Shown here in pieces: positions 1-64,000 of a stretch of 64,000 nt of DNA. Source of the stretch: Lachnospiraceae bacterium (GTDB lineage: Bacteria; Bacillota; Clostridia; Lachnospirales; Bianqueaceae). Where the stretch lies: contig JAAWDX010000006.1 of NCBI GenBank assembly GCA_022794035.1, positions 62,001-126,000 of the forward strand. The letters are read 5' to 3'. The translations under genes were made by a program, and so were the position numbers. Below the pieces are notes generated by a model that was not told the DNA's origin, ran no database searches, and saw nothing but the letters and a program-made list of their open reading frames with translations. Position 1 is the stretch's first letter, and each line of letters opens with the position of its first letter.

Positions 1-2896
1 GGTCCACTGTAAACAGTGAGCCTGTTTGCGCTATGCGCGCCGTGCCCTTTGCTGCAAGCGGCTTCACATTCAGCTCATAGCCCTGGCGCACTGCCGGCGA
101 CTGGGCAAAGCTGCCCTCCCATGCCGTAAACGCATAGGTAAAATGATGCATGCGGTTGTCGGCGCGCATCTCCGGGCTGGCCGACGCTGTGAGCAGCGTT
201 AATTCAAGCGCGTTCTCATTAGCGCTCATCCCGTATTTGGCATCATTCAGTACCGCTGCGCCATGGCTGCCGTCGCATAGCGCGCTGTAGCGGTGATTGC
301 ATACCTCAAAGCGGTCCTTATCGTAAGCCCGCGAGCGATGCACCGGCCGCTCCACATAGCCGAACTGCATCTCATTATACACCGTATCCGTATAGATCTG
401 GACCGGAAATGCCACCTTCAGCAGGCGGTGCAGCTCCTTCCAGTCAATTTCCGTTTCAAATTCCAGCCGGTCGCTCTCGGCCTGCAGCCGGATCTGCTGT
501 TTATAGGACGAATTGCCAATCCTGCCGCGCACCTCCAGCACGGCCTCCATCCCGCTCTCCTGCAGCACGCTGACCTCGATCTGCTCCGCTCCCGGAAGCT
601 CCTGCAGCACATAATTAGAATCGATATCCCATGCATCAAACAGGCGCGGCACATCCTTGTACAGACGCAGGCGGTTCATGGGCTCAGCTGCCATCTCGCG
701 GTCCGTCCCCGCCAGCCGATACGAAATCACCTCGCCCCGCTCATTGATCAGAGCCTTCAAGCGCCCATTCTCCATCAGATAGCCGCTCTGCGTTTTCGTG
801 ACTACCGCCTGATTCATAAGCTGCTTCGCTTCCCGATTCGAAGGCACCAGCGACACCGCGCCGCACGGCGGCAACTTGACCATGACCGCCGCCTTGCCGC
901 CCTTCCTGCCGACAGGCAGCTCTTCGCCATCTGCTGTCTGCACTCCGCCGCTCATCGACTCCGGCAGCTCAAGGATTGCCGTTCTGGGGAAGCTCAAGGA
1001 ATTAAAGACTGTCATTCCTTCTGCCGGTTCTGCTGTCAGCGCCTTGACGGCTCCTTCCGTCAGCTGCTGTGCTTTCTCGATCATGCTGCCCATTCTTTTT
1101 TCGGCTTCCTGATAAATCTCGGCGATGCCGGAACCTGGCAAAATATCATGGAACTGATGCAGCAGCAGCTCCTTCCAGAGCGCATCGGCCTGCTCCAGCG
1201 GGTACGGGACCTGCACCGCCTCCTGCGCAATGGCTCCCCAAAACTCCAGCTCCCGCATGGCAAGCTCGGCTCGTCGGTTGTTTTCCTTCACCTTTGCCTG
1301 CGCGGTATAGGTCCCTCGGTGCGCACTGAAATAGAGCTCTCCCCGGTAAGTATTCTTCGGGCCACCCGCCGCCTGCATATCTTCAAAAAACTCCTGAGGA
1401 CCGGCCATTTTCATTTTAACGCCGCCCTCCAGATTTTTTTGCCGCTCTGCATATTCTACATAATCGCGGGCAGGACCTCCGCCTCCGTCGCCGTAGCCAT
1501 AGGGAAAGAGAAATGCGTCCAGATCCCGCTTTTGCGTTCTCTGATTCCAGATTTTATTGGCTTCTGTGGGGGAGGTATAATAGGTATAGCTTGTCGGCAG
1601 GAAGGAGACCACCTTCGAGCCGTCCATGCCCTCCCAGGTAAAGTAGTGATACGGGAACTGCTCGCCCTCGTTATAGGACCAGAAAATCTTTTGCGTCACC
1701 AAATAGCGCACGCCGCAGCCTTGCAGGATCTGCGGGAGCGCCGCTGTATATCCAAATGTATCCGGCAGCCACAGCACCTGACTGTCCACATCAAACACTT
1801 CTTTATAATACCGTTTTCCATGAAGTAGCTGGCGGATCAGCGCCTCGCCGCTGCTCATATTGGTATCCGGCTCTACCCACATCGCGCCGTCTGCAATCCA
1901 CTGCCCTGTTTTAGCCGCCTTTAAAATCCGTTCAAAGAGCTCCGGATAATACTGACGGCACATTTCATAAGAGGCCGGCTGACTTTGAATAAATTTATAC
2001 TCCGGGTACTCTTCGATCAGCCGCAGCTGCGCGGCAAAGGTCCTTGCGGTTTTACGGTAGGTTTCCGCCATCGGCCAGAGCCATGCCAAATCCAAATGCG
2101 CGTTGCCAATCGCATAAAATGCCGGCATCGTGCTGCCGTTTTCTGCCTGCATTACAGGCCTGAGCTCCTCTCTGGCTCTTTCATAATCTGCAATGCGCAG
2201 CGCCCGCTCCTGCTCAAAATCCACCGTCAGCGTGAACCGCTCCAGCGCCTCTGCGATTTTCGCTGCGCGCAGCGAATTGGGATCGAGCACCTCCAGTAAT
2301 TTATTCAGCGTATCTACATCCATATACAACTGATATGCAGCTTCATTCCAAATTCCATAGCTGCAGCTGCCTAATACAGCTCTGGAGCCGTCCTGTTTAG
2401 GATCCTGATAGCTGCCGGGCAGCACCGGTCCCGTTGCGCAGCCTCCCAAGGGGCTTTCCGGGAAGAAATGTCCGGCATAGGTTTCCAGCATAAGCTCATA
2501 AACAGCCCCTGCTTTTCCGCTTCGCGTCAGCGTATTATCCACCATATAATGATGCGGCTCTCTCACCCAGTCCGCCCGAAACGTCCCAAAAGCCTGATCA
2601 TTAACAAAAATAGTAGATTCTCCTCCGGGATTCAGATTTAAAACAATCCGCTCCCCTTCCGCTGCCTCTGGCAAGGTAATCCGACTCTTCATCCATCCGT
2701 ATTCGTATTTCTCACCCCACACATAACCGGGCTTTACGGGCACAAAAGACTGCTCCTTTGCCTCCTCCAGCGAAAGCTGCTCCTTCGTCTGATATATAGA
2801 CCACTCCAGTTCCCCAAGCGGCTGATAAAAATCTTCTTTTAAGGTTTTGAGCCAGTGGCGAAGCCGGCCTGTCCATTCTGCATGCATAATACCCAT
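1..2896 (-). CDS. Alpha-mannosidase, glycoside hydrolase family 38 (3' end outside window)
   Basis: About 965 residues are visible and the frame is still open at the left edge; family members are usually about 1000-1050 residues, so little is missing. GH38 enzymes hydrolyse alpha-mannosides using a zinc ion and an Asp nucleophile. Visible motifs: NAHLDLAWLW near residues 264-273 (zinc His/Asp), WLPDTFGY near 375-382 (nucleophile Asp), HQFHDILPGSG near 577-587 (zinc His). There is no signal peptide, so a cytoplasmic enzyme acting on imported mannosides is likely. The ATG at 2896 is preceded by AGGAGG at 6 nt; a longer ATG-initiated frame at 2954 is in another phase and is not used. It diverges from a DeoR regulator and a transporter gene, suggesting one sugar-utilisation locus. 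Confidence 0.93.
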   Translation of the reverse strand, partial: MGIMHAEWTGRLRHWLKTLKEDFYQPLGELEWSIYQTKEQLSLEEAKEQSFVPVKPGYVWGEKYEYGWMKSRITLPEAAEGERIVLNLNPGGESTIFVNDQAFGTFRADWVREPHHYMVDNTLTRSGKAGAVYELMLETYAGHFFPESPLGGCATGPVLPGSYQDPKQDGSRAVLGSCSYGIWNEAAYQLYMDVDTLNKLLEVLDPNSLRAAKIAEALERFTLTVDFEQERALRIADYERAREELRPVMQAENGSTMPAFYAIGNAHLDLAWLWPMAETYRKTARTFAAQLRLIEEYPEYKFIQSQPASYEMCRQYYPELFERILKAAKTGQWIADGAMWVEPDTNMSSGEALIRQLLHGKRYYKEVFDVDSQVLWLPDTFGYTAALPQILQGCGVRYLVTQKIFWSYNEGEQFPYHYFTWEGMDGSKVVSFLPTSYTYYTSPTEANKIWNQRTQKRDLDAFLFPYGYGDGGGGPARDYVEYAERQKNLEGGVKMKMAGPQEFFEDMQAAGGPKNTYRGELYFSAHRGTYTAQAKVKENNRRAELAMRELEFWGAIAQEAVQVPYPLEQADALWKELLLHQFHDILPGSGIAEIYQEAEKRMGSMIEKAQQLTEGAVKALTAEPAEGMTVFNSLSFPRTAILELPESMSGGVQTADGEELPVGRKGGKAAVMVKLPPCGAVSLVPSNREAKQLMNQAVVTKTQSGYLMENGRLKALINERGEVISYRLAGTDREMAAEPMNRLRLYKDVPRLFDAWDIDSNYVLQELPGAEQIEVSVLQESGMEAVLEVRGRIGNSSYKQQIRLQAESDRLEFETEIDWKELHRLLKVAFPVQIYTDTVYNEMQFGYVERPVHRSRAYDKDRFEVCNHRYSALCDGSHGAAVLNDAKYGMSANENALELTLLTASASPEMRADNRMHHFTYAFTAWEGSFAQSPAVRQGYELNVKPLAAKGTARIAQTGSLFTVD

Positions 2897-2925
2897 ATGC
2901 TACCTCCTCGATTTCAATTATCTGT

Positions 2926-2954
2926 ATGGTAGCATACCCTTTTCTCTTCGTCAA
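2926..2954 (-). promoter_or_regulatory. Predicted sigma-A promoter of the alpha-mannosidase gene
   Basis: On the minus strand TTGACG (2949-2954) is followed after 17 nt by TACCAT (2926-2931), about 30 bp before the GH38 start codon. Confidence 0.6.
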
Positions 2955-2983
2955 TCAATATTTTCCCACATTTTATTATTGAT
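2954..2983. promoter_or_regulatory. Candidate operator (inverted repeat) between divergent promoters
   Basis: The arms ATCAATA (2954-2960) and TATTGAT (2977-2983) form a perfect 7-bp inverted repeat with a 16-nt spacer. It lies between the two divergent promoters of the mannosidase and deoR-type genes. A binding site for the adjacent DeoR-family protein is inferred only from position and symmetry. Confidence 0.35.
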
Positions 2984-2998
2984 TTTTATGATTATCTG

Positions 2999-3027
2999 TT
3001 GACTTTTGTGGCTTTTTAGTATATGCT
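2999..3027 (+). promoter_or_regulatory. Predicted sigma-A promoter of the DeoR-transporter operon
   Basis: TTGACT (2999-3004) is followed after 17 nt by TATGCT (3022-3027), about 45 bp before the regulator start codon. Confidence 0.6.
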
Positions 3028-3071
3028 ACGCCTATTGAAATGGCAAGACTACACCCTAAAAGGAGTATTAT

Positions 3072-3851
3072 ATGTTAGCAGAAGAAAGACAGCGCCTCAT
3101 CCTTCAGCTGCTGCACCGCTGCGGCGAGGTACTCGTCAGCGATTTAGCAGAGCAGCTGCATGTTTCAGACGAAACCATTCGCCGCGATATCAATGCCTTG
3201 CAAAACGCCGGCCATGCGCGCCGCGTTCACGGCGGAGCCGTGCTGCCCCGTGAAAATCTGCAGGAAGCAGGCTACTATGAGCGATCGCTCACCAATCCTG
3301 ACGCCAAGCGGCAAATCGGGGCCATCGCCGCCTCCCTAGTCGAAGATGGCGACAGCATTCTCATCGGTCACGGCGCCACCACCGATACCATTGTCCCCGC
3401 GCTCACTGCGCGCCATCTGACCATTGTCACCACCTCCATTGTTTCCCTCAACCTTCTTCTTGCTGCCCTGCAGCAAAAACAGACCGATGCCTCGCTTCTT
3501 TTTCTGGGCGGCCGTGTGGACCTTGAAAACCGCTCGGTCCATGGCTCTCTGACGGAGCGGCAGCTTTCTGACCTCTCGATAGACAAGGCCTTTATCGGTG
3601 CTACCGCCGTTGATTCCGACGGTGTCCACATGTATCATCAGGATGAAAACGCCCTTTCGCAGGTCATGATCCGGCGCAGCAGCCGCATCTATATTCTCGC
3701 GGAACGGGCTAAGCTCGAAAAGCGGGCGCTTTATAAAACCTGTGATCTGGACGAGGTGCATCATCTGATTACAGATACCGCCGGCGGCCTTTCCTCTTCC
3801 TTCAAACAGGCTCTTCAGGATGCCGGCATTCATCTTCATTCTGCCAATTAA
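3072..3851 (+). CDS. DeoR-family transcriptional regulator
   Basis: 259 residues, normal family length. The N-terminal winged helix contains the DeoR signature VSDLAEQLHVSDETIRRDI (about residues 23-41); the remainder is the DeoRC sugar-phosphate-sensing fold with a GHGATTDTI segment near 100. DeoR proteins usually repress a nearby sugar operon and respond to a phosphorylated intermediate. Start ATG has AAAGGAG 7-8 nt upstream. It is followed after 17 bp by an OPA-type transporter gene, so the two are probably cotranscribed, and it diverges from the alpha-mannosidase. The effector cannot be deduced from sequence. Confidence 0.93.
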   Translation: MLAEERQRLILQLLHRCGEVLVSDLAEQLHVSDETIRRDINALQNAGHARRVHGGAVLPRENLQEAGYYERSLTNPDAKRQIGAIAASLVEDGDSILIGHGATTDTIVPALTARHLTIVTTSIVSLNLLLAALQQKQTDASLLFLGGRVDLENRSVHGSLTERQLSDLSIDKAFIGATAVDSDGVHMYHQDENALSQVMIRRSSRIYILAERAKLEKRALYKTCDLDEVHHLITDTAGGLSSSFKQALQDAGIHLHSAN

Positions 3852-3868
3852 ATAGGAGGATTCTCATA

Positions 3869-5128
3869 ATGAAAACTAAAAAAATAACGAATCGCCATAT
3901 GGTCTGGCTGCTGTTCTTTCTGTGCTGGTTTGTCTACTTCTCTTCCTATATCGGCAGAAAAAACTTTTCAGCCGTCATGCCGCAGATGATTTTAGAAGGC
4001 ATTTTAAAGACGTCGCAGGCTGGTACAATCAATACCATTTTCTTTTTATGCTACGGCATCGGCCAGCTCATCAACGGACTGCTGGGCGATCGCATGAATC
4101 CATCGCGCATGATTCTATTCGGGTCCCTCACCTCGGCTTTCTGCAATTTAGCAATGGGAAGCTGCAGCAGCTACGGCTGGATGGCTATCATCTGGGCTGT
4201 CAACGGCTATGCCCTTTCCATGCTCTGGGCTCCCTTTCTGCGCCTATTTGCAGAAATGCTCACAGAAAAGGACCGCATTAAATACACAGTCAATCTTTCC
4301 ACTTCCATTTCTATCGGCAACATCACCTCCTATCTTCTTTGTTCTCTCATGGTCTACATATCCGGCTGGCGCATGGCCTTCTATAGCTCCTCTAGCGTTC
4401 TTTTTCTTTCCGCCATTTTATGGCCGGTTCTTTATCGCCGCATTGCGGCTCACCAGGCTCAATATGGCATCTATGAAGAGGACTCTGAGCCTGCCGCTGC
4501 TGAGGTGCCCGCTTCTACTGCTAAAAAGCTTCCTATCAAGGCACTTATTTTTAGCGCCGCTATTTTGCTCCTGATGGCTGCTTCTATGATGCAGGGCATG
4601 CTACGTGATGGCGTAACCTCTTGGGTTCCCTCCTTTATGGTAGAAGGATTTGACGCCAACCCTTCCTTTGCAAGCCTCGTCACAACTGTACTGCCCATTC
4701 TTAATCTGCTGGGGCCTTATCTTGGCCATTTTGTCAATCAGAAGCTTTTTCGCAGTGAGATCAATACCTCTGTCTTTTTCTTTCTGCTTTCTGCCCTTGC
4801 TTTATTCGCCCTTCTATTATTTGGCAAATCCAGCCTCTTTCTCACGCTCCTCTTCTTTGCGATCGTGACCACCTGCATTGAAGCTGTCAACCTCATGATT
4901 ATCAGTCTGATCCCTCTTCGCTACAGCCATGTAGGACGAACCGCTACCATGACTGGCATATTAAACTTTTTGACCTATGTCGGCGCCGCGATTTCCACCT
5001 TCGGCGTAGGCATTTTGGTAGAGCGCTGGGGCTGGAATTTTGCTCTCACGGCTTGGGGCCTCTTTGCACTGGTTGGTTTACTGCTTTGCCTTATCTGTCG
5101 TAAAATTCAGATTCACATTCCTCAATAA
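3869..5128 (+). CDS. MFS transporter, organophosphate:phosphate antiporter (GlpT/UhpT-like) family
   Basis: 419 residues with about 12 hydrophobic segments. The N-terminal segment with YIGRKNFSAVMPQM after the first helix and the GQLINGLLGDRMNPSRMI loop between TM2 and TM3 are typical of the GlpT/UhpT/PgtP group. Such proteins exchange a phosphorylated substrate (glycerol-3-phosphate, hexose-6-phosphate and others) for phosphate across the cytoplasmic membrane. Substrate is uncertain; the neighbouring alpha-mannosidase and DeoR regulator suggest a sugar or sugar-phosphate. Start ATG is preceded by AGGAGG at 9 nt. The gene ends just before a strong bidirectional hairpin. Confidence 0.88.
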   Translation: MKTKKITNRHMVWLLFFLCWFVYFSSYIGRKNFSAVMPQMILEGILKTSQAGTINTIFFLCYGIGQLINGLLGDRMNPSRMILFGSLTSAFCNLAMGSCSSYGWMAIIWAVNGYALSMLWAPFLRLFAEMLTEKDRIKYTVNLSTSISIGNITSYLLCSLMVYISGWRMAFYSSSSVLFLSAILWPVLYRRIAAHQAQYGIYEEDSEPAAAEVPASTAKKLPIKALIFSAAILLLMAASMMQGMLRDGVTSWVPSFMVEGFDANPSFASLVTTVLPILNLLGPYLGHFVNQKLFRSEINTSVFFFLLSALALFALLLFGKSSLFLTLLFFAIVTTCIEAVNLMIISLIPLRYSHVGRTATMTGILNFLTYVGAAISTFGVGILVERWGWNFALTAWGLFALVGLLLCLICRKIQIHIPQ

Positions 5129-5133
5129 ATTAT

Positions 5134-5217
5134 AAAAAGAACGCTCCGTCGGCTGGCTTTTTGATATGTGTCCAGTATTCTGGGTACATATCATTTGCCT
5201 GCCTGAGCGTTCTTTTT
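5134..5217. terminator. Bidirectional terminator with nested hairpin
   Basis: Outer arms AAAAAGAACGCTC (5134-5146) and GAGCGTTCTTTTT (5205-5217) are perfectly complementary over 13 bp and give a T-run in both directions. Inside is a second inverted repeat, GATATGT (5163-5169) with ACATATC (5186-5192), plus a CCAG/CTGG core. It separates the convergent transporter and dus genes. Confidence 0.8.
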
Positions 5218-5226
5218 CTATGCGCT

Positions 5227-6192
5227 TTATTCTGTGCGAACAAGCTCTGACTCAAACATAGATTCTACTGCCTGTTCATACTCGCTTAGCTTCTGTGCTT
5301 TTTTTATTTTCTTTGCTGCCTTTTTAGCATCCTCAAAGGCATCTGCCATGTACACCCAAAACTCCTTCATTTTAAAGAGTACCGTACGCTGCCCGGATAA
5401 TGCCTCCTGATACGCCTGATATAAATCATCATGAAAAGCCTTCAGCTGCATTTTGTCTGCTCTGCCTTCTCCTTTTAACCGCTGCGCCAGATCCGGGTTT
5501 CTCAGCAGGCCTCTGCCCAGCATAACCTTGCTTATATCAGACACCTGATTTAAAAGCTTCTCATAATCAGCAGTCGAAAAAATATCTCCATTGTAGCAGA
5601 GCTTCTCTTTTTCTTGGTAGCTTTGATAGGCAGATACGAATGCCTCTATATGGGGCTTTCCTTCATAATATTCCTGCTGCACCCTCGGATGAATGATCAG
5701 CTCGCTCAGCGGGTACCGCTGATAGATCTTAATGATCTCTGCAAATTCCTCCGGACTGTGCAGGCCAAGCCTTGTTTTAACCGAGATTTTAACCTCTGCC
5801 TTTTTAAAAACCGTCTCTAAAAACCGATCCAGCTCCTCCAAATTTCCCAGCTGTCCGGCCCCTCTTCCTTTCGAGACAACGGTGCGGGATGGACATCCCA
5901 GATTCAGATTGACTTCCTCATACCCCATCTGGGCCAGCTGACTGCTGGTCTGCAGAAAATCCGGCGCTTGATTCGTCAGCAGCTGGGGGACTGCCTTCAT
6001 GCCGCCATTGTGCTCCGGCAAAATATCCTTCTTTTCTCTGCTGCTAAAATGGCCATGCTGCTTTGGCTGGATAAAAGGGATAAAATAACGATCGACGCCG
6101 CCAAAATGCTTATGAAAGATATTGCGATATAAATATCCGGTAATGCCCTCCAGCGGTGCAAAATAAATGCCAACTTTCCCCATCTCATTCAT
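5227..6192 (-). CDS. tRNA-dihydrouridine synthase (Dus family)
   Basis: 321 residues, FMN-binding TIM barrel. Dus enzymes reduce uridine to dihydrouridine in the tRNA D-loop with NADPH. Visible signatures: FAPLEGITGYLYRN at the N terminus, NLNLGCPSRTVVSKGRGAG (about residues 97-115, carrying the catalytic Cys of GCPS), KTRLGLHSPEEF (about 140-151) and MLGRGLLRNP (about 225-234). The start codon overlaps the rhaD stop codon (ATGA-type, 4 nt), so translation is probably coupled. No strong ribosome binding site is seen for this ATG or for the ATG 9 nt further in. Position at the end of a rhamnose operon is unexpected for a tRNA enzyme. Confidence 0.9.
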   Translation of the reverse strand: MNEMGKVGIYFAPLEGITGYLYRNIFHKHFGGVDRYFIPFIQPKQHGHFSSREKKDILPEHNGGMKAVPQLLTNQAPDFLQTSSQLAQMGYEEVNLNLGCPSRTVVSKGRGAGQLGNLEELDRFLETVFKKAEVKISVKTRLGLHSPEEFAEIIKIYQRYPLSELIIHPRVQQEYYEGKPHIEAFVSAYQSYQEKEKLCYNGDIFSTADYEKLLNQVSDISKVMLGRGLLRNPDLAQRLKGEGRADKMQLKAFHDDLYQAYQEALSGQRTVLFKMKEFWVYMADAFEDAKKAAKKIKKAQKLSEYEQAVESMFESELVRTE

Positions 6193-7001
6193 TGCAGATA
6201 TGCTTTACGGTATGTTACGCCAAAGGCTGTTGCCAGCTCCTTAAGCTGTTCATCCGAAATCGTATTTTTTAATGGCAGATGGGCAATCTTCATATAGATC
6301 TCCGCTGCCTTCTCGGCTGTCTCAATCAAGCCAAAGGTTTCATCCAGATCCGTGCCCGCTCCATAGATCCCATGCTGTGCCCACACAACCAGCCTTGCCG
6401 TCTGCATTTTTTCTGCCGTAGCCCTGCCGATCTCATTGGTTCCGCAAAGCATCCACGGAAGCACATTCACGCCATCCGGAAAGACAACGATACATTCCGT
6501 ACACATCTGCCAAAGTGTACGGGTAAATGCCCTCTCCTCCAAATCATGCACATATGTCATCGCCAATAAATTGGCTGGATGACAGTGCATAATCACACGG
6601 TTTTGCGGACTTATCTTTAAGCGTTCGATATGACTCATCAAATGAGCCGGCAGCTCAGAGGTAAACCTGCCTCCATCTGAATATCCCCAGAGCAGCTGTG
6701 CCTGTTTCCCATTTTCATCAATTCGAAACAGACCCAAATTGCGCTCCGGATCATACGCTACATTTTTAAAATATTTACCGGTCCCTGTGACCAAAAAATA
6801 CTTTCCTGCCAGCTGCGGCGCTTCAAAGCCTGTAGGAATCTCCCGGATGACCTGCCGTATGTCCACATATTCCTCGACCTGCTCCTTTTCCAGCAGCAAA
6901 CTGATATTGCCGCCATTGCGTTCATCCCATCCATGCTGATACATATTGGTAATCGTCCGCACCAGCTCTGTTAAAAAAGGCGCCGTTAAAATATCCTTCA
7001 T
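6189..7001 (-). CDS. rhaD: Rhamnulose-1-phosphate aldolase
   Basis: 270 residues, class II aldolase/adducin fold, matching the usual RhaD length. It cleaves L-rhamnulose-1-phosphate to dihydroxyacetone phosphate and L-lactaldehyde in the cytoplasm. Evidence: GWDERNGGNISLLL near the N terminus (phosphate site), the zinc motif HCHPANLLAMTY (about residues 140-151), and the later WAQHGIYGAGTDLDETFGLIE segment containing the third zinc His. It lies 6 bp after rhaA and overlaps the start of dus. The kinase RhaB, which makes its substrate, is not in this window. Confidence 0.95.
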   Translation of the reverse strand: MKDILTAPFLTELVRTITNMYQHGWDERNGGNISLLLEKEQVEEYVDIRQVIREIPTGFEAPQLAGKYFLVTGTGKYFKNVAYDPERNLGLFRIDENGKQAQLLWGYSDGGRFTSELPAHLMSHIERLKISPQNRVIMHCHPANLLAMTYVHDLEERAFTRTLWQMCTECIVVFPDGVNVLPWMLCGTNEIGRATAEKMQTARLVVWAQHGIYGAGTDLDETFGLIETAEKAAEIYMKIAHLPLKNTISDEQLKELATAFGVTYRKAYLQ

Positions 7002-7007
7002 CGCATT

Positions 7008-8255
7008 TTATCTCCTATTGCTTAAAACATCTCGCTCGTATGCCATGACCTGATCCAGCCATTTTTCATCAGCCGGTACTCCCTGCCTCTGGCAGTACTC
7101 TTGCCATATATCTCCAAATGGCAGCGTCTTGGCTTCTTCCATGAGTACCATTTTTTTTGTATAATCGGCTGTATCCTGACATTGCTTCAAAAGTGCATGC
7201 GGCTGCAGGAGTGCCCACAGAAGAGCCTTCTGCGCATTTCTCGTTCCCACCACCCAAGCAGCAATCCGATTGATGGATGCATCAAAGAAATCAAGGCCAA
7301 TGAGCACCTTATCAAGCGCTTCATTCCTTACAATTTCTTTCATAATTTCTTTAATCTCATCATCAAAGAGTACCACATGATCCGAATCCCAGCGTACGCC
7401 CCGCGTTACATGAAGCGGCACCTTATCAAAAAAGCAAAGCAGCGCTGATATTTTATCGCTCACCATTTCCGTAGGATGGTAATGTCCGTTATCCAATAGA
7501 TTGTACACATGCGGATGGCTCATGGCATAGCTCATATAAAACTCATTGGATCCCACTGTATAGCTCTCCACTCCGATTCCAAACACTTTGCTTTCCACAC
7601 AGTCAATCACATTGGGGCATGATTTGGCAAAGACTTCATCCAGACTTTCCTTTAATCGCATTCTGGGGCCTAGGCGATCGGCAGGAATATCCTTCAATCC
7701 ATCCGGAATCCATACATTGTTCAGCACCTCATCCCCCAAGGCCTCGCCAATCTGCTGCGCAATCTCCCTGCTTCTGATACAATGCTGCACCCAAAAGCTT
7801 CTGATTTTTTCATCCGGACTTGACAAGGTAAACCCATCCTTCACCATCGGATGTGAAAAGCAGGTTGGGTTAAAATCAATGCCAAATCCATTTTCCTTTG
7901 CAAATTCCACCCAGGGAACAAAATGGCAATATTTAATTTGGTCCCGGTCCACCCATCCATCCTTTTCAAATACAGCATAGGAAGCATGAAGATTGATTCT
8001 TTTCTTTCCCGGAATCAAGCTGGCCGCTTGCAAAAAATCATTCTTTAGTTCTTCAAAATTGCGAGCTCTTCCCGGATAATCCCCCGTTGTCTGAATTCCT
8101 CCGGATAATCCGCTGTCAGGCTGATCAAATCCCTGTACATCATCTCCCTGCCAGCAGTGAATGGAAATAGGCTTATTCGCTGCTTTTTGCATTGCTGCCT
8201 CAACATCCACATCCAGCCGCTTATACTGCGCCTTTGCCTCTTCAAAGCGTTCCAT
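7008..8255 (-). CDS. rhaA: L-rhamnose isomerase
   Basis: 415 residues, close to E. coli RhaA (419). It converts L-rhamnose to L-rhamnulose using Mn2+ in a TIM barrel. The N terminus with HCWQGDDVQGF and the NLHASYAVF, HFVPWVEFAKENGFGIDFNPTCFSHP and GHYHPTEMVSDKI segments are characteristic. The ATG at 8255 is preferred because GGAGGAG stands 4-8 nt upstream; an in-frame ATG 81 nt earlier lacks a ribosome binding site. It begins 128 bp downstream of tsf with no clear terminator in between, so readthrough from the rpsB-tsf operon is possible. No rhamnose-specific regulator is visible nearby. Confidence 0.95.
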   Translation of the reverse strand: MERFEEAKAQYKRLDVDVEAAMQKAANKPISIHCWQGDDVQGFDQPDSGLSGGIQTTGDYPGRARNFEELKNDFLQAASLIPGKKRINLHASYAVFEKDGWVDRDQIKYCHFVPWVEFAKENGFGIDFNPTCFSHPMVKDGFTLSSPDEKIRSFWVQHCIRSREIAQQIGEALGDEVLNNVWIPDGLKDIPADRLGPRMRLKESLDEVFAKSCPNVIDCVESKVFGIGVESYTVGSNEFYMSYAMSHPHVYNLLDNGHYHPTEMVSDKISALLCFFDKVPLHVTRGVRWDSDHVVLFDDEIKEIMKEIVRNEALDKVLIGLDFFDASINRIAAWVVGTRNAQKALLWALLQPHALLKQCQDTADYTKKMVLMEEAKTLPFGDIWQEYCQRQGVPADEKWLDQVMAYERDVLSNRR

Positions 8256-8383
8256 ATTACTCCTCCATTCTGAAGCGCCACAAATCGCCGTGTGCCTCCT
8301 AAAAAAATAAAGGAGCGCCGTCCAACCATTGCGCATTGAGCATAAATGATTTTACGACACTCCTCATAATTTAATCAGTTCAA

Positions 8384-9304
8384 TTATTGACCCATCTGCT
8401 TTGCAACTTCCTCTGCAAAGTTCTCTTCCTTCTTTTCGATTCCTTCACCGGTCTCATAGCGAATATAGCTCTTAACATCCACCGTAAAGCCTGCTTCTTT
8501 AGAAACCTCTTTCAAGTATTTAGCAACGGTCAGCTCATCATTTTTGAAATACACCTGATCCATCAGGCAGATTTCTTTCATTTCTTTAGTTAAACGCCCC
8601 TCAACCATCTTCTCAATGATATTCTGAGGCTTATTTTCCTTAGAAGCCTGCTCCAGCAAAATTTCTCTTTCTTTATTTAAGAAATCAGCCGGGATCGCAT
8701 CGCGATTCACAAACTGAGGATTTAAAGCAGCAATCTGCATAGCCACATTCTTACCTGCTTCTTTAACCGCATCATTGATCTGCTCACAGGTAAGCTCAAC
8801 CAATACGCCAATGCGTCCGCCGCCATGACTGTAAGACCCTACAAAGCCCTCTGTCTCAATTTTGGCAAACCGGCGGATCTGCAAATTCTCATGGATAACA
8901 GCTACCTTCTCAACCAAAGCATCCTGCACGGTTTTAGAAGCATCTTCAATCCAAGCTTCAGCCTTAAACGCCTCCATATCGGAAGCAGAAGATCCCAATG
9001 CCTGTGCAGCCACATTGGCAACATAGGTCTGGAACATTTCATTTTTAGCAACAAAATCGGTTTCAGAGTTAACTTCTACAATAGCGCCCTTTTTACCATC
9101 CTCGCTTACTTTAAAAGCAACTAAGCCCTCTGCAGCGATACGGCCAGCCTTCTTTGCTGCCATGGCCAATCCGCTCTTACGCAGAATCTCTACTGCAGCA
9201 TCCATATCTCCATCGGCTTCCGTCAATGCCTTTTTACAATCCATCATGCCGGCATTGGTTAATTCTCTCAGATCTTTTACCATCTTTGCGGTAATTGCTG
9301 CCAT
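8384..9304 (-). CDS. tsf: Elongation factor Ts
   Basis: 306 residues, usual length for Firmicutes EF-Ts. It is the nucleotide exchange factor that reloads EF-Tu with GTP. The N-terminal UBA-like domain with VKDLRELTNAGMMDCKKAL and the core NSETDFVAKN segment are diagnostic. The ATG overlaps the stop codon of rpsB by one base (TAATG), the classic rpsB-tsf coupling. It is transcribed from the rpsB promoter near 10212-10240. Confidence 0.98.
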   Translation of the reverse strand: MAAITAKMVKDLRELTNAGMMDCKKALTEADGDMDAAVEILRKSGLAMAAKKAGRIAAEGLVAFKVSEDGKKGAIVEVNSETDFVAKNEMFQTYVANVAAQALGSSASDMEAFKAEAWIEDASKTVQDALVEKVAVIHENLQIRRFAKIETEGFVGSYSHGGGRIGVLVELTCEQINDAVKEAGKNVAMQIAALNPQFVNRDAIPADFLNKEREILLEQASKENKPQNIIEKMVEGRLTKEMKEICLMDQVYFKNDELTVAKYLKEVSKEAGFTVDVKSYIRYETGEGIEKKEENFAEEVAKQMGQ

Positions 9305-10101
9305 TATTCGTTCTCCTCCTCTGCTACTTCTTCCGTCTCTTCTTCTGCCTGCTCTTCCTGTACTTCCTCTTCAGATACTTCTGCCTCTTCGGCCTCTTCT
9401 TCTGCTAACGTAGTCTGCTCGCCCTGATTTGCCTCAATGACAGCATCGGCTACCATACCGGCAATCAGCTTAACGGCACGAATGGCATCATCATTACCCG
9501 GAATCACAAAATCAATCTCTTCCGGATCACAGTTTGTATCCACAATACCCACGGTAGGAATTCCTAAAATATGCGCTTCCTGAATTGCAATTCTTTCCTT
9601 GCGGGGATCCACAATGAAAATCAATTCCGGCAGCTCCAGCATATCGCGAATACCATTCAGATTCTTCTGCAGTTTTTCCAATTCGCCCTTCAGAATCATA
9701 ACTTCCTTCTTAGGCAGAACTTCAAACATGCCTTCCTCTTCCATTTTTTCCAATTCAACCATACGGGCAACACGGCTGCGAATGGTCTTGAAGTTGGTCA
9801 GCATACCGCCGAGCCAACGATTATTTACATAATACATACCACAGCGCTCAGCCTCTGTTTTCATGGTTTCCTGAGCCTGCTTCTTAGTACCTACAAATAA
9901 AACCTTACCGCCTTCAGCAGCAATCTCTTTGACTGCCGCATAAGCCTCATCTACCTTGCGGCTTGTCTTCTGCAGATCAATGATATAAATCCCATTTCTC
10001 TCCGTAAAGATATAAGGAGCCATCTTGGGGTTCCATCTTCTGGTCTGATGACCAAAATGCACGCCTGCTTCCAGCAGCTGTTTCATAGAAATTACACTCA
10101 T
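9304..10101 (-). CDS. rpsB: 30S ribosomal protein S2 with acidic C-terminal tail
   Basis: 265 residues. S2 sits on the solvent side of the small subunit and recruits S1-like factors. Signatures: [21 protein letters not shown] at the N terminus and [16 protein letters not shown] in the middle. The ATG at 10101 has GGAGG at 7 nt; an ATG ten codons earlier has no such site. The C terminus beyond about residue 225 is a Glu-rich tail (about 35 residues, mostly Glu with Val, Ala and Thr), longer than in B. subtilis S2 (246 residues). A structured leader precedes the gene. Confidence 0.98.
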
Positions 10102-10129
10102 TGTAATACCTCCATTTGGTTTTTCCTCC

Positions 10130-10186
10130 ATAGCCTTTCCCAGTCTGCAACCGTTTGAAACGGCACCGTGCAGCCCTCCCGGCTAT
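10130..10186 (-). promoter_or_regulatory. Structured rpsB mRNA leader, possible autoregulatory element
   Basis: In the transcript, ATAGCC (10181-10186) can pair with GGCTAT (10130-10135), enclosing two stacked stems made of CTGCA/TGCAG and CCGTTT/AAACGG. The element lies between the predicted rpsB promoter and the ribosome binding site. Ribosomal protein leaders that bind their own product are known upstream of rpsB in several bacteria; that role here is an inference. Confidence 0.5.
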
Positions 10187-10211
10187 GTGTGGATTATTTT
10201 CTCAATCACAT

Positions 10212-10240
10212 ATTTTATCACACATATCTGAGTCTGTAAA
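10212..10240 (-). promoter_or_regulatory. Predicted sigma-A promoter of rpsB-tsf
   Basis: TTTACA (10235-10240) and TAAAAT (10212-10217) on the minus strand are spaced by 17 nt. The -35 lies only 6 bp past the stop codon of the sigma factor gene, and no terminator separates them. Confidence 0.65.
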
Positions 10241-10246
10241 GCCTTT

Positions 10247-10930
10247 TCATACATTTTCTTCTAAAGCTTTTTTCAGCTTGTTTAATGCCCGCCGATGCAA
10301 AATATATATCCGTTTAGGATTGATTTGGTTTTCCTTTGCAAAGCTTTTCAGCGATTTTTGCTGAAAATAATATTCCAGCACTAAGCGTCTCTCTAGCTCA
10401 TCCAGCTTCTGAAATGCCAGCTGCAAGCACCGCTTCTCTTCCCAGCTTTCTATGCTGGACTCTTCCTGTACGCAGAGCCTCTCTGTTTCTGTCAGGCTCT
10501 CACTATAAACCACCGAGGTTAGCGCAAGGCGCTGCCAAGCCTGTTCTGTTGCTGGTTTAAGCTGAAGATATTCTGCAATTTCACCGCTCTCTGCTTCCGT
10601 GCCCTTTTGCTCTTCTAGGTACTCCTGTGCCTTCTTCCATTTTTGAATATCCCTGACCTGACTTCGGTTTAACCAATGATACTCCATAATCCCGTCCAGC
10701 ATGGCACCTCGGATACGAATACTGGCATAGGTACTGAATTTTCCTTTTTGCTCCTTATAGCTATCTATCGCTTCAATTAACCCAATGCAGCCATATTGCA
10801 CCATATCCTCTTGGCTCATACTGCTTGGAATATGAATATTTATATGCTTCAGCGTATAATAAATCAGGTTCATATGCTCCATAATCTTGTTCTGTCTGAG
10901 CATTTGCTGTTGCTTTTTACACATTTTCAT
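10247..10930 (-). CDS. RNA polymerase sigma factor of the SigD/FliA/WhiG group
   Basis: 227 residues, slightly short of the 240-260 typical of FliA. Region 2 is clear: SQEDMVQYGCIGLIEAID (about residues 38-55), then FSTYASIRIRGAMLDGI (about 65-81). Region 3 follows with QKWKKAQEYLEEQ, and region 4 ends in a helix-turn-helix (SFAKENQINPKRIYILHRRALNKLK). In flagellated relatives this sigma drives late flagellar and autolysin genes. Here it stands between codY and rpsB, exactly the sigD locus of B. subtilis, but without any flagellar genes. Its target promoters are therefore unknown. The start ATG has GGAG at 8 nt, within the loop of a possible small hairpin (AAAGGA/TCCTTT arms). Confidence 0.88.
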   Translation of the reverse strand: MKMCKKQQQMLRQNKIMEHMNLIYYTLKHINIHIPSSMSQEDMVQYGCIGLIEAIDSYKEQKGKFSTYASIRIRGAMLDGIMEYHWLNRSQVRDIQKWKKAQEYLEEQKGTEAESGEIAEYLQLKPATEQAWQRLALTSVVYSESLTETERLCVQEESSIESWEEKRCLQLAFQKLDELERRLVLEYYFQQKSLKSFAKENQINPKRIYILHRRALNKLKKALEENV

Positions 10931-10979
10931 AAAGGAGGCTCCTATCCTTTATGATGTGTTTGCTTTGCTGGTAATGCTT

Positions 10980-11750
10980 TTATCTTTCTATGTACTTTTC
11001 CATTTCTTCAAATAAAGTAGGATTCACAACTTTTATGTATGTTCCCTTCATACCCAGGGATCTGGACTCGATGATGCCTGCACTTTCAAATTTGCGCAGC
11101 GCATTGACGATCACACTGCGGGTAATCCCCTGGCTATCGGCTATTTTGCTGGCAACCAGCATGCCTTCTCTTCCGCCCAGCTGATCGAAAATACTGATAG
11201 AAGCCTCCAGTTCAGAATACGAGAGGCTCGCCAGCGCCCCGCGGCAAATCTCAGCCTGCTGACGCTCCTTTTCCTTATCTGCCGTAATAACCTGTGCATA
11301 GTTAACACAAATCAGCGCTGCCGCGAATTCCATGACCGCTATTTCCAGCGTCTCAAAATTCTCGCCTGCTCTTTGAAAAATCAATGTCCCTATCCTTTCA
11401 GCACCGCTCTCCAAAGGAAGCATGACTGTATATTGCTGTCCCTCTCCTTTGGGGAATCCAAATTTTTCTGCTTTAGCATCTTCCCATGTATCCAGCACCC
11501 TATTTAAAGAACTGGCACAGTTCTCCTCCAGGCACTCCTCCTTGCACAGCCCTTCAAAAGAACTGCCTGTGTGCTGCCTGTTTTGATACACACACATAAT
11601 TTTCCCTTCTCTATCTGCCAGAAGCGCGCTGGCATCCAGCATTTCGGCACACATAGCGCAGAGCTCCTCGTATACCGGCTTTAAAATTCCCGCCCTTTGC
11701 ATCATGCGATTTAAACTGCGCATATTCTTTAACAAGATTTCTTCTGTCAT
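10980..11750 (-). CDS. codY: GTP- and branched-chain amino acid-sensing global repressor CodY
   Basis: 256 residues, against 259 in B. subtilis. CodY represses nutrient-adaptation genes when isoleucine/valine and GTP are plentiful. The N-terminal GAF effector domain is followed by the highly conserved winged helix (VASKIADSQGITRSVIVNAL, about residues 196-215, then SRSLGMKGTYIKV). The ATG at 11750 has AAAGGAG at 6 nt; an in-frame ATG 84 nt upstream lies inside topA and is rejected. It follows topA by 26 bp and precedes the sigma factor by 49 bp, so the three are probably one operon. Confidence 0.97.
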   Translation of the reverse strand: MTEEILLKNMRSLNRMMQRAGILKPVYEELCAMCAEMLDASALLADREGKIMCVYQNRQHTGSSFEGLCKEECLEENCASSLNRVLDTWEDAKAEKFGFPKGEGQQYTVMLPLESGAERIGTLIFQRAGENFETLEIAVMEFAAALICVNYAQVITADKEKERQQAEICRGALASLSYSELEASISIFDQLGGREGMLVASKIADSQGITRSVIVNALRKFESAGIIESRSLGMKGTYIKVVNPTLFEEMEKYIER

Positions 11751-11776
11751 AACTGCTCCTTTCTTAAGCTGCCCAA

Positions 11777-13864
11777 TCACTCTTCTTCTGAAATACTCAG
11801 TGCCTCCACATATCCGCAGCCTTCTTTTAAACATGCCAATTTTCTCTGTTTTCCTCTTTTTTCATACAACCGTTCTCCGCACAGCGGACATACCCGTTCT
11901 GTCGGCCTGTCCCAGGACATATAATCACATCCTGTACTATTTTCACAGCCATAATAGATACGGCCCTTCTTGGTTTTTTTAATTTGCACCTGGCCGCCGC
12001 ATTTAGGACAGCTTACGCCAATCTCTTCAAAATATGGCTTTGCATTTCTGCATTCCGGAAAACCAGGGCAAGCATAGAACTTTCCATATCGTCCATATTT
12101 GAGCACCATATTGCGGCCGCATTTATCACAGATTACATCTGTGACCTCCTCCTCAATCTGTACCTTTTCCAGCTCATCCATTGCCTTATCCACCAGCAGC
12201 GCAAAATCCTGATAAAAATCTCGAATCACACCTTTCCACTGCTTCTTTCCTTCTTCGACATGATCCAAGGATTCTTCCATCTGCGCTGTAAAGCGGATAT
12301 CCACAATGCTTTTAAAATATTCACTGATAATTCGATTGACAATACTGCCAAGCTCGGTAACAAACAGTGTTCGTTTCTCTTTGGCAATATAGCCTCTTGT
12401 AATAATCGTTCCAATCGTTGGCGCATACGTGCTCGGTCTGCCCACGCCATTTTCCTCCAGAGCCTTTACCAAAGATGCCTCTGTATATCTGGCAGGCGGC
12501 TGTGTAAAATGCTGGATTCCTTCCATCTCTGCGATCTGGACCAAATCACCCTCTTGCAGGCCCTCTATGCTTTCAAACTTTTCCGCTTCTTCATCCTGTT
12601 CCTGATAAATCTTCATAAACCCATGAAAAACAGGCTTTGAGCCGGCCGCATCAAATATAAAATCCCCGCTCATCATAGTAATATGCTGCGTTTCATATTC
12701 GGCAGCACTCATCTGACTAGCCAAAAAACGCTCCCAGATCAGCTTATACAACCGGTATTGATCTCTGCTCAGGGATTCTTCCAGGCTTTTAGGTGCATAT
12801 TGGACATAGGTAGGACGGATTGCTTCATGAGCATCCTGAATTTTCCCCCTTTTTTCCTGCTTAATACCGCTTCCTATATAGCTTTCGCCAAACTCTTCTT
12901 TAATATAGCCTCTGGCCGCTTCCTGCGCCTCGGTCGAAATACGGATGGAATCCGTACGCAAATATGAAATCAGACCCACCATACCGCTGCCTTTCACTTC
13001 AACTCCCTCATAGAGCTGCTGGGCAATCCGCATCGTCTTTTGAGGCGAAAAATTCAGCCTTTTACTTGCTTCCTGCTGCAATGTGCTGGTAATAAAGGGG
13101 TCCGGCGCCTTCCTGCTCCTTTTCCCCCTCTTTATTTCCGCAACTGTATACTCTCCCTGCTTGACGATTTGATCTAAAATCCGATCTGCCTGATCCTTAT
13201 TTTCAATCTTCGCTTTTTCCTTGGCAATCGCCGTCAGACGCGCTCCCAGACTGCCTTTTTGGCCTTCTTTAACAAATCTGCCTTCAATTGTCCAAAATTC
13301 CTCTTGTACAAAATCCGAAATTTCATCCTCCCGGTCGCACAAGAGTTTAAGAGCTGCCGATTGGACTCTTCCCGCGCTGAGTCCTTTTTTTACCTTCTTC
13401 CACAGCACGGGGCTGATCTGATAGCCTACAATTCGGTCCAAAACACGCCTGGCCTGCTGGGCATCCACCAGATCCTGGTCAATCCTTCTTGCCGCTTTAA
13501 TGGAACCTTTAACAGCCTCTTTTGTAATCTCATTAAACGTAATTCTATGAATTTGTTTTTCCGTAAGTCCCAGTGCAATCGCTAAATGCCAGGAAATAGC
13601 TTCTCCTTCGCGGTCCGGGTCAGTTGCCAAATATATTTTATCCGCTTTCTTAGCTTCTTTCTTTAATTGACTGAGCAATTCGCCCTTTCCCCGGATCGTG
13701 ATATATTTAGGCTCAAAATCATGCTCAATATCCACGCCCAGCTGACTTTTAGGCAAATCCCTCATATGCCCGTTTGAAGCAATGACCTGATAATTACTTC
13801 CCAAAAATTTTTTAATCGTTTTCGCTTTTGCCGGTGACTCAACAATGACCAAATTCTTCGCCAT
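11777..13864 (-). CDS. topA: DNA topoisomerase I (type IA)
   Basis: 695 residues, as in B. subtilis (691). It relaxes negative supercoils through a 5'-phosphotyrosine. The Toprim domain shows VESPAKAKTIKKFLG at the start and DPDREGEAISWHLA near residue 100; the catalytic Tyr lies in ISYLRTDSIRIS (about 300-311). The C terminus carries three four-Cys zinc modules: CDKCG...CPGFPEC, CPKCG...CENSTGC and CPLCG...CLKEGC. It follows dprA by 21 bp, the conserved smf-topA pair. Confidence 0.98.
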   Translation of the reverse strand: MAKNLVIVESPAKAKTIKKFLGSNYQVIASNGHMRDLPKSQLGVDIEHDFEPKYITIRGKGELLSQLKKEAKKADKIYLATDPDREGEAISWHLAIALGLTEKQIHRITFNEITKEAVKGSIKAARRIDQDLVDAQQARRVLDRIVGYQISPVLWKKVKKGLSAGRVQSAALKLLCDREDEISDFVQEEFWTIEGRFVKEGQKGSLGARLTAIAKEKAKIENKDQADRILDQIVKQGEYTVAEIKRGKRSRKAPDPFITSTLQQEASKRLNFSPQKTMRIAQQLYEGVEVKGSGMVGLISYLRTDSIRISTEAQEAARGYIKEEFGESYIGSGIKQEKRGKIQDAHEAIRPTYVQYAPKSLEESLSRDQYRLYKLIWERFLASQMSAAEYETQHITMMSGDFIFDAAGSKPVFHGFMKIYQEQDEEAEKFESIEGLQEGDLVQIAEMEGIQHFTQPPARYTEASLVKALEENGVGRPSTYAPTIGTIITRGYIAKEKRTLFVTELGSIVNRIISEYFKSIVDIRFTAQMEESLDHVEEGKKQWKGVIRDFYQDFALLVDKAMDELEKVQIEEEVTDVICDKCGRNMVLKYGRYGKFYACPGFPECRNAKPYFEEIGVSCPKCGGQVQIKKTKKGRIYYGCENSTGCDYMSWDRPTERVCPLCGERLYEKRGKQRKLACLKEGCGYVEALSISEEE

Positions 13865-13885
13865 CTTTACCTCCTGCCAATCCGT

Positions 13886-15094
13886 TTATACTTTTGTAAT
13901 GCGCTGCCGGGCGTCTCTTTTAATCAGCCCCTGAAGCTCCAATATCGTAATCGCGCGCTGTACCTCAGCTGCGCTCCTTCCTGTAAGTTCACAAAGCTGC
14001 TCCGGCAGACATCCAAACTCTTCTATGCTGCGATACAGCCATTCAGCTTCTCCTGCCTGTTTGCTTTTCTGGCGTCTCTCTTGCGAAAGCTCTTTCGCTA
14101 TCTTTTGTTCATCTGCCAGCTCATCGCTTTTTCTTTTCGTCATATATCTCACAGCATGCCCAAGCTTTTTCTCACTCTGCATTTTAATTGGATCATTTTT
14201 AACCAACAATCGGATCAGCCACTTCGGATTCATCACAATGTTCGCTCCGTCCTGAATCAAATGGTGCACTCCTAAATACTCCGGATCATAAATATCTCCC
14301 GGGACGCCAAATACTTCCCTGCCCTGTTCAGCCGCCAGCTGTGCTGTACGGATGGAGCCGCTTTTAGGTCCCGCCTGCGCTACCACTGTGGCCGCGCTGA
14401 GTCCGCTGATCATACGGTTACGATCAATAAAATGCCATTTTTCTGCCTGTACCCCCGGAGGATATTCTGACACTGCAGTCCCTTCTTCACATATTCTATG
14501 GTATAACCACAAATGATTCTTCGGATAACAAAGATCTAATCCGCAGGGCATCACGGCCAGCGTTTTCCCGCCTGCATCTAATGCTCCTTTATGGGCACAT
14601 GAGTCAATTCCTCTCGCCAAACCGCTGACAACCACAAGCCCTGCTCCGGCTGCTGCTCCTCCAAGCTCATAGGCAACCTTTTGTCCATATGCACTTGCCC
14701 GTCTTGACCCTACGACCGAAACACATGGCAGAGAAAAAAGCTCTTCTTTCCCTCTGTAGTATAACACCAGAGGCGGATCCGGAATCTGCTTTAAAAGATA
14801 GGGATACTCTTTTTCCTCATACGTAATCCATGCAATTCCCTGTTTTTGACATGCATTTAAGACCTGTTCTGCTATTTGAGACGGCTGTTCCTGTCTCCAG
14901 CCTTCTCCCAGTGAAAGAATAGCCTGCCGCTCTTTTTCCCTAAGAGGCAGACTTTTTCCTGATTTTTGTATTTGTTCTAAAAAGCTGACCGCCGAGCCAT
15001 ACTGCATGCACCACCGTGCTGCCTGTCCAGCTCTGCTTGTGAGCAGGCTCAGCTCTAAGCATGCCAGCCGCTTCTTCTTGAGTTTCTGATCCAT
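13886..15094 (-). CDS. dprA: DNA-processing protein DprA (Smf)
   Basis: 402 residues: N-terminal helical region, central Rossmann-like domain and C-terminal winged helix (LPEQLCELTGRSAAEVQRAI). DprA binds incoming single-stranded DNA and loads RecA in transformation. Core motifs: VSVVGSRRASAYG, VVSGLARGIDSCAHKGAL, GLSAATVVAQAGPKSGSIRTA, VPGDI. Start ATG has TTGGAG at 8 nt. A comM-like gene is divergent 176 bp away, giving two transformation-associated genes back to back, although dprA is widespread in non-competent species too. Confidence 0.95.
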   Translation of the reverse strand: MDQKLKKKRLACLELSLLTSRAGQAARWCMQYGSAVSFLEQIQKSGKSLPLREKERQAILSLGEGWRQEQPSQIAEQVLNACQKQGIAWITYEEKEYPYLLKQIPDPPLVLYYRGKEELFSLPCVSVVGSRRASAYGQKVAYELGGAAAGAGLVVVSGLARGIDSCAHKGALDAGGKTLAVMPCGLDLCYPKNHLWLYHRICEEGTAVSEYPPGVQAEKWHFIDRNRMISGLSAATVVAQAGPKSGSIRTAQLAAEQGREVFGVPGDIYDPEYLGVHHLIQDGANIVMNPKWLIRLLVKNDPIKMQSEKKLGHAVRYMTKRKSDELADEQKIAKELSQERRQKSKQAGEAEWLYRSIEEFGCLPEQLCELTGRSAAEVQRAITILELQGLIKRDARQRITKV

Positions 15095-15270
15095 TGGTTA
15101 CGCTCCAATCTCTCAGATCTCCAGCCGTATTTTATTATAAGCGAAGGGATTTGTTTTGTATAGTGGGAATTTTGAAAATTTACTATGATATTTCCATGAA
15201 CTTTTTGTAAAGATGTAAAAAAGTCCTCTTTTCCTCCGATACTATTGATATACCAAGATTTGGAGGTTTT

Positions 15271-16797
15271 ATGTTTCAACACACCTATAGTGCACTTCTT
15301 TCCGGTTTGTCCGGTCTGATTACAGAAGTAGAATGTTTTATCGGAAATGGCCTTCCTTATTTTAATATCGTTGGCATTCCCAGCAGCCATGCCTCTTTCG
15401 CCCGCGAACGCATCCGCAGCGCCTTAAAAAGCTGTGGGTATCCCTTACCGCCATCACGCATCACCATCAACATCCGCCCTGCTTCGCCCGCATCTCCTCT
15501 TTCTGCTGCCGTCTTTTCCGTTTTAGATCTCCCCATTGCCCTTAGCATCCTCGCCTGTCAAGGGCTGCTCCCTCCCGCCGTCCTAGAAACCTCTGCATTT
15601 CTCGGCGAGCTCTCTCTAAACGGCGATCTCAAACCGCTTCACGGCGCTCTTCCGCTAACGCATTGCCTGCTTCACCGTTCCTTTTCCCATCTCTTTTTAC
15701 CGCTGGACAATGCCGAAGAGGCCTCCCTCGCCAATCCTCCGGCCCTATGGGGCCTTACCAGCCTCTCGCAGGCCATATCTGTCGTCTGCGGCCGAACCTC
15801 TCCTCCTTCTTTCATTCCGGCAAAGCCGAAAAATGCTCCTGTCTCCTCCTCTTTCGATTCGGTCCATGGACAAACCATCGCCAAACGGGCGCTTATGATT
15901 GCCGCTGCCGGCATGCACAATCTTCTCTTTATCGGGCCTCCCGGCTGTGGCAAAACCCTGCTTGCCAAATCCATTCCTTCTTTGCTACCTCCCCTTAGTG
16001 ATTCCCAAAAAATCCAGCTGACCGAAATCTACAGCGCCTGTCATCTTCTCCCCTCAGACCAACCGCTCATCTCAGAGCATCCTTTTCGCGCTCCTCATCA
16101 CTCCATCCCCGTCTCCTCGCTTATCGGCGGCGGAAGTATCCCTCGTCCCGGCGAAATCACCTTAGCGCACCACGGTGTTTTATACTTAGATGAACTGCCT
16201 GAATTTTCACGTATAAGCTTAGAAAGTCTGCGTCAGCCGCTAGAGGAGCATCAGATTATATTAAACCGCCTTCATGCTTCGTTTTGCTTTCCTGCTGATT
16301 TTCTTCTCATTGCCAGTATGAATCCTTGTCCCTGCGGCTATTATCCTAACACCGAGCAGTGTCATTGTTCTTCCTCCCGCATCCAGCAGTATTTCAACAA
16401 AATCAGCGCCCCTCTTTTAGATCGAATTGATCTAGTTCTGACACTGTCTCCGGTTCCTTTTAGCGATCTGAAGCAAACCTCTTCCCTTACCTATTCGGAG
16501 GCACTTTGCCGCATTCAAGCGGCCAGACAAATCCAAGCTCAGCGCTTTTCCTCTGAGACCATTTATAACTCCCGCATGGATCTGCAAACAGTCCGTCAGG
16601 TTTGCTCCCTTTCTCCTTCTCTTACTGCTTTTATGCAGGAGGCTTATGAACACTATCAGCTGACTCTTCGCTCTTATCATAAAATTCTCCGTATTAGCCG
16701 TACTTTAGCTGACTTAGATGGCTGTACGCATATTGAGCAGCAGCACCTCATGGAGGCTCTCCAATACCGCTTAAATATAAACGGGATGCTGTCCTAA
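15271..16797 (+). CDS. comM: YifB/ComM-family magnesium chelatase-like AAA+ ATPase
   Basis: 508 residues, standard for the family. The first 170 residues form the Lon-S5-like domain (VECFIGNGLPYFNIVGIPS). The AAA+ core has Walker A GPPGCGKTLLAKSIPSLLP (about residues 219-237) and Walker B GVLYLDELPEF (about 304-314), then a Cys-containing MNPCPCGYYPN segment. ComM is a hexameric helicase that extends heteroduplex tracts during natural transformation; a general role is likely outside competent species. Start ATG has TTGGAGG at about 4 nt. The stop codon is inside a terminator-like hairpin. Confidence 0.93.
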   Translation: MFQHTYSALLSGLSGLITEVECFIGNGLPYFNIVGIPSSHASFARERIRSALKSCGYPLPPSRITINIRPASPASPLSAAVFSVLDLPIALSILACQGLLPPAVLETSAFLGELSLNGDLKPLHGALPLTHCLLHRSFSHLFLPLDNAEEASLANPPALWGLTSLSQAISVVCGRTSPPSFIPAKPKNAPVSSSFDSVHGQTIAKRALMIAAAGMHNLLFIGPPGCGKTLLAKSIPSLLPPLSDSQKIQLTEIYSACHLLPSDQPLISEHPFRAPHHSIPVSSLIGGGSIPRPGEITLAHHGVLYLDELPEFSRISLESLRQPLEEHQIILNRLHASFCFPADFLLIASMNPCPCGYYPNTEQCHCSSSRIQQYFNKISAPLLDRIDLVLTLSPVPFSDLKQTSSLTYSEALCRIQAARQIQAQRFSSETIYNSRMDLQTVRQVCSLSPSLTAFMQEAYEHYQLTLRSYHKILRISRTLADLDGCTHIEQQHLMEALQYRLNINGMLS

Positions 16798-16809
16798 AAC
16801 AGCATCCCG
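16782..16809. terminator. Hairpin between convergent comM and flotillin genes
   Basis: CGGGATGCTGT (16782-16792) pairs perfectly with ACAGCATCCCG (16799-16809). The comM stop codon is in the loop. The minus-strand continuation is U-rich (TTTATATTT), so it probably ends the flotillin transcript; the plus side has no T-run. Confidence 0.65.
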
Positions 16810-16816
16810 CCTCTCC

Positions 16817-18319
16817 TTAGTCTGTTATGATTTCTGTAGTCCCTTCCGGGATCTCTTTGTTTTCCAAACCGCTTACATGGATATTTCGGTTCACTTTGGC
16901 GTCATAGGTTCCAGCCTTCACAATCTCTCCCAGGTCAATTCCTACTGTTTCTTTCATCGATTCAAACAGCTTCGCCATCACATTAGGAACGTTGCCTGAA
17001 ACGGAATCAACACCGCTTCCGTCTCCGCCGATGATTGTAATCTTATCAATCTGCGTCAGAGGCTCAGCGATCTTACCAGCAATATCGGGTAATACTTTGA
17101 TCAGCATTTCCGCCATAGCCGCATTATTGTATTTCTGATACGCTTCTGCTCTCTTTTCCATAGCTTCTGCCTCTGCAATTCCCTTTGCCCGAATCGCCTC
17201 TGCTTCCGCTTCTCCTACGCGGCGAATTCCCTCGGCTTCCTGTTCTTTGGAATAGCGGTCAGCCTCCGCTTTAGAACGCTGAGCCTCCGCCTCTTTTTCA
17301 ATTTCAAATTTACGGGCCTCCGCCTCCTTCTGACGTTCAAATAGATCGGCCTCCGCCTTCTGCTGTCTGGCAAACTTATCGGCTTCCGCCTTTTTCTTAA
17401 CCTCTGCATCCAGTGATTTTTCTTTCGTTTCCGCTTCGCGCTGCTTCAGCAAAACATTTCGTTCCTCGCGCGCGATATTAGCATTGGCCGCCGTCACCTC
17501 AATGGTTTTTCTCTGCTCTTCCTTTTGAATCTCATATGCGGCATCTGCTTCTGCTCTCTTTGTATCAGCTGTTTTCTGCAAATCTGCTTTTTGAATATCC
17601 AGCTCATTATTTTTGATCGCAATTTCACGCTCCGAATTGATCCGGGCATCATTAGACTGCCGGTCAGCTTCTGCCTTTGCCACTGCAATTTCTTTTTCAG
17701 CTTCCGCTTTTGCAATCGCCGCCTTCTTTTTGATCTGAGAAATATTATCAATTCCCAGATCCTCAATCACACCGTTGCCATCCGTGAAGTTCTGCACATT
17801 AAAGCTTACGATATCCAGTCCCATTGCCGCCAGATCCGGATCTGCATTTTCTTTTACCAGCTGTGCAAATTTTTGCCGGTCGCTTACCATTTCTTCCAGC
17901 CGCATGCGGCCAACAATTTCACGCATATTGCCTTCCAAAACCTCGCGGGCCACCTGTGCAATATATTCTGTTTTCTGATTCAGAAAGTTTTCTGCTGCCA
18001 AAGCCAGTTTGTCTTTTTCACTGCTGATTTTAACGTTGACGGCCGCATCCACTTGAATATTGATATAATCTGCTGTTGGTACGGCATTGGATGTCTTTAC
18101 ATCAATCGGTATCAGCTTCAGATTCAGACGGTCTATCCGTTCTAAAAACGGAATTTTAATACTAGACTTACCGATGATAATCTTTTTTCTAAGTCCAGAA
18201 ATGATAAATGCCGTATCCGGCGGTGCTTTTACGTATCCGCTTGCCAAAATCAAAATCACGATCAGAGCGGCTGCAATCCCTATGACCAGCCCTATGTTTT
18301 CTGCAAGTAATGCTAACAT
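16817..18319 (-). CDS. Flotillin (FloT/YuaG-like) SPFH-domain membrane scaffold
   Basis: 500 residues, as in B. subtilis FloT (509). One N-terminal membrane segment (about residues 8-28) precedes the SPFH domain (about 30-200). A long Ala/Glu/Lys-rich coiled coil (about 205-400) with repeated EAEA and AEAD units follows, with a Gly-containing C-terminal region. Flotillins organise membrane microdomains and affect fluidity and secretion. Start ATG has GGAGAG at about 10 nt. The usual NfeD-type partner gene is absent. The gene lies directly downstream of a manganese-type riboswitch and terminator, an unusual control arrangement. Confidence 0.94.
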   Translation of the reverse strand: MLALLAENIGLVIGIAAALIVILILASGYVKAPPDTAFIISGLRKKIIIGKSSIKIPFLERIDRLNLKLIPIDVKTSNAVPTADYINIQVDAAVNVKISSEKDKLALAAENFLNQKTEYIAQVAREVLEGNMREIVGRMRLEEMVSDRQKFAQLVKENADPDLAAMGLDIVSFNVQNFTDGNGVIEDLGIDNISQIKKKAAIAKAEAEKEIAVAKAEADRQSNDARINSEREIAIKNNELDIQKADLQKTADTKRAEADAAYEIQKEEQRKTIEVTAANANIAREERNVLLKQREAETKEKSLDAEVKKKAEADKFARQQKAEADLFERQKEAEARKFEIEKEAEAQRSKAEADRYSKEQEAEGIRRVGEAEAEAIRAKGIAEAEAMEKRAEAYQKYNNAAMAEMLIKVLPDIAGKIAEPLTQIDKITIIGGDGSGVDSVSGNVPNVMAKLFESMKETVGIDLGEIVKAGTYDAKVNRNIHVSGLENKEIPEGTTEIITD

Positions 18320-18477
18320 ATGTTTATTTCTCTCCTTTTTTATTATCGCTCTAGGTCTGCCTCGCTTATCCCCTCTTTTCCTCCTTTCTTAAGAGCTTCG
18401 CCAATGCATCCTCCGTATCCCCGAAGAGCGTATTCAGGGGGAAGTCTCTGTAGACTAAGATCAGATTTCTTATATGC

Positions 18478-18528
18478 AAAAAAGACTTCCAACCATCTCA
18501 AGAATTGCTTCTTGGAATGTTAAAAGTC
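18478..18528 (-). terminator. Riboswitch expression-platform terminator
   Basis: In the minus-strand RNA, GACUUUUAAC can pair with the downstream GGUUGGAAGUC, and CAAGAA pairs with UUCUUG around a GCAA loop, followed by six U residues (18478-18483). The GACUUUU that starts this hairpin is also the 3' strand of the aptamer's closing stem, so the two structures exclude each other: a ligand-bound aptamer should allow transcription to continue. Confidence 0.75.
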
Positions 18529-18615
18529 TCGCACATTTCGTTCGATACGGATACAGCAAAGCTGTATCGACTTGACGCTTTCGAACCATCCATCGGATGT
18601 AGTCTACTCCCTTTT
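18522..18615 (-). promoter_or_regulatory. yybP-ykoY (Mn2+) riboswitch aptamer
   Basis: The RNA begins AAAAGGGAGUAG and ends GCGAGACUUUU, which close into the basal stem. The internal segment GCGUCAAGUCGAUACAGC, its hairpin partner GCUGUAUC, and the following CCG match the conserved L3 loop of the yybP-ykoY family, where the two conserved loops jointly bind Mn2+. Family members normally control Mn exporters (MntP, TerC-type, P-type ATPases). Here the next complete gene is a flotillin. Identification is by recalled consensus, not by a covariance search. Confidence 0.85.
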
Positions 18616-18624
18616 ATGTATTTT

Positions 18625-18653
18625 ATTATACTATTTTCTATATTACTTGTCAA
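18625..18653 (-). promoter_or_regulatory. Consensus sigma-A promoter of the riboswitch-flotillin transcript
   Basis: Perfect TTGACA (18648-18653) and perfect TATAAT (18625-18630) on the minus strand, spaced by 17 nt, place the start of transcription a few bases before the aptamer. Confidence 0.88.
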
Positions 18654-18693
18654 GTATTGATAATAAAATTTCATCTTCTGCCGTATTAAAATC

Positions 18694-18725
18694 AAAAAAG
18701 CTACTTAGCATTACTAAGTAGCTTT
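18694..18725 (-). terminator. Terminator of the tRNA operon
   Basis: AAAGCTACTTAG (18697-18708) and CTAAGTAGCTTT (18714-18725) form a 12-bp stem with a 5-nt loop, followed on the minus strand by six T residues. Confidence 0.88.
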
Positions 18726-18728
18726 CAC

Positions 18729-18802
18729 TGCGTGCAGTAGGATTCGAACCCGCGACCTCTTGGTCCGTAGCCAAGCGCTCTATCCAGCTGAGCTATGCAC
18801 GC
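18729..18802 (-). tRNA. tRNA-Arg (anticodon ACG)
   Basis: Acceptor GCGTGCA pairs with TGCACGC; the D-arm AGCTCAGCTGGATAGAGC, anticodon loop CTACGGA and T-arm GGGTTCGAATCC are all present. CCA is not encoded. ACG is read as ICG after deamination. Confidence 0.96.
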
Positions 18803-18805
18803 ATA

Positions 18806-18876
18806 AGCGGGTGAAGGGAATCGGACCCTCGTATCTAGCTTGGAAGGCTAGTGTTCTACCATTGAACTACACCCGC
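18806..18876 (-). tRNA. tRNA-Gly (anticodon TCC)
   Basis: Acceptor GCGGGTG pairs with CACCCGC; the anticodon stem CTAGC/GCTAG encloses CTTCCAA, and the T-loop reads GGTCCGATTCC. CCA is not encoded. Confidence 0.96.
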
Positions 18877-18904
18877 ACATAATACTAAATCATCCAATGA
18901 AAAA

Positions 18905-18977
<73 letters not shown>

Positions 18978-18983
18978 ACGAAA

Positions 18984-19070
18984 TGCCGGAGACCGGGATC
19001 GAACCGGTACGGGAGTATAAGTCCCGCAGGATTTTAAGTCCTGTGCGTCTGCCAATTCCGCCACTCCGGC
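18984..19070 (-). tRNA. tRNA-Leu (anticodon TAA)
   Basis: 87-nt class II tRNA with acceptor GCCGGAG/CTCCGGC, anticodon loop CTTAAAA, a long variable arm (CGGGACTTATACTCCCG) and T-loop GGTTCGATCCC. First gene of the four-tRNA operon. Confidence 0.96.
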
Positions 19071-19117
19071 AGCAGGTTCAACACCCCGTCGAAAACTTTC
19101 ATTTCGCGACGGATATT

Positions 19118-19146
19118 ATAATAGCATACCTGCTTTAGAATGTCAA
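19118..19146 (-). promoter_or_regulatory. Promoter of the Leu-Phe-Gly-Arg tRNA operon
   Basis: Perfect TTGACA (19141-19146) and TATTAT (19118-19123), 17-nt spacing. The short leader after it contains a CGTCG/CGACG stem. Confidence 0.75.
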
Positions 19147-19195
19147 CATGTTTTTTCAAGTTTTTGAATAAATTCTCGCCCTATTAGACGGCTGA

Positions 19196-20677
19196 TTAAC
19201 GAGAATCCTGCCAAGCTGCCAGCTGTCTGTTAGCCTCTTCAATCACACGGTCAATGCCCGCTTCTTTTAGCTTTCTTTTATAATCAGCCATCTTTTCAAG
19301 CCATATTTCTTTTGTCACCAGCTTTAGCTGCTCCTCATCGTCTATTTCAGCCTCCAGCCTCTGTGTAACCTCAATCACAAGCTCCATATGCCGGGTTCTT
19401 TCCAGCTCCTCCAGCCTGCGCACTTCTTCCTCGACCGGCCTGCGGTCAAAGGTAAACCCTAATATCGGAGACTTTTGATTTTCCTCAAGCGCTGCAAAGC
19501 ATTCATTTTGTTCTTGCGCTGTTCTCTTTTCCCCTTCATTTCCAGACGCATTGCAAAGTGCCGTAAAAACAGGGAGCGTTTCCTGTGCTGTTTCTTTGCT
19601 CTCTGCGCAAAATGCTTCGCAGATCTCCTGATCTGTATTTAATATGGCTAATAGCTTTAGGCTTTCTTCTATGTGTTCTGAATTTTTCAATATAGAGGTA
19701 TACTGTTGCTCCAGACTGGGAACCAGTCTCATCTTATCAGCTGCCGGGCAAACAAACCAATAAATCTTTTTTTCATTTTGTGCTTCACCGTCGGTCTCCG
19801 TATAGGTATAGGTCAGTCGATCACTCACAGAGTAGCGCATGCTCTTTTCTGCCTCAAAAACATTGCTCCCCATTATGCTCACATAGTTTTTTTCATCCAA
19901 ATTACTTATCTCTGTCTGTTCTTTTTGTTTGGCATATTCGCTTTCCCAAACATTTTCAAAAGCCTCTCCTCCGTCCATGCTAAATCCAACGCCCGGTGCA
20001 ATCATATGAAATGCATGCTGCATATACATTCCATCCGACCAATCTCCAATATAGGGCTCTGGTACCATCCCCCAAATCTCAGATTCGCGCCTCAACTTTC
20101 CAATTGCTTCCTCGTTCCCTGCCAAAAATATCTCTTCCGGATACTTCGGTGCCTCTTCCTGATGTTCTGCTACTATTGAATACGTAGGAGAGACGACATG
20201 CAAAAGGCGTCCCAAATTATATGTATGGCCCTCTACCTGATCTGCCTCCCATATTTCTTTAGAAAAAAGCTGATACACCTCTTCTAAAGGCTCCCCATCC
20301 GTCAGATACGCCTCCAGCGGAAGCAGCATCTCTTCCATTTCCTGAGCTCCTCCGCAGCTCATCATCTGAAACGTTACAATATCAAATTTTGTTTCTTGCT
20401 CCCTTAAAATCTGCAGCTGATTGCCCAATTTTGAATTTCCAATATAAATCAGTTCAAGCTGAATCGGATATCCTTTTTCCTCCAGTAATTGATTCACTCT
20501 TCCGGCTCTTTGATAAGCAATCAAAGTTTCCTCTGCCCTACCCATCACTGCCCAGCGAAGCGTCACTTTTTCCTGTTCAACTTGACTGGATTCTTCTAAA
20601 TTCTGCTGCTTGCATCCGGTAAAACAAAGCAAAATAATCATTAAACATACTATCATACATTTTACTCTTTGCTTCAT
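19196..20677 (-). CDS. Solute-binding-type lipoprotein with DUF3502-like C terminus
   Basis: 493 residues. A lipoprotein signal peptide ends in the lipobox LCFTGC (Cys at about 22), so the protein should be anchored on the outer face of the membrane. The body resembles extracellular sugar-type solute-binding proteins (KVTLRWAVMG near the N terminus). The last 90 residues (PILGFTFDRRPVEEEV onward to AAGIDRVIEEANRQL-like text) match the DUF3502 domain found at the end of LplA/YtcQ-like binding proteins. The ATG at 20677 has AGGAG at 7 nt; a TTG three bases earlier is less likely. Third and last gene of a lipoprotein tandem, with no permease or ATPase gene adjacent. Ligand unknown. Confidence 0.8.
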   Translation of the reverse strand: MKQRVKCMIVCLMIILLCFTGCKQQNLEESSQVEQEKVTLRWAVMGRAEETLIAYQRAGRVNQLLEEKGYPIQLELIYIGNSKLGNQLQILREQETKFDIVTFQMMSCGGAQEMEEMLLPLEAYLTDGEPLEEVYQLFSKEIWEADQVEGHTYNLGRLLHVVSPTYSIVAEHQEEAPKYPEEIFLAGNEEAIGKLRRESEIWGMVPEPYIGDWSDGMYMQHAFHMIAPGVGFSMDGGEAFENVWESEYAKQKEQTEISNLDEKNYVSIMGSNVFEAEKSMRYSVSDRLTYTYTETDGEAQNEKKIYWFVCPAADKMRLVPSLEQQYTSILKNSEHIEESLKLLAILNTDQEICEAFCAESKETAQETLPVFTALCNASGNEGEKRTAQEQNECFAALEENQKSPILGFTFDRRPVEEEVRRLEELERTRHMELVIEVTQRLEAEIDDEEQLKLVTKEIWLEKMADYKRKLKEAGIDRVIEEANRQLAAWQDSR

Positions 20678-20696
20678 CAACTTTCTCCTTATCCTA

Positions 20697-22322
20697 TTAT
20701 TCTCCTGCTAATGTAAATGCGAGCGCCTTCTCCAGATCGCGGCAAGCCCCTTCATACGCCTCCCCCAGCGTCTCATATTCCAGTGCATATGCCTGTAGAT
20801 GCCATGATATCGGCATGTAAATAGAGCACTGCGGCAGCACTGCTCCCGCCACATGATCCAGCATATAAGCAATCTGTTCTCTTCGTTCTGATTTTAATGG
20901 GTTAAGCGTATATTGATACTCTTCTCTCTCTTTGCTAAAATCAATCTCTTCTGCCCATGCATTACTAAGTCCTAGATAAAGTGTGTATGTCATTTTCTCC
21001 AGCTCATCCAGCATGTCAGCTGTCACTTTTTTTGAGATAGAAACGCTATAATAAGGTGCATAGTCATGATCTGCTATATATTTCAGCAGTTGATATGCAT
21101 GATATGGATTTTTACTTTCTTTCATCACACCTCCCATCATCTGAATCTCTGCTATATAAGCATCACTCTCTTCATACTTTGAAATCCCTACCATTTTCAT
21201 CTCTTCTTTTTTCTCATCATATAATGTATCTAATGCCATGCACTGCCCGGCAAAACCATGACGATACATACTTTCACTATTACTCTCAATATAAAAAGAG
21301 CCATTGTCTAGCCATGCTTTCGCTTGTTCCTGCATCATGGATATAGTATCTTTTTGGTTATCCAAACTAGCTTCACTACTTGGTACACTTAAAACTGTCC
21401 AATGTTCTGAGTTTAAGTATGAAGATGCATTTCTTACTACTTCTTGCCACTCCTCTTCCATATCCTGCTTAAAATAACTTTTTATAAAAATTGCCATTTC
21501 TTCAAACAGATCTTGATCAAGCGTCACTGTTTGTTCTTCGTAATCAACAGGATCCAGCCCTGTACTCTCCCAAAAGATTGGTATAATCGCAGTCATAGAG
21601 CTCCAGAGTGACAGCGTATCAACCGCGACCTCTCCTTTTTCCGCTCTCATGCACGCTTCCTGCATTTGAATCAGTATTTCTCGCCCATTCATTTCCTGAT
21701 ACAAATAAACGCCTATATCCTCCATTTCTTGATCTGAGGTGAAAATTGCTTTTATATTAAAGCTAAGGGGAAGTATCAGTTGTTTTCCCTGATATACCCC
21801 TGCCTTTAATACTGTTTCATAATACTGCTCTGTCGTATATAGTTCATCCTGATCCGCATATGGTTTTAAATCAAAAAACCACTCTTCTTCGATAATGCGA
21901 TAGATATTATCAATCTGGGCCTCTCCTGCCCATATCCTCTGGTCCATAACAAGCACATCTGGAAACATTCCGCTCTTTTTATCCTCTAAAACTTTCTGTT
22001 CCAGCTCATTCATGCTTATAAAATATTGGATCTCCAGCGTTATCCCTGTCTCCCGTTCAAACTCTTGAAAAGCATCATGATAAATATATCCCCTCTCTCT
22101 TATATCATTAACAACGGGACCAAATGGTCCTATCGTATAATTGGTACAATAATAATCTGTTCTTTCTCCCTCTGCAGATTTACAGCTCACATGATCTCCT
22201 ATCGCATATACCACTAGCTTTTCAGGTTTTTCCTCACTTCTTATAACTCCCTCTTCCTGTGGTATTTGACAGGCTGTTAAACTCATAACCAAAAGCAGGC
22301 AAATCATACCTATCTTCTTCAT
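20697..22322 (-). CDS. Extracellular solute-binding-type lipoprotein (paralogue 1)
   Basis: 541 residues with signal peptide and lipobox SLTAC (Cys about 18). The central part shows features of ABC substrate-binding proteins: a predicted open-close two-lobe region with FPDVLVMDQRIW (about residues 118-129), LPLSFNIKAIFTS (about 183-195) and MGGVMKESKNPYHAYQLLKYI near 405-425. It is clearly homologous to the next gene along its full length (about two thirds identical by eye), with an almost identical C terminus. Gap to the neighbour genes is 7 and 19 bp. No transporter partner is visible, so uptake, sensing or cell-wall roles are equally open. Confidence 0.82.
   Translation of the reverse strand: MKKIGMICLLLVMSLTACQIPQEEGVIRSEEKPEKLVVYAIGDHVSCKSAEGERTDYYCTNYTIGPFGPVVNDIRERGYIYHDAFQEFERETGITLEIQYFISMNELEQKVLEDKKSGMFPDVLVMDQRIWAGEAQIDNIYRIIEEEWFFDLKPYADQDELYTTEQYYETVLKAGVYQGKQLILPLSFNIKAIFTSDQEMEDIGVYLYQEMNGREILIQMQEACMRAEKGEVAVDTLSLWSSMTAIIPIFWESTGLDPVDYEEQTVTLDQDLFEEMAIFIKSYFKQDMEEEWQEVVRNASSYLNSEHWTVLSVPSSEASLDNQKDTISMMQEQAKAWLDNGSFYIESNSESMYRHGFAGQCMALDTLYDEKKEEMKMVGISKYEESDAYIAEIQMMGGVMKESKNPYHAYQLLKYIADHDYAPYYSVSISKKVTADMLDELEKMTYTLYLGLSNAWAEEIDFSKEREEYQYTLNPLKSERREQIAYMLDHVAGAVLPQCSIYMPISWHLQAYALEYETLGEAYEGACRDLEKALAFTLAGE
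20723..20897 (-). repeat. 175-bp near-identical block, copy 1
   Basis: This 3' segment of the lipoprotein gene at 20697-22322 matches 22356-22530 of its paralogue with 5 mismatches in 175 bp by eye, including a perfect run of more than 80 bp. The rest of the two genes is visibly more diverged. Confidence 0.85.
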
Positions 22323-22329
22323 TGTAATC

Positions 22330-23958
22330 TCACCCCTCTTTTAATGTAAACATCAGCGCCTTCTCCAGATCGCGACAAGCCCCTTCATACGCCTCCTCCA
22401 ACGTCTCATATTCTAGTGCATATGCCTGTAGATGCCATGATATCGGCATGTAAATAGAGCACTGCGGCAGCACTGCTCCCGCCACATGATCCAGCATATA
22501 ATCAATCTGTTCTCTTCGTTCTGATTTTAAGGGATTCAGGACATATTGATACTCTTCTCTTTCTTTACTCAGATCAATATTTTCGTCCCAAGTATTTCCT
22601 AATGATAAATAAAGCTTATAGGTCATTTTTTCTAACTCATCCAGCATATGAGTGGTCACCTCTTTAGATACCGAAACGCTATAATACGGTGTATACTCAT
22701 GATCTAAGATAAATTTCAGCAATTGATATGCATAATAGGGGCTTTCACTTTCTTTCATCACACCGCCCATCATCTGCACCTCTGCTATATAGGCATCGCT
22801 TTCCCTGTACATCGGAATTCCGATCATCTGCATCTTTTCTTTTCTCTCATCATATAAAGTATCTAATGCCATACACTGACCAGTAAACCCATGCCGATAT
22901 GTACTATTACTGTTTCCTTCCACATAAAAGGCACCATTTTCAAGCCACATTTTCGCCTCTTCCTTTTGATGAATCGCCGGACTATTCCTTTGTGCATCCA
23001 GACTGTTATTCCAGTCTGGCATATCCATGATGCCCCACTGGCCGGAATTCAGATATACAGCAGCATTCTTTACAATCTCATCCCAGTTTTCTTCCATATC
23101 TTGCTTAAAATAAGCCTTTATAAAGACTGCCATATCTTCAAACAAATCCTGATCCAGTGTCACTGCTTGCGCCTCATAATCAACAGGAGGCAGTCCTGTA
23201 CTTTCCCAAAAAACCGGTATCATCATGCTTGCAGAGCTCCATAGCGATAATGTATCAATGACTGGTTTTCTTTTTTCTGCTCTGACACAGGCCTGCTCCA
23301 TTTGCATTAACAGCTCCTGCCCGTTCATTTCCGGATATAAGTAAATTCCCGTATCCTCCATAGTTTGCCGAGATGTAAAAATTGTCTTTATATTAAAGCT
23401 TAATGGCAGCAGCAACTGACTATTCTGATAGGTTCCAGATTCTAAAACCTTTTCATAGTAATTGCCATTCGTATAAAGCTCATCCTGATCTATATACGGT
23501 TTTAAATCAAAAAACCAATCACCATTTAAAATTCGGTACATATTATTGCCATTTTTAAAGTCTACCCATGCTCCCTGATCTATAATAAGTACATCTGGTA
23601 CTTTTCCGTATTTTCTATCTTCTAAAACTTGTTCCTCCAGTTTATCTAAATAGGGAAAATACTGAACTTCAGCTTTTATCCCAGTTTTCTCCTCAAAATC
23701 TTGAAAAGCCTCATAATAAATATATCCTTTTTCACCTGCTTTATCTACCAAAGGGCCAAAAGACCCCATTGTATAACTCGTACAATAGTAGTCTGCTCTT
23801 TCCCCATTGATTGTACGATTTACTTTATCTCCTACAGCATAAATAATCAACTTGTCTGGTTTTTCACTTGAAACACTCGGCTCCGTTTGTATCTGATTTG
23901 TTTGGCAAGCTGTTATTATAAAAATTATAATTGCACAGATTATACATACTTTTCTCAT
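22330..23958 (-). CDS. Extracellular solute-binding-type lipoprotein (paralogue 2)
   Basis: 542 residues, lipobox ITACQ (Cys about 18). Same architecture as the neighbouring paralogue: DKLIIYAVGDKV near the mature N terminus, VPDVLIIDQGAW (about 118-129), LPLSFNIKTIFTS, GQCMALDTLYDERKEKMQ, and a shared C-terminal LDHVAGAVLPQCSIYMPIS. Start ATG has AGAGGA at about 7 nt. Probably the first lipoprotein of the three-gene tandem, downstream of a candidate small ORF and a hairpin. Function not known; the fold points to ligand binding outside the cell. Confidence 0.82.
   Translation of the reverse strand: MRKVCIICAIIIFIITACQTNQIQTEPSVSSEKPDKLIIYAVGDKVNRTINGERADYYCTSYTMGSFGPLVDKAGEKGYIYYEAFQDFEEKTGIKAEVQYFPYLDKLEEQVLEDRKYGKVPDVLIIDQGAWVDFKNGNNMYRILNGDWFFDLKPYIDQDELYTNGNYYEKVLESGTYQNSQLLLPLSFNIKTIFTSRQTMEDTGIYLYPEMNGQELLMQMEQACVRAEKRKPVIDTLSLWSSASMMIPVFWESTGLPPVDYEAQAVTLDQDLFEDMAVFIKAYFKQDMEENWDEIVKNAAVYLNSGQWGIMDMPDWNNSLDAQRNSPAIHQKEEAKMWLENGAFYVEGNSNSTYRHGFTGQCMALDTLYDERKEKMQMIGIPMYRESDAYIAEVQMMGGVMKESESPYYAYQLLKFILDHEYTPYYSVSVSKEVTTHMLDELEKMTYKLYLSLGNTWDENIDLSKEREEYQYVLNPLKSERREQIDYMLDHVAGAVLPQCSIYMPISWHLQAYALEYETLEEAYEGACRDLEKALMFTLKEG
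22356..22530 (-). repeat. 175-bp near-identical block, copy 2
   Basis: Counterpart of 20723-20897; see there for the comparison. The blocks are direct repeats about 1.63 kb apart, as expected from a tandem gene duplication. Confidence 0.85.
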
Positions 23959-23984
23959 TTTCTTTTCCTCTTATTTAAAATTAT

Positions 23985-24006
23985 GCTGGCAAATAAATTT
24001 GCCAGC
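23985..24006 (-). terminator. Hairpin between small ORF and lipoprotein genes (possible attenuator)
   Basis: GCTGGCAAA (23985-23993) pairs with TTTGCCAGC (23998-24006) around a 4-nt loop. The following minus-strand bases (ATAATTTTAAAT) are U-rich but not a clean U-run, so partial termination or an mRNA processing/stability role is possible. Confidence 0.5.
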
Positions 24007-24012
24007 GTAACT

Positions 24013-24165
24013 TTATGAGTCTTTCTCTACAATTAAATTATGTCCCAATCTGGATCCCTCTACTTGACAATTAGCCGTTGATCTTATCAGCTTATAGCCT
24101 AACCACGGATATGCTTCTGCCTGCATATTATAAACCCCTGAAGACAAAGTAATTTTCTTATTCAT
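24013..24165 (-). CDS. Candidate 50-residue small protein, unknown function
   Basis: The frame begins MNKKITLSSGVYNMQAEAYP and ends ...NLIVEKDS; one Cys, no signal peptide or membrane segment. An AAAGGG stretch lies just before the ATG, and a perfect sigma-A promoter ends about 15 bp upstream, giving a very short leader. The same frame stays open for a further 20 codons upstream through the promoter to a TAG, so a remnant of a longer gene is the main alternative. It sits directly ahead of the three-lipoprotein tandem. I do not recognise the family. Confidence 0.5.
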   Translation of the reverse strand: MNKKITLSSGVYNMQAEAYPWLGYKLIRSTANCQVEGSRLGHNLIVEKDS

Positions 24166-24180
24166 TTTCCCTTTATCCAA

Positions 24181-24209
24181 ATTATATAACACGAAATGTT
24201 TTCTGTCAA
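24181..24209 (-). promoter_or_regulatory. Consensus sigma-A promoter upstream of the small ORF and lipoprotein tandem
   Basis: Perfect TTGACA (24204-24209) and perfect TATAAT (24181-24186), 17-nt spacing, minus strand. The only clear promoter upstream of the lipoprotein genes. Confidence 0.85.
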
Positions 24210-24293
24210 CTTCTATTTCTACCTATTTTGCTCCTTCTTTTCCCTTTAGCAAAAAACTTCTATTTCAAATTTGATTTCTTTTTTCTATCTAAA

Positions 24294-24326
24294 CAAAAAA
24301 GCTCATTCGTCTCCATACGAATGAGC
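24294..24326 (-). terminator. Terminator of ispF
   Basis: GCTCATTCG (24301-24309) and CGAATGAGC (24318-24326) form a 9-bp stem followed on the minus strand by a run of T residues (24295-24300). Confidence 0.85.
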
Positions 24327-24334
24327 CTATTTTC

Positions 24335-24811
24335 TCATCTATTTTCTTCCAATAAACATACCGCCTGTGCTGCCATTCCCTCTTCTCGTCCGGTAAATCC
24401 AAGGTGTTCCTCCGTTGTCGCCTTCAAGTTAATCCTCTCCGGCTCACAGCTCAGTGCCTGGGCTAAAAGCTCTTTCATTTGTGCAAAATACGGACCGACC
24501 TTAGGGCGCTGCGCAATCAGGATCACATCCATATTGCCGATCTGATAGCCAGCTTCCCGCATAATCCGCGCCACATGCTCCAGCAGCACAAGGCTCGAGA
24601 TGTCCTTATAGGCAGAATCGGAATCCGGAAAATGCTTTCCGATATCTCCTTGGCCAAGCGCGCCCAAAATCGCATCCATCATCGCATGAATCAGCACATC
24701 GGCATCCGAGTGGCCCAGCAATCCTTTTTCAAAGGGAATGTCCACGCCTCCTAAGATCAGCCTGCGCCCTTCACACAGCTGATGAACGTCATACCCGATT
24801 CCTATCCTCAT
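24335..24811 (-). CDS. ispF: 2-C-methyl-D-erythritol 2,4-cyclodiphosphate synthase
   Basis: 158 residues, the family's normal length. It forms the cyclic diphosphate in the non-mevalonate isoprenoid pathway, using a zinc ion held by Asp8, His10 and His42. Motifs: GIGYDVHQL at the N terminus, LGGVDIPFEKGLLGHSDADV (about 25-44) and KATTEEHLGFTGREEG (about 130-145). The ATG at 24811 has GAGAGG at 8 nt, so the six-residue N-terminal extension is rejected. It stands alone, without ispD, between an AraC-type regulator and a terminator. Confidence 0.96.
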   Translation of the reverse strand: MRIGIGYDVHQLCEGRRLILGGVDIPFEKGLLGHSDADVLIHAMMDAILGALGQGDIGKHFPDSDSAYKDISSLVLLEHVARIMREAGYQIGNMDVILIAQRPKVGPYFAQMKELLAQALSCEPERINLKATTEEHLGFTGREEGMAAQAVCLLEENR

Positions 24812-24832
24812 CTTTCTTACCTCTCTCATTTG

Positions 24833-25669
24833 TTAACTGGTCTTTTTTTTATAGTCGGAAGGCGAACAGCCGTAGCGTTTTTTAAAGAGCTTACTAAAGT
24901 AATAAGGGTCGTCATACCCCACCTGCTTAGCCACTTCCTGTACCGAAAAATGTCCCTCTTCCAAAATTTCCTTGGCCTTGTCCATTCTCAGACTGATTAA
25001 ATAATTGATCGGTGTATCCCCTGTAATTTCCTTGTAAATTTTGGTTACATAGGTTGTGCTTAAATATGTATACCGCGCAATCTCTTCCACCGAAATCTTT
25101 TTCATATAGTTCTCCTGAAAATAATGGCTGATCGTCTGCGCAATTGTATTTTTATCATACATCTTAAGCTGAAAATAGTCCTGAATATTGCCCGACCGCT
25201 GCGGCGAAAGCTCTTTTAACACCAATACCAAAAACTGCTGGCTCAAAACCTTTGTCATCAGATCCCAGCCCACATCCTTCTTTTCCTGTGTAGTGATAAT
25301 CTCATGATAACAATTATATATTTCATGCTGATATTTACGAATGGGCATCACAGAGCTGCAAATCGGGATATAGTTCTGTGGGTATCCTTTTATATTCAAA
25401 TTTTCAATTCCTAAATTAAAAACCGTAGCCTCGTTTTTCCCCTGCGAAGCTGTATGACGGTGCAACGTTCCCGGATTGATGATCACCAGATCTTCCTTTT
25501 TCGCCTCAAATTCCTGTCCGTTGATCACAAAAGTGCAGCGCCCTGATACAATATATTGAATTGTTAAAAAATCATGAGTATGCTCTGGTACTTCATAGAC
25601 CGTTTTATTTTTATAGTGAAACATCACCTTAGGGTTAAATTCTTCCGTCGCAATTTCCATATTACACAT
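24833..25669 (-). CDS. AraC-family transcriptional regulator with cupin sensor domain
   Basis: About 278 residues from the ATG at 25669 (AGAGAGGG about 10 nt upstream); an ATG 45 nt earlier has no ribosome binding site. The N-terminal part is a cupin-like ligand domain (VPEHTHDFLTIQYIVSGRC). The C-terminal 100 residues hold two helix-turn-helix units, ISVEEIARYTYLSTTYVTKI and SVQEVAKQVGYDDPYYFSKL, ending in FKKRYGCSPSDYKK, a canonical AraC signature. Ligand and targets are unknown; neither flanking gene is an obvious sugar gene. It ends 21 bp upstream of ispF. Confidence 0.92.
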   Translation of the reverse strand: MCNMEIATEEFNPKVMFHYKNKTVYEVPEHTHDFLTIQYIVSGRCTFVINGQEFEAKKEDLVIINPGTLHRHTASQGKNEATVFNLGIENLNIKGYPQNYIPICSSVMPIRKYQHEIYNCYHEIITTQEKKDVGWDLMTKVLSQQFLVLVLKELSPQRSGNIQDYFQLKMYDKNTIAQTISHYFQENYMKKISVEEIARYTYLSTTYVTKIYKEITGDTPINYLISLRMDKAKEILEEGHFSVQEVAKQVGYDDPYYFSKLFKKRYGCSPSDYKKKTS

Positions 25670-25769
25670 GCTGCTTTTTCCCTCTCTATCCAATCCTGTT
25701 TTCCTTTTCTTCATGCTATCAGTATATCATTTTGATTTTTTGAATGCAACTCATGATTCCAATAATATC

Positions 25770-25809
25770 AAAGAAGCACTGGCCGTTCCTTTAAAGAACA
25801 GCCAGTGCT
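25770..25809 (-). terminator. Terminator of groES-groEL
   Basis: AGCACTGGC (25775-25783) pairs with GCCAGTGCT (25801-25809), extended by a GTTC/GAAC inner stem; the minus strand continues TTCTTTG. Confidence 0.8.
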
Positions 25810-25836
25810 CTCTTATTTTTTCTGCAAAGCAGCTGC

Positions 25837-27465
<1,629 letters not shown>

Positions 27466-27483
27466 TCAGACCTCCTAAACTTT

Positions 27484-27771
27484 TTATTCTTCTACAATCG
27501 CCAAGATATCATTCTGCTTCAAAATAATGAACTCTTCGCCGTCCAGTTTCACTTCGGTTCCTGCGTATTTAGAATACATTACCTTCTGGCCAGGCTTTAC
27601 TTCCATCTTAATCTCTTTTCCATCGATCACACCGCCGGGGCCTACTGCAACTACTTCTGCCTCCTGGGGTTTTTCTTTTGCGCCGCCGGTCAACACAATA
27701 CCGGATTTTGTTGTTTCAATTGCCTCTAATTGCTTTACAACCACTTTGTCTCCCAATGGAACTAATTTCAT
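27484..27771 (-). CDS. groES: Co-chaperonin GroES (10 kDa)
   Basis: 95 residues, the normal size. Caps the GroEL ring. It starts MKLVPLGDKVVVKQLEAIE and includes the mobile loop KSGIVLTGGAKEKPQ that contacts GroEL (about 23-37). Start ATG has GGAGG at 9 nt. The upstream CIRCE element indicates HrcA-mediated heat-shock repression. Confidence 0.99.
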   Translation of the reverse strand: MKLVPLGDKVVVKQLEAIETTKSGIVLTGGAKEKPQEAEVVAVGPGGVIDGKEIKMEVKPGQKVMYSKYAGTEVKLDGEEFIILKQNDILAIVEE

Positions 27772-27813
27772 TTAAACTAACCTCCTATACGCATGATCGT
27801 TTTAACTCTCTTG

Positions 27814-27840
27814 TTAGCACTCACCTCTATCGAGTGCTAA
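27814..27840. promoter_or_regulatory. CIRCE operator (HrcA binding site)
   Basis: Perfect consensus TTAGCACTC (27814-27822), 9-nt spacer, GAGTGCTAA (27832-27840). It lies between the groES promoter and start codon, as in the class I heat-shock operons of Firmicutes. Confidence 0.98.
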
Positions 27841-27853
27841 CCAACTGTGCTAT

Positions 27854-27882
27854 ATCTTATTCTTTTTACCTGCACATATCAA
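27854..27882 (-). promoter_or_regulatory. Predicted sigma-A promoter of groES-groEL
   Basis: TTGATA (27877-27882) and TAAGAT (27854-27859), 17-nt spacing on the minus strand; CIRCE begins just downstream of the predicted start. Confidence 0.7.
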
Positions 27883-27972
27883 CCCGAGATATTTAAAAAT
27901 AAATCAGATTATCTTTAATTAACTTACTTTATCTCTGTTTATCTTTATTTTTCTCCATTTTAAAAAACTTAT

Positions 27973-28001
27973 TTGACTTCCCCCTCCACCCTTTATATAA
28001 T
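27973..28001 (+). promoter_or_regulatory. Predicted sigma-A promoter of tmcAL
   Basis: TTGACT (27973-27978) and perfect TATAAT (27996-28001) spaced by 17 nt, 33 bp before the start codon. Confidence 0.8.
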
Positions 28002-28034
28002 ACAGATACTATCATCCGATCTCTGGAGGAAAAC

Positions 28035-29228
28035 ATGGCAACCGGCATTATCTGTGAATACAACCCCTTTCATAAGGGACATCTATACCACATCCAAACC
28101 ACCCTTGCCCGCACGGCAAACGCTCCCATCATTTGCGTAATGAGCGGCCACTATGTGCAGCGGGCTGAACCAGCTCTGTTTGACAAGTGGACCCGCACGC
28201 GTATGGCCCTTGCCGCCGGTGCCTCGCTCGTTCTTGAGCTCCCCACCTATTACAGCACCGCCACTGCCGAATGGTTCGCTTTTGGCGCGCTTTCCCTGCT
28301 GCACAGCACCGGCCTGATCCAAACAATCAGCTTTGGCATCGAAAACCCCAGCGAGCTTCCTGCTTTGCAGGCCGCCGCCTCCCATTTGCAGCCCGAATCT
28401 CCGCAATATCGCAGGCTCCTGCGCTCATTTCTGGCTGAGGGCGCCGGATTCGCCCATGCCCGCAGCGCCGCTCTTGAAAAGCTGACACTCCAGCCTTTGT
28501 CTTTGGAGGCGCCCAATACCATTCTCGTTCTTGAATATCTCAGGGCGCTCAAAAAGCTCCACTGGCATCCTGCACTGCTGCCTCTGCACCGCGTTTCTGC
28601 CGGGTACCATGACCCTTCCTTAGAAGCTGCCTGTCCCTCTGCCACTGCCCTGCGCCGCCTGGCGGCAAAGGGGACCGATATCTCGCCTTATCTGCCCGAT
28701 TGCTGCCGGAGTGCGTTACCGGCCAGCTCTGTTTTTCCCGCAGACCTTTTCTCCGCGCTTTCCTATCGCCTATGCTTTCATACACCCGATACACTTCGCG
28801 AGATTGATGAGGTTGCCGAAGGGCTCGAGAACCGGATTCTTGCTGCAGCCCGCCATTATCCGGATTATGAAGCCTTGCTATCGCTTCTGAAGACCAAACG
28901 CTACCCCACTTCCCGCCTGCGGCGGATTTTGCTTAACATTCTTTTGGATATTAAACGTAGTGAGAAGGCTGCGCTGCGGTTTGAAGAGGGGCCGGCTTAT
29001 ATTCGGGTGCTGGGCTTTCGCAGAGATCAGCAAGCGCTTCTGTCGCAGCTTACATCCTCTGCCTCCCTGCCTGTGGTTACCAATCTTGCCAAACAGCTGC
29101 CGCAGCTTCCTCCCCGGGCTAAGGCCATGCTGCAAAATGAGATTCAATTTTCGCACGTTTACGCAACTTCTCCCCCAAGACTATCACGTGACTGTGAATA
29201 CCGCATGCCTTTAGTCATCTTAGACTGA
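28035..29228 (+). CDS. tmcAL: tRNA(Met) cytidine acetate ligase (YlbM family)
   Basis: 397 residues, matching B. subtilis YlbM/TmcAL (415). The enzyme uses ATP and acetate to N4-acetylate the wobble C34 of elongator tRNA-Met. The N-terminal nucleotidyltransferase fold carries CEYNPFHKGHLYHI (about 7-20, the HxGH motif) and the substrate-binding MSGHYVQRAEPALFDKW (about 37-53). Start ATG follows TGGAGG. In B. subtilis ylbM lies next to ylbJ-ylbL; here it is separated from ylbJ by the surface-protein and foldase genes and is in opposite orientation. Confidence 0.92.
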   Translation: MATGIICEYNPFHKGHLYHIQTTLARTANAPIICVMSGHYVQRAEPALFDKWTRTRMALAAGASLVLELPTYYSTATAEWFAFGALSLLHSTGLIQTISFGIENPSELPALQAAASHLQPESPQYRRLLRSFLAEGAGFAHARSAALEKLTLQPLSLEAPNTILVLEYLRALKKLHWHPALLPLHRVSAGYHDPSLEAACPSATALRRLAAKGTDISPYLPDCCRSALPASSVFPADLFSALSYRLCFHTPDTLREIDEVAEGLENRILAAARHYPDYEALLSLLKTKRYPTSRLRRILLNILLDIKRSEKAALRFEEGPAYIRVLGFRRDQQALLSQLTSSASLPVVTNLAKQLPQLPPRAKAMLQNEIQFSHVYATSPPRLSRDCEYRMPLVILD

Positions 29229-29238
29229 TCTCTAAAAC

Positions 29239-29277
29239 AAATCGGCCGTATGAAGAGTAGCTTCATACGACCGATTT
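29239..29277. terminator. Bidirectional terminator between tmcAL and the surface-protein gene
   Basis: AAATCGG and CGTATGAAG (29239-29255) pair with CTTCATACG and CCGATTT (29261-29277), one mismatch, 5-nt loop, flanked by T/A runs on both sides. Confidence 0.85.
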
Positions 29278-29290
29278 TTAATAATTGAGT

Positions 29291-32200
29291 TTATGAATGT
29301 GTGCGTTTGCTGCTAATATAGGCTGCCGCTGTAATGATGCCCTGCAGCACAGCAGCGATGGCCATCAGCCATGTCCACCCATCTGTAAATGCCATCGCAC
29401 CGGCAAAGGATGTGGTAAGACTAAACACAACAATGCCAACAACTGCCGGAATCACGCCGAGCAGATAGGCTGCGCCCTTCTTCTTGACCAGCATCTTGAT
29501 CAGCACCATGATCGCTCCAGCGATGCCGCCGAGCATCAGAATCAGATTTAATAGCGACCATGTCTCTTCTGCCGCTTCCTCTATTTCCGGTGTCGGGGCT
29601 AACGGAACCTCCGGCTCATCAATGGTCTGCTCCGGTGATGCCAATGGGGTTTCATTTTCTTCCACCTCAACGGTAGGCGCTGTAGGTGTCACCGGCTGTT
29701 GCTGCTGTACGGCCGGTGCCGCAGGTGTTACTGGCGGCGTTGGCGTCTGAGCCGGTACAACCGGTGCCGTTGGCGTGGTTGGCTCATTGGGTGTGGTTGG
29801 CGTAGCAGGCACTGTCGGCTCTGTTGGTGCAACAGGTGTCGTAGGTGTTGTCGGTCCACCCGGATTTTCCGGTACTTCCGGCTGGTTCTCTACCCATGTC
29901 GCTGTAAAAATCAGATTACCTTGTTCGTCTGCAGTCTGTACCCATCCGTCAAATGTAAAGCCTTCACGCGCCGGAGCTGCCGGATAATCGTCTTCTGTTA
30001 CCGGATTTTCTGACGTGATTCCCGTCATTGCTTTCAGGATCGTATCATTATATCCATTCACCCATGTGGCTGAAATCGGTGTCTCCATTACACGCCACTG
30101 CGCAGTAATGACATATACTCCGCTTGCGCCTTCCACAGGCTCTGACCATCCGTCGAAATGATATCCTTCACGCACAGGCTCTGCCGGGAACTGAACGCCC
30201 GCCAAATCATTTAAAGAACGCAGCAGATATTCTGTCTGCAAAGTATGATTCATCCCGTCATGCCAATGCACGGTAATACAATCCTGCGCGCGCACCAGAT
30301 ACCGGTCTGCCGGTAAAGAGGTCGTACCATACTGCTCGGCACAAACTCCCATCAGCTCTACATCATCACTGTAGGTTCCGCCTGTAACGCTCACCTGTAC
30401 ACTGCCGTCACTGGCGGCGCCATTTTCTGTTCCCAAGAAGAAAACCTCGCCACTTGATGTGAAATCGCCTCCGTATACATTCAGAACATGATCTGCATTC
30501 TGATAAGGAAGCGCAATGAGGTGAGCGCTTTCTGTCGGATTGGCAGAAAGGAAGCTGCCTCCATAGATATCCGTATGGCCTGCCGCAGAAAGATACAGCA
30601 GCGAATTGAATTTTTCGGCTCCGACAACATCTCCTGTCTGATAGGTATTGTGTGTGGTGTATGTGCCGCCATAAATTGTCAGGCGGGACGTCGCTTTCAA
30701 ATTATTCATTCCTACCGCAGAAGCAAATACATCGACAACCGGACCTGTCTTGGCATCCTCATCTCCCAAAACAGCGATGCCGCCATTGGAGATCACAACT
30801 CCGCTTGGTCCCGTGGTAATATTTCCTATCATGCAGCTATTGACCGCGCGAATGGTTCCGGCTAGCATCGTTAGCTTTGCATCCGCCCCGGTAGCTGTTA
30901 ATATGCCATCGTTAGAAGCTCCCTCGGCAATGAATGTGCCATCCTCAATCACTGCTTCTTGCCCGGCTTCCACAACAACGATCTTACAGTTCGTGCGGGC
31001 ATCGGCTTCCCCGAACAGATGCGCTCCGTCCTGCATGGTAAAGGTGCCGTTTTCAATGATCAAGCTACCCTCTGCCACAGTGAAGGCCGGATAAATTGTC
31101 TGTGCGTTCACATATCCATTTCCTGTAACCGTAACGGTCTTGCCATCCACAATGGTAATCGAGCTTTTAGGCATCATAGTAACCGTACACCCATTCAGAT
31201 TGAGCTGAACGGTTTTATCGATATTGATTCTCGATGCGACAGGCGCTTCTTTCAAAAGCTCAACCACATCGCCATCCTCTGCATGAGCCAGCGCATTGGC
31301 AAGCGTCACATACAGCGTTTCGCCAATGCGTGCTACGGCATCTCCTTGCGTAAGGGGACGTACAATATAAGTACCATCCTCCTGCGCAAAACGGCCGTGT
31401 GTAATCGGGAGCACGAAATAATTCACATCATTGTTGATGATGTTTTTCTTTTCGGTAATATCACGATACAAATGCTGTGTGCAGTAGGTGCCTCCAATGA
31501 TCTGCGTATTTTCTGAATTATAGTCATAGATTCCATATGTGTTTCTTTTATAGGTAAAATCTCCGCCGCGGACTGTCAGCTTATTTTGTCTTGGATTCTG
31601 AGATTCAGCCGTATCCATGCAATTATAGATCAGACCGCTTTCTTCCACTGTAAATACGCCGCTGTTAATCTCGGCCTCGCCGTAGTTGCACAAAGCCCAT
31701 GCCGAGGCCTTAAATACGCCGCCGTTAATCACCGCATGTCCATAGGCCTCATTTTTCAGGTTAATTTTTCCGTGGTCAAATACACCGCCGTTGATGATCA
31801 GCTCGGCAAGCCTTGAATCCTCATTTGCCGCTGCATTGCCAATTCCATTCTGAATCAGACTGGAGTACGTACCATTTTGCAAAATGCTTACATCTTGATC
31901 ATCATTGATCCCGTCTCCAATTGTCATCATGCCTCGGTTCACAACGGTATAGTAGGAATTACCGTTTGCCGTATCCGTTCCGCTTTCCTGGCTGCGGGTA
32001 AGCGTTCCACTATTGATCTTTACTGTACCCTCATTCCAAAGCGCGGCAGCCTGATGGCTGATATTATCAACTACGCCACTACCCTCCAGCACAAGGCTTC
32101 CGCCTTCTTTCACGATAATGGTATGGTTCTTCTTGCCCTCTACATTTGTAATCGTATGACCATTCAGATTCAATGTAATTATGTCATCTGCTTCAATCGT

Positions 32201-33934
32201 AATGCATTCCTGCACATTCTCCAGAAGCTCAACCGTTTGCTCTGCTCTGGCCGCTGCTATCGCTTTTGCAAGAGTAGGATACGTGGTATCGCCGATCCGT
32301 GCCACTTCGATCCTTTTCACAAGAACCTTTCCGTCCTCTTGCAAAACAGCCTGATACTCATCCTGCGCATAATACAGGTCCGGATCCTGCGTATAATAGC
32401 CGCCTGTAACGGTAATCTTCTGATTCTCTGAAGCAACAGCCTGCAGCTGATCTGCTGCTACTCCCTGATCTGGATTTCGGTCATTTTTTCTGCTGATATA
32501 GGTTCCACTATAAAGCTGGATATCAATCTCAGAGTCAGGGCTATCAGACACCAGGTTATGCTCATACACTGCATATTCGCCAATGACTGTGCTTTCTTTA
32601 ATCTCAACGTTAATTTGAGGATTTCTAACATGTCTGGATATCGCTACGCCCACGCCGTGCGTCGTATTGCCATTCGTTGAAGGCCGGTAATCAAACTGCC
32701 ATGTTCCCTCAATAATGCTGTCACTAATTCCAAGGTCGCCGCCGCGAATCTCAATTCCGGTAGTCCCTCGTACCGTTGCATTCGTAATATAGGTTCTGTC
32801 ATGATCATTAGGCAGGAACATGGCCGGTCCCATATTGGCATAGACCTCGGCTCCGCTTTCGATCTCAAACTGACATTCGCCGATATTATCAATCGCATTA
32901 TTTCCTGTGATTCCATATACGCCCAGCGCCCCCGTGGCCTCTACCTTTCCGGCCACACGGACAAGCGTGCGCTGCCCCTCCTTGGCTATCGCCAGGATGG
33001 CCGCTGCGCCCGATCCCTCAAACCAGCTATCGGCATGCGATCTAACGGTAGCTCCCTGATGGATGATGACAGCCGCATTTTGTGCTACGATTCCATAGCC
33101 GGCTGTTCCTTCAACCACTACATTGGATTCTACCATCAGCTCGCAATTGCTAACCTGTATCGTTCCTTTTTTACCAGCATCAACCGCTCTGACCGTTCCT
33201 TCACCCTGACTTGACGCAAGCGTCAACGCTTCATTCGGCGCATTTACCTTAAAGACGGCACATCCAATTGCTGTAAGGGTATGCCCATTCAAATCCAGCG
33301 TAAGCATTTTTTCAATCTGAAGCGGTTCTTGTATTTCAATATCGTCTAATAGCGTAATCCTATTGCTCTGCGCTGCTTTGAGCACGGCTGCCAAAGGTCC
33401 GTAATTTCCCTGTGCATCCATCGCCTGCGCTTTAACTGTACCTGTACCTAGAGCAAAGCTTCCTGATCCTTCTACCAGAAGCGTTGACGCATCCTGCGCA
33501 AGATCCTCCATCAAAATTCCATCGAGCGTTAAGGAAGCCCCTTCTTGAATTAAGAATAACGGCTTTTTCGATCCTTCCTTACGCCATACTTTTTCACCCG
33601 TCAGCGTCAAATAAAGGCCTGTCGGAATCACCAGCGGCTCATCGCTGCCAAGACAAAATGCCGTCTTCACCTCAACACGTTGCTGACCTTGCAATGTCTT
33701 GAGTGTCCGTCTTATTTCTCCTGGCGTGAGCGTAATCGTTGTATCGACCGCTTCCCGCTCTTCTTCGTTATCATTTTCCTCTGCTTGAGATGTCTCCTCT
33801 GATGACTGTATGATCGGCTCAGGGCTATTCGGCTCATCATTCGCGGCAAACGCCGGAATATTGAGCGTGCTGAGTACCATGATCATCGTCAGTACCACAG
33901 AAAAAAGCTTTGATGATCGACTGTGTCTTCGCAT
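29291..33934 (-). CDS. Large cell-surface protein with repeated beta-helix-like and InlB-type modules
   Basis: 1547 residues. A signal peptide with AFA-A cleavage site ends near residue 31, followed by an acidic Ser/Glu linker. Three similar blocks each start with a short conserved stretch (VARIGDTTYPTLAKAIAAA, VARIGETLYVTLANALAHA and a weaker YGPLAAVLKAA) and lead into LNLNGHTIT-like beta-helix strands of the pectate-lyase type. Two InlB/Flg-new repeats (EGYHFDGW, EGFTFDGW) follow near 1290 and 1360. Then comes a Pro/Thr-rich spacer (about 1380-1455) and a C-terminal region of three hydrophobic helices; there is no LPXTG motif. Probably an adhesin or glycan-interacting surface protein. Bases are typical of the neighbourhood. 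Start ATG with GGGG about 9 nt upstream. Confidence 0.85.
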   Translation of the reverse strand: MRRHSRSSKLFSVVLTMIMVLSTLNIPAFAANDEPNSPEPIIQSSEETSQAEENDNEEEREAVDTTITLTPGEIRRTLKTLQGQQRVEVKTAFCLGSDEPLVIPTGLYLTLTGEKVWRKEGSKKPLFLIQEGASLTLDGILMEDLAQDASTLLVEGSGSFALGTGTVKAQAMDAQGNYGPLAAVLKAAQSNRITLLDDIEIQEPLQIEKMLTLDLNGHTLTAIGCAVFKVNAPNEALTLASSQGEGTVRAVDAGKKGTIQVSNCELMVESNVVVEGTAGYGIVAQNAAVIIHQGATVRSHADSWFEGSGAAAILAIAKEGQRTLVRVAGKVEATGALGVYGITGNNAIDNIGECQFEIESGAEVYANMGPAMFLPNDHDRTYITNATVRGTTGIEIRGGDLGISDSIIEGTWQFDYRPSTNGNTTHGVGVAISRHVRNPQINVEIKESTVIGEYAVYEHNLVSDSPDSEIDIQLYSGTYISRKNDRNPDQGVAADQLQAVASENQKITVTGGYYTQDPDLYYAQDEYQAVLQEDGKVLVKRIEVARIGDTTYPTLAKAIAAARAEQTVELLENVQECITIEADDIITLNLNGHTITNVEGKKNHTIIVKEGGSLVLEGSGVVDNISHQAAALWNEGTVKINSGTLTRSQESGTDTANGNSYYTVVNRGMMTIGDGINDDQDVSILQNGTYSSLIQNGIGNAAANEDSRLAELIINGGVFDHGKINLKNEAYGHAVINGGVFKASAWALCNYGEAEINSGVFTVEESGLIYNCMDTAESQNPRQNKLTVRGGDFTYKRNTYGIYDYNSENTQIIGGTYCTQHLYRDITEKKNIINNDVNYFVLPITHGRFAQEDGTYIVRPLTQGDAVARIGETLYVTLANALAHAEDGDVVELLKEAPVASRINIDKTVQLNLNGCTVTMMPKSSITIVDGKTVTVTGNGYVNAQTIYPAFTVAEGSLIIENGTFTMQDGAHLFGEADARTNCKIVVVEAGQEAVIEDGTFIAEGASNDGILTATGADAKLTMLAGTIRAVNSCMIGNITTGPSGVVISNGGIAVLGDEDAKTGPVVDVFASAVGMNNLKATSRLTIYGGTYTTHNTYQTGDVVGAEKFNSLLYLSAAGHTDIYGGSFLSANPTESAHLIALPYQNADHVLNVYGGDFTSSGEVFFLGTENGAASDGSVQVSVTGGTYSDDVELMGVCAEQYGTTSLPADRYLVRAQDCITVHWHDGMNHTLQTEYLLRSLNDLAGVQFPAEPVREGYHFDGWSEPVEGASGVYVITAQWRVMETPISATWVNGYNDTILKAMTGITSENPVTEDDYPAAPAREGFTFDGWVQTADEQGNLIFTATWVENQPEVPENPGGPTTPTTPVAPTEPTVPATPTTPNEPTTPTAPVVPAQTPTPPVTPAAPAVQQQQPVTPTAPTVEVEENETPLASPEQTIDEPEVPLAPTPEIEEAAEETWSLLNLILMLGGIAGAIMVLIKMLVKKKGAAYLLGVIPAVVGIVVFSLTTSFAGAMAFTDGWTWLMAIAAVLQGIITAAAYISSKRTHS

Positions 33935-33978
33935 CCCATTGATCCCCTTTCATTTATAATATAGTCCCTCTTTGATTT

Positions 33979-34015
33979 GTTTGTTAAAACTCTACAAAAA
34001 TAGACTTTAACAAAC
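33979..34015. promoter_or_regulatory. Inverted repeat in the leader of the surface-protein gene
   Basis: GTTTGTTAAA (33979-33988) and TTTAACAAAC (34006-34015), perfect 10-bp arms with a 17-nt spacer. It lies 13 bp downstream of the predicted promoter's -10, so it could be an operator or an mRNA 5' stem. Confidence 0.45.
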
Positions 34016-34027
34016 TTTTATTCTCAA

Positions 34028-34055
34028 AGTATAGCATAATATTCTTCAAACGCAA
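34028..34055 (-). promoter_or_regulatory. Predicted promoter of the surface-protein gene
   Basis: TTGCGT (34050-34055) and TATACT (34028-34033), 16-nt spacing, minus strand. The leader to the start codon is about 90 nt. Confidence 0.5.
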
Positions 34056-34085
34056 CATATTTTTATATAATTTATAATATTTATC

Positions 34086-34130
34086 AAAAGGACCGATTAA
34101 AACGAAAAAATCGTCTTAATCGGTCCTTTT
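34086..34130 (-). terminator. Terminator of the foldase gene
   Basis: Two arms of about 20 nt, AAAAGGACCGATTAA... (34086-34105) and ...TTAATCGGTCCTTTT (34111-34130), with one mismatch and a short A-rich loop; U-run on the minus strand. Confidence 0.88.
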
Positions 34131-34148
34131 ACTTACTTACTTTCTTTA

Positions 34149-35681
34149 TCAAATAGGCTCATTTCTGAAATGGATTCCCAGCCAAGAGGTAGACACCTCG
34201 TAGGCGGCGCTTGCTGTGTCATAAAATGCATTATAATCGCTGGTGCGCATGCTGGATTCTGTTTTAGCCTGCCACACAGGTATATCGGCGCCCACATAAT
34301 ACATCACATGGTATCCGTAATTGGTTTCTACAATATCGGTATCGCCAGCTTTACGAGCAGCGTCAAAGCACCAGTCATTAAAATTCGTGACCATTTGCCC
34401 CGGCTGCACACGTTCATATAAGCCTCCGGCGGCCTGTGATGCTGTGTCTGCTGTATTTTCCGAAGCCAGCTGCGCAAAGCTCTCTTCGTTTGCGCTGCCT
34501 TCTTTCCACTGTTTTAAAAGCGCTTCTGCCTGTTCTTTGCCCGTCTTTTTGGCGTCTTCATTTTGCATATCGGATACACTAACCAAAATATGCCGCACAT
34601 TGACGGTTTTCGTTTCGTCCCGTTTCATGGGCTGCACCATATACACAACATAAAAGCTTTTGCCGTCGTCTGTCTCTATCAAAGCTTTATCGCCAGCCTT
34701 TACTTCCTCGCTGAACGCCCATTCAGCTACCTTGCTGTTCAAATAATTAGCTGATGAATACTGCACATTTTCCATCAACGAGGTATCCTTCGCTTCGACA
34801 CCTTCTGCCGCTGTCTCCTGTGCCTTTTTAAGTGCTGCTTCAGAGAAGGACTGCTCATCACTTACTTTATCAAAAAATTCCTCGGCACTCTTTTTAGCTT
34901 CCTCTGCCGTTACTCCCAGACTCGTCTCAGAGGGATCCACCGCCTTAAAGCTTTCAACTCTAAAGCTAGTTGTCGTAAATTCATTTTTATGTTCTTTGTA
35001 ATAAGCCTCCAGTTGCTCCTTGCTGTACTGCGGCTCATCCGTTTTATAATCCTTGTAAGACTGTGCCAGCAGCTCGCGCTGAACACACTGCTTAAATAGC
35101 TCCAGATTAAAACCGGTTCCATAATTTTGGGCCAGATACTCATCCGCCTTCTGTCCCTTGGCATCAGCAGCCTGCTTAACCTGCTCCAGCAGCTCATCCA
35201 CCTTTTTTTGTTCCTCTTCTGGCAGCGTATAGCCGTTTTTCTCTGCTTCCGATGCCAGCACAACAAGCTGTGTTAACTGGGCTATCGCATTATTGCTGAA
35301 ATATTCTGCATAGGTCTGATCTTCAGACATATCCTGACTTTTTAAGGAACGGTTTAAGTTGATCGGTACATTTTCCGCACCTACATAGGATACCATCGTC
35401 TGATAATAATTGCTGAATGATGTCTGATAATAATAGCTGTACTCAGCCGTACTGATCTTGGTATCACCAATGGTAACAGCTGTAAGCCATCTTTTAGTGA
35501 TTGCCAGCTGCGGCAAAACAAGGGCGGCCACCAAAAGGACGGCAGCGACTGCCGCGCTGATAACCTTTATTTTCTGCTTTGTTTTATACTTAATTTTAGC
35601 ATTTGCTCTTTTGCGATTCAATTCTCGTCTCTTTTGAGCTTCTTTTCTTCTCTGGTCAATCTTGGATTGCGTATCGGACAT
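34149..35681 (-). CDS. Membrane-anchored parvulin-type peptidyl-prolyl isomerase (PrsA/SurA-like foldase)
   Basis: 510 residues. The N terminus is highly basic, then a single membrane anchor (about residues 40-60) without a lipobox Cys, so it is held by a transmembrane helix rather than a lipid. A SurA_N-like helical region covers about 90-250. The parvulin domain is at about 355-470, with VNVRHILVSVSD and the later GGLYERVQPGQMV and ETNYGYHVMYYV strands. Such proteins fold secreted proteins outside the membrane. Start ATG has AAAGG 11 nt upstream. It is adjacent to the large secreted protein gene but has its own promoter and terminator. Confidence 0.88.
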   Translation of the reverse strand: MSDTQSKIDQRRKEAQKRRELNRKRANAKIKYKTKQKIKVISAAVAAVLLVAALVLPQLAITKRWLTAVTIGDTKISTAEYSYYYQTSFSNYYQTMVSYVGAENVPINLNRSLKSQDMSEDQTYAEYFSNNAIAQLTQLVVLASEAEKNGYTLPEEEQKKVDELLEQVKQAADAKGQKADEYLAQNYGTGFNLELFKQCVQRELLAQSYKDYKTDEPQYSKEQLEAYYKEHKNEFTTTSFRVESFKAVDPSETSLGVTAEEAKKSAEEFFDKVSDEQSFSEAALKKAQETAAEGVEAKDTSLMENVQYSSANYLNSKVAEWAFSEEVKAGDKALIETDDGKSFYVVYMVQPMKRDETKTVNVRHILVSVSDMQNEDAKKTGKEQAEALLKQWKEGSANEESFAQLASENTADTASQAAGGLYERVQPGQMVTNFNDWCFDAARKAGDTDIVETNYGYHVMYYVGADIPVWQAKTESSMRTSDYNAFYDTASAAYEVSTSWLGIHFRNEPI

Positions 35682-35744
35682 GGTCTTACCAACCTTTCAA
35701 TCTAGTATTGATCTGCTCTTTTAAAAGGACAGATAACTATAGGC

Positions 35745-35773
35745 ATTATAGCACCATCTGTTTTAAAAAGCAA
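35745..35773 (-). promoter_or_regulatory. Predicted sigma-A promoter of the foldase gene
   Basis: TTGCTT (35768-35773) and perfect TATAAT (35745-35750), 17-nt spacing; the -35 begins 3 bp after the ylbJ stop codon. Confidence 0.7.
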
Positions 35774-35775
35774 TG

Positions 35776-36669
35776 TCACATCCCTAAAATCTGACAAATT
35801 ACCAGCGTCATCGCCGCCGCTGTCCCTCCCTGCAAGATCTTTAGCATTACATAACGTCCGGCCGCAACCGGCGCTTTTTCTGCTGCTGAAAGGCTCTGCA
35901 GAATTACGCATAAGCCGGAAAAATTCAGCAGAAAGCTGCAGGCTGTCAGCTTCCATTTGATTGGCAGCTTAGCTACGGCAATAAGCCGCAGTCCGTTTGT
36001 CATTTCTAAAAAGCTGCCTAAATAGCCGGGAATCCATTGAAGCATTACAGAAAAAAGCGCAATGAAACCAGCCACTTTTAGCATGAGCTCCGCGGCATTT
36101 CCTACAGCATCTCCTAAGAGCCGCCCCAGTCCTGCCTGCGGCAAAGCTGCCGGCAGCGTCTGATTTTCCCGCTTTGCGGGATGTCTTTTATTTTGAATTC
36201 TGAAGCGTCTATGGGTAAACAGCAGGGTGAGAACAGCGGCACCTGCCCACTGAATAAGCAGGAGCATGTAGCCATAGTACACATTCTCTAAAAGCCCGAC
36301 TCCGAGTGTGCCGATGACAAAGAGCGGGCCTGCCATATTGCAGAGGGCTGCCAGGGCTGTGACTTCATCCCTGGGAATCTGCTTTTGCTGAAATAGCTGG
36401 GCGGCGGTCATGCTGCCTACCGGATAGCCTGAGATCATGCCGCTGATAAAGGTAAATATGCGCGGCGGCATACAAAAGAAGTTCTGCAGCTGAAGCAGCA
36501 AATTGATGCAGACTACAAAAGGAAGCTGTGAGGGCAGGACGACCTGATACCATAAGACGAGTCCTTGTTTGACTCCTTCCATGGCTTTTGCCGGCTGCAG
36601 CATTAAAAAGACTAAAAAAAGAATCACGCCTGCGATAAGCATGATTCTTTTCTTGATTATGAACATCAT
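35776..36669 (-). CDS. ylbJ: YlbJ-family sporulation integral membrane protein
   Basis: About 297 residues with 7-8 hydrophobic segments; shorter than B. subtilis YlbJ (about 400). The segments PSQLPFVVCINLL, SGMISGYPVGSMTAAQL (about 80-96) and NMAGPLFVIGTLGVGLL (about 112-128) are the recognisable nucleoside-recognition/YlbJ parts. In B. subtilis ylbJ is switched on in the mother cell and is needed for spore envelope formation. The start is at ATGATG with GGAGG 5-8 nt upstream; a TTG 12 nt earlier, which overlaps the ribosome binding site, is not used. It follows rsmD-coaD as in B. subtilis. Confidence 0.8.
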   Translation of the reverse strand: MMFIIKKRIMLIAGVILFLVFLMLQPAKAMEGVKQGLVLWYQVVLPSQLPFVVCINLLLQLQNFFCMPPRIFTFISGMISGYPVGSMTAAQLFQQKQIPRDEVTALAALCNMAGPLFVIGTLGVGLLENVYYGYMLLLIQWAGAAVLTLLFTHRRFRIQNKRHPAKRENQTLPAALPQAGLGRLLGDAVGNAAELMLKVAGFIALFSVMLQWIPGYLGSFLEMTNGLRLIAVAKLPIKWKLTACSFLLNFSGLCVILQSLSAAEKAPVAAGRYVMLKILQGGTAAAMTLVICQILGM

Positions 36670-36745
36670 GACCGCCTCCAAAGACTTTGGTTTACTGTAT
36701 GCCTCTAGAGGTGCGTATTATTACTATGTTGAAAAGCAAATATTT

Positions 36746-37297
36746 TTAATCTCTATGAATATTGAGCTCTTTGCGGTTCTGCTGCAAAATGCGGCTCTTT
36801 TGCTCGATGACTGCTGAAAAATCCTTTGCCTTAGCATCAATTGTACCGATGACTTCGTAAAGGCGCTCGTGCGTAAAGCTGGTCAGCTGCTTCATCTGAT
36901 CGTCAATCTGCATAAGCAAATCGTCTGCATATTCTTTCGCACCCATCCGCATATCTTTAGAGACGCGTTTGGCATTTTCGACAATTTCTTCGGCCTGCGC
37001 GTATGCTTTACGCGTTACCTCATGCTCATTGATCATCTTAGCCCGCTCTTCTTCTGCTTCCTTGATCTTGCTCTCTGCTTCCCGCTGAGCCTCTACAATA
37101 ATACGGTTTTTCTCCTCTAATACCCATTTTGACTGCTCAATTTCAGTAGGCATTTTCAAACGGATATCCGTAATCAAATCAAAAAGCTCTTCCCGGTCCA
37201 CCAATACCTTGTCACTAAAAGGCACCGATTTGGCCTGTTCTAAAATTTCTTCAATACTCGCTAAAATCTCTTCAATTTCCATCTGACGATCCATCAT
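36746..37297 (-). CDS. Coiled-coil protein, DivIVA/ATPase-stalk-like, unknown function
   Basis: 183 residues, strongly acidic/basic with long heptad stretches (about residues 15-35 and 60-150) and no membrane segment. KMPTEIEQSKWVLEEKNRII (about 49-68) followed by EAQREAESKIKEAEEERA is a conserved stretch of a clostridial family that I know only as uncharacterised. It starts one base after coaD ends, with AGGAGG upstream of an ATGATG pair. Position between coaD and ylbJ suggests cotranscription. A cytoplasmic scaffold role is an inference from the coiled coil only. Confidence 0.8.
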   Translation of the reverse strand: MMDRQMEIEEILASIEEILEQAKSVPFSDKVLVDREELFDLITDIRLKMPTEIEQSKWVLEEKNRIIVEAQREAESKIKEAEEERAKMINEHEVTRKAYAQAEEIVENAKRVSKDMRMGAKEYADDLLMQIDDQMKQLTSFTHERLYEVIGTIDAKAKDFSAVIEQKSRILQQNRKELNIHRD

Positions 37298-37298
37298 G

Positions 37299-37775
37299 CT
37301 ACCTCCTGAATTGATATATCTTCTCTAGTGCCTTTCTGGGAACAAAATGTTCCACATCCCCGTTATGCCGCAAAATGTCTTTTACGATCGTTGAACTAAT
37401 GAATGAATACTGCACGTTTGTGGTTAAAAAAACCGTTTCCATCTCTGAATATAAATTGCGATTCGCCTGCGCCATTTGCAGCTCATATTCAAAATCTGTT
37501 ACTGCCCGCAGTCCGCGAATCACCATGGTAGCCCCTTCCTGCCGAAGGAAATCGACCAAAAGTCCTTCAAAGGGACGTATCTCTACATTCGTTAAATGCG
37601 CTGTGGCCTCTTGCAATAATTCAATGCGCTGCTGCACTGAAAACATGGGACTTTTCGTACCGTTTAACAGCACGCCTACGATCAGTTTATCGACAATCTT
37701 AGCTCCCCGCTCGATAATGTCTAAATGCCCCAGCGTAACTGGATCAAAACTGCCTGGATATACTCCAACCCGCAT
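37299..37775 (-). CDS. coaD: Phosphopantetheine adenylyltransferase
   Basis: 158 residues (B. subtilis 161). Transfers AMP from ATP to 4'-phosphopantetheine, the fourth step of coenzyme A synthesis. The cytidylyltransferase fold is evident from GVYPGSFDPVTLGHLDII at the N terminus (HIGH-type motif TLGH), VIRGLRAVTDFEYELQMA (about 86-103) and the ISSTIVKDI segment (about 127-135). It is 14 bp downstream of rsmD, the widespread rsmD-coaD pair. Confidence 0.98.
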   Translation of the reverse strand: MRVGVYPGSFDPVTLGHLDIIERGAKIVDKLIVGVLLNGTKSPMFSVQQRIELLQEATAHLTNVEIRPFEGLLVDFLRQEGATMVIRGLRAVTDFEYELQMAQANRNLYSEMETVFLTTNVQYSFISSTIVKDILRHNGDVEHFVPRKALEKIYQFRR

Positions 37776-37789
37776 GCACTGCTCTCTTT

Positions 37790-38344
37790 CTACTCTAAAG
37801 CCAGCCGAAAAAATGAAAACTTCGTAGTCTTATAGCACTTTTCCTTAATCAGTGTCAGCCCTGCAGCTGTTATTTCTGTTTCAGAAGAAGATTCTACAAT
37901 CAAAATGCCTTCTGGCTTTAATAGTTTATATTCTGAGATCATGGCACAGATTTTGTCTTCCCATCCTTTTTGATAAGGAGGATCCATAAAAATCATATCA
38001 AATGTACGGCTTGCCTGACTTAGCTTCTGCAAAGCTTTTTCCACTGAAATAGGCCAAATCTTTGCTTTTTGTTCCATCTTTAAATTCTTAAGATTGGAAA
38101 CAATACAGGAAAGTGCTTTTGAATCCTGCTCCGCCAGATCCAAGCTCTTCGCTCCTCTCGACAGTGCTTCTATTCCAATTGCGCCGCTGCCAGCAAACAA
38201 ATCTAGAAATTCTGCCTGCGGTACGTCAAACTGAATCATGCCAAACAACGCTTCTTTTAAACGATCCGTCGTCGGTCTTGTATTCATGCCTTCCGGCGCC
38301 AAAAGCTTACGTCCTTTGGCACTCCCCGCAATGACTCGCATCAT
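37790..38344 (-). CDS. rsmD: 16S rRNA (guanine(966)-N(2))-methyltransferase
   Basis: 184 residues. Methylates G966 of 16S rRNA during 30S assembly. SAM-binding motif DLFAGSGAIGIEALSRGA (about 48-65) and catalytic FMDPPYQKG (about 118-126, the DPPY motif) are visible. The N terminus VIAGSAKGRKLLAPEG is typical. The ATG doublet at 38344/38341 leaves the exact start open by one codon; AAAGG is 11-14 nt upstream. First gene of the rsmD-coaD operon. Confidence 0.97.
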   Translation of the reverse strand: MMRVIAGSAKGRKLLAPEGMNTRPTTDRLKEALFGMIQFDVPQAEFLDLFAGSGAIGIEALSRGAKSLDLAEQDSKALSCIVSNLKNLKMEQKAKIWPISVEKALQKLSQASRTFDMIFMDPPYQKGWEDKICAMISEYKLLKPEGILIVESSSETEITAAGLTLIKEKCYKTTKFSFFRLALE

Positions 38345-38403
38345 AAATCATAAGATCCTTTCTGCCCTACGAAAAGAAAAGGTGCCCTTGACCTCTTTCT
38401 TTT

Positions 38404-38431
38404 ATTTTATAGATTATTTTCTAAATGTCAA
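38404..38431 (-). promoter_or_regulatory. Predicted sigma-A promoter of rsmD-coaD
   Basis: Perfect TTGACA (38426-38431) and TAAAAT (38404-38409), 16-nt spacing, about 60 bp before the start codon. The remainder of 38345-38635 holds no gene. Confidence 0.7.
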
Positions 38432-38549
38432 GAATCGCGAACAAAAAATTACAAATATTTTACGATTTCTTTCTATATCCAGAAATTGTCACTTATAAAA
38501 GTAATAAAAACGCGCATTCTATTAGCGAACTCAAAACCGAAATTGATTT

Positions 38550-38597
38550 CCGGGCTTTGAGATTCAAACCGGTTTCCTGCTGATTCTCTCAGCCCGG
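38550..38597. other. Long inverted repeat upstream of the SASP gene
   Basis: CCGGGCT-tt-GAGA (38550-38562) is complementary to TCTCAGCCCGG (38587-38597) with a 2-nt bulge; the 24-nt loop has a CCGG core. The element ends 39 bp before the SASP start codon. No T-run follows, so it does not look like a terminator. Recognised forespore sigma-G promoter elements are not clear. Confidence 0.5.
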
Positions 38598-38635
38598 AAC
38601 CGAAAATACTATTTATTATTTTGGAGGAAATGATT

Positions 38636-38851
38636 ATGTCTAGCAAATCTAAAAAAGCAGTTCCTGAAGCCAGCCAGGCTATGGAGCAGTTCAAGTATGA
38701 AGTAGCCAACGAGATTGGCGTTCCGTTGAAACAGGGTTACAACGGAGACCTGACTTCCGCTCAGAACGGTTATGTTGGCGGATATATGGTTAAGAAGATG
38801 ATCGAGAAGGCTGAAGCAGACATGGCCGGCAAAAGCGGTTCCAAGTTCTAA
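38636..38851 (+). CDS. Alpha/beta-type small acid-soluble spore protein
   Basis: 71 residues. These proteins coat DNA in the dormant spore and are degraded by the GPR protease on germination. Diagnostic sequence: EQFKYEVANEIGVPLKQGYNG, containing the cleavage region (EVANE, equivalent to EIASE), then GDLTSAQNGYVGGYMVKKMIE. The ATG at 38636 has GGAGG at 8 nt; an in-frame ATG 15 nt earlier overlaps the ribosome binding site. This shows that the organism is a spore former or descends from one. Monocistronic with its own terminator. Confidence 0.96.
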   Translation: MSSKSKKAVPEASQAMEQFKYEVANEIGVPLKQGYNGDLTSAQNGYVGGYMVKKMIEKAEADMAGKSGSKF

Positions 38852-38863
38852 GTAAGCCAATAG

Positions 38864-38898
38864 CGGGGAGCCTGCGCATATTCGCAGCTCCCCGTTTT
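38864..38898. terminator. Bidirectional terminator between SASP gene and recG
   Basis: CGGGGAGC and GCG pair with CGC and GCTCCCCG around a short loop, followed by TTTT on the plus side; the recG stop codon lies at its right end. Confidence 0.82.
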
Positions 38899-40948
38899 AG
38901 GATTCAATTACTGCTTTTTCCCAGAATGCCTTTAATTCTTTAGCAATCCCCTCATGAGACAGCTGCTTTAAATTCGGATCGGAGAGCATCACGGTCTGTG
39001 CAAGCGCCTGCGCTTCTTTTAAAATCGCAACATCCCGGTACAGATCTGCCAGCTTAAAATCCGGCAGTCCATGCTGTCTAAGTCCAAATACATCGCCGGC
39101 TCCTCTGAGCCGCAAATCTTCCTCCGCAATAAAAAAGCCATCCGTACTGTCCACCATGATTTTCATGCGTTTGCGCGTCTGGGTCTGTTTGCTATCTGTA
39201 ACAAGCACGCAATAGGACTCTGCCTTTCCTCTGCCGACGCGGCCCCGCAGCTGATGCAGCTGTGCCAGGCCAAACCGCTCGGCATTCTCAATAATGATAA
39301 GCGACGCATTGGGCACATTGACTCCCACTTCTATGACGGTCGTGGCAACTAAAATTTGTGTCTGTCCCTTTGAAAAGGCCTCCATGGCCGCGTCTTTTTC
39401 TGCGGCCTTCATCTGACCGTGCAGCACACCAACAGCCAGATCCGGAAAAATCATGCTTTGCAGAAAAGAGGCATACTCTACTGCTGAGCGCAGCTCTGCT
39501 TCCTTTTCCTCGCTCTCATCCTCTTCGACCATGGGACAGATGATATATACCTGATGGCCTAATGCAATCTGCTTTCTGATAAATCCATATAGCCGCTGTT
39601 CATAGGAGCGATCCACACAAAAGGTCTGAATTGGCGTCCTGCCCGGCGGCAGCTGATCCACAATGGAAATATCCATATCCCCGTATAAAATCATAGCCAG
39701 TGTCCGCGGAATCGGTGTTGCCGTCATGACCATTACATTCGGCGTTTTCCCTTTGCCCGCTAATGCAATGCGCTGTCTCACGCCAAACCGATGCTGTTCA
39801 TCTGTGATAACTAAGCCCAGATTTTGATATACAACCGTTTCTGAAATCAGGGCATGTGTGCCAATCACCACTTGAATGCTGCCGTCTGCAAGCCCCTGCA
39901 GTGCCTCTCGCCTTTCTTTGCCCTTTATCGTCCCGGTGAGCAGCGCCGTGCGAATATGCATTTTGGCAAACCATTTTTGCGCTTCTGCCGCATGCTGCCT
40001 TGCCAGCACCTCGGTCGGCGCCATGAGCGCTGCCTGATATCCATTATAAGCGGCTGTATACATAGCGAGAAAAGCTAAAAGCGTTTTCCCGCATCCTACA
40101 TCTCCCTGTATAAGACGGTTCATGGCCTGCTGCGCAGCCAAATCCTGCTTCACTTCCTGCCACACCCTTTGCTGCGCCTCCGTCAGCCGATAGGGCAGCT
40201 GATCAAGCCATGCCTTTTCCTTTTGCTCTTGACTGCTGATCTGAACCCCGCTTTCATTTCCTCCCATCTTACGCTTCATTTTATGCAGCGCAAGCTGCTG
40301 TACAAACAGCTCGTCAAACACTAACCGATGCCTGGCCTCCTCCTGCTCCTCAAAGCTTTCCGGATAGTGCATCGCACGCAGCGCCTGACTTTGCTCCATC
40401 AGATTCTGACGATAGGCAGGCGGCAGCGGATCCTTTTGGCTCTGCAAATAAGAAAGCGCATTGGCCACAGCGCTTTGCACCATTTTCTGTGTCAGTCCGC
40501 CGCCCAACGGGTAAATTGGTATAATCCCCGGCATCTCCTGCTCTGCCTTTTGTACCTGCGGTGAAGTGAGCTGAATCCGGTTATAATTTCTTTTAATTTT
40601 TCCTTTAAACAGATAAATTTGATCCTCCTGCAGGTTCTTAACCAAATACGGCTGGTTAAACCAGACGACAGCCAGCTCGCCTGTTTCGTCGGCAATCCTT
40701 GCATTTGTAATCGTCCATTTTCCTTTATGGAAATTGCGCGGGCCAGAAATAAGACGGGCGCGGATGACTACATCCTCGCCCAATTGAATATTGCTAATCG
40801 GAGTCCTGCTTCGCTCATCCAGATATGTGCGGGGAAAGTATGTCAGCACATCCATCACACTTTCCATGCCATTTTTAAAAAACAATTCCGCTCTCTGGTT
40901 GCCGATGCCTTTTAACTCTGTCAGCTTGATTTCATTTAATTCGTTCAT
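38897..40948 (-). CDS. recG: ATP-dependent DNA helicase RecG
   Basis: 683 residues, as in B. subtilis (682). RecG reverses stalled forks and migrates Holliday junctions. An N-terminal wedge/OB domain (about 1-190) is followed by the SF2 core: Walker A GDVGCGKTLLAFLAMYTAA (about 283-301), DEQHRFGVRQR (about 383-393, DEAH-like box), TATPIPRTLAMILYGDMD (about 408-425) and QLRGRVGRGKAESYC (about 592-606). It begins 11 bp after fakA with a weak ribosome binding site. The fakA-recG junction resembles the B. subtilis yloV-sdaAB-sdaAA-recG locus without the serine dehydratase genes. Confidence 0.98.
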   Translation of the reverse strand: MNELNEIKLTELKGIGNQRAELFFKNGMESVMDVLTYFPRTYLDERSRTPISNIQLGEDVVIRARLISGPRNFHKGKWTITNARIADETGELAVVWFNQPYLVKNLQEDQIYLFKGKIKRNYNRIQLTSPQVQKAEQEMPGIIPIYPLGGGLTQKMVQSAVANALSYLQSQKDPLPPAYRQNLMEQSQALRAMHYPESFEEQEEARHRLVFDELFVQQLALHKMKRKMGGNESGVQISSQEQKEKAWLDQLPYRLTEAQQRVWQEVKQDLAAQQAMNRLIQGDVGCGKTLLAFLAMYTAAYNGYQAALMAPTEVLARQHAAEAQKWFAKMHIRTALLTGTIKGKERREALQGLADGSIQVVIGTHALISETVVYQNLGLVITDEQHRFGVRQRIALAGKGKTPNVMVMTATPIPRTLAMILYGDMDISIVDQLPPGRTPIQTFCVDRSYEQRLYGFIRKQIALGHQVYIICPMVEEDESEEKEAELRSAVEYASFLQSMIFPDLAVGVLHGQMKAAEKDAAMEAFSKGQTQILVATTVIEVGVNVPNASLIIIENAERFGLAQLHQLRGRVGRGKAESYCVLVTDSKQTQTRKRMKIMVDSTDGFFIAEEDLRLRGAGDVFGLRQHGLPDFKLADLYRDVAILKEAQALAQTVMLSDPNLKQLSHEGIAKELKAFWEKAVIES

Positions 40949-40959
40949 TCGGTCTCTGT

Positions 40960-42630
40960 TTATTCGGCAGAAAGCAAGAAATAATACAATGGCTGGCCGC
41001 CTTCTTGAATCTCTACCTCTACCTCCGGATATTTCTCCTCAATATATTGCTGCAGCTCTTCAGCCTGCTGCTGCGTGGCCTCTTCTCCATAATATACCGT
41101 AAGGATACTGGTGGTATCGCTGATCATTTCATCTATCAGCTGCTCTGTTGTCTGCATAAGCTCCTGTCCCACCTTACAGATATCTTCATTCATCAGCGCC
41201 AAAATATCCTGCGCCTTAATGGAAAATTCTCCCATGTGTGTATCGCGCACAGCATAAGTGACGGATCCAGAAACAACAAGCTCCAGACTCTCTTTCATTT
41301 GCTCTTCATTAGCCTGTGCATTTTCTCCCGGCATATAGCTAATCATGGCTGAAATTCCCTGAGGAACGCTTTTGGTCGGAATTACATGCAGCTGCTTATC
41401 CTCCAATAGCTCGGCTGCCTGCTGCGCTGCCAAGATGATATTTTTATTATTAGGTAGTACAAAAACATGATCTGCATTTACCTTCTGCGCCGCTTCTAAA
41501 ATATCCTCCGTGCTGGGATTCATGGTCTGTCCGCCGCTGATCACCTGATCAACGCCCAGCTCTTTGAAGATATTTTTCAAACCCTCGCCAACAGAAATCG
41601 TAATAAACCCGATCTCTTTGCGCGGCTCTTCCTTTTGGGGAATCTCCTGTGATGTGCTTTCCTGTGACATATCCAAAATATTCTGATGCTGTAAGCGCAT
41701 ATTATCTACTTTAATGCTGGAAAGACTGCCCATGCTGACGCCCTTTTGAATGGCCAGACCAGGATCATTCGTATGTACATGAACCTTGATCAGCTCTCCA
41801 TCGGCTACTACAACTAAGGAATCGCCAATACTGCTCAGATATTCTCTGACCTCTGCTTCTCTGCTTTCCGCATCCTTTACGCCATCAACAATAAACTCTG
41901 TACAGTATCCAAACTCTATCGCCTCTGTAGAGAATACTGCCTGTGCACTCTCGCTCTTATGCCCTGCTGCTGCTTGAGCCGCGCCGGTCAGCGCAAGCAG
42001 TGGATCGATCATATCATCCTCTCTTTTCAAGGCCTCCAGCATGCCGTGATAGATAAATAAAAGACCTTTGCCGCCGGCATCCACCACTCCGGCTTCCTTT
42101 AGAACGGGCAGCATATCCGGTGTTTTTAACAAAATTTCTTCTCCGTATTCAATCGCCTGTGTCAGGACTTCTTCGATGTCATCCGACTGCAGCGCCACTT
42201 CCAGTGCTCTCGTTGCCGCCGCCTTCGCCACCGTTAAGATCGTTCCCTCTTTAGGCTTCATGACCGCCTTATAGGCTGTTTCCACACCGTTTTCCATTGC
42301 CGTTGCAAATGTGACAGCATTGATATCCTCACATCCTGTAAGACCGCGGGAGAACCCCCGGAACAGCTGCGACACAATTACGCCGGAGTTTCCTCTTGCT
42401 CCGCGAAGCGCTCCTGAAGAAAGCGCTTTTGATATCTCTGCAGCGGAAGTCTGTTCCGTTTTCAGAACCTCCTTCACCGCTGACGTCACCGTCAATGACA
42501 TATTGGTGCCAGTATCCCCATCCGGCACCGGAAATACGTTCATTTCGTCAACCAATTTTTTGTTTGCTTCCAGCAAATTAGCGCCGGCTACCAGCATTTG
42601 ACGAAATTTCTGACCGTTCATTGTATTCAC
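40960..42630 (-). CDS. fakA: Fatty acid kinase A-type protein (YloV, DAK2 domain)
   Basis: 556 residues. FakA phosphorylates fatty acids presented by DegV-family FakB proteins, feeding exogenous fatty acids to phospholipid synthesis. The N-terminal DhaL-like domain has ATP/Mg motifs MNVFPVPDGDTGTNMSLT (about 30-47) and GARGNSGVIVSQLFRG (about 77-92). A middle and a C-terminal DegV-like region complete the normal architecture. The start is GTG at 42630 (GGAGG 9 nt upstream) or the ATG three codons later; both give the same core. It follows yloU by 19 bp. Confidence 0.93.
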   Translation of the reverse strand: MNTMNGQKFRQMLVAGANLLEANKKLVDEMNVFPVPDGDTGTNMSLTVTSAVKEVLKTEQTSAAEISKALSSGALRGARGNSGVIVSQLFRGFSRGLTGCEDINAVTFATAMENGVETAYKAVMKPKEGTILTVAKAAATRALEVALQSDDIEEVLTQAIEYGEEILLKTPDMLPVLKEAGVVDAGGKGLLFIYHGMLEALKREDDMIDPLLALTGAAQAAAGHKSESAQAVFSTEAIEFGYCTEFIVDGVKDAESREAEVREYLSSIGDSLVVVADGELIKVHVHTNDPGLAIQKGVSMGSLSSIKVDNMRLQHQNILDMSQESTSQEIPQKEEPRKEIGFITISVGEGLKNIFKELGVDQVISGGQTMNPSTEDILEAAQKVNADHVFVLPNNKNIILAAQQAAELLEDKQLHVIPTKSVPQGISAMISYMPGENAQANEEQMKESLELVVSGSVTYAVRDTHMGEFSIKAQDILALMNEDICKVGQELMQTTEQLIDEMISDTTSILTVYYGEEATQQQAEELQQYIEEKYPEVEVEIQEGGQPLYYFLLSAE

Positions 42631-42649
42631 CTACTTATTCCTCCCAGGC

Positions 42650-43018
42650 TTATGATCTTTCTTGATGATCGGTGCGGATCCCCTCAACATAAACACTGAC
42701 ATCCGTCACTTCAAGGCCAAGCATATCCTTAACCTTATATTTGACATTACTGATTAAATTATCTGCAATCGTTGAAATATTAGTTCCGTATTCAACAATA
42801 ATATGAAATTCGATAGTAGTTTGATCTTCTGCCGTCCTGACCTTGATTCCCTTTGTCAGGCTTTCTCCCAGAAGCAGCTGGACAAGACCATCTTTTACAT
42901 TCGTGGAAGCCATTCCTACCACGCCATAGCATTCTAGTGCGGCTAAGCCTGCTGCCTTGGCGATTACTTCGTCATCAATGACCACATTCCCAAACTCTGT
43001 TGTGAATCTAGCTGCCAT
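42650..43018 (-). CDS. Asp23/Gls24-family envelope stress response protein (YloU)
   Basis: 122 residues, full-length for the family. Features: ITDEVIAKAAG-like start (VIDDEVIAKAAGLAALECYG, about 10-29), VVGMASTNVKDG and an HIIVEYGTNISTIADNL strand-helix unit. Asp23 proteins are cytoplasmic and membrane associated, linked to envelope or alkaline stress; YloU of B. subtilis occupies the same position beside yloV. It is preceded by GGGAGG and a good promoter. Confidence 0.9.
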   Translation of the reverse strand: MAARFTTEFGNVVIDDEVIAKAAGLAALECYGVVGMASTNVKDGLVQLLLGESLTKGIKVRTAEDQTTIEFHIIVEYGTNISTIADNLISNVKYKVKDMLGLEVTDVSVYVEGIRTDHQERS

Positions 43019-43072
43019 CTCCTAACCTCCCTTTCACTTTTCAGCTTTTCAGCTGCTTTGCGCTATGCTCTT

Positions 43073-43101
43073 ATTATACATGATAAGTTCAGTTGTTACA
43101 A
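43073..43101 (-). promoter_or_regulatory. Predicted promoter of yloU-fakA-recG
   Basis: TTGTAA (43096-43101) and perfect TATAAT (43073-43078), 17-nt spacing on the minus strand. Confidence 0.75.
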
Positions 43102-43112
43102 GCTTTTTACAA

Positions 43113-43162
43113 AATAAAAAAATCGAGCGACTTCAGCGAATACGCCGCTTTTCTCGCTCGAT
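43113..43162 (-). terminator. Terminator of rpmB
   Basis: ATCGAGCGA (43122-43130) pairs with TCGCTCGAT (43154-43162), with an inner AGCG/CGCT stem; the minus strand continues in seven T residues. It separates rpmB from yloU. Confidence 0.88.
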
Positions 43163-43196
43163 TCTTTTATTTATTTTAGATGATATGAAGATCTGT

Positions 43197-43382
43197 TTAT
43201 GCGCGGGTAACCTTGTTGGACTTCAAGCAAGTTGTACATACATGAAGTGTCTTAGGAGTTCCATCAACAATCGCCTTTACAGTACGAATATTGGGCTTCC
43301 AGATTTTATTAGATCTTCTATGAGAATGGCTCACCTTCTTACCAAAGTGTACGCCTTTCTGACAGATGTCACATTTTGCCAT
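43197..43382 (-). CDS. rpmB: 50S ribosomal protein L28 (zinc-ribbon form)
   Basis: 61 residues. It starts MAKCDICQKGVHFGKKVSHS. Two CxxC pairs (CDIC and CTTC) indicate the zinc-binding C+ form. The ATG at 43382 has GGAGG at 7 nt; in-frame upstream ATGs would add a 36-residue tail not found in the family. It has its own promoter and terminator. In B. subtilis spoVM lies between thiN and rpmB; the 117-bp gap here has no such gene. Confidence 0.98.
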   Translation of the reverse strand: MAKCDICQKGVHFGKKVSHSHRRSNKIWKPNIRTVKAIVDGTPKTLHVCTTCLKSNKVTRA

Positions 43383-43461
43383 GACTGCACCTCCTTCATT
43401 CATCATCGTCATTCGGTATGATTTGACTTTACAAGTCTTTCTTCCAAAACATAACGGGTAT

Positions 43462-43490
43462 ATTCTAGCAGAACTTTTCCTCAATTGCAA
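43462..43490 (-). promoter_or_regulatory. Predicted sigma-A promoter of rpmB
   Basis: TTGCAA (43485-43490) and TAGAAT (43462-43467), 17-nt spacing on the minus strand, just after the thiN stop codon. Confidence 0.6.
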
Positions 43491-43499
43491 GATATTTTT

Positions 43500-44189
43500 T
43501 CATTTTTCTCTGGAAAATTCACAGCTTTCTGTATCCTCTGTGCTTCTCATGACCATCAGGTAGCCTTTTTTTAAATGCAGCCTTCCTGCTTCCGCACAAA
43601 TTTCATTGCTAATCCCTCTGCACTCTCCCAGATGCAGCACTGCATTCTGCAGCGGGTATGCAAAGCCTTGCAGATCAATTCCCTCGGCATCTCCCATAAA
43701 CGGAATCAGCGAAATATATTTCTGTTCGCAGCGTTTCTCCCATATCATATCGGATTCTCCCTGAATGAGCATAATTTCATTTAGTCCATCCAGCAGCCTT
43801 GCCTGAACGCCTCGCTTCAGCGCTGCATACAGCAGCGAGATATTGGCCATCGTGTGATCCATACGGCTGCCAATGCCCCCTACCATCCAAAGCTCATCTT
43901 CAGGAGCTGCTTCATCCAAAGCCGCCCAGACTGCCAGCTCTGAATCCGTATAATCCTTTCTGGTCGAAAAGGTTTTCATCGCAATCCCTTTTTGCTGATA
44001 ATACTGCAAAATTTCTTCTGCTACCGAATCGAAGTCTCCCAGCATATAATCAGGCTCTATCCCCAGCTCATATGCCCAGTTCAGGCCGCTATCAGCGGCA
44101 ATCACCCGCTCGAAGCACTGCTTTTTCAGCTGCACCCGCAAGCTCTCCAATCGATGCACCGTTCCGCCAAGCAATACCAGTTGTTTCAT
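43500..44189 (-). CDS. thiN: Thiamine pyrophosphokinase
   Basis: 229 residues, slightly longer than B. subtilis ThiN (214). Converts thiamine to thiamine pyrophosphate with ATP. Motifs: VIAADSGLNWAYELGIEPDYMLGDFDSV-type segment (about 31-58, the GDFDS Mg/ATP loop), YTDSELAVWAALDEA (about 83-97) and GGIGSRMDHTMANISLL (about 104-120). Its start overlaps the rpe stop by 4 nt (ATGA), so the pair is translationally coupled, the same order as in B. subtilis. Confidence 0.94.
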   Translation of the reverse strand: MKQLVLLGGTVHRLESLRVQLKKQCFERVIAADSGLNWAYELGIEPDYMLGDFDSVAEEILQYYQQKGIAMKTFSTRKDYTDSELAVWAALDEAAPEDELWMVGGIGSRMDHTMANISLLYAALKRGVQARLLDGLNEIMLIQGESDMIWEKRCEQKYISLIPFMGDAEGIDLQGFAYPLQNAVLHLGECRGISNEICAEAGRLHLKKGYLMVMRSTEDTESCEFSREK

Positions 44190-44878
44190 AGGAGCCCCTT
44201 CAGCTGCTTAAACTGCCGTTTCGCCTGCTGCATATTGTCCTTTGCTCCTGCAGCATTAAAAATTGCCGATCCCATGACTAAAATATCAGCCTCCGCTACC
44301 TGCATCATATTGGCCAGCTTTACGCCTCCATCCACTTCAATGAGGATTTGCTTGCCCAGCCGTGCAGCCATTCGCCGAAGCTCTGCAATTTTACGGCTTA
44401 CCGAAGGAATCATCGCCTGTCCGCCAAACCCGGGATCTACGCTCATCAAAAGCACCATATCTAGCTCCTCCAGCACTGCTTCCAGTACATTTACAGGTGT
44501 GCCCGGATTGATGGCGCAGCCTGCCAGTACATCATCCCCTAATGAATGGATCTTCTCAATCGTCCGATGAATATGGGGACAGGTCTCCCAGTGTACTGTC
44601 AGGATATTAGTCGTTCCCTTTCCCTTTGCTGCCTCATAAAATTCGCTTAAATAAAGCTCCGGATTCTCTATCATTAAATGGATATCAAAGTCGATGTCCA
44701 CTGCACTGCGAAGCATTCTAATCATCGCTGGCCCCATTGTGATATTAGGGACAAAATGGCCGTCCATGATATCCAGATGCAAAAGCTCACAGCCTCCTGC
44801 TGCCACGCTCTGAACCTCTCCTCGCATGTTTCCAAAATCTGCAGCTAAAATGGACGGGGCAATTTGCGCTTGATTCAT
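44186..44878 (-). CDS. rpe: Ribulose-phosphate 3-epimerase
   Basis: 230 residues. Interconverts ribulose-5-phosphate and xylulose-5-phosphate in the pentose phosphate pathway. Start motif IAPSILAADFGNM, metal/catalytic LLHLDIMDGHFVPNITMG (about 35-52) and LLMSVDPGFGGQAMIPSV (about 135-152) and EVDGGVKLAN (about 174-183). The ATG at 44878 has GGAGG at 7 nt; another ATG two codons earlier is only 1 nt from it. Between rsgA and thiN, as in B. subtilis. Confidence 0.97.
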   Translation of the reverse strand: MNQAQIAPSILAADFGNMRGEVQSVAAGGCELLHLDIMDGHFVPNITMGPAMIRMLRSAVDIDFDIHLMIENPELYLSEFYEAAKGKGTTNILTVHWETCPHIHRTIEKIHSLGDDVLAGCAINPGTPVNVLEAVLEELDMVLLMSVDPGFGGQAMIPSVSRKIAELRRMAARLGKQILIEVDGGVKLANMMQVAEADILVMGSAIFNAAGAKDNMQQAKRQFKQLKGLL

Positions 44879-44916
44879 TTTCATTCCTCCGTTTCATCCA
44901 GTACATCCTATAAACA

Positions 44917-45822
44917 TCACTTCTTTATGCCATATTCCGGATGTTCCTTTTGATATAGCTGAATTTCCTCGTAGATTTTCTGGTAATTTTCATAGCGGAG
45001 CCTTGAAATGACTCCCTTTTCTACCGCCTGCCTCACCCTGCAGTCCGGCTCTGTACGATGCTGACAATCCGGGAACCGGCAGGTCCCCAAATAGGGTAAG
45101 AACTCAGGATAATATTCCGCCAGCCGTTCATGGCTCCACTCTTGCATATAAAATGAACTAAAGCCAGGCGTATCCGCAATCCAGCCGGCTCCCTCTTTTA
45201 AGGGAAGCAGCCTTGCATGCCGAGTCGTATTCTTGCCTCTGGCAATTTTTTCACTGAGCTGCCCCGTTTCTTGATCAGCGCCCGTCAGTGCGTTAATCAG
45301 AGAGGATTTACCCACCCCTGAAGGCCCTGCCAAAACGGTAATTTTATTTTGCAGCCTATTACGCAGCTCCTGCATATCTGCTTCTCTTTGTTCATAAGTG
45401 CTTACCTGATAGACCGGATATCCTGCCTGCTGATAAGCAGTTTTCGCTTCCTCGAGCATCTCTGTGTGCGCCATATCCCAAAGATCAGCTTTATTTAGAA
45501 TAATCACAACCGGAATTTTCTGTTTTCCTGCTTCCAGCAGGAACCGATCCAGCAGCATGAAATGGGGCTGCGGATTGCACACGGCAAATACAACCAAAAC
45601 CTGATCGATATTAGCGGCCGCCGGTCTAATCAGCGCATTTTTTCTCTCAGCAATTGCTTCCAGGTAATGCTCCTCCGATACGCTCACCCAATCTCCAATC
45701 AGCGGAACCTGCTTCTGCTTCCGAAAAATGCCTCTGGCTTTGCAGCGAATATAGCCCTCTCCTTCCAGATACACCTCATAATTTCCGCCAACACCGGCAA
45801 CAATGATTCCTTCTTTTGTCAT
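44917..45822 (-). CDS. rsgA: Ribosome small subunit-dependent GTPase A
   Basis: 301 residues. A circularly permuted GTPase that checks 30S maturation. An OB fold comes first; then G4 ILNKADLWD (about 117-125), G1 AGPSGVGKSSLINAL (about 168-182), G3 DTPGFSSF (about 215-222), and a C-terminal zinc site in CRFPDCQHRTEPDC (about 252-265). Its ATG follows the prkC stop codon directly (TAGATG). The prpC-prkC-rsgA order is the classical one; in B. subtilis PrkC phosphorylates RsgA (CpgA). Confidence 0.97.
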   Translation of the reverse strand: MTKEGIIVAGVGGNYEVYLEGEGYIRCKARGIFRKQKQVPLIGDWVSVSEEHYLEAIAERKNALIRPAAANIDQVLVVFAVCNPQPHFMLLDRFLLEAGKQKIPVVIILNKADLWDMAHTEMLEEAKTAYQQAGYPVYQVSTYEQREADMQELRNRLQNKITVLAGPSGVGKSSLINALTGADQETGQLSEKIARGKNTTRHARLLPLKEGAGWIADTPGFSSFYMQEWSHERLAEYYPEFLPYLGTCRFPDCQHRTEPDCRVRQAVEKGVISRLRYENYQKIYEEIQLYQKEHPEYGIKK

Positions 45823-47643
45823 CTATTTTTTCACTTTTTCACTCATGATCAGACCGTCATTCAAATACACTTCCACTCTCTCGGTTCCTGCCGGATAATT
45901 AACCTTGAGCGCCTTTCCAGGGAAAAGTTCAAATGTAGAATAGGAAATCTGATTATCATAAATTTTGGTCGCCTGATTGTCTGCATCATATGCCTGCACC
46001 ACCAATCGTCCTCCATCTCCTTCTTTAGCAAACAGCTGTGTGATAGAAATGGTTCCTCCATTGGTCGAGGCACTGCTCTCCTGCGGCCCCTTGCTAACCG
46101 TGATATCAATGGGTGTGTTTTTAAGCACCTCTGTATTTTTCTCTGTGCCTTGATTGATAACATAGCCTTCTGGATAGGTATCGTTAAACTCTGAACTCAC
46201 CTGACCTACATCAAGGCCCTGCTCCTTCAGCTTCGCGATCGCCTCCTCCTGCGGCAGATTTGTAACATCAGGCACGGGGACAAAGCTCTGCTCTTTTCCT
46301 ACACTTACATAGAGAATCACCGATATATTATCCTTAATTTCCGTATCCTCTGCCGGTTCCTGAGAAATAATATTTCCCACTTCAACAGTCTCATCGTTTC
46401 TTCCTTCTGTCTGGAAATGAATTCCTCTGCGATTGAGTTCTTCTCTCGCTGCCTCGTAGGCCATGCCCTCTACCTTTGGCATTTTGACTACTTCTCCCCC
46501 ACTTTCAGAGGCACTGCTTTCCAGCTGGCTGGACTCCTGTATAAGGCTGCTTTCCAGTCCTGCAGAAGATTCCCCCGCTGGACTTTTGGTAAGCGCTTGC
46601 TTAAGGAGAACAATCAAAAGCACCAACAGTAAGATACTGAGCACTGCGCCGGTGATGACCAGATTTTTTCTCCTTCTCTGCTGACGCCGTCTTTGCTCTC
46701 TCTGGGCAATCAGCATCTGTCTCTCCCTTTCCTGTTCTTCCGGGGATTTCATCGGCGGCCGGTTACGGTTGATATAATCCCCGCTACGGGACGTCGCAAC
46801 CTCCCGGATCCGATAGCCGGGATTTTTATAAACCCGCTTCATATCCTGAATGAGCTCATCAGCCGTTTGGTACCGAAGATCGGGACGCTTCTGTGTAAGC
46901 TTAATGATAATATCCCTTACACCCGGCCAAATTTGTGGCGCCAATCTTTGCGGATCTGGAAGCGCATCATGCAGGTGGCACATAGCCACGGCAACGGGTG
47001 TTTCTGCTGTAAACGGCAGCTGTTTCGTCACCATTTCATACATGCTGATTCCTAACGAATACAAATCACTGCGCGCATCCACAAAGCTGCCCCTTGCCTG
47101 CTCTGGCGAAAAGTAGTGAACCGAGCCCAGCGCCTCTCCCTGATTGGTAATCGTGGCTGAGGTTGCTGCTTTCGCAATTCCAAAATCTGTTACCTTGACA
47201 TCGCCCTGCGGCGTTACCATAATGTTCTGTGGTTTAATATCCCGATGAATGATTCCGTTTGTATGTGCTACCTTAAGCGCTTCTGCAATCTTAATCGAAA
47301 TTTTCAGTACTTCTTCTGAGCTTAGCATATCGCGGCGTTTAATATATTCCTTCAGCGTAATGCCATCGATATACTCCATAACAATAAAATCAATATAAAA
47401 TTCCTGCCCCAGATCATATACGGCCACGATATTGGGATGCGTTAAGCTGCCGGCGGCAAGCGCCTCTTTGCGGAATTTGGAAAGTACCGCTTCGTCCTCT
47501 GCATACTCATGCTTGAGCACCTTCAGCGCCACCATCCGGCGCAGCTTATAATCTTTTGCTTTATATACAATGGCCATACCGCCGCTACCAATTTCTTCTA
47601 CAATTTCATAGCGGTTTACCAATACTCTGCCTGGCTCAAGCAT
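45823..47643 (-). CDS. prkC: PASTA-domain Ser/Thr protein kinase (PrkC/Stk1)
   Basis: 606 residues: Hanks-type kinase domain (about 1-275) with GSGGMAIVYKA (19-29), HRDIKPQN (about 137-144) and TDFGIAKA (about 157-164); a basic linker; one membrane helix (LVITGAVLSILLLVLLIVLL, about 333-352); a Ser/Glu-rich stretch; and two clear PASTA repeats (about 385-455 and 455-525) followed by a further extracellular domain. It senses cell-wall fragments and controls growth and spore germination in relatives. The ATG at 47643 has GGAGG at 9 nt and overlaps the prpC end by 8 nt; an in-frame ATG 27 nt earlier is rejected. Confidence 0.97.
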   Translation of the reverse strand: MLEPGRVLVNRYEIVEEIGSGGMAIVYKAKDYKLRRMVALKVLKHEYAEDEAVLSKFRKEALAAGSLTHPNIVAVYDLGQEFYIDFIVMEYIDGITLKEYIKRRDMLSSEEVLKISIKIAEALKVAHTNGIIHRDIKPQNIMVTPQGDVKVTDFGIAKAATSATITNQGEALGSVHYFSPEQARGSFVDARSDLYSLGISMYEMVTKQLPFTAETPVAVAMCHLHDALPDPQRLAPQIWPGVRDIIIKLTQKRPDLRYQTADELIQDMKRVYKNPGYRIREVATSRSGDYINRNRPPMKSPEEQERERQMLIAQREQRRRQQRRRKNLVITGAVLSILLLVLLIVLLKQALTKSPAGESSAGLESSLIQESSQLESSASESGGEVVKMPKVEGMAYEAAREELNRRGIHFQTEGRNDETVEVGNIISQEPAEDTEIKDNISVILYVSVGKEQSFVPVPDVTNLPQEEAIAKLKEQGLDVGQVSSEFNDTYPEGYVINQGTEKNTEVLKNTPIDITVSKGPQESSASTNGGTISITQLFAKEGDGGRLVVQAYDADNQATKIYDNQISYSTFELFPGKALKVNYPAGTERVEVYLNDGLIMSEKVKK

Positions 47644-48430
47644 TGTCCCCTTCCTCCCCCGTAAAGTCAATTACGATAACCGATATATTATCTTTGCCTC
47701 CGTTATCGTTGGCCTTCTGTACAAGATGCTCCGCCACCTCGGCTACGGTCTTCTTCTCAGAAAGCATGTTTAAAATCTCCAAATCCGTCACCATATTGCT
47801 CAATCCGTCCGAGCACAAAAGCACGCGGATCAAATCGCTCGCCTCAAGCTTAAAATCATCTATCTCTACTGTCTGATCAATGCCGACTGCCCTTGTGATC
47901 ATGTTTTTCTGCGGATGCACACGGGCCTCTTCTTCTGTAATCATGCCCTGCTTTAACAGCATCTCCACGATGGAATGATCCTCTGTTACCTTTTCAAGTG
48001 ACATAGGCCTCTGTCCTGCACGATTCAGCTGATATAACCGGCTATCTCCCACATTGATGCAATATAGTGCGCTGTCACAAAAGGTAGCCGCCACAAAGGT
48101 AGTTCCCATCCCCTGATAATCTTCAGATTCCTTGGACAGCTCATACACCTGCCGATTCGCTTCTCCCAGTGCCCGGTGCATAAGCTCAAAAATATCATCC
48201 GCCTCCAGAGAATGCTCCTTGATATATTCTACAAATCTACGTACGGCTTCTGCCGAGGCCAGATCTCCTGCTTTATGTCCGCCCATCCCATCGGCTACGA
48301 TAAACAGATTGGGCAAAACGCCCACTGGCTCTTCAGAGCAGAATATCGTATCCTGATTCATCTTTCTTACCTTTCCTACGTCGCAGCGTGCTGCCGCCAC
48401 TGCTTTTTTGCTCTTAATTGCCTCTTCCAT
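47636..48430 (-). CDS. prpC: PP2C-type Ser/Thr protein phosphatase (PrpC)
   Basis: 264 residues. Mn2+/Mg2+-dependent phosphatase that reverses PrkC action. Metal motifs: KMNQDT (about 23-28), VADGMGGHKAGDLAS (about 45-59), GDSRLY (about 127-132) and NGGKDNISVIVID (about 242-254). Its ATG lies inside the 3' end of rlmN (17-bp overlap) with AAAGG 8 nt upstream; its own end overlaps prkC. Confidence 0.96.
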   Translation of the reverse strand: MEEAIKSKKAVAAARCDVGKVRKMNQDTIFCSEEPVGVLPNLFIVADGMGGHKAGDLASAEAVRRFVEYIKEHSLEADDIFELMHRALGEANRQVYELSKESEDYQGMGTTFVAATFCDSALYCINVGDSRLYQLNRAGQRPMSLEKVTEDHSIVEMLLKQGMITEEEARVHPQKNMITRAVGIDQTVEIDDFKLEASDLIRVLLCSDGLSNMVTDLEILNMLSEKKTVAEVAEHLVQKANDNGGKDNISVIVIDFTGEEGDNA

Positions 48431-49478
48431 CCGTTTTCCTTTCCGCCTTAGCTCTCAGCTGTCCACAGGCCGCATCGATATTTTTTCCCATCTCCCGGCG
48501 CACCGTCACCGGCACGTGCCGTTCATTTAATACCTGTACAAAATGCTCAATGGTCTCCGGCGACGGCCGTTCAAACCCGCATTCCTTTACTGGGTTCACC
48601 GGTATTAGATTGACATGACAAAGCATGCCCTTCAGCCGGTCTGCCAGCTGATGTGCACAGTGTCCGGTATCGTTAATCCCCTTAATTAACAGATATTCAA
48701 AGGTAAGCCGCCGATTCGTTTTTTCTATATAATAGCGGCAGGCGTCCATCAGCTCTTTTAAGGGCACTGCCTCTGCAATGCGCATAATCCGCTGCCTGAT
48801 CGCATCATTAGGGGCATGAAGTGAAATGGCCATCGTAATCGGCAGATTCAGATCGGCCAAATCCCGCAAACGACTGGTAAGTCCGCAGGTGGACACTGTA
48901 ATACTGCGCAGACTTAGATTTTTTCCTTCCGGCTGATGGATCAGCTCCAAAAACCTAAGCAATGCTTCATAATTATCCAGCGGTTCTCCACAGCCCATAA
49001 CCACAATATGAGAAATCGTTATCTGCATTTCCCGTTCCACTACGTATACCTGCTGCAGCATTTCTCCTGCCGTCAGATTTCTCTCTAACCCATTTAATGT
49101 GGAGGCGCAGAAACGACAGCCCATACGACAGCCGGCCTGAGAGGATATGCAGAGCGAGTATCCAAAATGGTATTTCATCAGCACGCTCTCTATGGCCGCT
49201 CCCTCTGCGGCCGCTCCTTCTGCTGGCAGCCTAATTAAAAATTTTCCTGTTCCGTCCTCTGCCATCTGACGCTGTTCTATGTAAGCAGGTCTAAGCGGCG
49301 CTGCTTCGCTTAATTTTTCGCGCAGTCCCCTGCTTAAATCAGACATCTCCTCAAAGCTCTGCGCATGCTTCTGATGCAGCCATTTAAAGATCTGCAGCGC
49401 ACGAAACCGCTGCTCCCCTAAGTCACTTAAATATTCCTGAAGCTCCGGTATGGATTTACTATACCAGTCATACTGCAT
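48414..49478 (-). CDS. rlmN: Dual-specificity 23S rRNA/tRNA adenine-C2 methyltransferase RlmN
   Basis: 354 residues. Radical SAM enzyme that methylates A2503 of 23S rRNA and A37 of some tRNAs. The iron-sulfur CxxxCxxC motif is in SQAGCRMGCRFCASTLNG (about 110-127), followed by VVMGCGEPLDNYEALLRFLE (about 158-177). The C-terminal catalytic Cys is in AACGQL (about 342-347). It follows rsmB by 9 bp; its 3' end overlaps prpC. Confidence 0.97.
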   Translation of the reverse strand: MQYDWYSKSIPELQEYLSDLGEQRFRALQIFKWLHQKHAQSFEEMSDLSRGLREKLSEAAPLRPAYIEQRQMAEDGTGKFLIRLPAEGAAAEGAAIESVLMKYHFGYSLCISSQAGCRMGCRFCASTLNGLERNLTAGEMLQQVYVVEREMQITISHIVVMGCGEPLDNYEALLRFLELIHQPEGKNLSLRSITVSTCGLTSRLRDLADLNLPITMAISLHAPNDAIRQRIMRIAEAVPLKELMDACRYYIEKTNRRLTFEYLLIKGINDTGHCAHQLADRLKGMLCHVNLIPVNPVKECGFERPSPETIEHFVQVLNERHVPVTVRREMGKNIDAACGQLRAKAERKTDGRGN

Positions 49479-49487
49479 GAATGCTTT

Positions 49488-50834
49488 TCATCCCTTCTTT
49501 TTTAGTGCTGCTACAAAAAAACCGTCGTGGCCATTCTTCTGCGGCCATAAGGTCAAATACTTCGCCCATAGTCTATCACATTCCGGCAGGCTTGGCAAAC
49601 GCTTTTCTAACGACTCTACTGAAAATTTGGAATTTTGTTGTAAAAACCATTCGATCTGATCCTCATTTTCACATTTACTCAGCGTGCAGGTGCTATACAC
49701 CAAAGTACCGCCCGGCTTTAGCGCTGCTGCCGCCGCCTGCAGAAGCTTTCTTTGCAGCTGAACCAGCTCTTCTTCTCCTTCTGGTCTATGATGCAGCTTG
49801 ATATCCGGCTTAGAGCGCAGGATTCCCAGCCCTGAGCAGGGGGCATCCAGCAGTACCCTGTCATAGGCCTCCTGATCCTCTGTGCGCTGCACGCACCCAT
49901 CTGCTGCTTCCGCATGGATGCATGAAATCCCCAACCGCTTCTGATTATCCTCAATCAGCTTTACGCGGTGCGGATACAGATCCCGGCAGCTGATGCAGCC
50001 CTGATCCCTCATAAGCTGTGCCATAAAAGTAGATTTACCACCCGGCGCTCCGCATAGGTCCAGCACGCGCTCTCCCGGCTGAGCCCCTACCGCTAGCGCT
50101 GCCAGCATGCTGCTTTCATCCTGAACGGTGATCCACCCCTCTTCATACAGCTTCCACTTAGAAATGTCGCCCGTATGACGCACATAAACTGCCTCCGGCA
50201 AAACACCCGGCCAAATCTCCGCCTGACCGGCCAGCGCTGCTTTTGCTTCTTCTAATGAAGCCTTTAACGTATTGATACGCACGCAGACCGCTCCTGGCTC
50301 TGTCATCTTTTGCAGAAGCTCCTCGCTCTGCCCTCGGCCGTAATCCTGCATCCATTTTTGTACAATCCATTCTGGCATATCATACTGAAGGGCCAGCGCC
50401 CTCACTGGTTCTCGCTCCAAATCCGGCATCGGAAAGGCACATGCCTCTCTTTGCGCCGCGCGCAAAACTCCGTTTACATATCCGGCCAGTGCCTGAAAGC
50501 GTGACTTTTTAACCAGCTCTACCGTCTGGTAAATGGCGGCGCGATCCGGCGTTCCATCCATATAACGCAGCTGGCAGACCCCTAGACGCAGGCAGATGAG
50601 CAAATAGGGCTTGATTTTTTTCATCGGCACTTTGGAGTAGGTTTCAATGATCGCGTCAATTGAAATCAGATGAGTGAGCGTAGTATAGACTAGACCTGTA
50701 AAAAACCGTCGGTCGAGCTCGGAAACAGATGACGGAAATGCTTTTAAATGCTGATTCACTATAAGGGAACTATAGCCGCCCCGGTATAGAATTTCTTCTA
50801 ATGCCAGCGCGGCTTCCTTGCGCATATCATTCAT
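49488..50834 (-). CDS. rsmB: 16S rRNA (cytosine(967)-C(5))-methyltransferase RsmB
   Basis: 448 residues. A NusB-like N-terminal RNA-binding domain (about 1-135) is joined to a Rossmann methyltransferase domain. SAM motif VLDLCGAPGGKSTFM (about 252-266); DAPCSGLGILRSKPD (about 317-331) and STCTLSKCENEDQI (about 380-393) carry the two cysteines of the C5-methylation mechanism. Its start overlaps the metallopeptidase gene by 8 bp and has only a distant AGGAGG. Confidence 0.96.
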   Translation of the reverse strand: MNDMRKEAALALEEILYRGGYSSLIVNQHLKAFPSSVSELDRRFFTGLVYTTLTHLISIDAIIETYSKVPMKKIKPYLLICLRLGVCQLRYMDGTPDRAAIYQTVELVKKSRFQALAGYVNGVLRAAQREACAFPMPDLEREPVRALALQYDMPEWIVQKWMQDYGRGQSEELLQKMTEPGAVCVRINTLKASLEEAKAALAGQAEIWPGVLPEAVYVRHTGDISKWKLYEEGWITVQDESSMLAALAVGAQPGERVLDLCGAPGGKSTFMAQLMRDQGCISCRDLYPHRVKLIEDNQKRLGISCIHAEAADGCVQRTEDQEAYDRVLLDAPCSGLGILRSKPDIKLHHRPEGEEELVQLQRKLLQAAAAALKPGGTLVYSTCTLSKCENEDQIEWFLQQNSKFSVESLEKRLPSLPECDRLWAKYLTLWPQKNGHDGFFVAALKKKG

Positions 50835-51549
50835 TGCGGTTTCTGCGCCCTCCTACAATCAAAAGCAGGCGCAGCAAATTGGCAAGTGCCTGTGCCATGG
50901 CCGCAACATAGGTCAGGGCGGCAGCCTGCAGGACCTTTCGTGCTTTTCCCATTTCGTCTTCCATTAAAATCTGATTTTCGCTGAGCAAGCGCAGCGCTCT
51001 TGAAGATGCGTTCAGCTCTACCGGAAGCGTAATGACCTGAAATAGCACTGCTATCCCAAACAGGGCAATGCCTGCTACAATGATATACCATCCAAACTGA
51101 TTGCTTACGCTGCTGAGTCCGCCCATAAGAATTCCTAAAAACACCAAGGGCATCGCTAGGCTAGAGCCAATCCTGGTAAGCGGAATAATCGCATTTCTGA
51201 TCTGCAGCGGCGCATAGCCCATTTGATGCTGAATCGCATGCCCTGCCTCATGCGCTGCCACGCCGACGGCGGCGATAGATGTGCTGTTATATACGCTTTC
51301 AGAAAGGCGCAGCACTCGGTTTCTCGGATCATAATGATCCGTCAGGTGACCCGATGTCATCTCCACCGGTACGTCTAAAATGCCTGCGCCGCGCATAATG
51401 CTCAGCGCAACTGCTTGTCCGGTCATGCCCTTATAGCTTCTCTCCTGACTGTAGCGCCGAAACGTTGAGCTGACCTTCGCCTGCGCATACAGCGCCAAAA
51501 TCACAGTTGGCAGCACCAGAATAATATAATATCGGTCTATCCAGAACAT
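50827..51549 (-). CDS. Zinc metallopeptidase, YugP family
   Basis: 240 residues. It has an N-terminal helix, a zinc protease motif AAHEAGHAIQH (about 98-108, HEXXH type), two or three membrane segments after it (about 130-150 and 155-180), and a final helix near 208-230. The YugP-like family is membrane bound, with no well-defined substrate. It lies between fmt and rsmB, where B. subtilis has no gene. It has GGAGG at 6 nt and its stop overlaps rsmB, so it is in the operon. Confidence 0.88.
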   Translation of the reverse strand: MFWIDRYYIILVLPTVILALYAQAKVSSTFRRYSQERSYKGMTGQAVALSIMRGAGILDVPVEMTSGHLTDHYDPRNRVLRLSESVYNSTSIAAVGVAAHEAGHAIQHQMGYAPLQIRNAIIPLTRIGSSLAMPLVFLGILMGGLSSVSNQFGWYIIVAGIALFGIAVLFQVITLPVELNASSRALRLLSENQILMEDEMGKARKVLQAAALTYVAAMAQALANLLRLLLIVGGRRNRNE

Positions 51550-51589
51550 ACGCTCCCTCCATTCTCACAGATCTTCTTTTTTCAATCTC

Positions 51590-52534
51590 TTAGGCTAAAA
51601 TTTTTCCATTAAGTGCGCTGCCGCGCAAAAAAGCCTCAGCGGCCATCGCCTTTTTTCCCTGCAGCTGCAGCTGCTTGACTTCCAGCACTCCCCGCCCAGT
51701 CTGTACCAAGAATCTAGGATGCTTTCCCTGCAGTCCTTCCTCTAAAACCGTCCCTGGCTTTTGCGGCTCTGCCGCTTCCAAGGCCGCCTGCGCTTCCAAA
51801 ATACTCAGCTTTTTTCCGTCTAAATGAGTGTACACGCCGGGCCACGGTGCAAATCCTCGCATTTTCTGCTCGATTTGCTGCGCGCTCTGACTCCAGTCAA
51901 TCAGTCCATCCTCCTTCTGGATCATCGGCGCATAGGTCGCCTGCTCTTCCGGCTGCTTCTCCCTAGGCAGCGTCTCCCCTGCTAGGAGGCGCCGTACAAC
52001 CTCCTGCATCAAGGCGGCGCCCTCTGATGCCAGCTTCTGATACAGGCTCTGCGCTGTCTCCTCCGGCTCAATGGGCACCGCTCTGCGTAGCAGCATATCA
52101 CCGGTATCCACGCCGCAGTCCATCATCATAGCCGTAACGCCCGTTTCCTTTTCTCCGTTGACGATTGCCCACTGAATCGGCGCTGCCCCTCGATAGCGCG
52201 GCAGCAGAGAAGCATGCATATTGATACACCCCAGCGGCGGAATCGCCAAAATCTCTTCACTCAAAATCTGCCCATAAGCCGTAACCAGGATTAGGTCCGG
52301 CTGCAGCTCCCGCAGCCGCTGCACCTCTGCCTTTCGCTTAATGCGCTGCGGCTGATAGACCGGGAGCCCGTACTGCTCCGCCAGCACCTTAACAGGGGGC
52401 GGCGTCAGAATCTGTTTTCGCCCGACCGGCTTATCCGGCTGCGTCCACACGCCTACAATCTCTACCGGCAGCTCATGCACCGCCTGCAGTACCGAAGCCG
52501 CAATCTCCGGCGTGCCCATATAGACAATTCTCAT
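51590..52534 (-). CDS. fmt: Methionyl-tRNA formyltransferase
   Basis: 314 residues. Formylates initiator Met-tRNA. N-terminal formyltransferase fold with MGTPEIAASVLQAV, then INMHASLLPRYRGAAPIQWA (about 107-126, folate/active-site region), DTGDMLL and a C-terminal OB-like domain with GFAPWPGVYTHLDGKKL. It is 21 bp after def and opens with GGAG 7 nt upstream. The def-fmt pair runs the start-methionine cycle. Confidence 0.98.
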   Translation of the reverse strand: MRIVYMGTPEIAASVLQAVHELPVEIVGVWTQPDKPVGRKQILTPPPVKVLAEQYGLPVYQPQRIKRKAEVQRLRELQPDLILVTAYGQILSEEILAIPPLGCINMHASLLPRYRGAAPIQWAIVNGEKETGVTAMMMDCGVDTGDMLLRRAVPIEPEETAQSLYQKLASEGAALMQEVVRRLLAGETLPREKQPEEQATYAPMIQKEDGLIDWSQSAQQIEQKMRGFAPWPGVYTHLDGKKLSILEAQAALEAAEPQKPGTVLEEGLQGKHPRFLVQTGRGVLEVKQLQLQGKKAMAAEAFLRGSALNGKILA

Positions 52535-52555
52535 TTTCCTACTCCGTTTCCTGGC

Positions 52556-53017
52556 TTATTCCTCACTCAGCCACCGATCAATCTTATCAATATACAGCAC
52601 ACCGCTTAAATGATCAATTTCATGACAGAACGCCTTTGCCAAAAGGCCCTTTCCCGTCTTCTCAAATATATTTCCTTCCCTGTCCATCGCCCTCACCGTA
52701 ACCGTCTCCGGCCGTTTGACAATGCCAGAACGCCCCGGAATGCTCAGGCATCCCTCCGGCGTCTGCTGCTCACCTTGCTCATCGATAATCTCCGGATTGA
52801 TCAGCACCAGCTTTTCCCCCGGCTCGTCCGTATCGATCACAATAATCTGCTTTAAAACACCCACCTGTACGGCCGCCAGACCCACGCCGCCCGCATCATA
52901 CATCGTTTCAAACATGTCGTCGATCAAGGTCTGCGTCCTTTGATCCAGCTCCTCCACCCTTCTTGAAGTTTTGCGGAGGATCGGATCCTCATTGATTCTA
53001 ATATTACGAAGTGCCAT
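52556..53017 (-). CDS. def: Peptide deformylase
   Basis: 153 residues (type 1 length). Removes the N-formyl group from nascent proteins. Metal motifs: GGVGLAAVQVGV (about 43-54; the usual P after A is V), EGCLSIPG (about 90-97, Cys ligand) and HEIDHLSGVLYID (about 132-144, HEXDH). Start ATG has GAGAGG about 9 nt upstream. Adjacent to priA and fmt. Confidence 0.97.
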   Translation of the reverse strand: MALRNIRINEDPILRKTSRRVEELDQRTQTLIDDMFETMYDAGGVGLAAVQVGVLKQIIVIDTDEPGEKLVLINPEIIDEQGEQQTPEGCLSIPGRSGIVKRPETVTVRAMDREGNIFEKTGKGLLAKAFCHEIDHLSGVLYIDKIDRWLSEE

Positions 53018-53035
53018 CTTCTTTTCCTCTCTTTA

Positions 53036-55255
53036 TTATAGTATTGTAACCGGATCAATATCCGTAAATACCGTTACTCTTTTTTCTTCCTGCATAAACC
53101 GATCGCAGCAGTATCGTATAAAAGCCCTGAGCCGCTGCTCTTCTCTGCATTTAACAAGCAGCTTCCAGCGAAAAACATTATTGATTCTTCCCAGCGAAGC
53201 TGGAGAAGGTCCCAGAATCTCAATCTCCCGACCCTTTGCATAATGCTCCATCCACATTCCCAGTCTTCTGGCTCCCTGGATGACGACCTCTTCCTTTGTG
53301 CCGGTCAGCAGCACTTCCGCCAAATGCGTAAAGGGCGGACATTCCATAATTTTCCGCGCTGCCAGTTCTTTTTGATAAAATCCCTCATAATCCTGTTCTT
53401 TCGCCTTCTGTATGCAGTAATGATCGGGCGAATAGGTCTGCACCAAAACCTGACCTCTCTTCTGGGCGCGGCCCGCACGGCCGGCCACCTGCGTAATCAG
53501 CTGAAAGGTGCGCTCTGTGCTATGATAATCTGTGCTATATAAAGTCATATCAGCGGCCAATACCCCTACTAGGGTAACATCCGGAAAATCAAAGCCCTTT
53601 GCAATCATCTGCGTACCAATCAAGATGTCCCCCTCATGATGCAAAAACTGTTCATAGACCCGAATATAATCTTCCCGGTTTCTCATGGTTCCCATATCCA
53701 TCCGCATAATGCGGGCCTGCGGAAAAAGCCGCTCGGCCTCCTCCTGAATCCGCTGCGTGCCTGCGCCAAACTGCCGTATATACGGCGATCCGCATTCCGG
53801 ACAAACCTCCGGAAGCGCTGCCTCTTTTCCGCAGTGATGACAGATCAGCTTATTTTGATCCTTATGATAGGTATATGGCAGATAGCAGCGTGGACAGTTC
53901 AGCACAAAGCCGCATTTTCGGCAGTTGACAAAAGTAGCATAACCCTTTCGGTTTAAAAATAATATGATCTGTTCTCTTTTTTGCAGCTTCTCTCGCATCG
54001 CTGCAATCAGCGCCCGGCAAAAAACACTCATATGCCCTGCTTCTAGCTCAGCGCGCATATCAACCAGCTCAATGCTTGGCAGCGCCGCGTCCCGCACAGC
54101 ACGCTGCGTCAGCGTAAGCAGCGTTAGTTTTCCCTGCTGCGCCTCAAAATAGCTCTCAATGGAAGGTGTTGCTGACCCCAGCAGAAACGGGCAGCTCTGC
54201 TGCTCGCAGAGCATCTGCGCTACCTCCCTGGCATGATAATGAGGCGCCTGCTGCTCAGATTTATAGCTGCTCTCATGCTCCTCATCAATAATAATGAGCC
54301 CCAATTGTGTAAACGGTGTAAACAAAGCTGAACGCGGACCGATCATAACTCGATAGGCTCCTTTTTTCGCCAGCCGCCACTGCAAAGAACGCTCGCGGTC
54401 TGTCATGCGGCTGTGCGTAATGCCTACGATATCGCCAAACCTCTCTGTAAAAACATGCACCAACTGCGGTGTGAGGCTGATTTCCGGCACGAGCAATATG
54501 GCCTGCTTTCCCAGCGACAGCGCTTTTTGGATACACTGCATATAAATTTCCGTTTTTCCGCTCCCGGTAATGCCATGCAGCAAAAAGCCCTGACTCCTCT
54601 CTTGCTCTATCGCTTGCTCCAGCTGCGTTCTGACAGCTAGCTGCTGCGCGTTCAGCGGCAAGGGCTTGCTCGTTTTTGGAGAAACAAAAGCAGCCGGCGG
54701 TTTTCCCTCCGACTCTTCATACAGATCTACATATCCTTTTTGCACCAAGGAAAGCAATGAGGCTTTGCTGATCGGCGCTGTCTGACGAAGCCTGCGAAGC
54801 TCCATCCTCTCTCCTTTGCTCTCGGCAAGGCAATTCAAAAAATGACGCTGACTTTTTCCTAAGTGTTCATTCTGCGGCATTTGCCTGAGCAACACCTTCT
54901 GCACAACCGGATCACCAAAACTAGGAATCTTTGGCACAAATAATGCCAGACAAGCAGACAGCGGTGCATCATACCGCTCCTTCATTCTTCTCGCCAGCTC
55001 CAGATTATCCTTAGAAAAAACCGGCTCCGGACTGACAATCCTGCTGATCTGCTTTAGCCTCTGCTCCGGAAATTCCGCCTCCTGTGTCAGTGCTATCACA
55101 TACCCCTGAGCGCTTCGGTTCCCCATTCCAAAGGGAACCTCCACCAGCATACCTTCTTTGATGTGCTGGGAAAGCGCTTCGCCGACCAAATACGTATAGA
55201 TCCGGTCTATTTTCTGGTGATGCAGATCGATAATAATCTTGGCATACCGCGCCAT
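53036..55255 (-). CDS. priA: Primosomal replication restart helicase PriA
   Basis: 739 residues. Loads the replication helicase at stalled forks. An N-terminal DNA-binding domain (about 1-105) precedes the SF2 helicase core: Walker A GITGSGKTEIYMQC (about 225-238), DEEH near 318, and a zinc-binding insert of eight cysteines (CRKCGFVLNCPRC...CHHCG...CPECGS, about 437-490). VAGRAGRAQKRGQVLVQTY (about 595-613) is motif VI. It starts 4 bp after rpoZ; in B. subtilis coaBC lies between these genes, and here it does not. Confidence 0.98.
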   Translation of the reverse strand: MARYAKIIIDLHHQKIDRIYTYLVGEALSQHIKEGMLVEVPFGMGNRSAQGYVIALTQEAEFPEQRLKQISRIVSPEPVFSKDNLELARRMKERYDAPLSACLALFVPKIPSFGDPVVQKVLLRQMPQNEHLGKSQRHFLNCLAESKGERMELRRLRQTAPISKASLLSLVQKGYVDLYEESEGKPPAAFVSPKTSKPLPLNAQQLAVRTQLEQAIEQERSQGFLLHGITGSGKTEIYMQCIQKALSLGKQAILLVPEISLTPQLVHVFTERFGDIVGITHSRMTDRERSLQWRLAKKGAYRVMIGPRSALFTPFTQLGLIIIDEEHESSYKSEQQAPHYHAREVAQMLCEQQSCPFLLGSATPSIESYFEAQQGKLTLLTLTQRAVRDAALPSIELVDMRAELEAGHMSVFCRALIAAMREKLQKREQIILFLNRKGYATFVNCRKCGFVLNCPRCYLPYTYHKDQNKLICHHCGKEAALPEVCPECGSPYIRQFGAGTQRIQEEAERLFPQARIMRMDMGTMRNREDYIRVYEQFLHHEGDILIGTQMIAKGFDFPDVTLVGVLAADMTLYSTDYHSTERTFQLITQVAGRAGRAQKRGQVLVQTYSPDHYCIQKAKEQDYEGFYQKELAARKIMECPPFTHLAEVLLTGTKEEVVIQGARRLGMWMEHYAKGREIEILGPSPASLGRINNVFRWKLLVKCREEQRLRAFIRYCCDRFMQEEKRVTVFTDIDPVTIL

Positions 55256-55259
55256 CGGA

Positions 55260-55574
55260 TTATTCTTCGTCTTCGTACTGATTGCTCAGATCCACAACGG
55301 CCATCTCATCAAACCCTTTACTCTCACTTTCCTCCTGAGAGGGCTCTCTGGTGATAATCCCTATTTTTTCCTGCTCCATTTCAGCAATGGCGAGGGATAG
55401 CATCCGGCCATTATATCGATCCGGAATCATTGGGCTCTCCTGATCAATCAGCGCTCTTGCACGCTTAGAAGCAGCCATAACCAGGCTGTAGCGGCTATTG
55501 ATTGGCGGCTTGCCCATTTCTGTATTCACATGATTGACATGATCAATCAATTCTTTATAAGATGGATGCAGCAT
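55260..55574 (-). CDS. rpoZ: DNA-directed RNA polymerase omega subunit
   Basis: 104 residues. Omega supports beta-prime folding. Match: NSRYSLVMAASKRARALID (about 26-44) with a following LSLAIAEMEQEKIGI helix. The tail is acidic (ESESKGFDEMAVVDLSNQYE). Start ATG has AAAGGAG at 9 nt. It lies between gmk and priA, the common Firmicutes position. Confidence 0.93.
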   Translation of the reverse strand: MLHPSYKELIDHVNHVNTEMGKPPINSRYSLVMAASKRARALIDQESPMIPDRYNGRMLSLAIAEMEQEKIGIITREPSQEESESKGFDEMAVVDLSNQYEDEE

Positions 55575-55646
55575 TTCTCTTCACTCCTTTATCATGTTTA
55601 GCACTGTTTATTGTAGCAGATTCCTTTCAAAATTACCAGAAAAATT

Positions 55647-56276
55647 TCAAAAGCCTAGTTCTTTTGCTTCCTGCTCCAGCTTGCTCAGCAAATCCCCGGA
55701 AGCCGGCGCGACCCCCGTTCGCGTTTGAATCACACGGTGCAGCTCCTGAATACAACTTTCCAGCTCATCATTAACCACCAGAAAATCATAATGCCTTGCT
55801 CTTTCCAGCTCTTCCTCTCTGGCTTTTTTAAGACGCTGCTCTACCTTTTCCTTTGTTTCGGTGCCGCGGCCAATGAGACGCCGCTTCAGCTCCTGCATGT
55901 TCGGCGGAACCATATAAATCAGGAGTGCTTCCGGATACTGCGCACGCACCTTGAAGGCGCCTTCTGCTTCAATTTCCAGAATCACATCCTTGCCCTGCTC
56001 CAGCTGCTGCATCACAAAGGATTTAGGCGTTCCATAATATTGCTCCACGTACTGAGCCCACTCTAAAAAATCTCCCGCCTCAATCCTCTCTTCAAATGCT
56101 TCCTTGGTTATATAATGATAGGAAACGCCTGCAACCTCTCCTTCCCGCGGCGCTCTTGTCGTCGCCGATACAGAAAGAGCATACGGATACCGCGTGAGAA
56201 GCTCCTTTACCACGGTTCCCTTGCCTACACCGGAAAAGCCGGATATCACAGCTAACACTCCTTTTCTGCTGTCCAT
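55647..56276 (-). CDS. gmk: Guanylate kinase
   Basis: 209 residues. Phosphorylates GMP to GDP with ATP. P-loop [15 protein letters not shown] (about 12-26) and the GMP-binding [18 protein letters not shown] (about 39-56). The first codons overlap the 3' end of remA by 25 bp. B. subtilis has the same remA-gmk-rpoZ order. Confidence 0.98.
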
Positions 56277-56524
56277 TCTTCCTCTCCCCTCTCTGTGCTC
56301 AGTCTGGCAGCAATGGTCTCCGGTGCAATCGCCGACACCACCACATGGCCGCTGTCCATCATCAATACTGCCCGGATTTTCCGCCCATAGGTTGCATCAA
56401 TCAGCTGCCTTCCTTCTTTCGCCTCTTGAATGCGCCTCCGGATCGGCGCAGAATCCGGTTTTAAAATCACCACAATCCGGGCGGCATTTACCGTACTGCC
56501 AAACCCGATATTCACTAATCTCAT
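56252..56524 (-). CDS. remA: Extracellular matrix regulator RemA (DUF370)
   Basis: 90 residues. RemA is a DNA-binding activator of matrix and osmoprotection genes in B. subtilis. Match: [20 protein letters not shown] (about 4-23) and [22 protein letters not shown] (about 44-65, given here as separate halves of one domain). Start ATG has AGGAGG at 7 nt. Conserved between yloC and gmk. Confidence 0.95.
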
Positions 56525-56557
56525 ATGCCTGCCTCCTTCGCCGATACAGAGCCCGCT

Positions 56558-57442
56558 CTACTCAATATTCTGAACCTGCTCTCTGATTTTCTCAATCACA
56601 TTTTTCATAGCAAGGGCATGCTGTGTAATCTCTAGATCATTGGATTTAGAAGCAATGGTATTCGCCTCCCGGTTCAGCTCCTGCGTCAGAAAATCCAGCT
56701 GCCGGCCGATCGGCTCATCCTTTTCCATGGTCTGCTTATACTGCCGAATATGACTTGCCAGTCTGGTCAGCTCCTCATCGATACAGCAGCGGTCTGCAAA
56801 AAGCGTAACCTCCGCCTCCAGCCGCCCTTCCTCCAGATGGAGCAGCTTGTCCTGATCCAAATATTCCTGCATACGGCTATAGAGCTTTTCCTTATAGTCC
56901 TGCACAACAAAGGGCGCTCTTTCTGCGACCTCCTGCCGCAGCGCTTCCAGCATCTCCAGCTTGCTCTCAAAATCGCTTTTTAAATGAGCCCCTTCTTTTT
57001 CCCGCATCTGATTGAGCTGATCCAGCGCCTCTTCTAGTGCCTGTGTTAAAACTGGCTCCAGCTCCTCTAATTTTTCACTCTCTTCCTCCTGCTGTAAAAC
57101 ATCCGGAAGCTGTAAAATATGACTAAGCCTTAGATCATCCTCCAGCCCCTTTGCCCGGCCCTGCTCCCGCAGCGCCGTCAGATATGCCTCCAGCTTTCCC
57201 TCATTCAGCCAGATGCCGCCTTGCTCCTGACTATGGTTTGTATAGTTAATAAAAACATCAGCCTTGCCCCGCGCTACCTGGTCTTTCAGAATCTTTCGGA
57301 CATGATTTTCCAATGCGCCGAATTTCCGGCTAAGCCGAACCCCGCTTTCTAAATAACGATGATTGACTGTTTTGATCTCCACCGTAAATACATGACCGTC
57401 CATTTCCTTTTCACCGCGGCCAAATCCTGTCATACTTTTCAA
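56558..57442 (-). CDS. YicC/YloC-family endoribonuclease-like protein
   Basis: 294 residues. It starts MKSMTGFGRGEKEMDGHVFT, the family hallmark. The start codon is TTG, supported by AGGAGG at 7 nt and the conserved length of the N terminus. The C-terminal DUF1732 part has QLDFLTQELNREANTIASKS (about 250-269). YicC of E. coli affects degradation of small RNA RyhB and YloC is a reported RNase; here the role is inferred from family and synteny with remA-gmk. Confidence 0.92.
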   Translation of the reverse strand: MKSMTGFGRGEKEMDGHVFTVEIKTVNHRYLESGVRLSRKFGALENHVRKILKDQVARGKADVFINYTNHSQEQGGIWLNEGKLEAYLTALREQGRAKGLEDDLRLSHILQLPDVLQQEEESEKLEELEPVLTQALEEALDQLNQMREKEGAHLKSDFESKLEMLEALRQEVAERAPFVVQDYKEKLYSRMQEYLDQDKLLHLEEGRLEAEVTLFADRCCIDEELTRLASHIRQYKQTMEKDEPIGRQLDFLTQELNREANTIASKSNDLEITQHALAMKNVIEKIREQVQNIE

Positions 57443-57477
57443 TGCTACCCCTCCTGCGTCAATCGCCCGTCTCTTAA

Positions 57478-57879
57478 TCAGTCCTCTGCTCTTTGCTCCG
57501 CTTCCTGCAGGGCCCTTTCATTTTCTCTAACCGGCGTCAGCGTTGCCTTTGCCAGCGTCCGCCCCGTATTTTCATCTACAAACAGCTCTCCCAGGCAGTA
57601 TACCACCGTCTCCCGCCCGTCTCTGGTAATCAGCCGATGACTCAGATAGGCAATGCCTTTTGTCTCAAGCTGCATGGTAAACCGCTGAAAAAAATCCGCC
57701 AGATCGTCCTCATGCACTAGCTGGCTATATACAACGCGGTCCTTAATGACCTTTTCCTTCGTATAACCCGTCAGCTGTACAAATTCATCATCAACCTTAA
57801 TCAGTTTCCAGCCTTCCTCGACATCCATCCGGCAAGTACCGTAAACAACAGAAATGACCTGGGAATTTGTCAGTGCCAT
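57478..57879 (-). CDS. Stand-alone PAS domain protein
   Basis: 133 residues from the ATG at 57879 (GGAGG at 5 nt). It begins MALTNSQVISVVYGTCRMDV. A PAS fold is suggested by WKLIKVDDEFVQLTGYTKEK (about 24-43), then VHEDDLADFFQRF and a YLSHRLITRDGRETVVYCLG core. No output domain follows; only a short charged tail. Single PAS domains can act as sensory adaptors for kinases or cyclases; the partner is unknown. It lies 35 bp upstream of the YicC gene in the same orientation. Confidence 0.75.
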   Translation of the reverse strand: MALTNSQVISVVYGTCRMDVEEGWKLIKVDDEFVQLTGYTKEKVIKDRVVYSQLVHEDDLADFFQRFTMQLETKGIAYLSHRLITRDGRETVVYCLGELFVDENTGRTLAKATLTPVRENERALQEAEQRAED

Positions 57880-58050
57880 TTTTACCTCCAAGCTTTCACA
57901 CACATAGATTGTTTTGCTTATCATACCACAGGCTTTACACTTTGTAAACTATTTGCATTCTGAATAAACTTTCAGACAAGTTATTCTTTCCCTTTCGGCG
58001 CAAATATAGTACAATACCTTTAAAATCATTCATTTTGAGAGGAAGCCGCT

Positions 58051-59703
58051 ATGATCCGCATTACTCAGTTTAAATTACCCATTGAAACCACCGCCGACCA
58101 GCTTGAAGCTGCACTTCGAAAAGAGCTTGGCATTTCCCCTCTCCATCCCCTTCAGTTCGAAATCGTCCGCCGCTCCCTTGACGCGCGCCGCGGCCACAGT
58201 TTCCATTTTGTTTATATCATCGATGTCACATTGGCCAAAGAAGAGAAAATCTGGCAAAAAAATCACCGCGCCCATCCCCATTGGCAGCGGCTCTCGCAAA
58301 AGCCCTGCTATCAGCTCACTGCGCCGCTGCGCCTAATAGGCCGACGCCCGATCGTTGTCGGCCTCGGTCCGGCAGGTCTCTTCTGCGCTCTGCTCCTCGC
58401 ACGGCAAGGGCTGCGCCCCCTCATCATCGAACGCGGCAAGCCTGTAGAAAAACGCCGCCTCGATACGCAGCGCTTTTTCACTCAACGCGAACTTGATCCA
58501 AACTCCAACGTCCAATTTGGCGAAGGCGGCGCCGGCACCTTTTCCGACGGCAAGCTCAATACCCTTGTCAAAGACAAATCCCTGCGCGGCCGTTTCGTCC
58601 TTGAAGAGCTGGTCAAAGCAGGCGCGCCGGCAGAAATTTTATATGACGCCAAGCCCCACGTGGGCACCGACCGCCTCCAGCAGGTTGTGCGCACGCTGCG
58701 CGAAGAAATCCTATCGCTCGGCGGTGAGATCCGCTTCGAAACGCAGCTCGTAGATCTTCAGCTCTCGGAGACCGGCGCTGTATCCGGCGCTATTTTATCC
58801 TCCGCAGGCCAGCGTACGCTGGAAGAAGCTGATACGATCTTTCTGGGGATTGGCCACAGCGCGCGCGATACCTTCGCCATGCTGCAAGCCTCCGGAGCCG
58901 ATATGGCTGAAAAACCCTTTGCCATCGGTCTGCGCATCGAACATCCGCGTGCCATAATCGATCAGGCACAGTACCGCGAATATGCCGGCTCGCCTTATCT
59001 TGGCGCCGCAGACTATAAGCTAACGCATCAAACCGCTAATGGCCGCGGCGTATATACCTTCTGCATGTGTCCCGGCGGAACGGTTGTCGCCGCCGCTTCT
59101 GAACCCGGCACTGTTGTCACCAATGGTATGAGCAACTATGCCCGGAATGAAGAAAACAGCAATAGTGCTCTGCTGGTTACCATCACGCCCGAGGACTTTG
59201 CCTCTTATCGCCCCTCCATGGGCGTCCTCAGCGGTGCCGGCTTTCAGCGCGATTTAGAACGGCTCGCCTTTCGCCTTGGAGGCAGCGATTATAGTGCTCC
59301 CATCCAGTGCGCAGGCGATTTTATCAGCCGCCGTGACAGTCTTTCTCTTGGTAATATCCAGCCAAGCTTTACCGGCCGTACTCGCTTTGCTAACCTCTGG
59401 GATCTGCTGCCGCATGACCTGGCCGCCTCTCTTGCCGAGGGCATCCAGGCTTTTGGACATAAGCTTTCTGGTTTCGACCGCCCTGACGCTATCTTAACTG
59501 GCGTGGAATCGAGAAGCTCCTCTCCTGTCCGTATTCTGCGGGATGCTTCCATGCAAAGCAACCTGCGTGGTCTCTACCCCATGGGAGAGGGCGCAGGCTA
59601 TGCCGGTGGGATTATGTCAGCTGCCATGGATGGCATGAAGGCGGCCGAGGCGTATTTTACTTCTTTAACGCCTGACCCGCTTGCTCCATCCACTGCGCCT
59701 TAA
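58051..59703 (+). CDS. FAD-dependent NAD(P)/FAD oxidoreductase (COG2509-type)
   Basis: 550 residues. An N-terminal ferredoxin-like extension (about 1-95) precedes the FAD dinucleotide-binding GLGPAGLFCALLLARQGLRP (about 109-128), then FGEGGAGTFSDGKLNT (about 155-170), a GIGHSARDTFAML segment, and the C-terminal MGEGAGYAGGIMSAAMDGMK (about 511-530). The exact substrate of this family is not established. Start ATG has GAGAGG at 7 nt. The 3' end overlaps the convergent rqcH gene by 47 bp. Confidence 0.9.
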   Translation: MIRITQFKLPIETTADQLEAALRKELGISPLHPLQFEIVRRSLDARRGHSFHFVYIIDVTLAKEEKIWQKNHRAHPHWQRLSQKPCYQLTAPLRLIGRRPIVVGLGPAGLFCALLLARQGLRPLIIERGKPVEKRRLDTQRFFTQRELDPNSNVQFGEGGAGTFSDGKLNTLVKDKSLRGRFVLEELVKAGAPAEILYDAKPHVGTDRLQQVVRTLREEILSLGGEIRFETQLVDLQLSETGAVSGAILSSAGQRTLEEADTIFLGIGHSARDTFAMLQASGADMAEKPFAIGLRIEHPRAIIDQAQYREYAGSPYLGAADYKLTHQTANGRGVYTFCMCPGGTVVAAASEPGTVVTNGMSNYARNEENSNSALLVTITPEDFASYRPSMGVLSGAGFQRDLERLAFRLGGSDYSAPIQCAGDFISRRDSLSLGNIQPSFTGRTRFANLWDLLPHDLAASLAEGIQAFGHKLSGFDRPDAILTGVESRSSSPVRILRDASMQSNLRGLYPMGEGAGYAGGIMSAAMDGMKAAEAYFTSLTPDPLAPSTAP

Positions 59704-61432
59704 CATAAATCGTCTGCTGATGCGTATAGATGACAAAACCAGGCTTACTGCCGGCAGGCTTTTTCACATATCGTCTCTGGGTGTGATCAACCGGAACCTG
59801 ATTGCCGCCGGCTCCTTTAGAATGCAGCGCCGCCATAGCGGCCGCTTCTTTTAGGCTTTCCTCGGTATAATCGCGTCCTTCTTCCAGACCATTGATCAGC
59901 AGAATCACATGTGACCCCGGCATATCCTTAACATGAAACCATTCATCCTTGGCTGATGCTGTTTTAAAGGTCAGCTGGTCATTTTGCATATTGTTCTTTC
60001 CTATCAGCCCCTTAACCCCCTCTGTGGTTACAAAGGAGATAGGCTGGGAAACCGACAGATTTTTGCGCACCTTGTGCGCTTTTTTTATATATCCTGTTTG
60101 ATAAAGCTCTGCACGAATGTCCTCTATATCTTTTTCGCAGTCAGCTAATGTCAGAGCCGTTAAAATACTTTCCAGATACTGCACTTCTTCTCGCGTGAGC
60201 GCGAGCTGTGTATTTAACGCCTCTTCTGTGCGTTTTTGTTTATTGTAGCGTGCATAATACTTCTGCGCATTCTGCGCGGGCGTTAGGTTGACGTCCAGAT
60301 GAATGTCGACTGCGGGCGCTCCCTCTTCGTAATAATTGGCCAGCTGACAGCGTGTCATGCCTTTTTTTAGCTGATATAAATTGGCTGTGATCAGCTCTCC
60401 TTTGATCCTGTCAAGCTCCCTGCCCTTGGTATCGGCCATCTGCTTTTCCTGCAACCCCTGCTTTTTTACTGCACGTTCCAAATTCGTCGTGATCAGATGC
60501 CGCAGCTCCTGCGATTTTTGCTTCATTTTATCCTGCACATCGCTGCGCGCATAAAACACATCCATCAGGGCGCTGAGCGTATCAAATTCCTTTATGCGGC
60601 TTCCCTGCATGGTCTGGTAGGGCACCACCGAAAAATCCACCGCCCTGCCGTTTTCGTCCTGATACAGAAGATAAGGCCCCTGTGCCGCCTCCAGCTGCTC
60701 CAGCAGCTGCTCTAAAGAAGCGCGCAGCTGCCCCTGCTGCTCTGGTGAAAGCTCCTGATAGCGCGTTTTTTCTTCTATATGAGCTCTTGTCAGTACCTCT
60801 CTGGCCGCCAGAGGACTAAGCCCGTTAAATAGCTGGTACAGTCCTTTTTCCAGCGCCCCCTCATAGCTTTGCATCACAGCGCCGAATGAAACCTGGCCCT
60901 TTGGCATGAGCTCTAAGGGATTGGCCTTTTGATTGTGTGCCGGAAGCTGATATACAAGTCCCGGCTGTACGCTGCGCACGGAGCTCATGAGTGGATTTAC
61001 ATGCCGCACGGAATCAATAATCTGTCCCCGTTCATCCACTAATATTAAATTGCTGTGCTTGCCCATGATTTCCGCCACAATTGATTTGTGGCACAGGTCT
61101 CCCAGCTCATTTAACACTTCAACGCGGATTTCGATGATCCTGTCAAAATGATGCTGGGCGATGCTCAGGATCTTTCCGCCGGTAAAATGCTTGCGAAACA
61201 GCATGCAGAACATGGGCGGCTGCAGCGGCGTTTCGGGCTTTTGCTCTGTAAGATGGAGCCTGGCATGACTGGCGTTTGCCGTCAGCAGCAGCCGCTGCAT
61301 CTTGCCCTGGCTGCGGATGTTGAGGATCACCTCATCCGCTTCCGGCTGATAGATTTTATCAATACGCCCTCCCAGCAGCTGCTTTTCCAGCTCGCACTGC
61401 ACCGCAAAGGCCGTGATTCCGTCAAATGGCAT
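59657..61432 (-). CDS. rqcH: Ribosome-associated quality control factor RqcH (NFACT family, formerly FbpA/YloA)
   Basis: 591 residues. RqcH binds obstructed 50S subunits and recruits tRNA-Ala to add C-terminal alanine tails. The NFACT-N domain starts MPFDGITAFAVQCELEKQLL; the catalytic DR pair is in DSVRHVNP (about 120-127). A coiled-coil region lies in the middle (about 290-420), then the NFACT-R domain with EWFHVKDMPGSHVIL (about 500-514). Start ATG has AAAGGAG. In B. subtilis yloA stands just upstream of yloB-yloC, in line with this block. Confidence 0.95.
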   Translation of the reverse strand: MPFDGITAFAVQCELEKQLLGGRIDKIYQPEADEVILNIRSQGKMQRLLLTANASHARLHLTEQKPETPLQPPMFCMLFRKHFTGGKILSIAQHHFDRIIEIRVEVLNELGDLCHKSIVAEIMGKHSNLILVDERGQIIDSVRHVNPLMSSVRSVQPGLVYQLPAHNQKANPLELMPKGQVSFGAVMQSYEGALEKGLYQLFNGLSPLAAREVLTRAHIEEKTRYQELSPEQQGQLRASLEQLLEQLEAAQGPYLLYQDENGRAVDFSVVPYQTMQGSRIKEFDTLSALMDVFYARSDVQDKMKQKSQELRHLITTNLERAVKKQGLQEKQMADTKGRELDRIKGELITANLYQLKKGMTRCQLANYYEEGAPAVDIHLDVNLTPAQNAQKYYARYNKQKRTEEALNTQLALTREEVQYLESILTALTLADCEKDIEDIRAELYQTGYIKKAHKVRKNLSVSQPISFVTTEGVKGLIGKNNMQNDQLTFKTASAKDEWFHVKDMPGSHVILLINGLEEGRDYTEESLKEAAAMAALHSKGAGGNQVPVDHTQRRYVKKPAGSKPGFVIYTHQQTIYVKAQWMEQAGQALKK

Positions 61433-61468
61433 ATTTTTCTCCTTTCCAAGCTCCTTTAACGTATAAAA

Positions 61469-62476
61469 CTATACTTCTTTAAACTCAATTCCGATCTGTT
61501 TTCTGAGCGTCTCCAGCAGCTTGCACACCTTCATAGCCTGCCGGCTGCAATACGCATATGCTTCTTTATGCTGCTGCGGATTCAGGATCCATTCACAGAA
61601 GCTGCGCGCCTCAGCGCCCATAAGCGTATTTTTCTCCTCATCTCCCCATACCGGTACAATCCGGCCGTCCGGCTGATGCAGGTTCATCCCCGTCAGCTGC
61701 GAAATAGAATCGATCGTAAGTGTCCCCTGATCGCCTATAATCTGCGATCCCAGATAGTTTTGGCCAACCTTGCTGTAGCTGATGCTCACATGACAGTCCT
61801 CATACAGAAACAAAAGGTCACCGCTGCAGTCGGCGCCTGATTCCAAAAACTGCCCGTGCGCCGCAATCTCTTTTGGCTTTCCAAAAAGCTCCAGCACCAG
61901 ATAGATACAATATATCCCCAGATCCATCAGCGCACCTGTGCAAAATTCAGGATTAAAAATATTGGGATTCTTTCCTGCCAGATAAGCCGGATATTTAGAG
62001 GACAGCTGTGAAAAATCAATATGCGCGGTACGAATCCTTCCCAATTGACTTACAGCCTCCTTCAGCGCCGCAAGCTGGGGCTGATGTAGCATCATAATGG
62101 CTTCCATATAAATCAGTCCTTTGCTCGCTGCCAGCTCCTGCAGCTCCTCTAGCTGCTCTGGATGAATTGTGATGGGCTTTTCACAGATCACATGCTTGCC
62201 ATGCCTCAAAAAGAGCTTGCTCTGCTCATAATGCAGCTTGTTGGGACTTGCGATATATACCGCGTCGATCTCCTCCTGCTGCGCCATCTCTTGCAGATCT
62301 GTATAAATTTTGATTGTATTTCCGTGAGCAGCTCCTTTAAACGGCTGCGCAAAGCTGCGTCCTTTTTCCGCACTGCGGGAATATACGGCTGCAAGCTCCA
62401 TTCCGGACACTCCCATTGCACCGGCAATAAAGGTTTCTGTGATCCAGCCGGTACCGATAATTCCATAGCGTATCAT
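61469..62476 (-). CDS. Gfo/Idh/MocA-family oxidoreductase
   Basis: 335 residues. Rossmann NAD(P)-binding start YGIIGTGWITETFIAGA (about 4-20), then AVYIASPNKLHYEQSKLFL (about 71-89), the conserved CEKPITIHPEQL (about 98-109; Lys of EKP is catalytic) and a C-terminal alpha/beta domain. These enzymes oxidise or reduce sugars and related cyclic compounds; the substrate cannot be given. The ATG at 62476 has GGAG at 8 nt; another ATG two codons earlier is too close to it. Confidence 0.9.
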   Translation of the reverse strand: MIRYGIIGTGWITETFIAGAMGVSGMELAAVYSRSAEKGRSFAQPFKGAAHGNTIKIYTDLQEMAQQEEIDAVYIASPNKLHYEQSKLFLRHGKHVICEKPITIHPEQLEELQELAASKGLIYMEAIMMLHQPQLAALKEAVSQLGRIRTAHIDFSQLSSKYPAYLAGKNPNIFNPEFCTGALMDLGIYCIYLVLELFGKPKEIAAHGQFLESGADCSGDLLFLYEDCHVSISYSKVGQNYLGSQIIGDQGTLTIDSISQLTGMNLHQPDGRIVPVWGDEEKNTLMGAEARSFCEWILNPQQHKEAYAYCSRQAMKVCKLLETLRKQIGIEFKEV

Positions 62477-62491
62477 GCTCATGTCTCCTTT

Positions 62492-63280
62492 TTATAGTGT
62501 AAATATGGCCGTGCTGCTTTCGCGCTTTGTCAGATAGACGGACTCTTTGCCCGCCTCTCCCATGCGCTCTTTTAGCATATCGAGTGTTGTTTTCATAGCG
62601 AGCTCCGGCTTATTGTTTTCTTCACTCAGATGTCCTAACAGAAAAATCCCCTTTCTGTTTTGGCGCAGCGCCTCTGTCACTGCCAGCGCGCAGTCGTGAT
62701 TGGAAAGATGCCCCATGTTGCTGCGGATTCTTTTTTTCAGCGGCATAGGATACGGGCCATTCATCAGCATATCGATATCATGATTGCTTTCAATCACCGA
62801 CAGGTCTGCTTCTGCCAGATGTCTTTGCATCAGCGGTGTGACCATGCCCGTATCGGTGATGACCACTGCTTTGTTTCCACCGCTTTCCACTGCATAGCCG
62901 CAGGGATCATTCGCATCGTGGCAGGTCGGAATCGCCTCTATGCGCAGATCGCTCATCCGGTACCCCTTTCCAGAACGAATCTCTACGCAAAGCTCACCCG
63001 GCACCTGCCCGATCATGCGCTGCATGCCGCGCCATGTCCCGGCCGTCGCCATGACCGGCACCCGATAGCGCCGCATCCAGACGCCCACCCCTTTGGTATG
63101 ATCCGAATGCTCATGCGTCACAAATACTGCTGTGATGCTGGCCGGATCAATCTGACGCTCTTTCAGCAGTCCCTCGATCTGGCGCGCGCTGAGCCCGATG
63201 TCGATCAGCAGCCTGTGCTGGCCGGTTTCGATCAAATGACAGTTTCCGCTGCTGCCGCTTGTTATAGAACAAAATCGCAT
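62492..63280 (-). CDS. Metallo-beta-lactamase-fold hydrolase (WalJ/YycJ-like)
   Basis: About 262 residues from the ATG at 63280, which starts 4 bp after the helicase stop; in-frame ATGs upstream lie within the helicase gene. Motifs: CSITSGSSGNCHLIET at the N terminus, VFVTHEHSDHTKGVG (about 52-66, HxHxDH metal site), DTGMVTPLMQRHL and later HLSNHDCAL and LLGHLSEENN. YycJ/WalJ proteins are nucleases linked to repair or cell-wall regulation. The usual walRK neighbours are absent here. Confidence 0.9.
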   Translation of the reverse strand: MRFCSITSGSSGNCHLIETGQHRLLIDIGLSARQIEGLLKERQIDPASITAVFVTHEHSDHTKGVGVWMRRYRVPVMATAGTWRGMQRMIGQVPGELCVEIRSGKGYRMSDLRIEAIPTCHDANDPCGYAVESGGNKAVVITDTGMVTPLMQRHLAEADLSVIESNHDIDMLMNGPYPMPLKKRIRSNMGHLSNHDCALAVTEALRQNRKGIFLLGHLSEENNKPELAMKTTLDMLKERMGEAGKESVYLTKRESSTAIFTL

Positions 63281-63284
63281 CTTT

Positions 63285-64000
63285 CTATGATTCTCCATTC
63301 CAAAATTCATTTAAAACTGCCGGCAGATTTTCTGGCTGGACTCTTGTAATCGGAAACCAATCCTGCGGATACAGCTCATAATATCTTGACTGATCAAAGC
63401 GTTCATCTACTAATAGAATGATACCTTTATCCTTTTCTGTCCGAATGACGCGCCCCGCTGCCTGAAACACCTTGCCGATACCGGGATAAGCATAGGCATA
63501 CTCAAAGCCCTTGCCTGTAGAGGCCTCCATCTGCTCGCGGATCAGATCCCTCTCAAGCCCGATCTGCGGAATGCCCACACTGACAATCATAACGCCGATC
63601 AGCGCCTCCCCCTGCAGGTCAATCCCTTCGGAAAACACACCGCCCAGTACGCAAAAGCCCAGCAGCGCCCCCTGCGCTTCATAAAACTGCTGCAAAAAAG
63701 CCTGTCTCTCTTCTTCGCTCATCTGGCTTTCCTGTTTGATGACCCTCTCATCAGGATAGAGCTCGGTAAAACATGCATACGCCTGCTCCATATAGGCAAA
63801 TGAAGGAAAAAACGCCATATAATGCCCCTCTTTTGCCGCAATCATCTGCTGCAAAAGAAGACAGACCGACTGCAGGCTCTGCTGCCTGTTCTGATAATTT
63901 GTCCTTATCCGGCTGACCATCACCTTTTTGTGCTCTGCCGCAAAGGGAGAAGCTAGGGCAATCGCCTTCTCCTCCTTTTCTCCGCCTAAAAGCTCTTTAT
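63285..64000 (-). CDS. DinG/XPD-like ATP-dependent DNA helicase, C-terminal part (5' end outside window)
   Basis: The frame is open from the right edge (visible part begins ...KELLGGEKEEKAIALASPF). About 238 residues are present. The HELICc2 domain is recognisable from FPSFAYMEQAYACF, LGGVFSEGIDLQGEALIGVMI-type text and the motif VI QAAGRVIRTEKDKGIILLVDER-type segment. DinG-like helicases resolve structured DNA, R-loops or repair intermediates. Its stop is 4 bp before the metallo-beta-lactamase-fold gene, so the two are probably cotranscribed. Only the last third is visible. Confidence 0.85.
   Translation of the reverse strand, partial: KELLGGEKEEKAIALASPFAAEHKKVMVSRIRTNYQNRQQSLQSVCLLLQQMIAAKEGHYMAFFPSFAYMEQAYACFTELYPDERVIKQESQMSEEERQAFLQQFYEAQGALLGFCVLGGVFSEGIDLQGEALIGVMIVSVGIPQIGLERDLIREQMEASTGKGFEYAYAYPGIGKVFQAAGRVIRTEKDKGIILLVDERFDQSRYYELYPQDWFPITRVQPENLPAVLNEFWNGES

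Follow-up and report, generated by a model that had tools for sequence, protein, structure and literature searches.

Organization of the flotillin locus

The window, as the whole 64-kb stretch of DNA analysed here is called, carries on its minus strand a flotillin gene preceded by a promoter, an aptamer of the manganese type, an intrinsic terminator, and an untranslated stretch (Table 1). The encoded protein matches PF01145 (Band_7; 88.8 bits, 5.9e-25) and PF15975 (Flot; 41 bits, 2.3e-10), both above the curated cut-offs, but its match to the FloT model NF058507 (3.2e-99; 333 versus 700 bits) does not reach the NCBIfam equivalog cut-off; it is a member of the flotillin family and not a called FloT equivalog. 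As the original prediction had it, flotillin is the first gene downstream of the leader, with no Mn exporter or any other gene in between.

Table 1. Features of the flotillin locus, in window coordinates
Feature	Position	Strand	Description
Sigma-70 promoter	18625..18653	-	TTGACA 18653-18648, 17-nt spacer, TATAAT 18630-18625
Mn2+-class (yybP-ykoY) aptamer	18518..18619	-	Found with model R1; helices covary in relatives
Intrinsic terminator	18478..18529	-	Cannot form together with helix P1 of the aptamer; CUUUUA 18526-18521 common to both
Untranslated stretch, terminator to flotillin	18320..18477	-	158 nt; includes an isolated AAGGAGG
Flotillin gene	16817..18319	-	500 aa; SPFH and flotillin C-terminal domains; ribosome site AAAGGAGA upstream

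The promoter, described beforehand as a perfect TTGACA-N17-TATAAT, does match the consensus at all 12 of 12 positions, and comparable promoters are found ahead of nearly all related SPFH leaders. The terminator is a hairpin (18529-18484; -21.4 kcal/mol) followed by six T (18483-18478), and its 5' arm begins with AGACUUUUA, a segment that takes in the P1 3' strand of the aptamer. A mutually exclusive terminator had been proposed at 18478-18528, and this overlap bears the proposal out; it would couple the expression platform to the formation of P1. Among 25 SPFH leaders examined, 20 have a terminator in the same place, and in most such leaders, as in the window, it competes with P1; no terminator was called in three Band-7 leaders, where the T run is interrupted, and no clear terminator with a U run was found in the flotillin leaders L140 and L145.

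No conserved open reading frame lies between terminator and flotillin, the window having only a 12-amino acid stub there, and a lost or hidden gene in this spacer was rejected as none is conserved. The isolated AAGGAGG, or GGAAAGGA, at 18380-18386 also occurs in flotillin leaders of relatives; it lies some 65-210 nt ahead of several flotillin start codons, is not followed by a conserved open reading frame, and resembles an mRNA-stabilising Shine-Dalgarno element. In the window sequence, the aptamer segment GUAGACUA (18600-18607) is perfectly complementary to UAGUCUAC past the terminator (18450-18457). Since the same-strand tRNA cluster upstream of the leader ends in its own terminator-like hairpin (18726-18696), and a putative ComM-like gene, named from its sequence, converges on flotillin from downstream, flotillin probably forms a one-gene transcript. 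Elsewhere in the window, at 20697-23958, lies a tandem pair of paralogous genes for lipoprotein-like products (541-542 amino acids) whose C-terminal ends are nearly identical.

Assignment of the aptamer to the Mn2+ class

The Rfam model of the yybP-ykoY class, RF00080, was the check named in the original prediction, and absence of a match was to count against it. RF00080 gives no match to the window leader, either at the gathering score or at E<=10, and none elsewhere in the genome. A purpose-built model, R1, does find the aptamer. R1 was built from alignment A3, which consists of 24 pattern matches, all ahead of exporter-type genes (P-type ATPase, CaCA, MntP), and has a hand-drawn structure of five helices; the window and all SPFH-linked leaders were absent from its training set. 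Two earlier alignments, A1 (nine sequences) and A2 (34 sequences including MntP leaders), were not made into models, since their sequences were misaligned at P3, and a similarity search with the leader DNA gave only short chance matches.

On the window, R1 matches 18619-18518 of the minus strand with 47.1 bits (E 1.4e-8) and matches nothing else in the 64 kb or anywhere in the 2.3-Mb genome; the aptamer coordinates first given (18522-18615) were right within a few bases. The core consists of GGGAGUAG (18611-18604), CGUCA in loop 3, and GCGAGAC (18532-18526), in keeping with the conserved L1 GGAGUAG, L3 (C)GUCA, and 3' GCRAGAC that surround a covarying P1 to P4 fold. The window holds a single instance of the core pattern GGGAGTAG..GTCA..GCRAGAC (18526-18611), and 362 Mb of sequence simulated to resemble the window gave only two. 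When GGGAGTAG, GTCA, and GCRAGAC were searched with limited gaps in 392 genomes of the window's order, the pattern was present in 100 of them, compared to six matches with the reversed control. In the R1 training set, 88.6% of helix cells are paired, with 108 double-change cells, a value that none of 500 shuffles equalled, and covariation is far above both shuffled and slid controls. The 18 flotillin leaders likewise covary (89.8% paired, 65 double-change cells), in an alignment that was fitted to the model.

In 41 relatives RF00080 finds five places only, none above the cut-off. Aptamers ahead of evident P-type ATPase and CaCA genes escape it, and so do most of those before undoubted exporters in the order. 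Even the validated E. coli mntP leader scores 41.6 bits, below the cut-off of 45. The miss at the window is therefore no valid refutation, and failure at the gathering score is treated here as a failing of the model and not as a defining biological feature. R1 is tied to the known Mn2+ class because the two models coincide at the E. coli mntP leader, where the R1 match is weak (13.7 bits) yet the best one present, and at L001-L005, of which L003 had been used to train R1. By sequence and covariation, then, the window leader is real and fits the Mn2+ (yybP-ykoY) class, as its match to a structure model derived from exporter-linked members, some of them shared with RF00080, indicates. As the current Rfam model misses many members, target lists based on RF00080 are probably incomplete. 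SSRC10 (RF02617), a streptococcal small RNA in Rfam, matches a flotillin-linked Mn-type leader (L083:3095-3217, E 1e-4), and may itself be a Mn-type riboswitch.

Conservation of the aptamer before flotillin

Sufficient upstream sequence and a match of sufficient length qualified 115 flotillin loci for counting. In 18 of these (17 besides the window) the aptamer precedes flotillin, and in the well-supported clade containing the window (support 98) it is present in nine of ten, including Robinsoniella peoriensis (L181). The expected conservation of the pair in relatives was thus found. The 18 leader-bearing loci are spread over several genera and two or more family codes, and none of them has an exporter between the leader and flotillin; an exporter placed there in relatives would have told against direct control. 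Most flotillins of the order have no aptamer, including those of L007 (74% identical and from the same family) and L178 (84% identical). On the flotillin tree, presence of the aptamer needs eight changes, at least seven of them forced by well-supported branches, but this count is soft, as the tree is a quick one with some long branches, and gains are not distinguishable from losses.

Seen from the side of the aptamers, nine of the 111 distinct ones found with the pattern in the 392 genomes precede flotillin, compared to a rough chance expectation of about 0.02. Neither flotillin nor HflK was found behind any of about 57 aptamer loci in the wider phylum sample, so the link to these genes has so far been seen only in the window's order. 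One flotillin leader, L246:2680-2817, keeps all helices while its core departs at three places (GGGAACAG, CGACA, GCCAGAC), possibly through a changed ligand or decay.

Other targets of Mn-type aptamers

About 70 of the 111 aptamers of the order precede exporter-type genes, as judged by sequence motif, while four precede a single Band-7 protein and five a HflK-like protein, with a HflC-like gene next to the latter where the locus extends far enough. The proteins of L159 and L163 pass the HflK equivalog cut-off. The Band-7 and HflK-like loci are L067, L098, L100, L101, L126, L138, L159, L160, and L163, those with Band-7 proteins coming from four genomes of the window's own family. In the phylum-wide sample, aptamers that R1 confirms precede genes for NfeD1b, a M48 peptidase (HtpX-like), a neutral zinc metallopeptidase, PspA, LemA with TPM, and TerC; these are single or few cases, and chance associations are possible among them. 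Loci L298, L289, L287, L296, L311, and L297 hold the aptamers before NfeD1b, M48 peptidase, PspA/IM30, LemA with TPM, and neutral zinc metallopeptidase genes.

Two further groups of targets were observed. A protein of about 140 amino acids, with no match to the Pfam and NCBIfam models tested, follows the aptamer in L127, L131, L135, L155, L156, L164, and L165, in some of which a YccF-like gene comes next. Genes resembling the oxaloacetate decarboxylase beta subunit (OadB) follow it in L068, L071, L072, L137, L162, L286, L312, and L313.

The window's own genome has one MntP (G000:C10), and there is no riboswitch in front of it; a candidate riboswitch at that place was rejected, and another reading frame ends just upstream of MntP. 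By both R1 and the pattern, flotillin is the sole gene in this genome with a Mn-type switch. It is about an even bet that Mn2+-class riboswitches in Bacillota serve, besides exporters, a recurring set of membrane quality control genes (flotillin, HflK/HflC, other SPFH proteins, NfeD, M48 and YugP-like peptidases, PspA, LemA), with metal load being read as a demand on membrane proteostasis and with the one switch detected in this genome placed on flotillin and not on MntP.

Proposed mechanism and alternatives

The aptamer, promoter, terminator overlap, gene order, and conservation make it quite probable that the leader is a transcriptional metal-ON riboswitch of the Mn2+ (yybP-ykoY) class driving a single-gene flotillin transcript, and direct control of flotillin by such a leader, as originally predicted, is the best-supported reading of a pair conserved with no exporter in between. 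At low metal, the nascent RNA would fold the terminator and transcription would stop. When Mn2+ or a related divalent metal is present, it would dock loops L1 and L3 and so stabilise helix P1, which would keep the CUUUUA strand from the terminator and allow RNA polymerase to continue into flotillin. The added flotillin would most likely aid membrane-protein quality control and secretion under metal load.

The possibility that AT-rich intergenic DNA resembles a riboswitch here by chance can be virtually dismissed: the lack of a Rfam match would be expected of a chance structure, but the E value from an independently trained model, the rarity of the pattern in simulated sequence, the covariation, and the conserved position would not. 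It is extremely unlikely that the leader is a leftover whose Mn exporter once stood before flotillin and has since been lost, leaving flotillin under accidental control. An exporter could have parted from its leader, given that MntP of this genome has no riboswitch; this reading is nevertheless rejected because none of the 18 leader-bearing loci, diverse as they are in genus and family code, has an intervening exporter, and the spacer has no conserved open reading frame. The promoter, aptamer, and mostly the terminator have also been retained in flotillin leaders, and the suggestion of a lost exporter, which accompanied the original prediction, is contradicted by the same order of leader and flotillin at 17 other flotillin genes.

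The direction of the switch and its ligand invite two further alternatives. One review terms Mn riboswitches OFF switches (PMC11477304), and in a metal-OFF device the bound aptamer would favour termination. Since the terminator 5' arm contains the 3' strand of P1, stabilisation of P1 by metal should instead block termination and give an ON switch; moreover, there would be little point in Mn2+ silencing its own exporters, and excess Mn turns on the Mn2+ riboswitch of E. coli mntP, which has been studied by experiment (PMC11647493), so that an OFF device seems very unlikely here. An aptamer related to yybP-ykoY with its pocket shifted to another divalent metal (e.g. Fe2+, Co2+, Ni2+, or Cd2+), to which flotillin would answer in place of Mn2+, is given a low but appreciable chance. 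Variants of altered specificity are expected in a review from the Breaker laboratory, where they would explain gene contexts unfit for Mn2+ (PMC7266159). Two nucleotides past GTCA in L3, 10 of 15 flotillin-linked aptamers have a purine versus 3 of 55 linked to CaCA or P-type ATPase genes, counts that ignore relatedness, and such a purine may alter affinity or specificity; the L246 leader, with its altered core and retained helices, points the same way. Against a shifted pocket, the window and almost every other flotillin leader keep the core of GGGAGUAG, CGUCA, and GCRAGAC unchanged, and HflK- and OadB-linked aptamers are exporter-like or mixed at the varying position. Mn2+ is accordingly regarded as the likely and not the proven ligand of the flotillin-linked aptamer, because these aptamers vary beside the L3 core and other-metal yybP variants are expected.

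Relation to known systems

Bacterial flotillins have been studied as scaffolds and, to our knowledge, the signals that set their amount are poorly known. A conserved and repeatedly acquired metal-type riboswitch before flotillin and other SPFH genes would be a direct, testable input on flotillin amount, and would add membrane upkeep to metal export in the regulon of Mn2+ riboswitches. The class itself is known, but in the openly licensed literature no report was found that links yybP-ykoY or manganese riboswitches to flotillin, SPFH proteins, HtpX, or PspA, or that describes conserved use of the class before flotillin and other SPFH genes. The recurring pairing suggests that metal overload is tied to membrane maintenance and not just to metal pumping.

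Reports from other bacteria suggest a reason why genes of these kinds might answer to one metal switch. The TerC proteins that export Mn in B. subtilis co-purify with FloT, FloA, FtsH, and HtpX, and FtsH becomes essential once these TerC proteins are absent (PMC10550928, PMC10246235); membrane localisation of PspA in the same species requires a SPFH protein (PMC8581546). Zinc efflux platforms in mycobacteria do not need flotillin (PMC9374683), which counts against too simple a picture. The proposed switch agrees with the finding in B. subtilis that TerC proteins exporting Mn cooperate with FtsH, HtpX, flotillins, and the secretion machinery.

Compared to FloT/YuaG, the window protein shares the SPFH and flotillin C-terminal domains, a length of about 500 amino acids, and a hydrophobic N-terminal segment, but it stands alone behind a metal-type riboswitch and falls under the NCBIfam FloT equivalog cut-off. 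The leader resembles known RF00080 members (E. coli mntP, B. subtilis ykoY, and L. lactis yybP) in its L1 and L3 core loops, P1 closing helix, inner hairpins, leader position, and terminator-overlap platform; unlike them, it scores too low for the Rfam model and has as its apparent target a membrane scaffold in place of a transporter or TerC protein. A further parallel is with MeeF and MeeY, the B. subtilis TerC proteins for Mn export and exoenzyme metalation, as meeY (ykoY) is under a Mn riboswitch and their partners (FloT/FloA, FtsH, HtpX) are of the same kinds as the genes found here behind the riboswitch. In that system flotillin is a physical partner, whereas here flotillin itself would be the target of the riboswitch.
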